DNA of 64,000 nucleotides from Lophium mytilinum (taxonomy: Eukaryota; Ascomycota; Dothideomycetes; Mytilinidiales; Mytilinidiaceae). Every line of letters starts with the position of its first letter. Positions within the stretch are counted from its first letter, which is position 1. Location: assembly GCA_010093605.1 (NCBI GenBank), contig MU004183.1:2046001-2110000 (forward strand), in the 5' to 3' direction. A program made the position numbers and the translations under genes. A model generated the notes under the pieces. That model had not been told where the DNA came from and did not search any database. It was given only the letters and a program-made list of their open reading frames with translations. Below, one piece after another: positions 1 to 64,000 of this stretch.

Positions 1-3000
1 GACGGCAAGGTCGACAAAGTACAATCAAGCGTTTTGGAAATCCATCAAAAAGTGGGCATGACCAACGAGTACCTTCAGCATGCCAATGATGGAATCAAAA
101 TCGTGGACCAGAACATCACCGGAGTGAAGACCGAACTCAAGACCGAACTCCAGAAGATGACGGTGCTGTTCACTGAATCTATCAAAGAGACACAGAACCA
201 AAACTTGAGGGAAATATCTCGTCTTAAAGCCCAGGAACCACAGAAGACCCAGAAGAGTCATTCCAACAGCAAGATGGACGTCTCGGAAAAGAAACATGCT
301 GCGCTTGACGAGATCCGGAGAAACTTTAAAGCAAATTTGGTGGATTGGTCAGCTACTAGGGCCCAACTCAAAGCTCAAAGAAACGGCTTTCGAGAGGATA
401 TCGCCCCAGGGACCGCTAAGTGGCTGTCTAAAGATCAAAAGTTCACGGAATGGATCCAGGGTCCAAACCCGGTGCTATGGGTAACTGGCGGCGAGGGCAC
501 GGGGAAAAGCTTCCTAGCTTATGCAGCAGCAGAAGAATTGCGGAAGACATATGACGATCAGGACCGAACTTCAGTTGCCTACTTCTGCTTCAGAGAAGAA
601 GAGACCGGCCTCCAATCTATCGAGAACTGCCTTGCTAGCCTCGCTCTGCAGATCGCAGAGCACGATGGGAAATACCGCGATCAGTTGCGCGCCGAATTGA
701 AGCGTGAAACCGACGAAAACACATGGCAACGGTTCTTCGCCAATAGGTATACCGCAAAATCAGATGGTCGTATATTCCTGGTTCTAGATGGACTAGATGA
801 GTTGTCCAATCAAGAAAGCGAAGGAAGCTCAACCTTGATCAAGTACCTAACGCAACGCGATGAAGGAAACTTGCGTATTCGAATACTACTTTCATGTAGG
901 AGAACTCTTTCTTCCGCGATGGAAACTTTGAATCCGGAGGTCTTGGCATTGACAAGAGAAAACCTTTCTTCCGATATGACGCTCCTGATAAAATCCCGTT
1001 GCAACTCTCTGCCAAGGCTAAAGAAGTTTCCAAAGCCGGTACTTCGTGAAATCATGAAGAAAGTAAAGAGCCAAGCAGATGGTAAGTCAACTCTTCAGAC
1101 ACTTGAAGCAGCTAACGCCTTCTAGGAATGCTCTACATCGAGCACATGCTACGCCGTCTCAGTTACATCGGTCGCCAAGGTGCAGTACTGAAGGATATAG
1201 AGAAGAATCTTCCCGATAACTTGCAGGACCTGTACCAGCTACTTCTAGATGAATGTCACAGAGGAAGGACCGACGCGCAGTACAAGGCATTGAAGAGGCT
1301 CTTCGCGTGGCTCGCTTATTCCAAACGATCGTTGACCCTGGAAGAAGCTGAAGACTTGGTGAAGATGACTGTTCCAGATGGATCATTTGACGTTGAAGAT
1401 GAAATAATTGGGCGTTCAGCAAGGTAATTATTCAATCCCTTCTGTTCCATTTTGGGGTCGTCTTTAGTGGCTCGAAGCTGTTACAGGCATTTCAGATTGA
1501 AGAGTTTCACATTCCTGAGACATATTCGAGGCATCTCAGAACGTTACAGAAATGCTAATTATCCCCACAGGATTTTAGAACTCGCACGAACCGTTGATGA
1601 AGAAGAAGACGGTAACGACGAAGGGGACGACGATAGTGACAGCGCTATCGAAAAGGTCAATCTTGAGCAGCTGAGCAACGAGCAAGCTAGCTTGACTTTC
1701 CAAGAACGCTCTCTTCGGGAGTTCTTCAAAGCCGTTGACGTCGACGATACGGGCTTGCGCACACCCTCCTCTGCTGCCCACCTCACGATCTTCGATATGG
1801 CGACATCTACACTAGTCACCGCTGCGCAGAAGGACATCCGAAAAGAAGCACCTATCCTTTCTTCGTATGCTGCGAATTACTGGTATCATCATCTCATCGA
1901 AATTGACCTGGAAAACACTTCAGATGCTGAGACCATTCAGGTCCTCAATGCGCTTCAAAGTATTCTTAGCAACGCCTACAACGTCTCGCTAGTCATCGAA
2001 ACTTTTGCATTCTCTCATAAAGATACTTACCCGGATAGTGGCTCCGTCGAGAAGGTCACATGGATCGATACAATGATGAAATGGATTGCGAAAGGAGCAG
2101 GAATGAAGGACCTTGCTCTTCCTTCTGAGACTAGGGAATGGGTCTCTAGTATCTCGGAGAATCGTGCGGGCGTGCTGATCCCGTTAGCTCGTGGACATGT
2201 TAACAACTGGTATACGTCGAGAACTCGATGGACCATTAATTGGGGGTTTAGCTTTGCAAAGGCTGCTCTCGAAGTCGTAGGCACTGCCCAGCCTTTCTGG
2301 TTTGGACGTACAGCTAACGTGTGATAGTGGGAAACTCCAGATGAGAACATTCTCAACATTGCAAAAGTTCAGCAAGTGGTTGATCGCTTTCCGGACATTC
2401 GGGGTGGTGCCGGTGAAAAGAGAGCCATAGGAACCTTGCTGACCTGGGAGGACTCCGAAAAAGCAGTCGAATACCTCCGCGAGGCTTTTGATAGCTTCCC
2501 AGAGGATAGCACCAAGGACAAGTTCTGCTGTGGCTGGTTACTAGCTGATGCCTACGAAAATCTTGCTAAACGGGAAGAAGCGGTTGACGCTATCGACAAA
2601 GCACTTGCGACTCTTCCGCTGGACTGGAAGGAAGACACTGATTTTGTTGAATGGAAAGAATGGGTCCTTATTACGAAAGCCGAACTGTTGTCCGAACTTG
2701 AAAAGACACAAGATGCAATAGACGCGTACAACGAAGCAAGAACTGTCAATCCAAACAACACTATGGGCGGTTGGCGACTCAAACCTATGGCAAGTATTCT
2801 CAACCAGGATAACGATCCAGATGGGCGACGGCTGCTTGATATGCTGAGGTCGTGGACGACCCAGGAGAGACGCGAATATCTTGATTGGATTCTGCTTTTC
2901 ACCGACTCGGGTTCAGTTGAGGCAATCTGCCGATCCGCGAAGCTGAACGAAGACGAGGGGATAAAGTTCCTTGACGATGTTGTAAAGGACTACGAACAGT

Positions 3001-4394
3001 ATCGCCCAGCAAAGTCCCCCCGGATTATCTTTCTTCATTCAGAGCTTGCCGCTTTCTATGGCCAGGTGCTAGGCGATGAGAAGAAAGCCAAAGAAATGTA
3101 TCGCGATATTCTCACCACAACGGTCAAGGAGGAGGACCTAGAGCGGCTGCAATCTACCTTCTACTCCACGAGGTTGGGACTGGCAAACTTGATCTTCTCA
3201 GAATTTCTCTCCTCGACTGAGCCTACTCAGAAAGTTGCATTGCTGGAAGAGATGAGAGACCTCCCCGCAGGGTCCTTCGCGGAGGAATCCGAACGGGATC
3301 TTGACCAGTCGCACGTGAGCGTGATGCTAGCCATCATGCTACGCTCTCTAGGCCCTGCGATGGAGTATCAAGCACACATGCAGAAGGTCTTTCAGAAGTG
3401 CGTAAGCGGTCTCACTGATGCGGAAAGCTCGAATGATATGAGCAGTTTTCGGTTGCTTTCGAAGGTTCTGGCTTGTATGGAAGGGCTCGAAAGAGATGCT
3501 CTCATTGCTCTGTCGTGCCAGTTCTCTGTGACGAATCCGGAACTAAACCACAACGACAGCTCATCAAGCAAATCATCTGAGAACGGCGACGAAGCGGATG
3601 ATGCTGCTGCTCATACTAAGGAAGGTGACCAAGCTGAGTCACCAGGTGCCGAGCGCCCAATCAAAGATGAGCAGGCCGAAGCGCCGGGCATTGCAAGGAC
3701 CTATGAGGCGGACACCGCTGATGAAGCTGAAAGCAACGGAAGTACAGAAGAGAAACCAAATCCAGTCGAAAGCATCGTGATCACATCTACAACCACAACC
3801 ATAACAACACTGACGAACGACCCGAACTTCAAACTCGATACTACCGCTGGCGCAAGCGAAGAGACCCAGCATGTCCAAGTGGAAGGTGGCCCTGATGAAA
3901 GCACCAAGGCGGAAGCTGAATCAAACCCTACGGATTCCCTCGTGGGCTCAAGAGATCCACTCGAGGTTTCAGACGACGCGATGTCGACGGGTCCAAACAA
4001 TCCATCGCTACAAAGTTCACCCGACGAGGAGCTATGGGACTGCTACGTGTGGTGTGACGGCGGATGCGGTACTGGTCTAAACTCTTGGACCACGCCCGTG
4101 TTCTACTGCATCATCTGTGCGTGTACCGATCTATGCACGTCGTGCCATGCGAAGAGACTTGCTCAGAATCATGGCGAACCGGCTAACTCATGGAGAACAT
4201 TTTGCGGAAAGGATCACAAGTACATCAAAGGCCCTATCGAGGGCTGGAGGGGAGTGAAAGATGGTGTGATGCGCATAGGGGAAGAAGAAATTCCGTTTCA
4301 GGACTGGTTGAAGGATCTAGAAGAGAAGAGGTGGAAAGATGCGTGGACTACCTTCTGGAAGGGTGGTACTGGCGTCAAGGACATCGGCACCTGA
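1..4394 (+). CDS. NACHT-TPR-ZZ NLR-like protein, 5'-truncated by window edge
   Basis: The reading frame is already open at base 1. The best exon model is <1-1081, 1126-1423, 1571-2276, 2328-4394 (about 1383 residues visible); introns of 44, 147 and 51 nt restore the frame, and the last contains a GCTAAC branch site. In order the protein shows an N-terminal charged helical stretch, a NACHT NTPase with Walker A GGEGTGKS (bases 487-510) and Walker B-like FLVLDGLDEL (near 775-804), the post-NACHT block containing LTFQERSLREFF, helical TPR-like repeats (about 2440-3540), a low-complexity acidic/Thr linker, and a C-terminal ZZ-type zinc finger with paired Cys residues at about 4051-4145. Such fungal STAND NTPases are thought to act in non-self recognition or programmed cell death; the exact role of this one is inference. 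The N-terminal effector domain, if any, lies upstream of the window. A 44-nt alternative for the second intron (1424-1467) soon hits a stop, so I prefer 1424-1570. Confidence 0.85.
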
Positions 4395-5317
4395 GTTCTA
4401 CCTTCATATAGTACTTGGTCTCTCCGGCTCTACTCTTACCTAAGCTAGCAGGCTCTAACTTAGTGCAAAGGTAGCCCAGCTCTCACAGTATCAATGTTCA
4501 CAGTTAGTAATAATAAACGGGTTGAAATGTATGGATATTTTACTACGTAGACTCTACTCTTGCTCGCTTGATACCACTGTAAGAAGAACGTTTAGTCCAC
4601 AGGTGATTGATCTCTGATGCATTGCCCTTCGCATTGTACATACTCACGTGATACTTTAGATGTTTTGAAGAGCTCGTATTTGGTGTAGAATGTCGTGGAA
4701 TGTGGTGAAAGTCTGCAGTCCCCGACGCCCGTCGTCCAGGCACCAGCGCTCTACAGTGTAGGTAGCCACATATTTCGTAGCCTGGCACGATTACACTACT
4801 CTATTAAACTGCTTAGCGCTGATGAGTCATCACTCGATTAGCGCCTGGACCCCAGGAGTAGTGATAGATGCGTGGACTTTAGGTCACCCTTCTTGTAATA
4901 AATGATCTGATTACGTGGTGGACTATTGCTAGCAATGATGAGGATAGCACATCCTAATACCACTCCCTTTTGTCCTGTGGACCAATGTAGGTCGGCAGTA
5001 GTGTCCATGCTTATCAAAAAGTCAATATTCGATTCTCTAGAATACCTATATCACAATCCTGAACGACATGGCCAATTGCGGCCTCAATTATCCACCGGTA
5101 CGCTATGCGGTCGTATATTACAACGCGAATGAGAAGCCTGTATCGATACAAACAGAATCCCATACTCTGACATCCACAGAAACGCTCCGAGTCTACCATT
5201 TCATCCAGCGAGCCCAAGCGAGCATCGCGCCTAACACCACGAGCAAAACACAAACGCCAGCAAGTGCCTGAAGCCACGCTAATCGATCAAGGTTCTAAAC
5301 ACGCCCCAATGAAGCCA
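4395..5317. other. Intergenic, no supported gene
   Basis: About 920 bases between the converging ends of the NLR-like gene and the golgin gene. It should hold both 3' UTRs. Short open frames on both strands (for example 4926-5132 and 5014-5277) have no recognisable domain and I do not call them. Confidence 0.6.
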
Positions 5318-8300
5318 CTACTTGGCAGTAACAGCCGCCATCCACTTCTGCTCGTCCTTCTTGTCGAAATGCAGGAGCATGCCTAGGACCGGTATCAATT
5401 GCTGCTGATACTTCTTATCCTTCTGCTCCAAGAACTGCAGGAGCACGTTCTTGAGGTAGACGTAATCTAGCGAGCTCGACCCGGCGGGTTCGGGCTGGCT
5501 AGATGGAGTGCGAGATTTGGGCATTGGAGAGCCGATCCGGCTGCGTGGAGAGGAGTCGATGGAGGACCGGGAGGATTGGACATTTGTGTCTAGCACCCTG
5601 TTTTTCGCGCCCTGAAGAGTTTTGAGCTCGTCGGTCATTGTCTATGAGGTATTAGTATATACAGATTAATGGAGACGTGCAAGAAATGCTTACCTTATTA
5701 GCTTTTTGCACCTTCTCCAGTCGATTTTGTAGCTCGTCGAACGTGCGCCGGAGATCTGATTTCTCTTTCTCCAGGTCGCGGGCTTGTTTCTCGCTGTCGT
5801 CTAATGCGTCACGAAGCTGGCTCATTGCTTGTCTGACCTCCGCGACCTCCTCGTTCGCCTGTGCAGTCTTGCGGTCTAGTTCCTCTTTCTGCCTCCGCAG
5901 CTCCTTCTCCGACGTTGCAAGGTCTTTCTTATCTTCGACAGCACGAGCGAGAGCCCTCTCAGCATCCCGAGCCTTGTGCTTGAGCTCCTCAAGCTCTCTA
6001 GCACGCCGTCGACCAAACGTGCTAGCTTGCTCCTCTGCTCGCTCTCGTTCCTCGATAGCCAAGTCTAGGCGTTCTTGCATCTCTCGTATTCTGGAGTCTG
6101 CGCGGCCTTGTGCATCTGCGAGTAGTCTCCGCATGGTTTCTCCTTCTCTGCTTCGTTCGCTCAAAAGCCGATGGGCGTCTGCCAGCTCCTCTTCGAGGCT
6201 CTCGCTTCTAGATCGGACCTCCTTCATCTGCGTGCCCATTTCTTGCGTTTGATCTTGCATGCTATTCATGAGATCCTGAGCACTGACATATTGCGCAGAC
6301 TTAAGCTGGATCTCGTCACGTAGGCTTTCGACGTCCCTAGTCAGCTTGGCAGCGTCCTGCTCCAAGTCTCGTAGTTTAGTACGCGACGCTCTCAACTCTT
6401 CCTGAGATTTGGCTAGATCCTTCATAAGTCTGTCTCTTGTTTCAACGGCTTCTTGGCGGTCGATCTCGGTTCTCTGTAGATCACGTTGGGCTTTCCTGTT
6501 TGTCTCCTCGAGTGCCAGGCGCTGACTTGTCTCTTGCTTGATCTTTTCGTTCAAAGATCTGATGTCACCGTCTTTATCGTTCATCTCTGATTTATATGTC
6601 GCAATCTCAGACCTGAGATCCTTCTCCCGGATTTCTAGTCGGCGGATGTCAGCTGATCTAGCTATCAATTCCTCCTTTGTTCCTCTAAGTTCGGCAACCT
6701 CACTACGGAGCGACATCAGCTCGGGTTGCGCTTTTTGAAGAATTTCGCGCATGTCGGTAAGGTCTTTGTATCTTGATGTAGCGAGCTGCTGGGCCACTGA
6801 TAGATCAGTCTGAAGCGAGTCTGCCTTCTGTTTCAACTCCTCAAATTCGAAGGTCAAGCTTTGATGCGCTTTTTCGGAGCTGGCGTTCGATGCGTGACTA
6901 GTGCGTAGTTCCGCTATCTCCCTCTCTAACTCATGCATCCCCTCTTCCAGAGCTTTCTTCTCGGCCTCTAGCTCCTTGATCTTGTCCTTTGCTTCAACAT
7001 GCCCTTGTCCGATATCGAGCATCCCTTCTTTGAGTGTTTCGATCTCCTCTTCGAGAGCCTCCTGGTCTTTGATCTTCTTTTGAATTACGTTCATCGAGTT
7101 CTCCTTCTCAGCAACCTCGATCTGTAGACGTTCGATAGCAGCGTCCTTTGCAGACACTTCCTCGTTGAGTATCGCGAGCAGCTTTTGAGCGTCTTCCCAC
7201 TGTGCTGTCGTGATGTTAGAGGATTCCGGAGCAGATTGGCCTTTCACCTCGACACTCTCCGGTGTTATGATTCCTTCGGTTGGCAGATTGGGACTAGGTG
7301 CCTTGCCTCCCTTCTTCTTCTTCTTATTTTTCTTTTTGGACGGGGCACTCTCATCTGCCTTTGAAGTGGCCTCGGCGACCTCCAGAGTTGGCTCCGCCTG
7401 ATTTTGGACAGCTTCGGCGTCCTTCTGGGCTTGTTCGAGCTTGGAAACAGCACTGTCCTTCTGCAATTGCATGTCTTTCAGCTGACCTCGCAGCGTGTTG
7501 ACTAGATTGTTCAGTGTAGTACCGCGCTTCTCAGCTTTAGTATGCGCTTCACGCAAACCTGCGAGGTCGGCCTCCAACGCCTCCACCTGAACTCGAAGCT
7601 GATCTTGCTGGTCGTTTCCAATCATTTTCTCTCCTTCAGCGGAGTGCAGCTCCTCTAACTCTAAGCTGGCCTTCTCGAGCTGGGTCTGGAGATCCTTAAC
7701 AGAAGCTTCGTGCTCTATTTGCAGAGTCTCTCGCATTCGAAGCTCCTCCTCGGCCTTTTGTAATTTGGTCTTTAGGTCATCGGTGGTAGTCTCGAGAGAC
7801 TTACATTGGTCGCTCAACTCTCGGCTCGAGCGTTCTGTGGTGTCCTTGCACGTCTGTAGGTCCATTGTGGCAGTTTCCAGATTCTGAACCAAATGTTCTG
7901 CTGACTCTTTGGCAACGGCTAAATCGGTCTTTAGTGTATTGTTCTCCTTTTGGAGGTCCTCAATCTTGTCTTCCCGCTCCTGTAATTGTGATTGTAAACG
8001 CGGTAGCTCACTGTCGTAGGAGAAAAATTCCTCGCTCTCTTCAACCGTATCCGAAACCTTTCGTGGAGAAGTAGGATTATCGTCATCCGTAGCTTGGGTT
8101 GCGTTGTCATCGTCCCCTGCGGTCGCCTTAGTAGCATGACTTTCAGTGATTTCCGCCTTCAACTTTGTAACCTCGTCCGACGCCTCCTTAGCCCTCTTCT
8201 CTGCCTCCTCATATTTCTTGTTGAGCTCGTCCCGCTCTCTTGAAACGCGCTTGAGTTCATCCATGATCATGTCACCCTTCTGGTTTATTTGGTTGAGGTA

Positions 8301-8987
8301 TTCAACGAATGCGCTGGGCTCGGTGATCGAGGTCAGAGGTGTGTTTTCGCGGAGAGACGCTTCGAAGGACTCGATTGCGCCAACTCTAGCATGGGCTATG
8401 CGGTAGGATCGTAAGAGCTCTACCAGGTCGTTATTAGAAGTGTGGAGAAAACAGGGGCGGATCATCATACCTGAATACTTCGGCTCAAGTTTGTCAAGTT
8501 TTCGAAGCCTAGCTTGTATTTCTGGAGGTATCTCATCCTGTGCCTTCTCCTTGGGAGCTTCCTTGGGACTCTTCTCTGGCTCCTTGCCATTGGTCTCGTT
8601 CTCCTTTCCAGCCTCCTCGGTCGACTCCACAGGTTCTGGCTTCTCCTTGGGCTTCGGCGTCCCAACGCGACTCGGTTCCTCATCCTCTCCTATAACGAAT
8701 TCAGGGTCAAACTCTGAGGGATCAGGGCCCTTTCCCTGGGGCGCCTTGCTTCCATTGTCTTGATCTTTGGACCGCGCGGTTCGTTTGGAAGGGGATAGAG
8801 TTCGGGCACCGGCGGAGCGTCGGGCGGAGGAGCTAGATCGGGAGGGCGACTGGGACGAGGGTGATTTCTGCTTCGCTTGCTCCTCTGCTATTCGAGCATC
8901 TATGGCTCCTTTGATGCGCTGAAAGTTTGTCAATTGCGGCTCTCTGAAATGTAGGGGCGTTTGAGGTACCTGGAGGCCTTGGAACAT
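5318..8987 (-). CDS. GRIP-domain golgin (IMH1-like coiled-coil tether)
   Basis: Two exons on the minus strand, 8987-5694 and 5641-5318, with a 52-nt intron (GTAAGC...CATAG) that is phase 0; the product is about 1205 residues. Residues 1-170 are Ser/Pro/Lys-rich and disordered. From about 200 to 1080 the protein is almost continuous heptad coiled coil, broken by a Lys-rich segment (near bases 7300-7350). The last 50 residues, encoded by the short second exon, carry a GRIP domain (SLDYVYLKNVLLQFLE followed by a hydrophobic/charged helix), which in golgins binds Arl1-GTP at the trans-Golgi. Without the intron the GRIP domain would be lost. I chose the ATG at 8987 (MFQGLQVPQ); an in-frame ATG at 9014 adds nine residues. 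It is divergent from the zuotin gene with about 250 bp between starts. Function by family: tethering vesicles at the trans-Golgi. Confidence 0.9.
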
Positions 8988-9235
8988 AATGAGGGAGCGA
9001 CTATGGGCGCACAATCTCCAGTATTTATCTTCGAGTCAATCCCATAGCGTGGAGAGGTTGTATGTGGCTTCTTACTCAAACACCGCTGAGCCCGGTGATG
9101 CTCTGACGGCGCTAGTAGATCACGTGCTGTGGATCCTCCGCACCCCTGTCACTTTAGTAGTTTTCGCGAGCAAAAAATGCAGCTCCAACAGTCAGCCTTC
9201 CTTCTTCACGTCGCATACAAGATTCGACCGAAGCC

Positions 9236-10671
9236 ATGACGACTTTCCAGATTGGGCTGCCGCTGCCAGTCCTTTCAGCGGACTGGTCTGCCCCGACCGA
9301 GTCGAAGACTCTCACAGCTGCGACCGATCGCAACATCGAGCCTGTTGGCCCGCACTTCCTCGCGCATGCCCGGAGGGTAAGGTAGACTCATTCAGCAGAG
9401 GAAGACAGTACTGATGCATCTCCCATTATAGAAGCGACACAAGCGCACCTTCTCCGAGGATGACCGCATCCAGGCTCAAACCAACGTCAAGAAGGTTGAG
9501 GATGAAGATGCTGGGGAAATCAGCGAGCCAGAGGATCCTTTGATGCTCTCCAGAGATGCGAAAGACTGGAAGGTACGCGACGTGTTACTTTGGTAATTTC
9601 TAGACATATGATCTAACATCGTCTTAGGGACAAGATCACTACGCTGTCCTCGGATTGTCGAAGTACCGGTTCAAAGCTACCGAGGACCAGATCAAGCGTG
9701 CCCACCGCAAGAAGGTTTTAAAGCATCACCCTGACAAGAAGGCCGCCGCCGGTGGCACCGAGGACGACTCGTTCTTCAAGTGTATCCAGAAAGCCACGGA
9801 AATTCTCTCCGATCCCGTCAAGCGTCGCCAATTCGACTCCTGTGACGAGAACGCCGACGTTGAGCCACCCTCTAAGAAGGAAACGCAAAAGGGCAACTTC
9901 TACAAGCTATGGGGCAAGGTGTTTGAGGCCGAGGGCCGCTTCTCGAGAAACCAGCCCGTGCCTAAGCTTGGCAACGACAAGAGCACCAAGCCGGACGTGG
10001 AGCATTTCTACAACTTCTGGTATAACTTTGACAGCTGGAGGTCCTTCGAGTACCAGGACGAGGATGTCCCCGATGACAACGAGAACCGAGACCAGAAGCG
10101 TCACGTGGAGAGGAAGAACCAGAATGCTCGTAGGAAGAAGAAGACGGAGGATACTGCCCGCCTACGGAAGCTGGTGGATGATGCTCTGGCGCTGGACGAA
10201 CGAATCAAGAAGTTCCGCCAAGCCGAGCACGCACAGAAAAACAAGAAGCGGCTGGAGAAGGAGGCTGCGGCCAAACGCGAGGCGGAAGAAGCGGCAAAGG
10301 CTAAGGAAGAGGAGGCCAAGCTGAAGGCCGAGCAGGAGGTCGCCGAAAAGGCCGCGAAGGCTGACGGCAAGAAGGCTAAGGAAGCAGCCAAGAACGCCGC
10401 AAAGAAGAACAAGAGAGTGGTGCGTGGCGCCACAAAAGAGGCGAATTACTTCCACAGCGGAGGAGCTGCTACTGCGGCTCAGATCGACTCTGCGTTGAAC
10501 GACACCGACCTGATCATCACGAAGATCGACAACGAGGAGCTCGCTGCGTTAACCGCGAAGCTCAATGGGAAGAAGGATCCCACAGAGATCAAGCAGATAT
10601 TCTTGGACGAGGTCAAAGGGCTCGTTAGTGCTGGCAAGCTGAAGGAGGGCGAGGCCAAGTCACTGGCATGA
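9236..10671 (+). CDS. zuo1: Zuotin, ribosome-associated J-domain co-chaperone
   Basis: Exons 9236-9376, 9432-9572 and 9628-10671 (441 residues); both introns (55 nt each) are phase 0 with good borders (GTAAGG...TATAG, GTACGC...CTTAG). The N-terminal part is zuotin-like, and the J domain starts at the third exon (DHYAVLGLSK) with the HPD motif at about residue 129 (KHHPDKK). After it comes the zuotin homology domain with FYNFWYNFDSWRSFEY, a long charged Lys/Glu/Ala helix rich in KEAAAKREAEEA-type sequence that contacts rRNA, and a C-terminal helical bundle. By family, Zuo1 pairs with Ssz1 to form RAC on the 60S exit tunnel and stimulates Ssb Hsp70 on nascent chains. Length agrees with fungal orthologs. 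The start ATG at 9236 is the first in frame and lies about 250 bp from the divergent golgin start. Confidence 0.95.
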
Positions 10672-11852
10672 TTGCGGGTAGTGTTTGATTGAGATTTGAT
10701 AGATAGATTGGGCAACTGGACTTGGTGTTGGAATGAATGCCTTCTTGTCAAACGGCTTGCTGCTTTGCAAGTGCTCGTGTTTGCTTGTTGCTTTGTAGAC
10801 CACCATGATTCCTCGCCGCTATGTTACGGCTACTGACTCAACCTGCCTTTTACGGCTGTGAGTTGTTCTAATGATATGCCAATGCTGAGTCTGGATAGCA
10901 CAGACTGGCTCCTATATACACCTTGCCAAATTGACATTCACGTAATCACAGAGTCTGTGAGGGTATCTATTAGCCAACATCTCGTATTGATATGGATTAG
11001 CATTTTCAGAAAGTAGTGTGTTGGTTACAGTAGACTGACGCCCGGTCATTCACAGCAGTTCCCACCAATCAATTAGAGATGCTCAAGCCGCAGTTACACA
11101 CGTCCCAGTCTATATGCAGAGCTAAGAGTTGCCCATTCCGTCATCTCATCACGCCCACATGCATGCAGCTCTCTTATCGGTTCGTGATGGGGATTAGTGT
11201 GCATATCAGTCTGCATATGCCTCCCAACCCTCAGCCATCGACTATGCTATCGACTACCTATACTAGGCTGGGCCTTGGCTGGGATTGATTGCTTTGTGTG
11301 CGCCGTAGTGCGGAGAAAGAGCCTATTCACCGTTTGACTCTCGTGTGCTCTCCAGGGCGACGGGCACTCCGACTGCAGCACCATCGCTCACTGCGTCTAA
11401 TAAGCATTTCCCACAGCGCGCCGAGAGGCTCCAAGGTCGCTCCCCTGCCCACAGTAGCCAGCCAGAATGGACAAGGCATCGCAGCCAAGAGGTCTTGGTT
11501 CGCCCCGGAATAGCTGTGACTGCGTGCGTTGCCCTTAACTGAGCAGATCGCCCCCCAGGACCGCACTGCAGCAGCACCTCCGCCGCCTCTGCATCGTCAC
11601 TGCAACTTCGTCCGACGAGCGTCTTCACCGATCGTAAACCCCCACTCCGGCGTGGAAGCTCTCCGCCCTCTCCGCACTGCTCTTCGCCGTCCACGACATT
11701 CTTCTGCAGCTCTTCGCCTGTGAGAAGGCTCCACGCGCGCCAGGGTCGTCCGCAAGCGGGCAAGACCCCAGATTGCCTTTTGACGGCGACGGGATACTCG
11801 TTACGATCGCGTGCCTCCATCAACTGCCTGGAAATACCAATCGGAAATCAGG
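10672..11852. other. Intergenic, no supported gene
   Basis: About 1.2 kb, of which the part from roughly 11500 is C-rich with many CTCC/CTGC runs and is probably the promoter and 5' UTR of the universal-stress gene. Several open frames here (such as 11323-11823 minus) are produced by the GC-rich composition and show no domain. Confidence 0.5.
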
Positions 11853-13431
11853 ATGGGCAAGTCCCCCACGCCCTCCCCAACTTCTGCACCCGTTGGCGCC
11901 CTCAAAGCCTCATCACAGGCTGCTGCTGTGCCTGCTGCTCCCACGCAGCTGCCCGTGAGCCCTCTGTTGCGGCCCGCTCTAGGCGATGAGACACACGATG
12001 CACGACGGCCCTCCATCCAGTTCATCCCGCACATTCAGGTCGGCCTGCCCCAGGGCCTTCCGAAGGCTGGCCGCCTGCAACGGCGGATGTCGTCGCCGCC
12101 GCCTCCTCCGTAAGTATAAATTCACACAAGACTGCCCCTCCTCCTCTCGCAGTGTGATGTCACTGGTACCTACCCCTCATAGCTCATACACAGGGACATC
12201 TAAGAGCGGGATGGCCGAGTATGGCTCACTAGCCTTGGTGTGGCTGCTAAGAGATACATATATTGGCGTCTTGCCTGCCGCTTTTCTCGCGCTGCGCTCA
12301 ATTGGACCATACTAATAGCCTGTCTAGTCTTTTCCAGCCCCGAGTCTCTTTTGACACCTTCGACCGACCTGCAGACTTCATAGAAGAGAATTCATTCACT
12401 CTGATCACGAAACACAAAGACTACGAATACACGAAGCGCTCGCGGACGTTTCTGTGCGGATTAGACTCCAATGACTACTCCGAGTACGCGCTGCAATGGC
12501 TCATCGACGAACTGGTCGACGATGGAGACGAGATTGTGTGTCTGCGGGTGGTGGAACTGGACTCAAAGGTCGCAGCAGACTCCAGTATCGAGACTGGCAA
12601 ATACCGCAAGGAGGCCGAGCTACTGATGAAGCACATTCAAACTAAGAATGAGGACAATAAGGCTATCAATCTGATATTGGAGTTCTCCTTGGGGAAGGTG
12701 AACAAGGTCATTGACGAAATGGTATGTCTGATTCGGTACCTGTTGAAACGTAGCTAATTGCGTAGATCAATCTCTACGAGCCAGCGATTCTCGTTGTTGG
12801 CACTCGTGGTCGAAGTCTGGGCGGTTTTCAGGGCTTGCTACCAGGTTCAGTGTCGAAATACTGTCTACAGCACTCTCCGGTTCCGGTCATTGTCGTTCGA
12901 CCGAGCACCAAACGAGATAAGGCGAAACAGAAGCGCAAGGCTGATGGACGCCATGCGTACAAGGACATTTTGGACAAGGCGGCTCCTACGACAGGCCACA
13001 TCCTCAATATGAACCATAGAAATAGTTTCATCGAGGAGGAGAATCTGCCAGCGTCGGATGATGAGGCTGGTGCGGTCGCTGCAGCCATTGGATACAAGCC
13101 TCCTCGAGAGACTGTTCACCCGCTAGCACATGTCCAGACTGCCCCTGGAAGTCTGGATTCGCCCGAGCTAAGAAGTGAACATGAGGGTGATTTTTCACCG
13201 GACGATTTCCGAGATCAAGGAGTTGTCATGAAGAGCCCCCATTTACAGAATCTAGAAAGTCCACCATTGAGCGACGTCAGCAGCAGCGACGATGAAAATG
13301 GTCCCGAAGGAGGCGTTCCAATGGACCCTGAAGATTCTCCTGACGAGTCCGCGAAGCCAGCTGCTTCCAAGGCTGCGGAGAGAACTTCAGCAGAGTTCGT
13401 GGAGCCAGACGATACACCAACGACCATCTGA
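11853..13431 (+). CDS. Universal stress protein (UspA) domain protein
   Basis: Exons 11853-12109, 12328-12721 and 12766-13431 (438 residues). The 218-nt first intron has GTAAGT, a CTAAT branch and TCTAG; the second is only 44 nt (GTATGT...GTAG). The N-terminal 100 residues are Ser/Pro/Ala-rich. A UspA fold covers about residues 123-262: it begins with RTFLCGLDSNDYSEYALQWL and ends with the nucleotide-binding signature GTRGRSLGGF...GSVSKYCLQ followed by PVPVIVVRP. The last 170 residues are acidic and disordered (runs of SSDDE, EDSPDES). Fungal proteins of this layout are conserved and probably bind ATP or another nucleotide, but their role is not firmly known. I chose ATG 11853 (MGKSPTPSP); an upstream in-frame ATG at 11811 is possible. 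Confidence 0.85.
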
Positions 13432-13917
13432 ATCATACGCCAGGCCAACCTTGGCGAGCTTTGACGAACTGGATATTATTCCACTGGCACAGATGGTTTA
13501 ATGGGACGGATTCACGGTGTCATCACTAAAGTCTTGGGCAGGTCGGCTCGGATTGAATTGTTAGTCCATTAGCACGTTGACACGATGTTGACGGCCGTAA
13601 TGAATACCCAGTCTCAATCATGAAACAATGGGAGCCTACGACGCTCACTGCTTGTTCCTGACGTGACTTTATTTTGCTGGTGACGAATTGCGGGGACCTC
13701 CCCTACCACTTGCGATACGGAGGATAAGACAATGCCGCGTTCCTTCCGCGAGGCGTCATGCAAGGTTACCCGTATTACCTTCACTGCCACTTGACACTCT
13801 GTCATGATCAATACATGTGCCTACCGACCGCTAGAATCAATGGGAACTGCTCGAATCCACGCCTCCGACCTGGATTCCTAATCATCGCCCGCCCTTCGCT
13901 CCCGCACCACCCGCCAT
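13432..13917. other. Intergenic, no supported gene
   Basis: About 490 bases between two co-directional genes, probably holding the 3' UTR of the stress-domain gene and the promoter of the GPHR gene. I see no conserved element in it. Confidence 0.5.
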
Positions 13918-15579
13918 ATGCTCCCCTCCAACGACTGCGATGACTGCGTGCCGGACTATGTCAAGCAGCGCAAGCTGTCCGCCCTAGCCTTCTCTTTCCT
14001 GCCATTTATCCTCACGTTCCTCATCGTCGCGACCGCAGTGTCCCATAAGCTGTTCCCGCTGCTGTCTGGGCAAGCGGCTCGTAAACAGCATGATGCGCAG
14101 TTACCAACGTCGACATACAACTTTCCGGAACGACCGTCTGTCCAGACACGACTGAAGCGATTTACGGCTCGTAGTCTCGCGGGGATAGTCTTCTCGACCA
14201 ACATTGCGCTCTCGGCTGTGCTAGTAGAGCTGTTACTATGCGAAATCTCGAACACCGTCAATCCCGCTGCGCGCAGCCTGGCCTTGAAGATCACGCTTCC
14301 CTCGCTCCTCTTCCTCCTTATCATCGCGACGCCGGCGTTGGAGATACACTCGGTCATATCAGCGGCAGGATGGAGCTTTGGCGAGGGCCGGAAGGGACAC
14401 CTTAGGACAGCTTGGGCTTTGGAAGGAGTGGGGTTGGCGACATGGCTGCTTGGGTTCTGGTATCTTGGGCGGGCGCTACTGGGGTCGTATCTGCATGAGG
14501 AGTCGTACATTCGGGATCACAGTGTTAGCGAGGGATGTTTGGAGCGGATTGGCATCATTGGGGTTAGCCTCATGGCGTCGTTGGCTGGGTTTGCGGCGGT
14601 GAGTTCGTTGTGGCAGACTTTTGGGGTGAAGTTTCGTCTGGTGAGTGCTATGCAATGCAGTCTTGGAATCCTGTATAGCTTGCTGACAGGATACTAGGTG
14701 ACTGAAGCTGTTCTTGCTCGAAAGCAAGCTGGGTTGGATGCGACTAACGAAATGCTCCTCACGAAGGAGAGCCGTCTTCGAGCTATCCAACGGAAGCTAT
14801 CCGATCAACCCCAAGAGGGGTTCATGACACGCATGGTTGGGAGCATCCGCGGAAATTCGGACGTCCAGGAGCGGAAGACACTCGAATTGGAGATAGCTGG
14901 GCTTGAGACGATGCGGACTGCGCTTTCAAACTCGCTCTTCACGCTACAAAACCGGAGACAGGCCCAATTACGGGCTCATACGCCTTACGGACGACTCTTA
15001 AATCTATTCTCCTACGTCTTTTCTCTGTATTGTCTCTACCGCCTATCTGCCACCACCTATACCACCATTCGCCGGTTCTCATCACCGAATACTAGTTTCT
15101 CGAACAGCGATCCGATCAACAACGTGCTCGCGATCCTAGCTAAGCACTGGGACCCTACGCTTGACCGTGTCGCATGGAGCCGCCAGATCTCCTTCCTCCT
15201 CTCCGGCGTTATGCTCCTAGCCTCCTTCAATAGCGTCCTCCAGACCTTCCTCCTCTTCGCTCGGATCGTGCCGGGTATACTCCAGCACGCTCAAGCCAAT
15301 ATGGCACTGCTCGTTTCTCAAATCAGCGCGACTTACGTCATTAGCTCTGCACTACTTTTGCGCAGTAATCTTCCCAGCGAAGTGCGCAGCGTGATTTCGG
15401 ATGCTTTGGGAGCGCCTCTTGAACCTGCTTTTACCGAAAGGTGGTTCGAGGGCTGGTTCCTCGCTGTTGGTGCATTGACCGTGCTAGGGATTTGGGTTGG
15501 GAGAAGAGTAGGATCATCAGGCTGGGACGACGACGATGATCTAGGAGAAGGGGACGTTGAGATGGGGAAGATGAGCTGA
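13918..15579 (+). CDS. GPHR family multi-pass membrane protein (Golgi pH regulator / ABA-GPCR type)
   Basis: Exons 13918-14640 and 14698-15579, joined across a 57-nt phase-0 intron (GTGAGT...ACTAG), give 534 residues. Hydrophobic segments are visible near residues 22-45, 80-105, 120-140, 160-180 and 205-230, then a charged cytoplasmic coiled-coil loop (LDATNEMLLTKESRLRAIQR) and a further set of membrane helices in the C-terminal ABA_GPCR region, containing LNLFSYVFSLYCLYRL and HWDPTLDRVAWSRQISF. This order (GPHR_N, cytosolic loop, ABA_GPCR) is typical of the Golgi pH regulator family, anion channels or related transporters of the Golgi/ER. The tail ends in an acidic stretch (DDDDDLGEGDVE). 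The upstream intergenic sequence holds no other in-frame start. Confidence 0.88.
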
Positions 15580-16223
15580 TTGACATTGGAGTACGAGACT
15601 ATGGGAGTATGGGAAAACAGGCGCTATCGGAATAGTACATGCATATATTAGACCTTCGAAATCCCATGATTGAAATGCCATGTCGCGCGCATCGAGATTG
15701 TGCATAGAACATCTGGCGTAATCTTGTCCAACCTCATGCGAGAAGATGACCGACACTCACATGCGAAACCCACACTTTGCTCTGTCAGCGCGACCTAGTT
15801 GTTCCGATGATGGAGAGCTTGACGTGATGTGCAGGGTGCTCTGCAAAGATGCCCGAAACGTCGCTGCCAAGACCTGGTTGGGGATGACGTCAAAAAGAGC
15901 AGGAGGGGCAATAAAGCGCGGGGCGCGCTGGAGTCTCGTGGATTTTACATCAAACCTGTCCACGACTTGAGAATCATCGGGTGAGTCTATCAAGAGTTCT
16001 GAAGGTGTTCAATTGAGTAGAAGCTGACTCGTGTTCGTCTTAGAATCTTACGCTTCTACACTACAGTACGTTTACATCATTATTCACTATGACTTCGATA
16101 TCTGTCCTTCCTCTCCTCTGCTTAGACTTCATACTTAAACCATTCTCAACGAGACATCAAGGCTAACGCTCTTTCGTAGACCTACAATCCAAACCAACCC
16201 ATTCCACAATCTAAACCACCAAG
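15580..16223. other. Intergenic, probable spliced 5' UTR of the next gene
   Basis: Between 15980 and 16180 there are GTGAGT-like and CTTAG/CGTAG-like signals ahead of the small protein at 16224, so its 5' UTR may be spliced. No coding region is supported here. Confidence 0.35.
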
Positions 16224-16421
16224 ATGTCCGCACCCAACGCCGGCCGCCAGTCCCCCGAGCCCGAGACCCAGACCGGTGCTCAGCAGCAAGACGCGAATTC
16301 CAAGCCGAACGACCAGGGCGCGGCTGACCAGGGCAACGCGAAGGAGGAGTTGGCGGGGCTGGAGAGCAACCCAACGCATATCCTCGCGAAGGCTGCGGAG
16401 GAGAAGACGAGTAAGAAATGA
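16224..16421 (+). CDS. Conserved small fungal protein, 65 residues
   Basis: A single-exon protein starting MSAPNAGRQSPEPETQTG and ending in AAEEKTSKK. It is hydrophilic, rich in Gln, Asn, Glu and Lys, with no membrane segment and a motif LAGLESNPTHILAKAAEEK. Short proteins of this type, starting MSAPNAGRQSPEPE, occur widely in filamentous ascomycetes as I recall them; no function is assigned. The start context (CCACCAAGATGTCC) is a good fungal Kozak sequence with A at -3. It is predicted to be intrinsically disordered. Confidence 0.75.
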   Translation: MSAPNAGRQSPEPETQTGAQQQDANSKPNDQGAADQGNAKEELAGLESNPTHILAKAAEEKTSKK

Positions 16422-17234
16422 GCATGGAAGGAAAGGGGGAAGCAGGAGTGACGGGAATGAAGTGGTCATGCTCCTAAGAGCAGTGTGCTCTATCGATGAT
16501 GATGGAGGGTTGGCACCGGCTCGACTTGAGCTAGCTTTATGAGTACGATATGGGAATTGAAATGAACTTCTCTGAACTTAAGATATTATGTGATTGTGTA
16601 CGATTCTGACTTGTGTTGCATGGGGCTCTCGCGGTTGCTTGTGAGACAAGTAGCTTCAAGCGAGTTTCGAGCCGCAAACATGCTACCAATCTGTCTTTAA
16701 ACTCATGAAACCTATATACATTCTAAAGCACTCACTTGTGATCCTAATAACACCCGCTCTAGGGGAAACACGAACGAATGTCTTCAGGATGAGGGAGAAA
16801 GCCTTGGTCGCGAATAGGAAGGAGTAGACTCCGTCTTTCGGTATCAACTTCAAATGCAGGCGTCTCAAGTCTCCAAACCCTTTTGTTGATGCAACCATTC
16901 AGCTAGTCATCAGATAGATCCTCCAGCAATCCGGTGAATCGCTACAACTGACTTATGGCCCAGCTCAATCGCCTAATGAAAAAAGAAATGGTTGAGCTCC
17001 AATTCACCCACCCCCAACCCATCAGTGAAGCAGCACTCAATCAAATGACACTATCCCAACGTCGTGTTATCTCCAGCAACTTACGCCTAACGCATTCGTC
17101 TTCCCGCAATGTTTTGGCCGCTATTCAACCATGACCTCGCCCAAAAAAAAGCCGCCCAGAGGTCCCAGCTCCCCTCCTCCGTCTCCCACCTCATCTCAAC
17201 ACCAAAAAAGAACACGCCTATGCATCGCAAGGGC
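16422..17234. other. Intergenic, no supported gene
   Basis: About 810 bases between the small protein and the tRNA gene. The open frame 16683-16898 on the minus strand has no recognisable content. Nothing else seen. Confidence 0.5.
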
Positions 17235-17240
17235 AAAAAA
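17235..17240 (-). terminator. Pol III terminator of the tRNA gene
   Basis: Read on the minus strand this is a run of six T ten bases after the 3' end of the tRNA-Ala gene, the normal RNA polymerase III stop signal. It supports the tRNA as a transcribed gene. Confidence 0.7.
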
Positions 17241-17250
17241 GATAATGATC

Positions 17251-17389
17251 TGGACGCTGTGGGAATTGAACCCACGACCTTTCACATATACGTATCGAGA
17301 AGATGCGAAGCGAACTATAGGTGGTTAGTTGAGGAATTTGTGGGAGATTTTGTGATGAGCTTACAATCATACCCCTAGACCAAGCGCCC
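17251..17389 (-). tRNA. tRNA-Ala (anticodon CGC) with anticodon-loop intron plus an extra 50-nt insert
   Basis: On the minus strand positions 1-26 are bases 17389-17365 (acceptor GGGCGCT, D arm GGTCTAGGGGTATGAT). A 50-nt insert 17364-17315 follows, beginning GTAAGC, with CTAAC ten bases before its TATAG end. The gene resumes with anticodon stem TTCGC (17314-17310), loop TT, anticodon CGC (17307-17305), A37, then a 17-nt intron (17303-17287) and the stem partner GTGAA (17285-17281). The T arm is GTGGG TTCAATT CCCAC and the acceptor closes with AGCGTCC then A73. All stems pair only when the 50-nt insert is removed. The G3-U70 pair, A73 and the CGC anticodon all agree with alanine identity. The B box (GGTTCAATTCC) is intact. 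Whether the insert is removed from the RNA cannot be seen from DNA; the gene might instead be inactive. Confidence 0.75.
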
Positions 17390-19707
17390 GGTGATTTTGA
17401 GGGCGGTGAGAATTATGCTGTTAATATAGGTTCTTGAAAAGAGGGGCAGGAGGGATATTTGTGTGGTGGGGTAGATGAGGTGTGGGTGGGGACGGGGTGA
17501 CACAGGGATTAGCGAATGAAAGAGGATTGGGACGCAGCCCGACTCTAGCGGCTTCGCTGAAGTGGGTTAGAGCACGATTCGGGGTGTCCAACCTTGTCTA
17601 TTAAGTAGAGAGCCTTAGCTTTTAGCGAGTTGCCTCTACTTTTCCGCATAACCTTTCGAAAGCGAACCTCAGCCTCCTTTCGTGCCAACGACCATCCAAC
17701 GACCCCCCACCCCAGGAAGCCAGCGGAACCCTAGTGTCTAGAGCCTTCTTCGAAACTTGCAGATATCCCAGGAACCTCCACATATAACTTTTGGACCTGT
17801 AAATGCACTATGCGGACTTGCGAGTGTGCTCGTCAAAGTCGTGGATAGAACTACTAATAGTTTGCTTCGCATCTTCTCGATACGTATATAGACGTCTTCA
17901 ACGCGGGCATTATTAAGCTTAATGTCTCACTAAGCTATGTATCCGTAAGCTGGAGAGGCCGTAGATGTACTGTCCGTGACGATAAACGGGAGTCGGTTGT
18001 AGGTGATATTCGTCCTCGACATAATCAAGATTCACAACGCAGTATTCAAGAGCGAGATTCGTCCCCACAACAATCAAGAAGAGAGCTTCTGTCTGGAGAA
18101 TCTGAAATATAGTGTAAGGCTTAAGACAAAGATCGGGAGGCCGCATTGAGATTCGAAGACTGCAGAAGGAACCGTCGCTCACTTCAGATACCAGGGCCTG
18201 GGGTCGTTCACTTAGTTTGCCATCTTCCGAGCGAATATCTTTCTTCTTGCCCACCGAGCGGCGAGCGCTGGCAGTCGATGAACAACCTTGCGGCATAACC
18301 TGACGGAGTTGAAAGAGCTACATTCGCCAATCATGGATATGTGTATACTCTTTCACCGACGCTTAAGGTGCCTCGATCCAAGCTCAAATTTGTGTTATCA
18401 TTTCGGACAAGTGTTATTTGCTGTACGTATGGATACAGACTTAGCGCAGTCCATTGCATCACGCTTCCGCAACGCACCCAATCATGACGTATTTACTCGG
18501 AACTTGCTCCTGCGGTCCAGGTAAGGTTGCATATTCACCAGTAGAACTGATAAGTAGTGGATTCACAACATCTAACCCACCAGTTCTTATCATTTCAGCC
18601 CTCGTGCAAACTCCGAGGCCCTTCTCGAGCTCCACGGTATCGTCCGCCTTCTTCATATCACCGGATATTACGATCCCCGCAGTCACGTTCTTCTTCGCAT
18701 CAGCCACCTCGATATTCACAGCGTTGTGATATGTCTATGAAGTCAGCTTATAGGCTTTCTCAGGAAACTTGTCCTTTCAGGGCCAGGGCCAGCCAACAAT
18801 GGCTTCAACATTGCGAGAACTCGGATTAAGTCTTTATGCTGTTTCCCGATCTCATGAAGCCTGAACGGGTTCTCGTGGGCAAAGCTAGGCGACTCACAAT
18901 ACTCGAGCAAAGCCGCTTGTGATCGAGGAGCTATCGAGCAGCTCAGACAGGGTACGCATAGTTTGAAAGTCAAAGGGGAGTGGACGTGCGACCTAGTTTC
19001 CGGGAATGAACATAAGGGTTTGGAAGCATCATCGTCTGATAAGGGAACTGTAAGATCTGCAGAAATTTGCATTGGATTTCAGCTATCTCGGTATCGCTTT
19101 TGTCATAAAGAAGAATAAAGAGTGACGGCCTCGGGGATGCAGAAGACTGAATGAGAGGCACTTGTACCAATTTAAAGACTCGCCGTGCTATGAGAGATCT
19201 CCGAGAAGATTTTGCTTTGGATGATGGAAGAGGAGAGATGGAGTATGCTTTGGGGGCTGCTTCCGTAGATGCTGGGTTGCAATGATCGTGAAAATATGGC
19301 CGGTATCTTTGGGCAAGGAAGCGCAGAAGTACACCCAAATTATTGAAATTGATAGCATACTTTTGAGCATTGGAAAATTGTGTGAAAGGGAAAATATGGA
19401 TCTTCAGATCAATGATCAAATATTAGAAAAGAGGAAATGTGCCCCAAGTCTCCGTACGCTGTGCTACTCTCCTCCGTGTTGCTGGTGGCTCATTTGGTAT
19501 CGGGGATTTTGCGGACGGCGAGATGGGATCATGCATAACTCTGTGGGTGTCGGAACTTGTCTGATCGTATAGAAATGCCGAAAGATTGGATCGAATTAGG
19601 TGGTGAAAATTTTCGTGAGTCAGATTCGCCGTGGCTGTGACGCCATTTCCTTCAAAGTCACGTCCGAAGTCTTTTGCTCGTTGGGTATGAGGAACCGCGA
19701 GAACGTC
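17390..19707. other. Gene-poor stretch with weak minus-strand coding remnants
   Basis: No gene is supported here. Open minus-strand stretches at 17919-18296 (125 residues), 18459-18719, 18743-19072 and 18970-19419 (149 residues) lie close together in different frames and look like one decayed or multi-exon coding region, but I recognise no domain and could not join them with credible introns. The stretch ends near the start of the paralogous regulator gene at 19708. Confidence 0.3.
17853..17889 (+). repeat. Partial inverted copy of the tRNA-Ala anticodon arm and intron
   Basis: The stretch 17861-17889 repeats, in the opposite orientation and with one C to T change, the tRNA-Ala segment from position 27 to the end of the anticodon-loop intron (17314-17286). 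It is also preceded by AATAG, resembling the TATAG that ends the tRNA insert. No acceptor or T arm surrounds it, so it is a fragment rather than a second tRNA. Confidence 0.75.
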
Positions 19708-20439
19708 CTAGGTTTTCGGGTCTTTCTTGATCAGTGTGAGATCGACCGTCGGGCTCGGCTGAGTTTGTTTGATCGCTTCCATCTTCATAATATAGTCGAT
19801 GAGCTCTTGTTTAGTGGCTACTTCGGAGAGCAGCTGAGTAACAGTGACGATCAAGTCCTTTCGGCTTGCCTTCCCAAGTTCTGCCTGGCGCCGGACGGAG
19901 AATGTTGGGGAGTGCTCCAAATTGGCAGTTGGGTAGACATCCTCCATGCGCTGAACAATAGGCACGGGCTCCTTTCGATCGAACGACTCAGCATATGAGC
20001 GAATCAGGTATGACGCCAGTCTCATGACCGACGTGACCTTTACGACTCTCGCATCGTATGCCTTGGTGTCACAGCGCGGCCACGCGTTCGCGAAAGGCTT
20101 TTCGAAAGGCTCATTGGGCTGAGCGAGATTTTTGCATGTCTTGTACACTAGGCACTCGAAATGGGTTTGAACGGTCCACTTGGAAATCTCGCTGTCCTCA
20201 GGCCAGTCATAAATCGACGCTGCAGTCGTTTGCAAGGCTGCCATGACCAGTGATAGCGACTTGTTTGTGTTGTTGATCGGAGTGTGGGGTCCGGGGACAT
20301 GGTGTCCAACTCGGAGTAATTGCGGGTTATTGTCGCGGAACTGTACCCATGGAAGCATGACGCTCCTGGATAGAATCATTCTCAGCAGTTCTGCTTCAGT
20401 CTTGACTCCGAACTCCGCAGGTGCTGGTTTGATGGCCAT
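19708..20439 (-). CDS. Short paralog of the Myb-like regulator next to it
   Basis: A single-exon protein of 243 residues starting MAIKPAPAEFGVKTEAELL. It shares with the larger neighbour at 20905-22551 the blocks LSRSVMLPWVQFRD (neighbour: LTSRFLNPWAEFRD) and ASIYDWPEDSEISKW (neighbour: ASPYDWPDEDEVRRW), followed by a helical region with LVYKTCKNLA against IIYKIYRTFA. It lacks the neighbour's N-terminal Myb-like domain and its C-terminal 150 residues. Both genes are on the minus strand and 465 bp apart, so they are most simply a tandem duplication. No function can be assigned; if the large copy binds DNA, this copy may act as a partner or be on its way to loss. Confidence 0.7.
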   Translation of the reverse strand: MAIKPAPAEFGVKTEAELLRMILSRSVMLPWVQFRDNNPQLLRVGHHVPGPHTPINNTNKSLSLVMAALQTTAASIYDWPEDSEISKWTVQTHFECLVYKTCKNLAQPNEPFEKPFANAWPRCDTKAYDARVVKVTSVMRLASYLIRSYAESFDRKEPVPIVQRMEDVYPTANLEHSPTFSVRRQAELGKASRKDLIVTVTQLLSEVATKQELIDYIMKMEAIKQTQPSPTVDLTLIKKDPKT

Positions 20440-20904
20440 GTTGGTGGTTGTGAAGAGTCGTGCACAAAATGACCACGAGCTCTAGACAATAATTAGCTTG
20501 GAGTGATATAGTAGGGGGGAGATAGCTAACCAAGATGGCGGAGGAAGGAAACGGAATTGAGGTCAAGCGTGAGCTCGAATGAAGTTATGCAGTCATATGA
20601 GATTCTATGAAACTATGAGTCGACTATCGCTTTAACAATATGAGAGTGGTAAACGGGGAAATAGAAGATCACCGAGATGAGAGTAATAGACTGATCCAAG
20701 GTAGCTAAGATGAAACTGAAGTGAAGTGAAATGAAAAGGTAACTCCGCTCATCCCTCGAAGGAACCTCAAACTGACTTAGTCCCAAAGGTTCCAGTAATA
20801 CCACGCACCAGGCCGGTGAACCTTAGATGTTCGGGTCGATCGAGCACGATCTGCCTAGCGCGCACCGAATTTGGACCCTAGGATAACTACCTCCATCACG
20901 CTCT
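20440..20904. other. Spacer between the tandem paralogs
   Basis: 465 bases that should contain the promoter of the short paralog and the 3' UTR of the long one. An open frame at 20613-20804 on the minus strand has no recognisable content. Confidence 0.5.
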
Positions 20905-22551
20905 TCAATCCACATCCATCAAATTCGACATCGCCTCCGCAATCCGAGAGCCCGGCAGAACGGTCGACAGAGACATGACTACCATCCCAGCCCCGTCGTC
21001 TTCATCCTCCAAGTCATGCTCCTTGATGAAAGCAATCAACTTAGCCTTATCCAGCACACTCGCAAGTCGGCCCGGAAGCGTCCTCAATGCAAGTTCCTTC
21101 AGTTCTTCTACTTCTGTGGGATTACCTTCAATCAAGTCGTAGAGCACCCCCCTGTCGTTGGTCCCCTCTACCGTGCGCATGAGGACCTTCAGGGCGAATT
21201 GCTTCAAGTCTGTGATCGGTATCTCTTCCACCAGCGTCTCCTCATCCGTGACAAATCGCAGGAGTTCTTTTTTATCCGTCAACTTGTTAAGCCACCTCTC
21301 CGCAGTCATTGATGTGTAATGGCGGACATTCTCCGTGGTGTTGCCTCCAAGTCGCTCGAGAGCTCTCACATACGGAATGGGCGATAGGCGTGGAATCTTG
21401 GTAGGCTTCCGCTCTTCAATGCCTCGAACAAGCTCAGAAGGCCTAGATTGGAACGCTTCATAGTACTCCTTTTCCACGTAGTAGACAAGCGTAGCCACGT
21501 TCTGTACGGCCTCGAGTCCATTCTTCCCCCGGAAGGCGTTATGCAGCGGACCCAATTTGGCTGCGAAGGTCCTATAGATCTTGTAGATGATGCATCCGTA
21601 GTGTTCAAGGGCCCCCCAGCGCCTGACTTCGTCCTCGTCGGGCCAATCATAAGGCGACGCTCCAACCTCTTTGACGTATCCTAGCGTAGTACGCTCTAGC
21701 TCTGCGGTGACGCGGTAGGGCGGTCCGCAAGGGTTTCCAGTAAGGAGAAAGAGATCTCGAAATTCAGCCCAAGGATTGAGGAATCGTGAGGTAAGTATGA
21801 TATCGCGTAGCGACTCCTCATCGTAGCAATTGAATCTTTGCGCTAATGATCCGAGGTCGACGGGACCTTTCGGGCTATCGCTGGTCGAACTGATTGCTGT
21901 TTTCTTCGACTCGATTTCAGATTCGAGAGAAATGAAATCTCCCGCGGAGTGTGTTGAGTTTGTCGTGTGGTCCTGTGAGGCCCCTCCAGCATCGGCATTT
22001 GAGTCAGCTACGCCCTGCAATTTGGAGCTGGCTTGGCTGAAGTTGCTCTTCATACGTCTGTAGCGCTTCTGTAGTGCAGCACCGCTTGGCTTATGTCCAG
22101 TAAGCTTCTCAAACGCCGCATTTATCTTCGGCCAAGGCTCGCCAGCATCCCTCATTTCGAGTATCAAGAGATCCTGGGCGCTGGCCTCATTTGCGGAGTG
22201 AGGTATCTTCCGTGCCTTTACAACTGAGCAACGTTAGATTTGATAGCGCAGGTAAGTGGCGAGTGGAATCCTACCTGGAGAATGTGGCGCAGAATCATTC
22301 TTTGACGCTGTCGGGGAGTTCTCGGAATGTGATAGAGATGCGATCGATGGGGGGCCGGGAAACTTGGGAGATGGTGTATCATCCACCGTCGAATCCATTG
22401 TGACGGAGTCAATGACCATCGCCGTGGCTGGTGCTGCCGATGAGCTGAGTGGCTCAGACCCCCCGGCGAGGCTGTTAGGAGATATGTCGGCTGGATCGTG
22501 CGGTGGAATGGAGCCTATGAAAGGCATAACCAAGTCGTTCGAAACTTGCAT
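20905..22551 (-). CDS. Myb/SANT-like regulator, long paralog
   Basis: Exons 22551-22275 and 22223-20905 with a 51-nt phase-1 intron (GTAGGA...CTCAG) give 531 residues. The first 95 residues are Ser/Pro-rich. Around residues 105-150 lies a Myb/SANT-like segment (LILEMRDAGEPWPKINAAF...GAALQKRYRRMKSN), typical of fungal trihelix-like DNA-binding proteins in which the Trp and the RYRRMK helix pack and contact DNA. The middle holds the block shared with the 19708 gene (NPWAEFRD, YDWPDEDEVRRW). The C-terminal third repeats short helical units, each with KELLRFV, KQFALKVL, KELALRTLP, KLIAFIKEHDLEDED. Probable role: nuclear, DNA-associated; the target is unknown. Confidence 0.75.
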
Positions 22552-23250
22552 GGCAACTCTATATGACGCTATGGGGGTGTTAGCAGTGTGGCAACCAAGG
22601 TAAGCTCACTAGACGACTATTTGATCACCACCAGTTTCCATGTACTTACAATTGGGACGCCTGCTCTCTACGAACCGTTCTAAACGAAATTCATCACGAT
22701 TGGAAGCAATTATCACTGTTTGAAGCTTTTGGTTTGAAGGTGATCAGGAAGAGGCTGAAGACAATATACAGGTTTCAAGATAAGATCTGTAGATAGGCGA
22801 AGAAGTCAAGGTGAGAGTGAAATGATAGATCGACGAATTAAAGTGAGGAGCGTGATGATGTTCGAACTGGATGACCCGATGAGAGTTTAGCTAGGTGTCT
22901 ACACTCGTTTACTACTGTAGATGGAAGTCCATCGTTTTGGATAGTCGCCTAGCTCATTGAATCACCTCAGACAGTGCCGTACTTGAGCACACATCCAGCT
23001 GTACTATTGATATGAGTTACAAAGTTTTCCACGATTCTGTCACGAAGTTTGTCAAGAGGAAAATCAGCAAAATGTACTCACACGTATATAGCAGCCGGAG
23101 TTGCATGAACACGTTGAAGTACCCTAAGCAGTCGTGCATTCAATCAAGCGGCAGAAAAAGATGATCGAGACATTGCAAAACGGGGCTTTTGTTGGGTAGG
23201 CATGTTTTCAACAAGGAAGTAGTGTCGCACGCATAACGACAGTTGGATAG
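22552..23250. other. Intergenic, no supported gene
   Basis: About 700 bases upstream of the Myb-like gene, moderately AT-rich, probably its promoter. Nothing else seen. Confidence 0.5.
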
Positions 23251-23770
23251 ATGTCCCTCTGCACCAGCCCACGCCTACGTCACACATACTCCCTCTCCCC
23301 TCCCGAAGTCAGGTCAAAGAAGCGCGCCGACGCAGACGCCCCAGCCACCGTCCTCACAGCCGTAGCCGCTCGAGTTGCCAGGATTCCCTCTCTCCCGGCA
23401 ATTGCGGGGATCAAGGGCCCGGAATAAGAGTCCACACTACCGCCGGTTTGACCTTGCGGTCTACTATGGAGGCTCCGGACATGCTTGGTCCGAGCCAGCC
23501 TTGCGGCCAGCTACAGACCGTCCAGAACGTATGGGGATTCGATATATCGCGAAGTGTATACTGAGCAACAGGGAAGGAACTCGCCCTGAGCTCCACCTGA
23601 CACCGCGAACAAGGTTCTAGAGAATGAGTGGTTTGGGAATGTGAAGAGAAGTGCTGAGCTTTGGGAGGAAAGGGTCGAAGTACAGCGAGATGGACAAATG
23701 GGTGGACATCAAGGAGCAGCTCGAGCGGAAGGGGATCACTCGTAGTACACGAGCGAAGCTTGGTCATTAA
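23251..23770 (+). pseudogene. Possible decayed small gene
   Basis: One plus-strand frame reads MSLCTSPRLRHTYSLSPPE from 23251 to a TAA at 23425, then continues in the same frame, after more stops, with YRPSRTYGDSIYREVY and APPDTANKVLENEWFGNVK...AELWEER. A shift of one frame then gives KYSEMDKWVDIKEQLERKG and an end at about 23769. The coding-like stretches line up end to end but are broken by three stops and a frameshift. I cannot name the family. It may instead be a real gene whose introns I could not place. Confidence 0.3.
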
Positions 23771-23956
23771 GGGTTGAGTTTTCTTTTCTTGAAGAACTTT
23801 TAACCTGCGTCATGGCAAGACGCCTTAGGGTATTCTACGCTATAGGGTCTGTCAGTGTCAATGTAGGGTTCATGGCATTGAGACTCACCCTACCAAACAA
23901 ACCACGCTTCCACCTATGCCATTCCCTATATGATTAGAAAGACCCTGTTCGGGCTT

Positions 23957-26083
23957 TCAGGAGGCGAAAAGAACTTTTCGCGGGTTCCCTAGCACGAGAC
24001 TACCACTGGTGCCCCGGGGCTGCTCGAACTCCATGCTATCCAACAGTCGATCCATTCCCCCAACATCAAGTTCACGACTTGACAGCTTCGATTGATCGCT
24101 CTTTAGTGTAAGCTCGTGTTCGTTCCGCTCTTTATCTGAGAAAATAGATCCAAGCGCCCCTGATGGTGCCGTTGTGCTCGTCTGAATGATTAACCTATGC
24201 TCTGCCACAACCAAAATATCACGCGGGATGGCCATCCGCGCGGCTGCAGTCGTGGTATCGAATTGCTGAATTGTAGTGACAGCTTCGCCGAGCAGGTTGA
24301 GGCCTTGGACCTTCACGAGCCCCGGGCCAAAGAGTGAACCGCCACCTCCCGTAGCACTTCGCGACCAGAATTGACCGAAATTAGGAATCCGATAGGTATC
24401 TGGACCATACCACAGGATGACTGATTCTTCCGGCACACCTCCAGTAGTGGAATGAAGGGCTTCGATTGTAATCCCACCGCGCGAGACACTGGGCTGGCTG
24501 GAAGTGGAGCCTTGGAAAAGACTTTCTTCTTTTGTTCGGCGTGTATTGGGCGTCATAGGTGCCAGACTAGAACGAGTGTTACGAGACTTGAGGCTAGAAG
24601 AGGTCGTTGGATGAGTGGATGAGGTGCCAATGAAACCACGGAGAGAGAACGTGGAAGGGTCGGCCGGAGGTTGAGGGCCTGATCTATCGAAGTCCCATAT
24701 TCCCCATTCACCATCAGCTAGAAGTGCAACGATGCTGCGCCCATCAGAAGCCCAAGAAGCGTCCAGAATACGCTTACGATGAGCGAGGCCGGGTACTGTG
24801 GGCGAGTAATTTTTGGGTACTTCAAAAGTGGTACTGAATGATGCCAGCCAGGCGCCAGTCTCTATATCTTCTTGACGAGAAGATCGGGAGCGCTTTTGTG
24901 GCGGAGCGAGTGGATCGTAGACTCTGACAATACCTGTGGGGTCCACCACCAGGAGCTGAGAATGCCGCCTCTTAGGATACTGCGCGGAACTGAAAGCTAT
25001 TCGCTCAGCTGGTGAGGTCAGATACTCAGTCCGATATGGTGTGACGGGCGGTCTGACGGCTATTCCACCTGGAGCAATGGGAAACCGCCATATGCGAAGA
25101 ATCCCACCACGTTCTCCGGAATGAGACGCAATCAAAAGACTCCACTTCTCTATATCGTCACCCGCTCTAGATCCCGATCGTGTCCGAGAGCGACGCCGAG
25201 ATGACCGAACCCGCGGAGTGGACTCCTCTTCCTCATTATCGTCCATATCTATATCCTCTGCCCAGTCATCTACTAAATCCTTTTGTGATGTCGAGGTCCA
25301 AGTCATTGAGATACCAGTTGGTATACTCTGGTGCCCATTCTTGATATCTATGATTTGCTCTCCCCATTTGGACTTGTTCTTAGTAGCGGGAGTTGCTTTG
25401 TTGGCGTGCGAAGGAGGGCTAAGAGGCAGGGTAATGATGCGGATGTCGTAGTCGACGCAGGCAACGGCAAAGACAATCTTATCGCTAAAGATCGGGGGCA
25501 TTGAGTCAGCCGGGCGTATCGGAGTGACTTCAGGGATCTTGGGGACCGCGATGTGAAGGACTTCGACGTTCAGAGCCAGGTCAATCTGTTGGATGAAAGT
25601 TGGGTATGGCGCTTCTGGGTCGAGCTCTTCAACCTCCTCTTCGAACTCTGTTTCGGCGGGTGTTTCGTCCTCGTCTGAATCATCGATGACCATAATCACG
25701 TCCTTGCCCGTGCCATTGACCTTTGCAGGCTTTGGCTGCTCTTTCGGCAGCGCAACGTGTTTCAGAGGTCGCCCACCCCTCCATATTATCCGAACCCCAT
25801 TTTCGTGGGCATAGATTATTACCGTCGAGCCATTCGGAGCTTTGACGGGATATATTTTCGCGTCGTAGATGCGGTGAGGGAGCTCGTAGCTGTGCGGAGG
25901 AGAGCTGTTAGCGACACATTCTTGAAGGCTTCGGGAGTTGAACTGAGAGGAACAAACCTCAGTTGAGCAGCTCTGCCAGAGCTCGACACCTGGGGCTTCA
26001 TCTCGCCTGCGCGACTCTCGGGCTTGTTGTTGTAGTGGTCGCGGGAGCGCGTCGTAGAATGTGGTGTTGTTGAAGGACGTCAA
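23957..26083 (-). CDS. WD40-type nucleoporin, Nup37-like
   Basis: A 708-residue open frame starting MTSFNNTTFYDALPRP. After a short N-terminus it reads SYELPHRIYDAKIYPVKAP and then short beta-blade-like units with W-D/W-F endings (GGILRIWRFPI, GIVRVYDPLAPP, GEWGIWDFDR) separated by acidic and Ser-rich insertions (DDSDEDETPAETEFEEEVEE, SSRRRSRTRSGSR). This fits a seven-bladed propeller with fungal insertions. The opening block and size resemble fungal Nup37, a member of the Nup107-160 Y-complex, but I assign this from memory of the family and not from a search. Near bases 25918-25985 there is a GTTTGT...GCTAAC...CACAG pattern that looks like an intron, yet removing it would break the frame, so the intronless model is kept. 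Divergent from APC1, 157 bp between start codons. Confidence 0.6.
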   Translation of the reverse strand: MTSFNNTTFYDALPRPLQQQARESRRRDEAPGVELWQSCSTEVCSSQFNSRSLQECVANSSPPHSYELPHRIYDAKIYPVKAPNGSTVIIYAHENGVRIIWRGGRPLKHVALPKEQPKPAKVNGTGKDVIMVIDDSDEDETPAETEFEEEVEELDPEAPYPTFIQQIDLALNVEVLHIAVPKIPEVTPIRPADSMPPIFSDKIVFAVACVDYDIRIITLPLSPPSHANKATPATKNKSKWGEQIIDIKNGHQSIPTGISMTWTSTSQKDLVDDWAEDIDMDDNEEEESTPRVRSSRRRSRTRSGSRAGDDIEKWSLLIASHSGERGGILRIWRFPIAPGGIAVRPPVTPYRTEYLTSPAERIAFSSAQYPKRRHSQLLVVDPTGIVRVYDPLAPPQKRSRSSRQEDIETGAWLASFSTTFEVPKNYSPTVPGLAHRKRILDASWASDGRSIVALLADGEWGIWDFDRSGPQPPADPSTFSLRGFIGTSSTHPTTSSSLKSRNTRSSLAPMTPNTRRTKEESLFQGSTSSQPSVSRGGITIEALHSTTGGVPEESVILWYGPDTYRIPNFGQFWSRSATGGGGSLFGPGLVKVQGLNLLGEAVTTIQQFDTTTAAARMAIPRDILVVAEHRLIIQTSTTAPSGALGSIFSDKERNEHELTLKSDQSKLSSRELDVGGMDRLLDSMEFEQPRGTSGSLVLGNPRKVLFAS

Positions 26084-26240
26084 GCGGAGGTGAAGAGGCC
26101 CAGTTTAATTTGGACGAATTAACGCGTCTCCAGCGTTGTCCACGCGATTGTTTCCATAGAGGCCCCAGATCAATTCACGGCACCACTGCAAAGCCAGACG
26201 CTACCGCTGTCCTCCTCTCCATGTCACGACCAACGAATTC
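26084..26240. promoter_or_regulatory. 157-bp bidirectional promoter region
   Basis: Only 157 bases separate the start codons of the divergent Nup37-like and APC1 genes, so both core promoters and 5' UTRs must fit in or overlap this interval. No TATA box is evident. Confidence 0.55.
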
Positions 26241-29200
26241 ATGGCATCGCTACGGTCGCTGGGCGTCCACAAGCCCTCCGCGCTCTCATATCTAGCAGCC
26301 GAATCGATCCTCTCCGAAGACACCACCGAAGAAGGATATACATGGGAAACATACAGCAGCGAGGAGTCGGGGCAAACCTTTGAAGATGAAGTAGTAACAA
26401 CCGACTGTTGTGTGGTGTGGTCTCGCGGCGGAGTAGTCCAGAAGGTCTTCAACTTTGAAATTGAACAAGAGAAGGTCGTCCAGGCCGTATTGACCTGGTT
26501 CCCTTCGGACGAGGTTCCAGCTACGGAGATAGAGGCCCATGGCGGGCTGGAGTCTGGTTCGGACGAGAAACTGAGAGCCTCCCTCACTCAAGGGACGCAG
26601 CCAGCCACAGATCCTAATAGCGACACTTCATACTCAAGACCCCCAGAAGGGCGTTCTCGAGCTCTAGTAGTCTTCCTCAAGTCTCAAGCTCATGTCTTCT
26701 TTCTCTCGGGATCTGCCCACATCGTCAACCTTCCTTTCGAGGTTGAGAAGGCGTTTCCAGCTCCACGAGGTCTTATTCTGCAACGAAAGATTCCCCAGGC
26801 CGAGATCGTTCCTCCTACACCAGTGATACCCGGCCCACCACAGAACTCCTTTCTCTATTCATCTCAGTCCTTCTCTCAACCAGGCCGAAGACCTGGATCC
26901 TTGCTTGGGGCCGGACAGAAGACGTCCAAGATTTTGAAGGCAGGATCGACGAATGCCCTATTCTTGGAGGACTTGATAAAAGGATCTTCCCTTCCGAACA
27001 CAAACGGCCTCCCTCGAATATTCTCTTTTACAGATCCACTGTCTGAGCTGGGCCTGGTCGTTAACGTTGTGACTCCTGCTACTCGTGGGTCTGTGTCTGT
27101 CAATGGATCTGGTCCTCGAAGGTTGGAACCGATCGAGAAATCAGAAGAAATTCTCTACGTTTCTCCACTGAACGAATTGGCTTTTGACAAATGTGTTGAA
27201 GATAAACCACTGATCTTAGTTGTCACTACAAACAATCAGACGAGCGGTTTCACCATTTGGACAGCTTCATACATCGAACCCAAATTGATCTCTGCTGCAA
27301 GACGCCACAATCCGACATTGCACAGCCACAAGCTTAGGCGGCGAAGTTCTTATGGGCCCACCGCTGCTGGAACCGGAACCACCACGCCTGCTCTCCGAGG
27401 GGCCAATAACGTGAGAGAAAGCTTTGGTGGAGCGAATAGGAGCAAACCAGTCCCTGCGTCGTTCAATGGGCGCGGAAGCCAAGAGAAGAAATCCTCAGAT
27501 CAAAATGCAGAAGATGCCCTCGCTTCTCAACTCGACCCTGATTTTGAGATATCACGGCAACCAAAGGAGTCTCGGCGTGTTAGCTCCCTCCTGTCAAGAG
27601 CTGAGCTCTCTACTAGTTTCGACAAGTCGGCATTCCAAGGTCTAGCCACCAAACGCACAAGCATAGGAGCAAGTTTTGTGGCAGGCACTCGTAGAGGACA
27701 ATCTATGGGAAGCTACAATGAGAGAGCTAGTTTCGGTGCTTCGCAAACGAGACATAGAGCGTCAACCCCAGGAAGTGTTTCCAGATTGAGCCTTGGTGGG
27801 GTGTCGGTAGATGACACACTGGAGGATATCATGGACGAAGACAGCTATGACACGCTCGAAGACTATGACGAACTTGAAGACTTGTTTTCTGGTGGGACAT
27901 ACGGGGGTCTTTACGAGCAAGAACCGATGAATGGGCTTAGAAAAGAAATGGTTATGAGCAAAGTAGGCGAAATATCAGCCGATGAGCTGGTCACACATAA
28001 TATTTCTATGTATGGCATTGGCGGTCAATCCAAGGTATGATATGCAACTTCGCCTATCGTTGATATGGATTCAGGAAAGTGCCAAAGTCTAATATCTCAC
28101 TTTACAGGGTTCTCTGAAAATATTCACGATGTCGGCTCCAGTAGATCCCACAGCGCTTCACGAGCGCAAGCTGTATATTCACATTATCAACAGCCCCTCG
28201 CAGAGCCACCTCGAATGCGAGCTATCTGTCTCACGGAAACGCCTGTCCACGCCTAGTTCGACAACTAGACAGAATGGGAAGAGCTTGCAACCACGCTATA
28301 TGTGCGTACCAGTACTCCAACATACGCGATGGCTAAGACCTTGCATCGACGCCATGAAACTCACAGATAATGGCACCGAACGAGTGTTATGTCTACTACA
28401 AGATGAAGCTGGCGAAACGTCACTCTCACTCCAAGCCGGCGGGGGTGAACAGCTACCTACAAAGCTCGCAATTGGCCCACTAAAGCTTTTCAATCCGTAC
28501 GAGATCATCAGCAACTCTCCGTCTTCTAGAAAATCGGCCGGGCTGAAGAGAACTCTAGGCGTACCACAAACGCTCCGAAAGTTAACAGCATCTACTTTCA
28601 ATGGATCTTTTGACATCCTGGATGGAGACTGGTGTAGGCACCGCTTTCAACTGCAACTCGCTCCACGGAACGAACTAGTGTCGATTTTCTTCGAAATGTG
28701 CTTGACCATTCTCCCCAACCATATAGCGGACTTTCTGCTTGGGATATGGTGGAGTGTTTGTAGAGGGTTCTCAAAAGATCAGACTTCAAATGTGGAATGG
28801 ACAGCATTGGTTGTTACTTTGTTCACACTTGCAGTTCCATTCATCGAAGACAATTCCATCAGGTTAACAGAGTCACCGAAAGATTCTCAGCGCTCCCACA
28901 AATCGCGCCATTCTTCTTCCGCGAGTAAGTCGTCCGAGTCTACCTCCGCTTGGGACGCAATGTGGGGTCGCGAAGCTGCTAGGCCGGTTTCAAAGAGCTG
29001 GCATACCTCCCCGTGGACTTGGCTCCAGGAATCCAAGTTCACTCCATCGACGAATTCGAGAAACCGACCCCCCGGTGGCTCCGCAACCATCTCTCAGCAA
29101 TCACGGGGCCGGAAAGATTTCATCGCGAACTGCGTCTCGCTTGCCCGCCAATTCAACCAAACACCAATCGGCCTTGCTGCAAACGATCATTGGAGACGAC

Positions 29201-32200
29201 TCTCCGCTACCGAGAATTCAGACATCCGATGCTCCTACCTCCCTCAGATACTCGTGGCACTTCACCTGTTACGGGAAGAGCAAAAACTCGATGTTCTGTA
29301 CATTGATCAACTCACGGCTGATGTTGGCAATCTTGCCCCAGTCCTTGCTCAACTTGGGCACTGGGTGCGATGGGATCTTTGGAGCTGGAAACGAGGCACC
29401 TACTATGACCTGGACGGAGCTGGAGTAGCGGAGTGGATTTTTGAAGACTGTAAGTAAACAAACATTATCTCAAACCACGCCGCGTGTGCATAGAAGACAA
29501 AGTCACAGCAGTGGAGCATGTCCACTGCCCACTTGAACCAAAATTGAAGCTGACTTGAGTAGCAAATTTGAACATTGAGACCTTTTCGCAGCCCTGGGAT
29601 GCACCGCCATCAATATATGAATGGCTAGGGAAAGCTATTCGCCCGGAACCCTGTTTACCATTCCCGACTCTCAGCTTGCTCATCAAGAAGCCAACACAAC
29701 CTTTGTACGGAGCTCAGGATATCGAGCACCGTATATCTGATATCACACCCCGGACAATCGCACTCGGGAATTACCTACGGAGCGTGCGAGATAGCCCCAG
29801 ATCACCCGCAGCCTCTATTGAGTTGATCGCGAAATCGGGCATAAGTGCAAGAATGCTAGACACACTCCCAGAAGCTGCTAAGGCGCCACTGCGGGAAGCT
29901 ATCGTCAGATGCAGAGCAAATCCGCCAACCACTTGGACATCTGATCTTCTAAAACTAGTCCAACGAGAAGATCTCGACATACGTGCCACGTCATCCGAGT
30001 CTATCGACACTCCGCAGGTCACTTTATCCAGCAATGCTCACCCGAATCCCTCTGGATTAAGGGATGTTCATACGATTTGTCAAATGGCCGAGCAGCCTGA
30101 GTCTCTTCTTCGATCCTCGGCTGAAATGGAGAGAGGCTTAATAACTAGGCTTATATTCAATGAGGATCGACGTTTTATGGAAGCGCTAATGCTGCTCGAA
30201 CCTCTTAGGCAAGCAGTTGCGGAGTGTACACCAGATAGCCGTTCGGATGAAACAGCAATCTTGGAAGCACAGAAGAACCTTATGCAATGGGTTATGGTCC
30301 GAACGTTTTCTCTTCCTACAGGTGGTGGTATGATTAAATTCGGCAACAAGAAGCCTCTTTTGACCGAGAAGTTCAATCTCTACGGCTTCACGACATCGTG
30401 CTTGATGAAACCAATGGGTAATGTAGTGACAGCAGATAGAACAAACTACTCCGAAGACAAATTCGGCTGGGCCTTCTTCCATGCAGGTGTCTCCGGAGGT
30501 GTCAGCATTTCTCGCGCTGCTCAAGGCATTGATACTTCTTGGATCATGTACAACAAACCCGCGGAGCTCTCAAACAAACACGCCGGGCTCTTGTTAGGAT
30601 TGGGTCTCAACGGTCATCTCAAAACGATCGCCAAATGGTTGTCATTCAAGTATTTGACCCCGAAGCACACCATGACATCGATTGGTCTCCTTCTTGGTTT
30701 AGCGGCATCTTACCTAGGAACGATGGACACTTTGGTAACGCGTCTGCTATCTGTTCATGTTACTCGAATGTTGCCTCCGGGTGCCGCGGAACTCAATCTT
30801 TCTCCATACACCCAGACCACTGGCCTTATGGGCATAGGATTGCTATACTACAACACTCAACATCGGCGTATGAGTGAGATCATGCTGTCCGAGATTGAGC
30901 ACGTCGATCATGTGGACCCATCAGAACCGCCAGATACCCTGCGCGACGAAGGGTACAGATTGGCAGCTGGTTTCGCCCTAGGATACATCAACTTAGGAAA
31001 AGGAAGAGATCTTAGAGGTCTTCATGACCTGCGACTAGTTGAACGGCTGTTAGCCGTCGCCGTGGGACCAAAACCTGTCGACATTGTCCATATACTGGAT
31101 CAAGCAACAGCCGGCGCTGTGATTGCAATAGCTCTCATCTTTATGAAGACGCATGATGAGTCCGTCGCCCGCAAAGTAGATATTCCGGACACTCTTCCGC
31201 AGTTCGACTACGTCCGACCGGATATCTTCCTCCTCAGGACTCTAGCCAAACATCTCATCCTGTGGGATAAGATCAAGGCAGAACACCGCTGGATGATTAA
31301 GAATCTACCTCCGGAATATCGGCATGATCATCAGCTGAAGGAGATCAAAGCACTCCGGAGCGACCACATGCCTTTCTTCAACATTATTGCTGGTCTTTTA
31401 TGGAGCATCAGTTTCAAATATGCCGGCAGTGGCGATACCCAGGCCCGGGATTTTCTAATCAAATATCTCGATCAGTTCATGCGCATATGTCGCTTACCAG
31501 CTTTGCGATATGACGCCAAACTCACAAGACATACAGTACGGAATTGTCAAGATCTGATAGCTCTCGCTGTCACTACTGTCATGGCTGGGACCGGAGATCT
31601 GAATGTCTTCCGCAGACTACGAGCACTGCACGGCCGTGTAGGCCCTGATACACCGTTCGGCTCCCATCTTGCCGGCCACATGTCGTTCGGTGCTCTCTTC
31701 CTCGCAGGCGGCACCCACACATTCAGCACCTCCAATCTATCCATCGCATCCCTAATGTGCTCCTTCTACCCTCTCTTCCCGATGGATGTCCTAGACAACA
31801 AAGCCCACCTTCAAGCCTTCCGCCACTTTTGGGTCCTAGCCGCCGAACCTCGCTGCGCCGTGATCCGCGACGTGGACACCCACCGCGCGATCTCGACCCC
31901 CATCATCGTCACTCTGAAAGACGGGTCCGAGAAATCCCTAGTCGCCCCAGCCCTCCTCCCCGAACTCGACATCATCTCTAGCATCCGCACTACCAGCACA
32001 GAGTTCTGGCCGGCGACACTCGACTTCGCAAACAACCCCATCCATCTTGCGGCGTTCAAGCACAGCCAGACAATACGTGTCCGGAAGCGGTCGGCGCACG
32101 ATATGCACGGCTCTACCTTCAGCGCTACTCTTGTCGCACTCAATGATGCTCAAGCTGCGCGCACGCAGCGGGTCATCTGGGATTGGCTGTTTGCGCTGCC

Positions 32201-32489
32201 CGCGCTAAGGGAGTTCGAGAAGCCAGATGTGGGATTGATCATTCCACTTGATGCGTTTAGTAGCGTGCATACGGAGATGAGCGGGACGGTGGTTGATGAG
32301 CGATTAATGCTACGCAAGCAGGCAGGTAGTTGGAGACGTGATGATTTGTGCGATCTGAGAGTACTGTTTGAATGGGCTGAGCGGGCTCAGAGCAGTGGGG
32401 GGAAACTGAGGTGGTTAGGGCGAGCTGTTGTGGAGAGGCTCAGGGCGGAGGTGATGGAGAGGGGGCGAGGGGTCGGAGAATCACTCTAA
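26241..32489 (+). CDS. apc1: Anaphase-promoting complex subunit 1 (BimE/APC1)
   Basis: Exons 26241-28034, 28108-29449 and 29563-32489 give 2020 residues, the usual size for fungal APC1. Introns are 73 nt (GTATGA...TACAG) and 113 nt (GTAAGT...AGTAG). The N-terminal half starts MASLRSLGVHKPSALSYLAA, has a WD40-like propeller with disordered Ser/Arg-rich insertions (likely phospho-regulated), and the C-terminal half carries the proteasome/cyclosome (PC) repeats, for example AGLLLGLGLNGHLKTIAKWL, SIGLLLGLAASYLGTMD, AAGFALGYINLGKGRDL and HMSFGALFLAGG. APC1 is the scaffold of the APC/C ubiquitin ligase that triggers anaphase and mitotic exit; the Aspergillus ortholog is BimE. The ATG at 26241 is in frame with the whole first exon. 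Confidence 0.95.
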
Positions 32490-32857
32490 AGAGGCATTTA
32501 GTTCGTAATGATTGAAAGGTGTACGTCGGAACGCTTATGAGTAGGTAGAGCGAGGGATGCATAGCGTGGAAAAGTAACACAGTTGGTGCTCTTGTGTCAG
32601 AGATATAATCACAGTCTACATGAATTATTAATGACTTCGCTCACTGACGTGCAAGAAATTCTATTGGAGGGCCTGCTTTTAAATTGCGCCTAACCGCTTC
32701 AACCTGACATCAATCTACAGTTACAAAATACGAAATATGTAGAAAGTTCCGTTCAGACTTTTATAATACATAGGTAATTGGGCAGAGAGGGTATCGTACA
32801 AAAGAACTAGAACTTCTGACAAGCCCCGAACCATTCCCTTCAAAAACCATAACATTT
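32490..32857. other. Intergenic, no supported gene
   Basis: 368 AT-rich bases between converging gene ends, probably 3' UTR sequence. Nothing else seen. Confidence 0.5.
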
Positions 32858-33286
32858 TCAACCAACCAGAACCACAGTATCCCCAACACCCTTGCCATCC
32901 ATCTCACCATCCCTCAAATCACCTTTGCCCTCCTTCACATCATCCGTCACATCCTCTCTCTTCACCTCATCTTTCCCATTCCTACCCTCTCCCTGAAGCA
33001 GCCACTCGAAGACCCAGAAATTAGGTATATACCTCCCCGCCCGCCTCCGCTGGATAAGACATATCTTTGTCGCGCTGAGACCGAATTTTGTGATTGGTAT
33101 GATGCTGATCCTGACGACGCTAGAGATTGCCATTATAGTTAGGAGCTTGGAGCCCCAATATAGAGTTTGATTCGAAGCGCTCCTGACGTCAAGCTCTGTA
33201 GTTCGGGAGAACAGACCTCCGGAGGAGCACGCTTGAAGGTGGCGGGTGGGCGCGGGCCGAGAATGGGTGCTTTGGTTGTGGCCCAT
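32858..33286 (-). CDS. Small uncharacterised protein
   Basis: A minus-strand open frame runs from 33484 to 32858 (208 codons). The ATG near 33286 (MGHNQSTHSRPAPTRH) gives a protein of about 142 residues and is a more natural start than the upstream one, whose extension is low complexity. In the middle a hydrophobic stretch (LLTIMAISSVVRISIIPITKFGL) could be one membrane segment, followed by a basic patch (QRRRAGRYIP) and an acidic/Lys tail. I do not recognise a family. The composition is slightly biased and it could be spurious. Confidence 0.4.
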   Translation of the reverse strand: MGHNQSTHSRPAPTRHLQACSSGGLFSRTTELDVRSASNQTLYWGSKLLTIMAISSVVRISIIPITKFGLSATKICLIQRRRAGRYIPNFWVFEWLLQGEGRNGKDEVKREDVTDDVKEGKGDLRDGEMDGKGVGDTVVLVG

Positions 33287-33776
33287 AATTAAAGCAGATT
33301 GGAGATAGAGTATTTGTAACGGACGAGTCGGATGGAAAAAGCGCTGATGATGGTGTGAGACTGGGCTTTGATGGTTTTTGGAGTGGTTCTGGGACGGGAA
33401 GAAAATGAGCGAGTTGCTGCCTAGTAAAGTGGGCGGGTTTGACTTCGTGTCACAGCGGAATGTGCGACCTGTCCAGAATCTCAACTAGGGCCAGATTATC
33501 TACTTCAATCTGATTGCAAGGTGGCCTTTTGAGCAAGTGACGTTGATGGTCTCAAATCAGAGAGCTTGGGAGGTTGTAATTGCCCTCCAACGCCACCCGA
33601 TTCCAAGTCGAATTTAACGCGAATCAGGAAGCAAAAAGCATTGAAATGGAGATATGACCTCCAAGTCTCGAGGCAAATTCATTTAATCCTATCTCTCTAA
33701 ACTCCAGGAGAAACCTATTTATTACCCGGAGCTCATACGCCAAACATTTACAGGAGGTTGGTGCCCCTAGAACCTC
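33287..33776. other. Intergenic, no supported gene
   Basis: About 490 bases; it probably holds the promoter of the small minus-strand gene and the 3' UTR of the prephenate dehydrogenase gene. Nothing else seen. Confidence 0.45.
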
Positions 33777-35714
33777 TCATTTCTCTTCGCTCGTCTTCTC
33801 AAGGATAGTCTTGATCATCTCATTGCCCAACTTTGTTGCTGCCGGGAATCTCGGCGCGAAGTACTCCTGGATCTCCTCGAATTTCTCTCTGTAGCCATCG
33901 AAGTGACCCATGCTCACGCGCGCGCTCCAGTCCTATCGAAGTCAGTACGCGGTTATAAATACAGAGCTATGGACATACTCGTGCTGCGAATGTAAACTCG
34001 AGGTCATCGGCGCGGAATGTGTTGTCATTGATCGCAGTATCGATACACTCTTCGAGGAGGTCGGGTTTGCGAAAGAGATACTCTGTAATCCCAAGCCACA
34101 TGCGGAATAGCTTTGAAGAGGTCAGCTTTTGAATAGAAGGGTATTGAAGAGCAGGGCTAACCGGAGTAGAGCATATCATGTGGTCATACGGCACGATTCC
34201 TAGCTTCCACCAACAATCCACCATCGCCAGCAAGCTTAGATGGTTGTTCTTCACACGCTGCTCGGGCTCGGGCAGCTCGCCCAGCGAGAACCTATCCAAA
34301 ACCTCGTCTTCCAACAAGAGATCATGGTCGTTATCGTCTTTGAATACAGCTGCGCCTGCCTTGTGGATGCGGTCTGCCAGTTCTTGACGATGTCCCCCGA
34401 GCATGAGCTTAAAGAGCTCTGTGACGGATTCCGCGTACTGCTTGATCTGCTTCTGCGCCGAAGGGTTTAGGATTGCTAGTCCAGCGTAGACGTGCCATTT
34501 GTTGGCGTAGATGCGTAGAGTAACGTTGATCTTTACGTTCTCGATGCCACCGAGATATCGAGGTATTTCCCACGGAAACTGCTTGTTGGCCATCCATGCG
34601 GCTCCCATGCTAACTCGTCTCAGTAAGCTGATTGATGATGGAGTAAGGCAACGTACCTAAGGAACGCTGCGTGGGTGACTGCCTGAGTGTCTGCGGTGAT
34701 ACGATCGTGTTGTGCGGCGGTCAAGTAGACGTGTTTTGAGTTCAGGCACGACAGCATGCGCTCTACCAATGCCAGGCTTTCATCGGAAGCTCTATGCTTG
34801 ATGAGAACCTAGGCAGAGTTAGCTTCGAATGGCAAGTTTGCATTCTTTTCCCTACCAGTGGCTGGCCTTTGGGGTCAACGCCGGGACCATGAAGAGAGTG
34901 GCAGGAGACAATGTGGACATCGCTAGGGAGATGCTGCTCGAAGGCTGCTATTTCGGGTGCCTTGCAAGATGTCTGGCCCCCGACAATAGCGCCAAGCTTC
35001 GTTGCTGTAAGACAATTTAGTGAAAGGAGCTTCTGATGCCTAATTCAGGGCATCATACAAGGTCCAAACATTCTCACAACAGCATCGATGTTCTTAGCTT
35101 CTACGCTGTAGATGATGTAGTCGCTACACCGTGACACGAGATGACCATTTGGCAAGATGTGGACGTTTGTCTGGAAATTGCTCTTCAGCGATTGTTCTGT
35201 CTATGAAGTATATACAAGTATCATCCTACTCTTCCAGCGAATTCTTTCTTCAACAGGTCCGCCTTCTCTGGGATGTCGCAAGCGTTGACTCTAAACGCGC
35301 GAGTTGTTAGTTCGGGTTCGAGGGAGGGGAGGTAATGCCTAATCTTTACGGGTACGGTTAGCTTGCGTTCGCAAATGTAATATGAGTGAGAATGAGGAGC
35401 TATGAACAACGTTCAGACAAAAACTGTATTAAGGTAGCTGAGAATTTACATCATCGACAACCCGCCTCCAATCTTCAAAGCCAGAACGGCAGGGAAAACG
35501 GAAAGCAAGTCGTACTCGAGCCAAATGCACTCAAGTCATCATTAAAGGGAAGAAGGTGAAGAAGGAATGTAGTACTTACTCAAGCGTTGTGCACCCTAGA
35601 GGACAGCAATCTCGTAAGTGATTCGTACCTCCAGCCAGCGTCGCTGATCCTCCGAGCGTACATCTTCCCCATGTCGCCCATGCCTATAATGCCTACCGAC
35701 TTCCCCTCCGCCAT
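33777..35714 (-). CDS. tyr1: Prephenate dehydrogenase (NADP+), tyrosine biosynthesis
   Basis: Eight exons on the minus strand: 35714-35629, 35290-35230, 35200-35059, 35004-34856, 34808-34657, 34609-34162, 34110-33979 and 33932-33777. They join in phase to 441 residues, the size of yeast Tyr1. Introns are 337, 29, 54, 47, 47, 51 and 46 nt; the 29-nt one (35229-35201) is shorter than usual for a spliceosomal intron. The N-terminal Rossmann motif is VGIIGMGDMGKMYARRISD; then LPNGHLVSRCSDYIIYSVEA, IVGGQTSCKAPEIAAFE, HSLHGPGVDPKGQPLV, ITADTQAVTHAAFLSMG and YANKWHVYAGLAILNPSA, all close to the yeast enzyme. It oxidatively decarboxylates prephenate to 4-hydroxyphenylpyruvate in the cytosol. Divergent from AAR2. 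Confidence 0.92.
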
Positions 35715-36188
35715 TTTCAGTTGCGTAGGAGGCAATTGCCGTCCAGTCTGTGAAACGGGTAGGGGAAAAGGTGGTGGATGAGAGTCAGAGCGAACGGCGC
35801 TTTGTCGAAATTTAACCAGAGGGTTAGCTTGGCAGCGCTTGGCCTAATGCGGAATAGCGCCATATCGCAAAACCGAGCACCTTCGACTTTTCTTTGCCTC
35901 CACTCGACAGGTTGTAAAGAACACACCAAAAGCTAGAAGAACCCTTAGTAACTTGATCTCATAGGACTATCTAGTCTGGCAGATAGAGCCGTTTTGAAAT
36001 ACCTTGACGAGGACGAAAAGCGCTCATCATTCACCACTCACCCTCGAGGCATCAAATGGCTGCTATTATTAATCCGAAGCTATAGATCATCCTCAACCGT
36101 CGAGAATCCCTTTCGCTCCCTTTATCAAACGTTTGACAGTGTCCCCTTTCCTAAACTCAAAATTCCCGCTCTTAGTGGCAAGTGCACA
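35715..36188. promoter_or_regulatory. Shared upstream region of tyr1 and aar2
   Basis: The divergent tyr1 (minus) and aar2 (plus) start codons are 474 bp apart. The plus frame of aar2 stays open upstream to 35994 without an ATG, so only the ATG at 36189 is supported. I see no TATA box or known operator. Confidence 0.4.
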
Positions 36189-37487
36189 ATGGACTCAGCA
36201 AGCCATACAGCATGTGTCCTTTTCCTTGATCTTCCCCCATCTGCCCTTGGTGGAATCGATCTCCTATCCTTCACAACGACTCCTCGCTTCAAGGGGATCA
36301 AGAATTTGACACCGGGATGGCATTTCGCGTTCACGTCTAGCAGCGAGTCCATGTCAGTCCGACACGGAGCGTGGTTCTTTGTCAATGAAAATCAAGAGCC
36401 GGCTCAGATATTCATCAAGAAATGGGATCCGGCTACCGAAGACTTTGTAGCCGAGCAATCCGAGACGGAGGTTATGCGATGGCGGGCCAACCTAGGATCA
36501 ATATGGCGAGACGGGTTGACTCCCTACCGACAGAGCTCTGGATCGGAAGATTCGACGGAACAGAATGAGACACAACGGGAAGGTGACTGGAAGGATTTGA
36601 CGAGCCGAATTACTCCAGCCTTGCTATCCCGCATCACAGGATCAATGCCGGATCACTGGAGCCTCACTTCTGCCTCATCGGCCGCTCAAGATGTCGATGA
36701 TATCCCAGGGCTCGCTGAACTGGAGTCCAAGTTCCAGCCAGAGAAGGAACTACATCTGCTTCCGATCGATCTGAAGAAGACATGGCGAGAGGGTGCGACA
36801 GGGCGAGAACGAACAACTGCTGCACAGGACCGGTCATGGGCGCTGGAAAATCTTATCACAGAGCGATGCTCCGGAAGTACACCCGAAGAGCGCGAGCGAG
36901 AGATCGTCGGCGAGCTGCAGTTCGCCTTTCTCACTTTCCTGACTCTGAACAACAATTCCTGCCTCGAGCAGTGGAAGCGGCTACTGGAGCTTCTCTTTAC
37001 GAGTCGGCAAGCTATCAAAAATCGACCAGATCTGTTCAAGGACCTTCTCCAAGTGCTGAGGATACAGTTGAGCCATTGCCAGTATGCCGAGAGCGGACTT
37101 TTCGATATGACAGACCAGGGTGGTGGGTTCTTGAAAGGCCTGCTACGGAAGTTTCGAAAAGGATTAGAAGAACTGGACTGGACTGATAAAGACGAGATCT
37201 TGGAAGAGCTGGTCGAGTTAGAAGAGTTTTTGAAGGATGCGTTTGGGTGGGAGCTTGATGACTCGTTTGTCAAGCGAGGCATGTTGGAACTCGAGGATGG
37301 CGAGAAGGTCGAGATGGAAGTGAACGGCTTCGACGAAGACGACGAAAGCGGAGAGTACGCTCCAGTCGTTGTGGACTTGACGCCGGCCCAGATCAGAGCA
37401 CTGCAAGGTGGAGACTCAGAAGAGGAGATGCAGGATATAGAGAGCGAAGATGATACCAATCTAGAGGACATGGATGCACGATATTAG
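36189..37487 (+). CDS. aar2: AAR2, U5 snRNP assembly factor
   Basis: Single exon, 432 residues from the ATG at 36189 (MDSASHTACVLFLDLPPSA). The start of the AAR2 domain is plain: LFLDLPPSALGGIDLLSFTT followed by RFKGIKNLTPGWHFAFTSSSE and GAWFFVNENQEPAQIFIKKWD. A second helical domain contains VGELQFAFLTFLTLNNNSCLEQW and LRIQLSHCQYAESGLF. The C-terminus is acidic (GGDSEEEMQDIESEDDTNLED), a candidate for phosphorylation, which in yeast Aar2 controls release from Prp8. By family it holds Prp8 in a cytoplasmic U5 snRNP precursor before Brr2 replaces it. Such a factor fits a genome so rich in short introns. Confidence 0.92.
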   Translation: MDSASHTACVLFLDLPPSALGGIDLLSFTTTPRFKGIKNLTPGWHFAFTSSSESMSVRHGAWFFVNENQEPAQIFIKKWDPATEDFVAEQSETEVMRWRANLGSIWRDGLTPYRQSSGSEDSTEQNETQREGDWKDLTSRITPALLSRITGSMPDHWSLTSASSAAQDVDDIPGLAELESKFQPEKELHLLPIDLKKTWREGATGRERTTAAQDRSWALENLITERCSGSTPEEREREIVGELQFAFLTFLTLNNNSCLEQWKRLLELLFTSRQAIKNRPDLFKDLLQVLRIQLSHCQYAESGLFDMTDQGGGFLKGLLRKFRKGLEELDWTDKDEILEELVELEEFLKDAFGWELDDSFVKRGMLELEDGEKVEMEVNGFDEDDESGEYAPVVVDLTPAQIRALQGGDSEEEMQDIESEDDTNLEDMDARY

Positions 37488-37527
37488 AAGCTCCGCCTCT
37501 TCAGACCCTCCAGCTGTAAGATAGGAA

Positions 37528-38154
37528 TTAGGCGATAACTCCCTCCCTCGAGTCTCCCTCCTTGCTCCAATAGGTCCCCTTAACCAGCTCCACCCCCTTC
37601 CTAAGCACCTCCCTATCTCCCTCAAAACTCAGCTTCTCCACCGCCTCCTCAACACCCACTCTCACAACATCAAATTGCTCCTCCGGCCCATCCCATCTTC
37701 CTTCATCAAACGACTCCCCACTCGCCTGTCCCTCGCCCTCCACAATCTCCCCCAAAAACCACCAGATAATCTTCAAATGCCTGCTCCCTTGCTGCCCCTT
37801 CTTCCCCTGCCTCCCCACTTCCCGCATGCTCATCATGAACGGCTCCACACACTCCTCCTCCACCCTCACTCTATCCCCCGCGTTCGTCTCCTCGGCTTTT
37901 TCGTCCGCTGGCGGCGCCCGTGTCTCCATGGTCACGGGTAGCAGCGTGCACGTGAGTCCGGTTTCTTCGCGCACTTCGCGCAGAGCGGCAGCGGAGCGGG
38001 ACTCGGAGATATTGCGGCGGCCCTTGGCGAGGAGGTACTCATCTTTGCGCTTGTAGTAGACGAGGGCAATTGTACGAGTAGGAAGATGGAAAGGGAGGGC
38101 GCCGCAGGACTCGACGAAGTGGGGGCTTGGGAGGGAGAGAGGTCGGGTGAGCAT
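37528..38154 (-). CDS. Nudix hydrolase
   Basis: Single exon, 208 residues. The Nudix box is intact: GRRNISESRSAAALREVREE then TGL at residues 45-67 (pattern G-x5-E-x7-REVxEExGL), giving the metal-binding Glu residues. A Lys/Arg-poor acidic insertion with TRAPPADEKAEETNAGDRV lies between two strands, as often seen in fungal family members. It starts MLTRPLSLPSPHFVESCGA, where ESCGAL is the usual first strand. Substrate cannot be read from the sequence; fungal homologs of this type hydrolyse nucleoside diphosphate derivatives, perhaps diadenosine or inositol phosphates. It ends 40 bp after the converging aar2 gene and is co-directional with the RBR gene. Confidence 0.88.
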   Translation of the reverse strand: MLTRPLSLPSPHFVESCGALPFHLPTRTIALVYYKRKDEYLLAKGRRNISESRSAAALREVREETGLTCTLLPVTMETRAPPADEKAEETNAGDRVRVEEECVEPFMMSMREVGRQGKKGQQGSRHLKIIWWFLGEIVEGEGQASGESFDEGRWDGPEEQFDVVRVGVEEAVEKLSFEGDREVLRKGVELVKGTYWSKEGDSREGVIA

Positions 38155-38544
38155 GGTTGGTGTAGTGATACCTTATCAGATTGGGTGTTGAGATTCGACT
38201 TCTAGCATTGGTGTTTTGCTTGTCGTGCTGGTGTGCTTCAATGTGTGTTCTTGGTTGTGGGTTTAGCTTGAGCATGATACGATATGACTGGAAAAAGGAC
38301 TAGTTTATGAATTTCGTTGTTGCCTGCCGGAGATCAGGCTTGATATGCAGGGCTCAACTAGGATCATGGGTCGGGAAAGGATCGTTGTAGCGGTTGCGTG
38401 ACACAGGCTGAAAGCTCTCATCTTTTACCCGTGCCCCTTTCACTTCCAAGTTCTCCAATCTCTCCAAGCATCAAAACGCCATTGAATCATCAATTTGAAC
38501 ACCAAACGCGAAGGAATCCGCTGCTTCGCACTTTAAGGCAACCC
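38155..38544. other. Intergenic, no supported gene
   Basis: 390 bases, the promoter of the Nudix gene and the 3' end of the RBR gene. Nothing else seen. Confidence 0.45.
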
Positions 38545-39838
38545 CTACTGAAGCCCATTATCCCTAGCATTCTTCCAAATCCTGAAGACGTGCCTCTGAT
38601 CATGCCTCGTCCCATTCCTTTCGCACTTCCCACACAAGTCATACGAAGGACAATTCAAGCACTCGAACTTTAGCCCCACGATTTCCTCTGAGCCACAGTT
38701 ATCGCAACGTGCATACTCATGCCGAAACCCTTGTGTGCCCGCCTGCTGCGGCGCCTGAGCCACGAACGCTTCGATCGTGGGCGTGTTGACTGCAGCAGCA
38801 CGATACATCGGGGCACTGGTCCACGTGAACCCCCTCCCACATCCACTCTGGACGTTTCCGCCGTGAGCATCCTGGCCACACGTCATGGCGTCGCAGCCGG
38901 TAATCTTCTCCACGACGCGGCCGCAGTGCGGGCACATACGAGCTGAACGAGCTTTGTACTGTTCGTCCTGCTGCAGCGTCTCGAAAGCTCGTAATGCCGT
39001 AGCGCGATCTTCTTCGTGCTTCTTCTGCGCGGCGACGAACTCCTTCGTCTGCTTCTCGTACTGCTGCTTCTGCCGTCGTTCCTGTTGCGCGACAGTCGAC
39101 TGGTAATCGTTCCTCCCTTTGCGTAACCATGCCGTCCAGATATTGCGGTACTGCTTGAGCTCCTGACAAGTGCAACGGTAGTGGTAGTCTTCGTTACAGA
39201 GCGAGCAGAACGTGTATTGACACTTTGGGCATTCGACGCGCTCCTGCTCGCCTGCTGAGTGCGCCGCCATGACATGCTTGCATTTGCATACGAGGAACGG
39301 GCCCTGGGAAACGAGGCGATTGAGCAGCATAGTGCTATATTTGTCGAGCTGCTCGGGGAGAAGCTGCTTCATTTCCTGCTCGCTGAGTTCGTGCTTGCAT
39401 CGTTCGCCAGGGCATTTTGGGACTTTGCTGCCTGCTATGTCACCTCGCACAACCTCCCGGGAGCAGTCGCGGCAGAAGGTGTGGCTGGTGAGGCAATCGA
39501 AAACGTAACTAGACTGTCTTAGCTGCTATCTAGAGCTAATAGCTACTATCATCTTTAGCAGGCGCGGAGGCTTACGAGTCGGTTCGTGGTTTGTCGTCCA
39601 TGCAGATACCACACGTAAACGGTGGGCCTTCGATTTCATAGTCGAAGCCATTTTGGAAGGGAGTGAGATCTTCCGGAGTGAACTCGCTCTGGTAGGTAGT
39701 AAACTCGTTGCGGCTAGGGTTTGTCGTGTTCCGGTAAGAGGAATTGTAAGCAGGTGGTAGCTCGTCCGGAAAGTCGTTTGGCTGATAGGCTGACGAGGCT
39801 GACATGCCGGATGAGTATGTGTACGGAAATCGACTCAT
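38545..39838 (-). CDS. RBR-type E3 ubiquitin ligase with C-terminal ZZ finger
   Basis: Exons 39838-39576 and 39508-38545 join across a 67-nt phase-2 intron (GTAAGC...TCTAG) to give 408 residues. After a disordered Ser/Tyr/Asn-rich start, RING1 begins FTCGICMDDKPRTDS and continues across the exon junction as YVFDCLTSHTFCRDCSREVV. The IBR region reads ERVECPKCQYTFCSLCNEDY then YHYRCTCQELKQYRNIW. The RING2 candidate is MCPHCGRVVEKITGCDAMTC, whose Cys in GCDAM corresponds to the catalytic Cys of RBR ligases, followed by a Gly-rich insertion and a second Cys pair. The end of the protein is a ZZ-type zinc finger (ARCDNCGSEEIVGLKFECLN, then CPSYDLCGKCE). RBR ligases pass ubiquitin through that Cys; the substrates are unknown. 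The ZZ at the tail is an unusual add-on. Confidence 0.85.
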
Positions 39839-40605
39839 CCTTGAGAACAGAAGTGCATGCAGTACTTCTTGAGTGAGATACTGCGGTTCTAGAACCCTAC
39901 CAGTTGCTTCTTCTCACAAAGAGAGGATGGAAGAAGTGTGAAGAAAGGCTGAGGCTGAAGTCCATAACAATAGCGCTAGCTAGCCTTGTGCAGATATAGT
40001 TGTTTTAGCCGATTCGTGGTTTGCTGTCTTGTGGCTGCCTTGCAACTTCAACAAATCAGGCCCCTTACGGTATGGCACCATTCGAGACTATTGAACGTTC
40101 AAAAGAGATACAGTATACCTAGCTAGGGCTCTGGGTTCACTTGTTTACCACCGTTCGAGGTGCCTCGGTGCATTGTAAAATGTCTGATGAGATGTAAAGG
40201 CGTTGAGAGCAGAAATCAGAGGTTCTATGCGCTTGCCGTTGACCCACTTGGCCGTTGTTTGGGGTGCTTCAACACATCAACATAATTCTGGAAGAGTGGA
40301 AAACGGCATGTCCAGATCTGAGTCCTTATACCGTATCTTCCACCACATTTGAGTCTCGGAATACAGCAGTCGTGGTCTCAAGATGGCGGGGTCTGGTGCT
40401 GCTAGAACGAAACAAGCCTAGTCGTTTCCCAACGGGGAGCATGTACCACTCTTATTAATCTTTACTTTCTGGCGGACAACAAATTCCTTGTCAAATCTTA
40501 TGCCACCCAAAATACTGCCTACGACTATTCTGAACACAATGAGATACCTCTTCATATAAGAAACTGCGGCCATTCTGACAAGCTATTCCACAGCGTTCAC
40601 TAGTC
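39839..40605. other. Intergenic, no supported gene
   Basis: 767 bases between the divergent RBR and SET genes, holding both promoters. The open frame 40255-40458 has no recognisable content. Confidence 0.5.
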
Positions 40606-41640
40606 ATGTCTCAACCTCATCGTAAGTCGGCTTGTTGCTTAGCGATACGTCGTACTGATAATACCCTCACAGCCTATCGTAGCCTCGAAGTGCCCAGCGA
40701 AGCACCCTTCGCGTTAGGCCCCTCACAAGGGAAAGGATGGGGTGCTTTCGCCACAAGGCGAATCGAGCGAGGAGCCCTGATCTTGAGAGAGAAGCCCCTC
40801 TTTGTCATCCGGAAACCTCATGAAGAGATCACGGAACAGGACATCTGGACAGCGTTTGAACAGTTGCTGCCCGGAGAAAAAGAACAGTTTTTGTACCTCC
40901 GCGACAATGACTCCAGGCCTTTTGTACGCATTACCGATGCCTTCGCTGAAAACTCCTTCTCAACGTCTGCGCACCCTCCAATGCGTGGCATGTTCCTGCT
41001 CCAGTCGCGTTTCGACCACTCGTGCGTCCCCAACTCCAAGATTCCGGAGACTGGTGGAGAGCCTATTGCAAGATTCGCAACTCGAACCATTGAGGCAGGC
41101 GAGGAGATTACTTTCTGTTACGCCACGGCTTTCATGTGCAAGACTAGAAACGAGCGCCTTGAGGAATTGCGCTTTGTATGCCATTGTAAAGCCTGTCTAC
41201 CTGGCACCCCCTTCCAACAACTCAGCGACTTGCGGCGAAATCTCATTAGGGGGCTGCAATACCTTACGCTTGGCCACGACTTCAATGGAGTGATACAGAC
41301 TTCTGCCTCCCCAATCATCTTCGACTCCAGATTGAAGCAAGCAGCTGAGAGCTTCAGCATTCCCATCTCTTCTAGGTTGATTTATAACCTCCTCTTCATG
41401 GTTCTCATGGAAGACGAGGGTTTGCTAGACGACTTTATCATCAAAAGGACGGCTCCAAGCGTAGTGATGACGACGACTAAGTTTCAAACAGAAAGCAACG
41501 TCAAAATTGCCAGGCTCGCCATGGCACAAGACACCTGGCTTGGGAAATTTTGTGTGGCTTTCAGACTCCACGGGCGGCGAGACGTGGCTGATGATGCCAT
41601 TGCTGAGCAGCTACGAATGCTACACGGGTTTTCTGTATAA
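40606..41640 (+). CDS. SET-domain protein (SMYD-like lysine methyltransferase)
   Basis: Exons 40606-40621 and 40673-41640, with a 51-nt intron (GTAAGT...CTCACAG) whose length is a multiple of three and which contains no stop, so retention would add 17 residues. The spliced product is 327 residues, MSQPHPYRSLEVPSEAP. The SET core opens with GKGWGAFATRRIERGALIL and has the conserved RFDHSCVPNS (the NHS-like AdoMet/lysine pocket), ARFATRTIEAGEEITFCYAT, and a post-SET cysteine cluster FVCHCKAC. This combination without a MYND finger is common in small fungal SET proteins that methylate non-histone substrates or lysines in unknown targets. C-terminal helices follow. Confidence 0.85.
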   Translation: MSQPHRKSACCLAIRRTDNTLTAYRSLEVPSEAPFALGPSQGKGWGAFATRRIERGALILREKPLFVIRKPHEEITEQDIWTAFEQLLPGEKEQFLYLRDNDSRPFVRITDAFAENSFSTSAHPPMRGMFLLQSRFDHSCVPNSKIPETGGEPIARFATRTIEAGEEITFCYATAFMCKTRNERLEELRFVCHCKACLPGTPFQQLSDLRRNLIRGLQYLTLGHDFNGVIQTSASPIIFDSRLKQAAESFSIPISSRLIYNLLFMVLMEDEGLLDDFIIKRTAPSVVMTTTKFQTESNVKIARLAMAQDTWLGKFCVAFRLHGRRDVADDAIAEQLRMLHGFSV

Positions 41641-42365
41641 TCATAGCCTGCAGAGCATCCTAAGGTTCAACAACATCAAGAATTTCAGACTGGAACGTTT
41701 TGTTTATTTTTGAAGTCTTGTCACCTCGGAGCTCGCGATTAGCTGCCTAAGGCTCTCATCGGCATCGCAGCTCCGATTCTGCGGAGCTCCGCTCCTCTTC
41801 TCCGCTTCACCGACCACGCTCCAGTCACGCACGACAAAGCCGAAATACGCGTTCTCCTGGCAAAGACTCATAGAATGGTCCCAGAAAGGGCATGCTCGCG
41901 AGGGAGCAGCGATGCTGAGTTACTTTTCTAAATGTACGGATTACCAAACTGGAGAACGTTACTTGTCTTGCCATCCTTTGCAATCTCTATTATGTACTAC
42001 GATTTCGAGACCGACATGATATGTCGTGTTTGCGCGCGTCCTAGAACGATAACTCCATGAACGGCCTTGAATTTTCCTTTTAGTCTCGCTCTAATTAGGT
42101 AGCATTGCCTAATCTTCAAGACCGTGTATCCCCGCAATTCAGCGCTCATATCTCCGCAAATTCGCGTCGACAATCCTTTTTATATATGTATTCCCTACGC
42201 GCAATTATTATCTTGCTTCTACCTTCTTCAAGACACATTCTTAGCACCTGTCAATAATACTCATCATCACTACTTTATCCCGCCCAGTCCATCTGACACT
42301 ACCAACCCGCCCAAGCACGACCTTGGCTATAACTTACAAGCACCTTGTAATCACCTTCCACCGCA
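41641..42365. other. Intergenic, no supported gene
   Basis: 725 bases upstream of the FAD monooxygenase gene, rather AT-rich toward its right end. The open frame 42124-42384 has no recognisable content. Nothing else seen. Confidence 0.5.
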
Positions 42366-43688
42366 ATGTCTCTCCCAAACCTGAAACCCTCCACTTCCCT
42401 CGCAAATCCTCTCCGAATTCTCATCGTAGGCGCTGGTGTCTGTGGGCCCGCTCTCGCATACTTCCTCCAGAGCTCCGACCCTAGACACAGCATCACGATC
42501 ATAGAACGCTCCTCCGCGCTCCGCATGGCCGGCCAGCAGATCGATATAAAAGCTCAAGGCCTTCCAGTCTTGAAGAAGATGGGTCTGATGGATACGATAA
42601 AGAAACATCTCGTCGCCGAAACCGGTCTCGATATGGTAGACACCACCGGGAAAACAGTCGCACACTTCGGCATCGTCGACGCCGCGAAGGGCACCGTTGG
42701 TTTGACCAGCGAGTATGAGATCATGCGGGGCGATCTAGTGCAGGTGCTTTACGAGGCCAGCCTTGCCCAAAGAGCGAAAGCGAAAGAGTTGGGGAAGGAG
42801 GGGGGCTTGACGTATGAATTCGGGAAGACTGTCACGGATTTCAAACAAGACAACGATGGCGTGGACATTATTTTCTCGGATGGACTGAAGAAGCGATACG
42901 ACCTCGTCGTTGCCGCCGATGGCCAGATGTCGCGGACAAGACGCCACGCTTTCGGCCAGGTGGCTAGCGATGAAGCGATGAGATCTCTCGGTGTCCACGC
43001 GGCATACTACAGTCTTCCTCGCGTCGACGGCGAAGGCGGCCTCGCGAAATGCTACAACGCTCCAGGACGCAAGTGTATCGTGACACGAACGGGCGACCGG
43101 CCAATGACGCAAGTGTACCTCTTCAACATGAACGCTGCGGATACAGAAAGACTGAAGAAGATGGAAAAGGAGCCAGTAGAGAAGCAAAAGGAGGTTTGGG
43201 CCGAAGCGTTCAAAGATGTCGGATGGCAGGCTGACCGGTTTCTGAGCGGATTGAATACCTGCGATGACTTCTACGCGCACGAACTAGCGCAGGTGAAGAT
43301 GAAGCCGGTGTACAAGGGCCGTGTTGCGCTATTGGGAGATGCTGGGTACTGTCCGACTCCCTTCACGGGCCTGGGGACTACGCTCTCGATCACTGGCGCG
43401 TATTTGCTGGCTGGGGAACTCGCGAGGCATGGGAACGATGTGCCTAGGGCGTTGGAGGCATACGATAAAGTCGCGCGACCTCTTATTGACGAATGTCAGC
43501 ATTTGCCTTCTGCGTTGGTGGGGGCGTTCTTGCCATCCTCGCGACTGGGCGTCTGGATGTTCCGTAATACCATGTGGGCGTTTTCTACCTTCAAGATCAA
43601 TGAGATGATGCATAGGGTGTTCCCTGAGGATACAGGAAAGGCTGGATGGAAGGTTCCAGACTATCCTGAGCTAAACTTGTTGTCATGA
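42366..43688 (+). CDS. FAD-dependent aromatic-type monooxygenase
   Basis: Single exon, 440 residues. The N-terminal dinucleotide motif is LRILIVGAGVCGPALAYFLQ, the NADPH/FAD-linking DG motif reads DLVVAADGQMSRTR, and the second FAD motif is GRVALLGDAGYCPTPFTGLG, all as in class A flavoprotein monooxygenases (para-hydroxybenzoate hydroxylase fold). No N-terminal signal or membrane segment is present, so it should be cytosolic and use NAD(P)H and O2. Many fungal members act in secondary metabolism or breakdown of aromatics, but no biosynthetic genes are nearby, so the substrate is open. The start context CACCGCAATGTC is good. Confidence 0.88.
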   Translation: MSLPNLKPSTSLANPLRILIVGAGVCGPALAYFLQSSDPRHSITIIERSSALRMAGQQIDIKAQGLPVLKKMGLMDTIKKHLVAETGLDMVDTTGKTVAHFGIVDAAKGTVGLTSEYEIMRGDLVQVLYEASLAQRAKAKELGKEGGLTYEFGKTVTDFKQDNDGVDIIFSDGLKKRYDLVVAADGQMSRTRRHAFGQVASDEAMRSLGVHAAYYSLPRVDGEGGLAKCYNAPGRKCIVTRTGDRPMTQVYLFNMNAADTERLKKMEKEPVEKQKEVWAEAFKDVGWQADRFLSGLNTCDDFYAHELAQVKMKPVYKGRVALLGDAGYCPTPFTGLGTTLSITGAYLLAGELARHGNDVPRALEAYDKVARPLIDECQHLPSALVGAFLPSSRLGVWMFRNTMWAFSTFKINEMMHRVFPEDTGKAGWKVPDYPELNLLS

Positions 43689-44636
43689 TACGGAATTCGA
43701 CTACGAGGTTCACTTCTTGAAGATGTGTGGTAAAGAGTACGTCCGGGGGAAGATCGGGGGGGTCATCTGTATATCGTAACACTACGTTAGCGAAATGAAT
43801 CTCAACTTACTAGTTATCGCAGGCCTGAATTGCAGGGTCAGGAACTTTACATCGGTGGGTCCTTCCGTTAAATACCTTTGAGTTGGCCTGAGGGTATATT
43901 CACGTTGTCAAAATACAGCCTAATACATACTAATTTAGAGCAGATAAAACCCGCCCTCAATGTTATGGCTCTAGCTACTATTAACCTAAATAGCAATATT
44001 ATAAACTTTACATTGGTAAGACTATTAAGCTAATAGCGTCTAGGGTATCTTGAAGCTACATTTGTATTATTAAAGTGCAGAGTAAGTAAACTTAATTGAT
44101 CTCTAATTTATAAATCCAGCTACTGTTGACCTAATTAGCGGTGTCATAAACTCCACATCGGTAAAACTGTCAAGCTAATAACATCTAGAGTGTTTCGAGG
44201 CCATATATATGCTGTTAAAGTGCAAAGTAAGTATGCTTGATTTAAAGTGGAATGAAGCTCGACCTCTAATTCTACTAGTTCACCAACGACCTCGTTCAGA
44301 ATCTAACCCTTATTAATCTTACTATGCGGATTGATGGCTTGCTCTACCTCTTATACGCCAATTAACATTAGAGTCCAGAAGCGAACCACTCGGCCCCCAA
44401 GCTACTTGGGTCAGCCATCTTAGATAATCGAGAGCGCGACTGACGCTTCTTATATCTTAAGAGAAATTATCATAACCGAACATTCCTGCTGCCTCTCTCC
44501 TTCACGACTATCACTACAATCTCACGAACCTCAGCCTTACAGAAACCAGGCTTAGCTGTCACACACTCCCCCTAGCACTGGCTGGCGCGGTCCCAACTCA
44601 AGCTCCAAATATCCACATCAGACTCTCTGTACATGA
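43689..44636. other. AT-rich intergenic stretch with repeats
   Basis: Between the monooxygenase and the Cys-rich membrane protein lies a non-coding, AT-rich stretch. At about 43800-44260 it contains diverged direct repeats (described separately). Nothing else is seen. Confidence 0.6.
43830..44250 (+). repeat. Diverged direct repeats, about 146-bp period
   Basis: Two copies of about 130 bases begin at 43973 and 44119: GCTACTATTAACCTAA... and GCTACTGTTGACCTAA..., sharing CATTGGTAAGACT/CATCGGTAAAACT and GTGCAGAGTAAGTA/GTGCAAAGTAAGTA. A third, poorer match containing AACTTTACATCGGTG lies near 43850. Differences are mostly C to T or G to A, as RIP would make. Confidence 0.65.
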
Positions 44637-45460
44637 TCACTTCGGGGATGTCGGCAACTCAGCCACGGGAATGCTGTCCAGCTCCGGCGTCGCATGAGGA
44701 GCGGTATGCCCGTACTTCTGCTGTATCTCGTTCCCACCAGCCTCATGCAGCAGATTCACTCCGTTGACTCCACTATATAACGTGCTACCATCTAGTTCTA
44801 CACTAGATCTCGACTGTTTCCGCTTTCTGCGAAGCGAGAACCAGATAACGGCTACTAGAAGCGCGAGCCCGACCACTCCGCCAACCACGCCTCCAGCTAT
44901 GGCGCCCGTGTTCGATTTCTCAGAGGTATTTGCTGTAGGCGTTGAAGTATGTATTGGGACCTGGCTTGACTGGCTCAACTGGCTTGACGTGGAAATCGAA
45001 ATGGTGGTAGATGATGTAGCGCTGGCGGAGGAAGAAGAAGACACTACACGCACATCTATCGTGAGCTCTCCGCCTTCCAAATAGGAAACCAGGCTCTCAG
45101 CTTACCTTGCCCCGTCGACACTATCCGCAGCTCTAGTTCCCCAGACGTCGTATTGTATCCCGGTTGCCCACAGCCATTGCTATCCGTCGTCGTATTCGCA
45201 TACCCCACTTCGTCTTTCTGGCAGCAGAAGAAGCCGCCATTATCGTACATGTCCCAACTGTCATTCGCGCAGTGGGCGTCAGCTAGCAGCGTCGCAGTGC
45301 AGTTCTGCCCCGAGGGACAGCAGGCAAGGTTATATTGATGCGGACACACATAACCGGATGGACAGCAACCACGAAACGGCGAGACTGTAGTGCCGCAGTT
45401 TATGTTCCCAGTGGGACAGGATCCATTGTGTCGCAGGGCGAAGCCTGTGTGTATGGACAT
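44637..45460 (-). CDS. Cys-rich, Ser/Thr-rich single-pass membrane protein
   Basis: The model is two exons, 45460-45106 and 45055-44637, with a 50-nt intron ending in CGATAG; shorter acceptors are also in frame. The N-terminal part has many paired Cys (CCPSGYVCPHQYNLACCPSG, FFCCQ) like a small fungal disulfide-rich wall/sensor domain. A Ser/Thr-rich linker (VVSSSSSASATSSTTISIST) is followed by a transmembrane segment GAIAGGVVGGVVGLALLVAV, then basic residues (RRKRKQ), so the topology is outside Cys domain, inside short tail. No signal peptide is seen at the start MSIHTGFALRHNGSCP; an upstream exon carrying it, ending near 45465 with CACACAG, is likely missing. Such Ser-rich single-pass proteins resemble fungal wall-stress sensors, but the role is inference. 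Confidence 0.7.
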
Positions 45461-46296
45461 GCCGCATGTGGTATGTATGCAGAATTGAAATGGCTACAAA
45501 GGAACGAATGAGGTGTGGGCGTATGCAACAGTGTGATTAAGGTTTATGCACTATGACTTCGAAGGGCGCTCTATTGCCGGAAATGGTACTCGGTTCCAAA
45601 GAAACATATGTGTACGGGGAGAATAAGATGTCACGTGATGAAAAGAAAGACGACAAGTGACAAGTGTTCAGGCAGCAACCGTTGATCTCTCGTGATGACA
45701 CAATGGGAGCAAGGCTTACTATATATACGGTCGTTGCCCAGCCAAAAGATGCTGCGGCATCTTGGCTGTGCCGATCGCTGGGGCGCAAGAATTGCCTAAT
45801 GTGTAACCCTGGACCGCGATACAAGCCTTGGATTGGCTGGGCGCATACTTATTCTTCTCATAGCCCATGGTACCCTTCGTAATATAGCCCCCAAGAAATG
45901 CTGTGGAACGTAGGAAACTGTGTTACGAGGAGTCGTTCTTGACCGGCGAGCGCGGTGATACTCTCCGCCTACCATTAGAGAAGGCGGGAGCCTTGCTGCA
46001 AGGCTGGGCGGAAAGTTGAAATGGGGTATTCTTGGCATCATACTTGGCGGGATATTCAAACCACTTATCCGCGCGCATTGGTTAGGCGTTTCGTTGTTAA
46101 ATAAATGGCGTAGCCGAAAGTGAGCTTACTACATCTCCGATTTCTAGGGGAACAACCCGGGAACCGCATCCTTCTCGGCATATGGAAATGTGGAGATACC
46201 GCTTCATACAAGACGAAAACTGATAATTCGTGCGGGCGTCGCTTACGTTTCCTCTTCATTTCGCGTAAGAGAGGGCCCTCAAGCACTTTCACGCGA
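45461..46296. other. Intergenic, no supported gene
   Basis: 836 bases upstream of the Cys-rich membrane protein. It may contain a missing signal-peptide exon of that gene. Open frames at 45537-45824 and 45796-46059 have no recognisable content. Confidence 0.4.
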
Positions 46297-47232
46297 TCAA
46301 TCGGTTACCGGTAGCCGCTCGATGGTGCCCGGCTCTTTGTGAAAACAGGACCTGACCGCGACCATGTACATCTGGTCACTATCCGGAGCAGGAACATTTC
46401 GAATTTCCACAGCACAAGGACAACGGAAACCGCTGGCCTCCATTACGCAGCACTGAAAGCATATTGTCGAGGTAATGCCAGAGCGTACTTCAAGCAGGTC
46501 CCAGGCGAGCTCAAGAACGGTTTCATTGTTGAGACGAGTGTGTGAACACAACGATACGTCTAAGTCTTGTAGTGCCATCTTGATTTTGGCTTGGGTGGCT
46601 TTCTGCCCAATGACTAGTGGGTATACCGAGACGATGCGATAGGTTCTGGTATCCCGGGGCCATTCGCTAACGATCATTGGGATTCCGAATGGTATTGGAA
46701 CTGCGTACGAGCGATGACTGGGATCTTGGCACGTGGCCCTGGTCCAGTAGTCTTCCGTATGTGTGGTGGTCGTATGTGTGAAAACTGTGTTTGTGGTGGC
46801 CACAGGTATGGTCGTGAGTGTGGTCATATGTGTGGTAGGCATACTGATGATTTCATCGTGGGTGAAGCTACGGTGGTCACAGAGTTTGACTTTATTACAG
46901 CGGCGCGCGATTGCTCGATTGCATCTCTGCTCCGGCGTGAAGTAATAGCTTGGATGGCGGGTCCTACACACGCTGCACCAGATGCGGGATTGTAGCTGCT
47001 GCGCTCGCCAGGGTAGTTGATAACTTCGGCGAAGAAAGCCTGTCTCTAGGGCTAGTATTTCTGGATCGAATTCGTTGAGAGGAAAGATCCCAGACCCGAG
47101 TCGCAGTAGGCCTCGGATCGTCTTGCATGTTTGGCGGAATGCGATTGTAGAGATTGTAGTAAGGTGATCTCCAAGCTCTAGCAGGAGCAGTACAGGTAGT
47201 TGAAGAATGAGACTCCTGTGAGAGTTATGCAC
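46297..47232 (-). CDS. F-box-like fungal protein, 5' end uncertain
   Basis: The minus-strand frame starts with a GTG at 47232 and reads 311 residues. Its first 45 residues look like an F-box (LILQLPVLLLLELGDHL then a helix, AFRQTCKTIRGLLR), typical of fungal F-box-like proteins in which this pairs with Skp1. A Cys/His cluster (WCSVCRTRHPSYYF, RRCNKVKLCDH) follows and a second at the end (CFQCCVMEASGFRCPC). The middle has a Thr/His-rich low-complexity tract encoded by a TGTG-rich stretch (near 46755-46845). The lack of an early ATG means a first exon probably lies upstream near 47230-47330. Function inferred only as a possible ubiquitin-ligase adaptor. Confidence 0.55.
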   Translation of the reverse strand: MHNSHRSLILQLPVLLLLELGDHLTTISTIAFRQTCKTIRGLLRLGSGIFPLNEFDPEILALETGFLRRSYQLPWRAQQLQSRIWCSVCRTRHPSYYFTPEQRCNRAIARRCNKVKLCDHRSFTHDEIISMPTTHMTTLTTIPVATTNTVFTHTTTTHTEDYWTRATCQDPSHRSYAVPIPFGIPMIVSEWPRDTRTYRIVSVYPLVIGQKATQAKIKMALQDLDVSLCSHTRLNNETVLELAWDLLEVRSGITSTICFQCCVMEASGFRCPCAVEIRNVPAPDSDQMYMVAVRSCFHKEPGTIERLPVTD

Positions 47233-48647
47233 GCCTGCCTGCCTACGTGCTTCGGGACTCCTTTCGCCAGGTATTAGGGTGATTAGCTTCTCAAAAGCCC
47301 TGCGAAATCTTGTTAGCAGCGATAGGTGAAGGTAGTGTCAAAGACAACTGGAGGAATATAGAGATAAGGACTGCGGCTCTCTCTGGACCAGAGATGGAAC
47401 ACACCCTTTGTTTCGAGAGCAACGTAACATTCCTGCGTCTATGCACGGTTTTGAGAGCAATATGATGCGATAAGTCGAGCGGTAGTTGATACAGACGAAC
47501 GTTGCGGTTCCCAGTAGTGGAGCTTGTAGAGATGAAGGAGGCGAATGGAAGAACTGGGTGGACAGCAAGAATTTATTCTATCGGATATCAAATGGGTGTG
47601 GCACAACGATGAGCGGGAGTAAAATAGAAAAGCAATCCAGACCAGATGTGTGGCCTAAAGCTGTTGAATTGAAGATGGTGAGGAAGCTAGCTATTGTGTG
47701 GAAGGGGGAGACATATACAAAGAATGCTGAGTAAGCCCGCAAGAGAGGAAGGGGCCCGACACTGAGTAGCTGGGCTCTGGTTAGGTGTGCGAAGCATATA
47801 GAGCATGACATTACTAACCATCTGAAACTCTAGCTGATCGTACAGCAACGTCGTCATATACATCTGTACACTTTTCTGTAATGTTTATGATGTCTCATAG
47901 TAGCTTTAAGATTCTAAGGAGAAATTAGGCATCTTGAACAGCTTGGTAAACTCGCGAGCCCACTTCAAACAGTGTCAGAGTAGGGTATAAACAATTGGAC
48001 TGTGCTCTGTTACCCCTGATGCCTATTAGTCCGTTGGGGGCCTACGCGCATTGACAAGAGATTGTACGCATAACTATGACAAGGCACTGGACGCTTGAAT
48101 CACCGGAAATCTAATCGTTCGGGCATCGACTTCAGTCATCAATGACATTCTTATTCAGACTTGCTTGATATAGTTGGATCTGAGCGGGGTTTCCAATCGG
48201 CCATTAAGGTCCTCGCATCCCATCGAGATCAGGAGTGAGTATGGGCATCTTGGTACCGACAAATACTCGTGGGAACTCTTATCAGGATATCTGACTCGCG
48301 GTCAAGGGTAAGAGCACAAGCTTTGAAAGCCGTTAGGATCGTGAAGAGTAGGCAAGTGAACCGCAATGATAATCCTTCATCAAGAGCTTTGCAACCTCGT
48401 GCGCGATTCGAAAATCTGACCCCACCTAGCTGGACAATTCCGTCATCTGGATGTAAGGAATGAATTACCGCGTACTGAAGTTAGCCTTGTTATTTCGAAA
48501 GTGTAGATTTTCTTCCTTTCCGACTAGTCACGGAGCTCTTATGGCCAGCTCGAGATATTGGACCGACGAGATCCATGAGATCCGAGCTAGTAGTATCACT
48601 TTGAACTTCATGGGTCAACGGTGTCGACTTTGTTACCCTCAGCCACT
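47233..48647. other. Intergenic, no supported gene
   Basis: 1.4 kb between the F-box-like gene and the sterol glucosyltransferase. A missing first exon of the F-box-like gene may lie near 47300. Otherwise no domain-bearing frame is seen. Confidence 0.45.
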
Positions 48648-51244
48648 TCAAGTTCCGCTCGATGGGGTTGGAGGCGCAGAATCATCGCGCCGCAGACTTC
48701 TCGATGTACTCGCCGAGCGACTAGAGTCTCTCGTCGAAGATTTCGACAAACTCCACGACGAACTGGCTCCGCTTGTCTCCTTCTTCAAGTCCGGCGCTAG
48801 CTCATTCCACCTCGTAAGCACCTCCATCCTCTCTTCTTCAGTTGAGTTTTTAACCTCTTCAAATCCGAGCGCGAAATGTGCTGCGAGAATAAAACTTAGG
48901 GTACCTGAGCCCATTCTCTTTTTGATCGTGTCGTAGACTGCGCGGATGCCGTAAGGCTTGCCGCCTATGACAAGACCGCGTTTGGGAAACAAGACATGTC
49001 CAAATCCCTTTCCTAAGCCTTTACCGAAACCGCGCCAACCGTCTGCTCTGGCTCCTTTATACGGTTCGTACACAATACCTGCGTAGGCTTTGCCGACGTT
49101 GATGGGCCAGTGAATAATGCCAGACGCAAGTGAGCCCAGAGTATTGAGCACAGGGTTGGCGCCGGTAGCATTGGAGATGACAGTGCTCTCTGCAACCGCA
49201 TACTCGTAGGGGCGGTAGAGGCGAAGTTGATTGACATCAAGCATACGCTCGTTGCCCAATACTGTTGCCGCAAATGCGCTGAGCCGTACATCGGCGGTCG
49301 TAGAATCTTTCGTCTTGACGCGCCATACTGCTGGACGACTGGGCACCATCGCGCAACGGAGGCTGTCAACGTGCATTTGGGCGTGGAAACTTGCCGCACC
49401 AGCCTCACATCCTTTTTCTTCGCGGATACGCTCGCCTAACTCACGAGCCCGCTCGAGAGTCTCCGGTTTCAGTGCATGGAGGATGCTATCCGCGAGTCCT
49501 TGCGCCGTAAGGTCCTTGTACGGAATCGGCGAAGGTCCTGCACCGGCGCGTGCAACCATGGCACCCCAAAAGGGCTGGTCGCCGAAGAAAGGTACGATGA
49601 CGGTTGGACGCCCCAGTGCAATGCCAGCAGCGGTTGTGCCAGCGCCACCGTGGTGAACCACACAAGAGACGTGTTGGAATAGCCAATCGTGTGGGCAATT
49701 GCCGAGCATAAAGACGTTGTCAGGTTTAGCAAGATCATCCCCACCGAGGCCGCCCCAACCTTTCGATACTAGCGCGCGTTGACCGGTCTTTCGTACAGCG
49801 TCGAATATAAGCGTAGTCATTGCATTTGGGTCGTCCACAACGATTGATCCAAAACCGATATACACTGGTGGAGGGCCTGCAGCCAGGAATGCTGCGAGGT
49901 CAGACTCCGGCTGGTAGTTGGAGGCTAGGGACAGGAAATAAAAGCCTGATATATCGATATAACTGCCCCAGTCCTTAGGTTTCGGAATCAAGGCTGGAGA
50001 CCTGTTGGACGTGTTAGCCTCAAAGCCCTCAGAGGGTTGGGAACAAGCACACAAAGGTCAAGCATACCAACAGTAGGTGTACGGTATTCGTAGCCGATGG
50101 AGCATGGTGGTCGCCGCGGCTTGAGTGATTTCTTCAAGACCGAGTGTCTCTTTCCTAAACTTGTTGGTGATATCCCCAAGACCCTGCCAAGTCATCATAT
50201 CAACGAGTGTATAGCTCATTTCGTTCGTCATACTGCCGGTGGCATTGGATGATTTAATATTCGCTATTGGATGCGGAAAATCGTGGGTCGGAGACCAAGG
50301 CATGCTAAAAGACCCTCAATTAGCGCATGTACCCACTACTAGATAAGAGGCAAGATTGGACACGCACGTGAACATGAGATGCAGCGGGATGCCGAGCTTT
50401 TCTGCGCAATGTATATGCGCGAAACTTGGCGGATTGGCAATGATGGCATGGGCAATGAAGGGAGGCTTCGATTTCGGGGCGTTCGGGGTGTTTTCATCCG
50501 CCTTCTCGACTTCGTCCGCGTCGGCGCATGATTTCCAGCATCCTTCGAGTATCTCGGCCATGCCCTTCCGTCTCTTGCCTACATCGCCGGCCTTGAGCGA
50601 CTTCATTCCTGGAATGAGACCTGGGTTCTTGACCATGAAAGCCATCAATTCAGCTGGGTCACCGCCAATCTCGAAGAACTCCAAGCCATTCTCCTCGACG
50701 AACTTCTTGAAGGTCCCGTGTGTAGCAATACGGACGCGGTGTCCGTAGCTGTTCTTCAATTCTCGACCAAGCGCAACGAACGGCTGCACGTCCCCTCGCG
50801 AGCCAACAACATGGACGACAATGTTGAGAGGCGGAGGCGCCTCATATAGCTCGCCGTAGGGTGTTGGTGTGTATAATGGTGATGGGGCTTCGGGCTGTTC
50901 TTGTAGGGACGCATGCTGGAGCTGCTCAATCTCTTTCGCAAGTCTCTCATCGGTTTCGTTTATACGTATTTCCAGGCGCCCGTCATCTAGTTCCTTAGTC
51001 AGCTCAGATCACGAAGAAGACCTGGTGAGGTAAAGAACACGGAGTAGGAGAAAAATGTGATGTCATGTTTGAGGCCGGGTGAATTAGGCGTCTATAGAGA
51101 GGACTGACTGCTGACTTGGGCTTGAGTGCTGAGTCCATCCTGGCGTATATCGAGAGTTCCTGTGGCATCGTTGTATGTCGGAGGAGGCTCATTCAGTAGC
51201 GGAGGAGCCTCTTCTGAATGCGCAAGAGGATTAGTTGAAGCCAT
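48648..51244 (-). CDS. Sterol 3-beta-glucosyltransferase family protein (UGT80/ATG26-like)
   Basis: Four exons on the minus strand: 51244-51109 (boundary approximate, another donor 5 nt away also joins), 50986-50368, 50304-50068 and 50001-48648; 781 residues, all phases agree. The N-terminal GT28 domain begins [20 protein letters not shown]; the C-terminal nucleotide-sugar part has [20 protein letters not shown] and [20 protein letters not shown]. This pairing of GT28 and UDP-glucosyltransferase signatures is typical of sterol glucosyltransferases. There is no PH/GRAM domain as in ATG26, so it is the shorter class. The C-terminus ends in a Ser-rich, likely phosphorylated tail. Substrate sterol or lipid cannot be told. 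Its start lies 266 bp from the terminus of the RIP-mutated transposon. Confidence 0.9.
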
Positions 51245-51509
51245 TGAAGCTTTTTGGTGCGCCCAATGGCATGGGACGCGTCTGCAAGGAGAAGAGGGGC
51301 ACAGCTGCAAGCTTCGAATCTCCGCACCGGGGAACACTTTGGAGCGATCCAGTCAGGGTCAAACGTGAGACTTTGGTGAAGTATCCATATATGCACAATG
51401 ACTAAGAGCCAATGTTTAAAAGCTCAGGATGAACAGTGCAGGTATGCCGCCCCTCCACAGCTCTAGGCGGCGAAGCCTTCGCCAAGTAGCGCCGGGGCTG
51501 AAGCTCAAG

Positions 51510-51712
51510 ATTTGTCGTATTCAAAACGGAGTACATTCCTTGGCGTTTTTCTCCGTGCACCCCCCCTAATTTTATAAGCGCGCGCCTGGGATTATAGATA
51601 GGTTATACCTTAATTTTTAACCACTTTTTAATGTGCCTATTTTAATTATTAGTAAGGCCTCTTATATATATATTAGAGCTTATATACTAATAATTTTTAG
51701 TATTTCTAGTAT
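51510..51712 (+). repeat. Left terminal inverted repeat
   Basis: It begins ATTTGTCGTATTCAAAAC and includes a run of C (GCACCCCCCCTAATTTT) and GCGCGCGCC. The right copy, read in reverse, matches it base for base except mostly transitions (for example CCGTGC to CCATGC). TAC...GTA just inside could be a TA target site, so the exact element border is uncertain. Confidence 0.8.
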
Positions 51713-52439
51713 AAGTTAATAACTTAATCTATAGTTAAATCCTCCTCTCTACTAGTGCGTAAACCTAACTCTAGAATTAAACCCTAATATTAGCCTTATA
51801 GCGCCTAGATATTATGCAGCTCCTCTAGCTTAATAAGCACCCTAAATAGATTACTAAGGTTATTTATATCTACTAGAAGATAGTATATAATATAGAAAAA
51901 TATATAATTCTCTATAGCGCGCCCGTAAGGCCTCTATAAATTAAGATAGAATAGCTAAAAAGACTTACTATAGTAGATAAAAAGGTAGTGCTCTAATAGC
52001 TTATAGAAGATAGCTAGTATAATTAAAATAAGATTTAAATATAGCTTAATCTTAAGTATAGTATTAAAGTTTTATAGCTAACTATATTACGCATAATAAA
52101 GAGAAATAAATAGAGTAAGAAGTAGGCCTAGCGCTAGTTAAACCGCGCAAGTAAGAAGTTAAGATTAAAGTACTTAGAGCTTACTAGTTACTATAAGCTA
52201 GAAGATTTTATCTTTTTTAATAAGTCTATATTTAATAAGAAGACTAGCTAGCGCTATTATATATATATATCTATTAGAAGTTCTATATACTACTAGAGAC
52301 CTATAAATTATAGAAATATATAGAGTATATATATAGTAATAAGTATAGTAGAGTAGCTACTATATATAGCTATATAAGAGGGCTACTTTAATACTAAGAA
52401 GTTCTAAAGCTAGGTTATTACTACTCTTCTACTAGCTAT

Positions 52440-52870
52440 AGAAGGTAAGTTTAAGGGCTGCTTAAAGGTTATTATTCTAGATAATATTAGAATATATACT
52501 AAGAAAGCTCTTATATACATAATCTAGGTATAAGAATATCTAGTATATTTTCTACTACTATACTTACTAGATTTTAACTCTATAGAGTTAACCTTTACTA
52601 TACTAAAAATATAGATCCGCAGGCGTTACTATTACCTACGCCCGGCCTATTATAACTTTAGTAACTTTCTAAGGGCTACTATTAAGTAGAGCTAGTATAA
52701 TTATTTTACTTAAAAGTAGTTCTATTATATAGCTAGAGAAGTATACTATATAAGAGAAGAGATAGATAGAATTTAGGCTAAGCTAGATGCGTATAAAAGA
52801 GGTAATATTAATACTTAGATTAAGAAGAAGTAGATAGAGAAGTAAGTTAAGGCCTAAGTATATACTATAT
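52440..52870 (+). pseudogene. Relic Tc1/mariner DDE transposase
   Basis: In plus frame 1, bases 52471-52490 read IILDNIRIY, matching the second-Asp block of DDE transposases, and 52561-52587 read YLLDFNSIE, matching the YSPDLNPIE block, followed by ELTFTILK and IRRRYYYLRPAYYNF. The frame is interrupted by several TAG/TAA codons where a Gln or Trp would be expected. It is a broken, inactive copy. I see no intact transposase elsewhere in the island. Confidence 0.75.
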
Positions 52871-54221
52871 ATAGTCTTTCTATTTAATATATACTCTATA
52901 TATAGCCTTACTATTTTTTATATACTCTTTAAGCTAAGGCTTAAGTATTAGTACTAGTAGATAATCTATAGCTTATATATTAGTGCAGGGTAAAGTTATA
53001 TAGTAAAGCTTAATAGCTATTATTTATTTTTCTATATATTCTTACCTTTCTTTTAACTTTCTTTTTTCTTTAGACTCTATATACTATTAATTACTACCTC
53101 TATAATACTATAGCTAATAATACTATAGCTAATAATGCTAGTAATTAGGGCTCTATTAATAGCCTTATTAATAACATCCTTATAGAGCCCTCCCCCTCTC
53201 CGCCTCTTACTACGCACCTCTTTAGGCCCCTTAGGGTTTACCTAGATTCTTTAGTAATATAGATAGTAGCGGCTAGGCCGCTTCTTACTAAGAAGAAGAT
53301 AATAGGCGTTTAAGCTAAAGATAAGGCGCTAGAAGCTTCCTCTAGTAAGAGTCTAGAGAATTCTAGCCCTTAAAGGCTTTATATAGTATATAGTAGGCCT
53401 ATACACCCCCTTTCTACTCTTACTATTAGTAGAGATATCTATAATATACCTAATTAGAAGAAGAATAAAAATAAGAAAAAAGAAGAGAAAACTAATCCCC
53501 CTCTACTATATATAATTTCTAGTATAGTAGCTTAAGAATCTAGCTAACCTATTTATATAGAAAGCGCTGCGCTTACTACCTACCCTCTCCTCTTACTATT
53601 ACTATTATTCTAGGCCTGCTAACTCCCTCTTAGTATACTAATAACTTTACTACTACTTTTAGCTCCTCTACTATTACTATAGCCCTCTAAGAGCGCTTCT
53701 ACCGCGCTAAGCTTATTTATATAGAGCTTATTAATAGCTAATATAGCTAGAATTAGGTAGGCCTAGCCTATAGTATATATCTAGAGTGCGCCTAGAATAT
53801 ATCTACTAGGGGCTATTATTAGTATAATATTAATTTCTATACTAATAATAATCTAGGTAGTAAATATAGTATATATAGGGTTAGAAGTAAGTACTATACT
53901 TAGGTTAATACTGCGGAAGATATAGTAGCGTTTAAGTGGGCTCTAAAGCCTAGGGCTAGTTATACTAGAAGAAAGAAGTAGAGAATTAAGCCTATTTAAC
54001 CGTGCACTTAGAAACTATAACTATAACTTTAAAAGTTTATTACTACTAATTAATATTTCTATATAGTTAGTACGCGGATATAAATATATATATCTAAATA
54101 TATAATTTAGCTATCTATTTATATAATTTAGACTTATATTTACTAAGATATAATAAAGTAATAGATTCTATCTCTATATAGCCTTTCTATTTTATATATA
54201 CTCTATATAGTATCTAACTTA

Positions 54222-54432
54222 AGGCTTAAGTATTAGTAGTAAGAATCTTATTTTAATATTTTATAGCTTAAGTATTAGTAGTAAGAATTCTATTTTAAGG
54301 CTTAAGTATTAGCGCAGAGGAAATTTGCCCTGCGCTAATACTTAAGCCTTAAAATATTAAAATAAGATTCTTACTACTAATACTTAAGCCGTAAAATATT
54401 AGAATAGAATTCTTACTACTAATACTTAAGCT
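54222..54432. repeat. Large palindrome inside the transposon island
   Basis: Two arms of about 100 bases, each made of copies of a unit with GGCTTAAGTATTAGTAGTAA spaced about 41 bases, meet near 54325 with GCGCAG...CTGCGC at the centre. A related motif (TTAGTGCAGGG) also occurs near 52980-52995, so the palindrome may be a head-to-head junction of two nested elements. Confidence 0.75.
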
Positions 54433-54514
54433 ATAAGATATTAAGATATATTTTTATATTTTACTAGCACTAATACTTAAGCCTTAAACTATAAATACCC
54501 TTTAATTAATAGGT

Positions 54515-54572
54515 AGTATATATATTATAGGTAGTATATATATTATAGGTAGTATATATTAAATAGATAGTA
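54515..54572 (+). repeat. Short tandem repeat, about 18-bp unit
   Basis: The unit ATTATAGGTAGTATATAT occurs about three times in a row, with a degenerate further copy, in the AT-rich island. It is best seen as local slippage in low-complexity sequence. Confidence 0.7.
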
Positions 54573-56556
54573 TATATCTATTACTACGCGCTCTACCCTT
54601 TATTACCTAGTAGAGTAAGATTAAACGCTACTTTATTTTTCTAGTATAGCTACTTAAACCTATATAGCTTTTTAGTAAACTTTATAGCTATTCTATTTAA
54701 TATTTCTAGCCGCGTAGCCTTATAATACGCCTCTAAGCTTCTATTTATTATTTAATAGAGGAAATCTATATTCTAAGCCTAATCTATTACTATCTAGGCC
54801 GCCTACTACTAGCGCTAGTATAAACTAGCATTCTATATACTATTAACTTTCTAATAGAAGAACGCCTCTAGTATATCTATATTCTTCTTTTTAGAATATA
54901 CTAGGCTTAAGCTCTTTAGTTAGTAAGGTTCTACAGCGGCTAGAGCCTAAGTTAAGGGCGGTAGTAGTAGTAGTAGAGAAAGAAAAGGTATAGATATAGA
55001 TACCGGCGCATATAGAAATACTAGAAACCTAGTAGAAATATATAGATTTAGTAAATAATAGAGTAGTAAAGAAGAAGAAAAATAGTAGCTATACTACTAC
55101 TATTAAGGCTATAACTAAGGCTATAATATAGGCTACTATATACTTAAAAACCTCTTAGCTATAGCTATTATCTATTATATGCTACTAAGCTCTATAGTTT
55201 ACTTTATTATTACCTTAATATTATCTATAGTACTTACTACCTACTATACTCTTATTATCTTTACTAGCTAATAATATTCTAAACCTATAGGCCTATTTAT
55301 TTAAAGCTTCTTTAATAATTTAATTAGGGGTACTAATATAGTAGCCTTACTATATGCTATAGTATTAGCCTATACTTTCTACTACTTAGTAAGTATAATA
55401 AAGTGCTTACTACTATTAAGAAAGTAGTAGCTATTAAAGTTACTGCACCCTTTATTAGTATACTTTTAATACTGCATTAGGTCTATATTATAGTCTCTTA
55501 TATTAGTAATTTTATTTATTGCAGCCTTATACTACTATAGTAGCTTTCTACTATAACTTTTAGGCATAGCTATAGCTAGTAAGAACTTAGGCGTAATTAA
55601 CTTTCTAGATAGATTAGATATAACTTTATATTTAAATAGAAGCACTATAGTACTCTTTTAAAAGACTACCTACTTTATATTAAGGGCTATAAATAATCTA
55701 TTAAAAGAGAATATAGAGAAGTTATCTATATTATATATTTATATACCGCCTTTACTATTTAAAGTATATATTATAGTAGTATAGAAAGTAATAGTATACT
55801 TCTAGTAGTTACTATTAGCCTGCGCCTTTATAACTAGCTTATTAAGTTCTAGCTTAATATTATTACTAGAGAGGCTAAGCTATATCTTTATACCTACTAC
55901 CTTACTACCCGCCTTCTTCTTATTAATAAATAGCTAGAAAGATAGGTTAATATTATAGTCTAGAGAACTAGTAGATAATAGTAGTAATATTAATACTATA
56001 CGCTTACAGTATACTAGAGTAAGAGGGGTAGAAGAGAATATAAAAGGTAGACCTCTACTTCTATCTAGTAGTAATAATAGCGGTACTACTAGTATAGAGT
56101 TATAACTATTCTAGATCTCTTTATTCTATACTACTTCTTCTTACTACTATACTATCTTCTCTTACTATTACGCTGCCTTCTCTTACTATTACGCTACCTT
56201 CTCTTATACTGCGCGCTACCTATCTATTACTATAGCCTTATACATAGCCTTTTTAGCTGCCTAAGCCTTGCACTATAGTCTATTCTTTCTCTCTCTTACT
56301 ACCTTAGCTAAAAGATCTATACCTAGTCTTGCAGCAGCTTTAATAGTAGCTTAGCTATTATTAGAGCGTATATATCTCTCTCTCTAGGTAGTAGTCTATA
56401 TATTCTCTAGCGTAACTCTAAGTAATTTTATAAAAGTACCTACTTTTTCTCTTTCTTCTCTTTCTTCTCTTTCTCTACTTCTTCTAGCCGCTGGCGGGTC
56501 TCTAGAGTATTAGGTATTATTATTAAAGATTACACCGCGTTAAGAATATTATAGTA

Positions 56557-56758
56557 GTACTAGAATACTAGAAATTATTAGTATATAAGCTCTAATATAT
56601 ATATAAGAGGCCTTACTAATAGCTAATATAGGTATATTAAAAAGTAGTTAAAAATTAATATATAATCTATCTATAATCCTAGGCGCGCGCTTATAAAATT
56701 AGGGGGGGTGCATGGAGAAAAACGCTAAGGAATGTACTCTATTTTAAATACAATAAAT
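56557..56758 (-). repeat. Right terminal inverted repeat
   Basis: Read on the minus strand it repeats the left terminus, including the C run (minus strand) and GCGCGCGCC. The outer end is at about 56758. Confidence 0.8.
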
Positions 56759-57110
56759 GCTAGTGCACATTACTACTCTACTAGCGCAGCGCTAACTTTG
56801 CGAGCATTGCTGTATATCTCAATGTACGTTGAGATAAGCACCATAAGGCGACAGGTTCGTGTTATGCTTATATTTCCTTAATTCAAGTGTCTTTTGTGTC
56901 TCTGGGGTGAACGCGGGAAGGGCGGGTTCCGATTCATGTTGAGCATATCACAGGGTGGGAATGGGTTGCGAGTTAATTAAGAACAAGTAGATAGATCAGT
57001 AATAAGTATATAGGTTCATAACAAGAGAGCAATTATAGGAAATTTGTTACGCTGCGGGGCTTTTTTCATGCCTCAAATACCTAACATCACCCTCTCGTCC
57101 AAGACGCAGT
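56759..57110. other. Spacer between the transposon island and the lipid kinase-like gene
   Basis: About 350 bases of ordinary composition, presumably the 3' UTR of the minus-strand kinase gene. Nothing else seen. Confidence 0.45.
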
Positions 57111-58382
57111 TCACGCTCCCAGAGTCACCACCTCAATAACGCCACTCCTCTCCCTCTCCAAGCTCACCTCGACCCACCCATCACTCTCAACCCTCACAAT
57201 CTTCCCATCCACACAAATCCTCCTCCACCTCCCTTCCTCTTCCAGCCCCCGAAAGTCAACCTTCAAACCCTCCACCGCCTCATACCCCACCGCCTCCTCC
57301 TCCACATGCTTCCCCCCATCATACGCCAAACCCATCACCCGCATCGCCTCCTCCCCCGCCAACGGCCCAAAATGCACAACCCGCAACCGCGCCTCCAGCG
57401 GCCTCGACGCCGGTGAAATCCGAAACGTCGCCTCCAGATTCGACACTAGCGTTGCGAGCACATACATATGCGCCGCCCTCCCTGGCGCCAACTCCTCCCA
57501 GGCCCCAGAAGCCTCGCGCCGTACCACCACGGCGCCCTTGAACGCGTGCGGCGGTCCCCCGTCGGCGGGGAACAGGGCCTCTTTCGCGGCCATCCCGAAG
57601 CGGGCGGCGCCGTGCGCACGGTACGCGGCCGTGTCGCTGTCGCCGACCAGGCAGGCGTGCATGCCCCAGGAGCACACGACGGCGCCGTAGAGCGCGCCGC
57701 CGGGGATGGACTCCTCGTCGCGCGCTTCATTGGTGAGGAGGCGGGCGCCGGGGGAGAAGCGGGCGCGGAAGCAGGGGAGTGGGTGGGGGGTGCCGCGGGC
57801 GAGGGAGGAGAGGCCGTGTGTGGCGTCGCCAGGGGGCAGGGTGGAGTGGGCGAGGGCATTGCCGGTGCCTAGGGGGAGGAGGATGATGGTGGGGGGTTTG
57901 AAAGCAGGGGAAGAAGGGGTGGAGAGGAGGGTATTGAGGATGTCAAGGAGGCCGCCGTCACCGGAGAGGAGGATGAGGCGCTGGGGGTGGCCCGCAACTG
58001 CGGCGGGGAGGAAAATGGTGGTGGTTAGGTCTGTGACGGTCGAGATAGACTCGGTAGTGTGGAGGGTGTAGTTTTCTGTTTCTTCTAGGCTCATGTGCCC
58101 GAGGAGGGGCTTCAAGGCCTGGGTATAAAAAGTAGAGGCGAGGCCGGTGCCGGAAGCGGTAGAAATGATGATGTGGGTGTGTACATTTTGAAATGGGAGA
58201 GCGTTGAATGCGTACTTTTTCTGTTCATCTTCCGTTAAGGAGGTGGCTGGTATGGTTTTAATATGCGGGATCTTGTTCTCGCCCTCCTCAGTGTAGACGA
58301 GTTCGAACTGGCCACTTTCACCTGGCTTCGGGAAGACTCCGATGATGTTTTGTGGGTTGACCATGGCGGAGGTCTCGGACAC
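57111..58382 (-). CDS. Diacylglycerol/sphingolipid kinase-like catalytic domain protein
   Basis: Single exon, 423 residues (a second ATG at 58364 would drop six). After an N-terminal 70 residues, the DAGK-type catalytic domain shows LILLSGDGGLLDILNTLL, the nucleotide-binding stretch in which the family's usual GGDGT is replaced by SGDGG, and LPLGTGNALAHS. Further GGALYGAVVCSWGMHACLVG follows in the second half, like the sphingosine kinase/DAGK beta-sandwich. It is therefore a probable lipid kinase of unknown substrate. Codons are very GC-rich, in strong contrast to the RIP island a few hundred bases away. Confidence 0.75.
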   Translation of the reverse strand: MSETSAMVNPQNIIGVFPKPGESGQFELVYTEEGENKIPHIKTIPATSLTEDEQKKYAFNALPFQNVHTHIIISTASGTGLASTFYTQALKPLLGHMSLEETENYTLHTTESISTVTDLTTTIFLPAAVAGHPQRLILLSGDGGLLDILNTLLSTPSSPAFKPPTIILLPLGTGNALAHSTLPPGDATHGLSSLARGTPHPLPCFRARFSPGARLLTNEARDEESIPGGALYGAVVCSWGMHACLVGDSDTAAYRAHGAARFGMAAKEALFPADGGPPHAFKGAVVVRREASGAWEELAPGRAAHMYVLATLVSNLEATFRISPASRPLEARLRVVHFGPLAGEEAMRVMGLAYDGGKHVEEEAVGYEAVEGLKVDFRGLEEEGRWRRICVDGKIVRVESDGWVEVSLERERSGVIEVVTLGA

Positions 58383-59197
58383 CGACGTCGTGTTTGTTGA
58401 AGAGCAAGTCCCACCAGATGCATGGTGTCACTTAGTACCGGGGGTGGTGTAACCTAGCTGTCGGCATCCAGGAAGGTGAGGCAGTGATAAGCACGCCATG
58501 CTTGCTTGCTAGGGTTCATCAGACAAAAAGTGGCAGTCAGCGAATGTATGGTTAAACCTACTCTGGGGTTGTTACATATCGATTCGCCTAGCACCGCTTG
58601 AGGTCTTCTGATACGCCATCAAAAACTTGAAAACAACAGTTTTGACAACCCGATAGCTCTTGGGGCCAGCTCAGACGGCGTCAGATTATGCCACTTTTGT
58701 CCCGGTTTGCGGAGTCGCTTAACCTGTCCAAGCAGCTAACCTGTATAAGACAGCTGTCTTTGAGGCCTGCGGGCGATACTCCAGGCTCCTATTCGCTGCG
58801 TTTCTCACTGCTGTTGCCATTGTGTTTCTCTATAACGATGCCAGCAACGATACTGGCATACATATATCAACAATCACTCGCTGGCGGTTGACAAAATAAG
58901 CCTCGCTGCGCCGTCAGCAAGTGCCTCATCCGTCATCATCTCGCGCTCGCTAGCCTTAGCTTGTCCCGTCCAAGCTCCGCTCATCTATCATCACATCAGC
59001 TCGTCGCTGCCAACCTCACTCCCACCGTCAGCTGTCCTCTCAGCCTCCACAAACCTTTCAGAACCCAATCCACCATCACGAACCCATCGCCCCACCGGCC
59101 GCGACCTCTACCCTACTGATCCGCGCACCGCCGCGCACCCATCAACCTCCACCTAATCTCACCACCACAAAACCACAACCCAAAACCGCCTACCACA
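58383..59197. other. Intergenic, no supported gene
   Basis: 815 bases between the divergent kinase-like and membrane-protein genes. The plus open frame 58688-58891 has no recognisable content. The part after 58900 is C-rich and probably the 5' UTR and promoter of the membrane-protein gene. Confidence 0.5.
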
Positions 59198-60034
59198 ATG
59201 CCGCCCACCCTCACCAGCCTCACGTCGCGCACCCTCTCCTCCCTCCTCCTCGCCGCCCGCGCCACCAAAACCCCGACCCCCGCCAAAATCCGCCCCAAAA
59301 AACACGGCATCTCCGGCTGGGCCGTCTTCCTAATCGTCGTCCTCGTGCTCCTCATCCTCGCCGCCGTCGCCTGGGTCGTATACTCACGCCTACGCGCCCG
59401 CCGCCTAGGCCTGCCCCCACCCCCGCTCAACCCCTTCGCCAGCTCGCGCTCCGGCCCTAGCAGCAACTACCCCGCGCCCGCCCCAGGCGGCGTAAAGGGC
59501 TGGATCGACACGCAGGTGCGCAAGTTCAAGAACCGGCGGTACGCGACGGGCGCGTACGAGGAGCCGACGGGGTACGGGGGCGCCGGGGGAGCGGCGCGGG
59601 GACGAGGCGCGGGCAGGGGCCCGCTGGATCCGGATGAGGCGTGGGATGCGCATGTCGGGAATGAGGCGTACTATGAGGAGCAGGAGCTGGGGCTGCATGC
59701 GCCGGCGCCCGGAGGGAATGCGGCGTATGGCGGACCCACAGGGTATACGGGGGCGTATGGCGGGGATGGGGTGGGAGGGGCGGAGAGGGGGAGGAGTCGC
59801 ACGAGGGAATTGGATGAGCGGTATGAGGAGGAGATGCATGGGGGCGCGAAGCATTCGACGAATCCGTTTGGGGATGATAATGCGGTTAGTTTGAGGGGGG
59901 TGAGCCCGAGGCCGTTGGAGACGGAGAGGACGGGCGGTGCGTATGGCGCGCCGGCTGGTGCGGGGCATAAGAAGACGGGCAGTGGGGATAGCAGTCCGAC
60001 GGAGCGAAGGAGTATGTTCAGGGAGAACATGTAG
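59198..60034 (+). CDS. GC-rich single-pass membrane protein, conserved fungal type
   Basis: Single exon, 278 residues. Near residues 40-65 is a transmembrane segment WAVFLIVVLVLLILAAVAWV followed by SRLRARRLGLPPPPLNPF. The rest is long and disordered, rich in Gly, Ala, Tyr and Arg (GYGGAGGAARGRGAGRGP), with the conserved block VKGWIDTQVRKFKNRR and a tail ending FRENM. A protein of this layout is annotated in several filamentous ascomycetes, sometimes under the name acid phosphatase-like, but I know no experimental role. The start ATG has C at -1 and good context (ACCACAATGCC). Confidence 0.65.
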   Translation: MPPTLTSLTSRTLSSLLLAARATKTPTPAKIRPKKHGISGWAVFLIVVLVLLILAAVAWVVYSRLRARRLGLPPPPLNPFASSRSGPSSNYPAPAPGGVKGWIDTQVRKFKNRRYATGAYEEPTGYGGAGGAARGRGAGRGPLDPDEAWDAHVGNEAYYEEQELGLHAPAPGGNAAYGGPTGYTGAYGGDGVGGAERGRSRTRELDERYEEEMHGGAKHSTNPFGDDNAVSLRGVSPRPLETERTGGAYGAPAGAGHKKTGSGDSSPTERRSMFRENM

Positions 60035-60365
60035 GGGATAGTTCTGGGGTTGAGTTGGGCTGGTTGAAAGGGAGGTTCAGTGGGGGAGGGATATTGGTAT
60101 GGTATGGTATGGATATGAGTCACAGAGCACGGTTCCAAGCGTTCATGTATTTCAATTGGACGGAGTCAATTCTCTACCTTGGGTCGGTTTTGTATGTTTG
60201 TGTTTGTTCTTAAAGCCATGGGAGGGACCCTTCAAAATATCAATCCTCAATTGAGCAGCAAATACAAGTCCCACTACTGTTGAATTGGCCGTGTTTCCGT
60301 CCAATATCTGTGCTTTGATTTGGATTCATTCTTGGTTGGAATTCTGATCTATGATCATATTTCCG
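60035..60365. other. Intergenic, no supported gene
   Basis: About 330 bases between converging gene ends (membrane protein on plus, Asteroid-like gene on minus), holding both 3' UTRs. Nothing else seen. Confidence 0.5.
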
Positions 60366-62239
60366 TCATTCGTCGAGCAAGTTGTACATATTCCCGCGCT
60401 CGAACGTCTTCTGTTGTTTCTGCTTAGCTTTCCTGGCATGCCTTGTCTTCTTTGGTTTTGCTGCTTCGGGCCATTTCTCCTCAACGCCCAGAAGCGCATA
60501 CATCTCGGTGATAGCCTCTGCTAGTTGCGGATTCTCTTCAAGCGCTGGTTTGTAGTCTTGCTGAACGAGTTCGTCCAGTGGCGGAAGACTGTGCAGACTA
60601 TCATGCAACGCCTGAACCCCCCTTGTGAAATCGTCATTCTGTTGCGCCACAGGATGCGCCATAAAGACGGTCGTAAAACGTTGCAGCATTCTGAGCGAGT
60701 AAAGGACGGCTTGGAGCTGTGCGTCGAGATGTCTGGTACCCCAGTTGTATTGTCCCGCATGAGTCTTTGAGCCAAGGAGCTCCTGTACATTCACGCGGAA
60801 CTGGAGGAAAGTTTTGTCTGTCGCTGACACATCCTGCCACATTGAGTACACGGCGAACAATCTCCACACGCACGGGGGAGGCAGTTCAGAGCAGATCCTC
60901 AACCATGTCTTGATGTGGTCGGTAAATGTGGCAATCAATGTTGGATAGCAGAAAAGCTGGCGCTCCTTTTCCACGATTCTCTTACCGCTGCGAACAACCT
61001 CGTGGACGATCACAGGCTTGATAGCAAGTGTTGATGTCACAATTGAGTAACCAAATTGTCGAATCTGCTCGCCGCAATCCCAGGCAGAAGCTCGGTCGAC
61101 ATTTTCGATCAATACTGGGAGATACATATTTAATCTGCCTAACATAGGCCGATCTAGAGGACAGGAGAGAACTTGTTGTGTAAACTCGGATATGCGAGGG
61201 TCCAATCTACTCAGCACGCTCTGTAGAAGAACCTGCTGTGAGTCAGTTGACACAAAACCAGCAGTGGCCCTGTCTTGTGCATATATTGATATGTTGTAAA
61301 CTGAACTATCTTCAGTGGGCTGAGGAATGCCATGGTCGTCCAGATTGATGAGTGTTGAGAATCTTTCCAGAGCCTTGGCCAATACTACGTGTTCATTCAA
61401 AGTTCTGTGCGGCTCACGAAGCAACTCGTAGGCTAAGGAACGAATGCTGGCCAGACCTAGACGGTTAGCTATCCTGGCTGGTTTGAATTCACGGACCTCA
61501 ACTCCGGAGTCGTCTATACCGATAGACGGGAAGAATGCGACAGATCCTTGCGTGCCCAGATCGTGAGCGAGAAGGTCCGAGTCACCAGTAATGATCATGC
61601 TGCCGAAATCTCTTGCATGCCCTGCACACCAGGGATCGGCTTCTCCTGGCATGACTGTGGTGAAAAGATGAAACTCGCTTTCAAACAAAACCTCCAGGAC
61701 TGCAGGAACAATGAACGGGGCACACCTCGAGATTTTCTGGGCATTGGGCATGACAACGTCGAGTTTAGCAGTGCTTTCGGCCAAACGCGCAAATCGTTCC
61801 TCCTTCTTGTAATTAGGTAGGAAGCCATCAAAATAGATGGCACGACTACGTTTATTAGTTAATCTTAATGATTCGAAAATTATTATGAGCATGCGGACTG
61901 ACAATAACGAAGGAGACCAACGAACAAAAAATGCAATGATGAAGCATAAAGCGCGCAAGGTTCGGATAGAAAGCGTAATGGGAGTCAAGACACCTACACA
62001 CTCAACCCGCATAGCTGCAACGATCGGAGAAATGCTAGTGCAGCGTCGCCAATCTCGCGGTAGGTCGGGACGCGAACGCTGGAGGTCTCCTTCGATTTCC
62101 GCAAGGCGAGTTGGGCCGCATGGTAGGCCAGGCCAGGACCGTCGATCACGACAAGCCTGGGGTTTGCTGCATTTCTCTCGGTGAATTGGACCGTCTCGGC
62201 GAAATGCTGGAGGTGGCCGATGAGGCGCGGAATACCCAT
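60366..62239 (-). CDS. XPG/FEN1-fold Asteroid-like protein
   Basis: Exons 62239-62007 and 61845-60366 across a 161-nt intron (phase 2) give 570 residues. The first exon is the XPG-N region, MGIPRLIGHLQHFAETV followed by PRLVVIDGPGLAYHAAQLAL. The second starts RAIYFDGFLPNYKKEERFAR and contains the XPG-I region GEADPWCAGHARDFGSMIIT followed by GDSDLLAHD, with acidic residues of the FEN-type active site. The remaining 400 residues are helical with no other domain. This layout matches the Asteroid family, which lacks some FEN1 active residues and may be a structural or regulatory nuclease relative. The intron is stop-free in one frame, so it can be misread as one long open frame from 62255. Confidence 0.75.
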
Positions 62240-62818
62240 ATTGGGCCTGAATCACGCGCGGCTTGGTTGTTTCATCAGGGAAAAGGCGAGAATAGAGTAG
62301 TTGACGAATCCGAATCTACACTCGACACGCCAGATGGCTTGAGTTGGTAGCGACCGCGCGCAGGGTCGAGACTGGACACCTCAACCGTGTTTCTGATAGC
62401 GCCCTGGAAATTCGATATGGGAACGGAGCGTGGAGATAATTGTTGAGATAGTGCTGGCGCCGTGGAGGCTCAATTCGATAGTTCTGCAGCGCGGCTGGCG
62501 CCTCCACCCGCTTCGGTCGAGAGGACGGTCCGGACTGTGCTAGCGAGCGGCGGCGGCGGCACTGGGCTGTGAGGGCATTGGTGATGGCCCTGATACCGCT
62601 GTGACTGGGCTGCGTCGTGGTTGATGGCGGTGAGGTTGTTGTGAAAGTGTGCATGTGAGGCGTCGCTGGTTGGCTTCTGTCGATCCTGCGTCATGTCCAA
62701 AACCCCCACTCGTTTCCCTCAACATAGGTCTCCCCACCAACTCCAGATCTCCCCACCAGCACAGCTCCCCTTTCTCCGTTACTCCAGGAATCCAGCCTAA
62801 ATCTCTCCCGGTGCAATC
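62240..62818. other. Upstream region of the phosphoglucomutase gene
   Basis: 579 bases, the shared promoter of the divergent Asteroid-like and phosphoglucomutase genes. Open frames such as 62316-62654 minus carry low-complexity Pro/His/Ser and I do not call them. Confidence 0.5.

Positions 62819-64000
<1,182 letters not shown>

Follow-up and report, generated by a model that had tools for sequence, protein, structure and literature searches.

U6 is a Pol III gene, and the canonical intron of nuclear tRNA genes, between positions 37 and 38 (37|38), needs neither GT-AG ends nor a branch site. Dothideomycetes harbour introner-like elements, short GT-AG introns that have been gained in numbers. 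Fungal U6 snRNA and U3 snoRNA genes carry mRNA-type introns with splice and branch motifs and occur as intron-bearing and intronless paralogs; among small structured RNAs, a 2017 paper names U6 and U3 as the sole ones in which introns are known to be frequent (PMC5832005). tRNA introns, for their part, are described as spliceosome-independent in an excerpt of another source (PMC13149111). In Cyanidioschyzon merolae, the Guillardia nucleomorph and Crenarchaeota, a tRNA gene can contain several introns, located in the D arm, the stems and the T arm; two papers discuss them as bulge-helix-bulge introns cut by the endonuclease (PMC3978253, PMC8450103), and according to the first, many of the Guillardia tRNA introns have no defined bulge-helix-bulge motif (PMC3978253).

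Here we describe a tRNA-Ala(CGC) gene, and a set of others in the same genome, with mRNA-type inserts and, in most of them, a canonical tRNA intron too. They resemble the fungal U6 and U3 genes in their splice and branch motifs and in having paralogs with and without introns; they differ in that the host is a tRNA, that many genes and many sites are concerned, with up to three introns per gene, and that an endonuclease-type intron is present as well. With the algal and crenarchaeal systems they share the scattered positions, whereas the signals here are spliceosomal. Spliceosomal introns in tRNA genes were the subject of no report that we found in the open-access literature. As far as we found, the machinery and mRNA-type introns in small RNA genes are known, and the tRNA host and the double splicing are new. 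From the sequences, we put at roughly 0.87 the probability that the insert in tRNA-Ala(CGC) is a U2-type spliceosomal intron within a nuclear tRNA gene transcribed by Pol III, and that it belongs to a set of at least 22 such introns in 19 genes.

A tRNA-Ala(CGC) gene with two introns of unlike type

The window, by which we mean the whole 64,000-nt stretch of DNA analysed, covers positions 2046001-2110000 of contig C3 in a genome of 43.18 Mb and 24 contigs. The gene and its immediate surroundings comprise the following features, in window coordinates:

17251..17389, minus strand: whole tRNA-Ala(CGC) gene with two introns of unlike type (sequence, stem scoring)
17365..17389, minus strand: exon 1, 25 nt, with the 5' strand of the acceptor stem, the D arm and position 26 (20/21 stem pairs once spliced)
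17315..17364, minus strand: spliceosomal-type intron, 50 nt, GTAAGC...TATAG, at site 26|27 (deletion scan, shuffle control)
17324..17328, minus strand: branch-site motif CTAAC, its A at 17325, 10 nt from the intron end (intron catalogue)
17304..17314, minus strand: exon 2, 11 nt, with the 5' strand of the anticodon stem, loop positions 32-37 and the anticodon CGC
17287..17303, minus strand: normal tRNA intron, 17 nt, at site 37|38
17251..17286, minus strand: exon 3, 36 nt, from position 38 to A73
17262..17272, minus strand: B box GGTTCAATTCC (B-box pattern search)
17372..17382, minus strand: A box TGGTCTAGGGG (sequence, A-box pattern search)
17235..17240, minus strand: T6 terminator, at +11
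17421..17428, minus strand: TATA-like TATATTAA, starting 39 nt upstream of the gene
17849..17889, plus strand: partial relic of the gene with intron end, anticodon loop and 37|38 intron, 41 nt, 90% (genome search)

The first-pass annotation had read a 50-nt insert GTAAGC...CTAAC...TATAG between positions 26 and 27, together with a normal 17-nt intron at 37|38, and both are borne out by the sequence: the minus strand from 17364 to 17315 reads GTAAGC...CTCAACTAACCACCTATAG, exactly 50 nt, with a branch-like A 10 nt from its end. The spliced form has G3-U70, A73, T33 and 20 of the 21 stem pairs. It had also been claimed that a complete tRNA forms only without 17364-17315. This removal does raise the stem score from 21.1 to 24.8, but the exclusive part of the claim does not stand, as ARAGORN calls tRNA-Ala(CGC) on the unspliced gene too; in that call the anticodon stem is distorted and the 50-nt 'intron' is placed in a different register.

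To fix the boundaries, all deletions of 38-71 nt were scored by tRNA stems and invariant bases, with no splice motif used. None of the 2805 possible deletions in tRNA-Ala(CGC) outscored 17364-17315 and one tied with it; a G[TC] start and an AG end were found for the annotated deletion only, not for its tie. When the insert was shuffled, GY..AG fell at a permitted boundary in 0 of 400 rounds.

Searched against the whole genome (43.18 Mb, 24 contigs; very common words were skipped by the search), the gene matched itself and one partial place, the 41-nt relic (90%), which lies 460 nt off in the opposite orientation. Inspection of the relic at 17849-17889 by eye revealed no tRNA body. An Rfam scan of the window at the gathering score returned no family, and a plain RF00005 search of the genome, which scored 63 of 1346 candidates, did not have the window gene among its listed matches.

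Elsewhere in the window, an ORF at 14698-15579 (plus strand) carries an ABA_GPCR domain (E 8.4e-65), and one protein shares, across 95% of its length, 88% identity with a protein from Mytilinidion resinicola (Mytilinidiales, a dothideomycete); judged by this single protein, the fungus is probably related to that species. The step 52001-56000 is AT-rich, with a GC content of 0.277 against 0.49-0.55 in the fifteen other 4-kb steps.

Interrupted tRNA genes across the genome

Because the plain RF00005 search had scored so few candidates and did not list tRNA-Ala(CGC), tRNA genes were sought by patterns. The census combines RF00005 matches with B-box, A-box, initiator and terminator patterns, and all its counts are lower bounds. 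At least 19 tRNA genes were found to carry at least 22 spliceosomal-type inserts. Besides the window gene, 18 further genes give a good cloverleaf only, or a better one, after removal of one, two or three inserts of 48-57 nt, which rules out that tRNA-Ala(CGC) is a single odd gene. The interrupted genes are:

Ala: Ala(CGC) (window) and Ala(TGC)
Asp: Asp(GTC), three genes
Ile: Ile(AAT), two genes, and Ile(TAT)
Ser: Ser(GCT) and Ser(AGA)
Leu: Leu(AAG) and Leu(CAA)
Pro: Pro(AGG) and Pro(TGG)
Others: Arg(TCT) and Val(AAC)
With multiple inserts: Thr(TGT), two inserts, and iMet.1, three inserts
Second initiator gene: iMet.2

The inserts are scattered over the molecule. On the D-arm side they occupy 9|10, 14|15, 15|16 (twice), 18|19 (twice), 24|25 and 26|27 (twice), in the anticodon arm 28|29, 30|31 and 32|33, and on the T-arm side 49|50, 52|53 (three times) and 53|54; five more lie in the variable region. 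The canonical 37|38 intron coexists with them in 16 of the 19 genes, being absent from Arg(TCT), Ser(GCT) and Ser(AGA), and the spliceosomal-type inserts always sit elsewhere. Spliced forms of all 19 genes have 20-21 of 21 stem pairs and T33, so that every one of them is predicted to fold as a functional tRNA gene should once its inserts are removed.

Uninterrupted nuclear tRNA genes number 44 (53 rows minus five genes of the interrupted set, one mitochondrial-looking gene, L051, L084 and L111), and three more were seen, a second Ala-AGC, a Gly-GCC and a Thr-CGT; the tRNA-like loci L042, L051, L084, L088 and L111 were excluded from the counts. Interrupted genes thus make up 19 of about 66 tRNA genes seen, more than one quarter. 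A Gly(TCC) gene was not found in this pattern-based census. The only search to use a branch-site motif returned four places, one of them a tRNA, Arg-TCT, already in the set.

The boundaries of most inserts are exact. Depending on the insert, some 2400-3500 deletions were scored; the annotated deletion was unbeaten for 14 of the 22 inserts, and for seven more it was outscored by only one or two. The margin is narrow in Val(AAC), where the spliced form (25.6, 20/21 pairs) scores only slightly above a parse with one long loop insert (25.1). For four genes, Ile(TAT), Ile(AAT).2, Leu(AAG) and Val(AAC), the unspliced sequence allows an alternative parse in which a single long insert sits in the anticodon loop (23.2-25.2), though without T33; here structure by itself does not force removal of the insert.

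A further scan was blind to splice signals. Of 125 B-box sites, 51 parsed with no insert, 14 needed one insert and 60 were left unparsed. Thirteen of the 14 one-insert loci belong to the interrupted set. The remaining one, L067, is a Glu-like repeat outside the set and has no GY..AG. In nine of the 14, GY..AG is one of the best boundaries. For the three Asp genes the scan favoured another boundary with a long variable arm. Six of the 19 genes were not returned: four are among the 51 sites parsed with no insert, as they can be read with a long loop insert, and two, Thr and iMet.1, need more than one removal and are among the 60 unparsed sites.

Splice signals of the inserts

The 22 introns are 48-57 nt long. 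At the donor, position 1 is G in 22/22, position 2 is T in 19, C in two and A in one, position 3 is A in 21/22, position 5 is G in 22/22 and position 6 is T or C in 21/22. All 22 end in AG, and 21 have G[T/C]..AG ends and a GTRNGY-like donor, as U2-type introns with GT-AG or GC-AG ends do. A U2-type branch site, a CTRAY whose A lies 10-13 nt before the intron end, is found in 19/22; the other three have the one-mismatch motifs TTAAT, TTGAT and CTAAG, in which this distance is 10-11 nt. Both GC introns carry GCAAGT, the usual donor of GC-AG introns. The sole GA donor is that of Ser(AGA) (GAAAGC...CTAAC...TATAG, L039), which may reflect a genuine GA-AG intron, loss of function of the gene or a mistake in the assembly.

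Shuffling with the same permitted boundaries predicts 0.43 inserts with GY..AG and 0.025 with GY..AG plus CTRAY, against 21 and 18 of 22 seen. The first-pass reading of the Ala(CGC) insert as a spliceosomal intron is thus strongly supported by sequence, since at least 19 tRNA genes of the genome show the same splice-site and branch-site consensus.

Paralogs provide empty sites: each Ile(AAT) gene lacks the intron of the other, and in iMet.2 the sites of the first two iMet.1 introns are uninterrupted. Two of the three Asp introns are identical and the third has diverged internally, keeping the first six bases, a 19-nt stretch around CTAAC and the final CAG.

Candidate mRNA introns carry the same signals. 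A scan of 196 kb of the genome for mRNA introns gave 20 candidates against five and four in two controls, and nine candidates against none in either control when length was limited to 70 nt and the A to 8-16 nt from the end. These nine measure 43-65 nt and have the A 8-13 nt before the end; their likeness to the tRNA inserts arises partly by selection, as length and branch distance were preset. Earlier scans had given seven and six candidates (two of the six being one place). So the genome appears to contain introns of the same make as the tRNA inserts, with the resemblance in length and spacing owing something to the selection.

Endonuclease cutting and introner origin

The inserts could in principle be ectopic tRNA introns of the kind that the tRNA splicing endonuclease removes in Cyanidioschyzon and archaea, their splice-site-like ends being accidental. 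Such introns are known from C. merolae and the Guillardia nucleomorph, and a defined bulge-helix-bulge is absent from many of the Guillardia ones (PMC3978253). Moreover, the endonuclease machinery is clearly in use in this fungus, as 40 of the 44 uninterrupted genes have a 37|38 insert, seemingly a very high rate of canonical introns. Accidental ends, however, are hard to reconcile with GY..AG in 21/22 inserts where 0.43 are expected, or with the tight length range and branch-site spacing. In a bulge-helix-bulge intron each cut site lies in a 3-nt bulge, and a central helix of 4 bp separates the two bulges; in a crude test this central helix could be paired in 0/22 inserts in any of nine registers, compared with 11% of shuffled inserts, and the bulge-helix-bulge assignment was rejected. 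We regard endonuclease cutting of the inserts as very unlikely and retain spliceosomal removal as the preferred reading.

How the introns arose is a separate question. A single introner-like mobile element, copied into tRNA genes, could be their source, an origin compatible with spliceosomal removal and raised in part by the first-pass annotation. The introns of Ala(CGC) (window 17350-17364) and Ile(AAT).1 (L073) do have their first 15 nt, GTAAGCTCATCACAA, in common (E 0.009). We compared the Ala gene with the whole genome, and the 22 introns with each other and with the other sequences analysed, donor and acceptor bases left out. Outside the Asp paralogs no pair of intron cores matched above the shuffled range: the best score was 23, the round maxima having a median of 21 and a highest value of 25 over 40 rounds. 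For the Ala intron, the genome search gave no second full copy. Near-identical copies at multiple sites were not seen within this scope, and one introner family was set aside. In contrast to the introner-like elements of Dothideomycetes, the 22 tRNA introns show no common family in this comparison, and descent from a single mobile element seems improbable.

Proposed transcription and order of processing

The interrupted genes keep the features of Pol III genes. A run of five or more Ts lies within 40 nt downstream in 19/19 (some of the genes having been found by a pattern that requires a T run), and none of the 19 spliced forms has an internal run of more than four Ts. TATA or TATTA is present within 100 nt upstream of 16 of the 19, with none at Leu-CAA, Thr-TGT and Arg-TCT.

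Some of the inserts fall within the internal promoter. Six introns in six genes split the A box (9|10, 14|15, 15|16 twice, 18|19 twice), and a weaker promoter would be expected from this. We cannot explain these breaks except by help from an upstream TATA, yet two of the six genes, Leu-CAA and Thr-TGT, have neither TATA nor TATTA upstream. At the other end, four genes are interrupted at 52|53 or 53|54 and read AG|GTTCGA, AG|GATCGA or AG|TTCGA at the intron end; the B box is whole in the DNA of these genes because the AG of the intron itself provides the required G.

We infer the following course of events. Pol III would transcribe the gene from its internal boxes, assisted by the upstream TATA, and stop at the T run. 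The nuclear spliceosome would then take out the GT/GC..AG intron or introns by intron definition, which is demanded by the 8-nt exons of iMet.1 and Thr(TGT), the shortest of the set. Only afterwards would the cloverleaf form, the tRNA endonuclease cut the 37|38 intron and the ligase join the halves to give a working tRNA. The spliceosome is placed first because the cloverleaf that the endonuclease needs is absent before it has acted.

Anticodons seen only in interrupted genes

Within the census, which is a lower bound, whole isoacceptor sets depend on interrupted genes. All three Asp and all three Ile genes seen are interrupted, and nine anticodons were seen only in interrupted genes: Ala(CGC), Ala(TGC), Asp(GTC), Ile(AAT), Ile(TAT), Arg(TCT), Ser(AGA), Pro(AGG) and Pro(TGG). 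The first-pass annotation had pointed to the number of further tRNA-Ala(CGC) genes as informative; Ala(CGC) was seen only as the interrupted gene, the census again being a lower bound. An uninterrupted Asp or Ile gene may possibly have escaped it.

These counts bear on whether the genes are alive. Disabled genes with chance insertions, the alternative that had been put forward for tRNA-Ala(CGC), would fit the existence of insert-free genes for Leu(AAG), Leu(CAA), Ser(GCT), Thr(TGT), Val(AAC) and iMet, as well as the 41-nt relic that adjoins the Ala(CGC) gene. They would not be expected to have intact exons throughout (20-21 of 21 pairs), nor to keep the splice signals in diverged Asp introns, nor to be the only genes seen for Asp, Ile, Pro(AGG) and Pro(TGG). 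As nine anticodons were seen only in interrupted genes, pseudogenes are unlikely, and on these three grounds together we rejected the idea as a highly improbable one.

With spliceosomal introns in working tRNA genes as the favoured reading, the sequences suggest that some tRNAs of this fungus cannot be made without the mRNA splicing machinery. The spliceosome would then probably be a required tRNA-processing enzyme: all tRNA-Asp, all tRNA-Ile, and two of three Pro and two of three Ala anticodons seen would be processed by two unrelated splicing machineries, one always before the other, translation capacity would be tied directly to spliceosome activity, and introns would have spread through a Pol III class thought closed to them. 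If these genes are spliced as their sequences indicate, a large part of one tRNA set is an exception to the published rule; the spliceosome would act on Pol III transcripts with 8-nt exons, and introns could enter genes with an internal promoter. Questions of intron gain become directly testable here, because the exon fold fixes most insertion points within a few bases. There is also a practical side, as interrupted tRNA genes can be missed by tRNA finders; the description of tRNAscan-SE 2.0 presents its search for noncanonical introns for candidates of the archaeal model (PMC8450103).

Other small RNA-like loci

Several further small RNA loci came to light in the pattern searches. L081, L082, L083, L116 and L119 are U6 snRNA copies as judged by eye, L082 being confirmed by Rfam; these copies have a TATA-like stretch upstream and a B-box-like GTTCRA downstream of the T run. 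L120 is a U5 snRNA (Rfam, 51.8 bits). Downstream of it lie a T run and a B-box-like motif, which would suit transcription by Pol III.

At least four multi-copy small RNA-like families, grouped by eye, end in a B-box motif, and many members have an upstream TATA-like stretch:

first family: L052, L055, L056, L106, L112
second family: L118, L129, L130, L131, L133
third family: L090, L092, L096, L099
fourth family: L068, L085, L087

Nine of these 17 loci were run against Rfam and had no match at E 0.1. Nucleotides 18-37 of the iMet.2 intron (L137) contain a B-box-like GGAGTTCGAATCCCAC that is identical at 19 of 20 nt to the B-box end of the L118 element (E 0.002). Glu-like tRNA repeats ending in TTGGCGCCGGAC occur at C8:321669-322261 of this genome (G000) and in many other places, partly in tandem about 170-210 nt apart.
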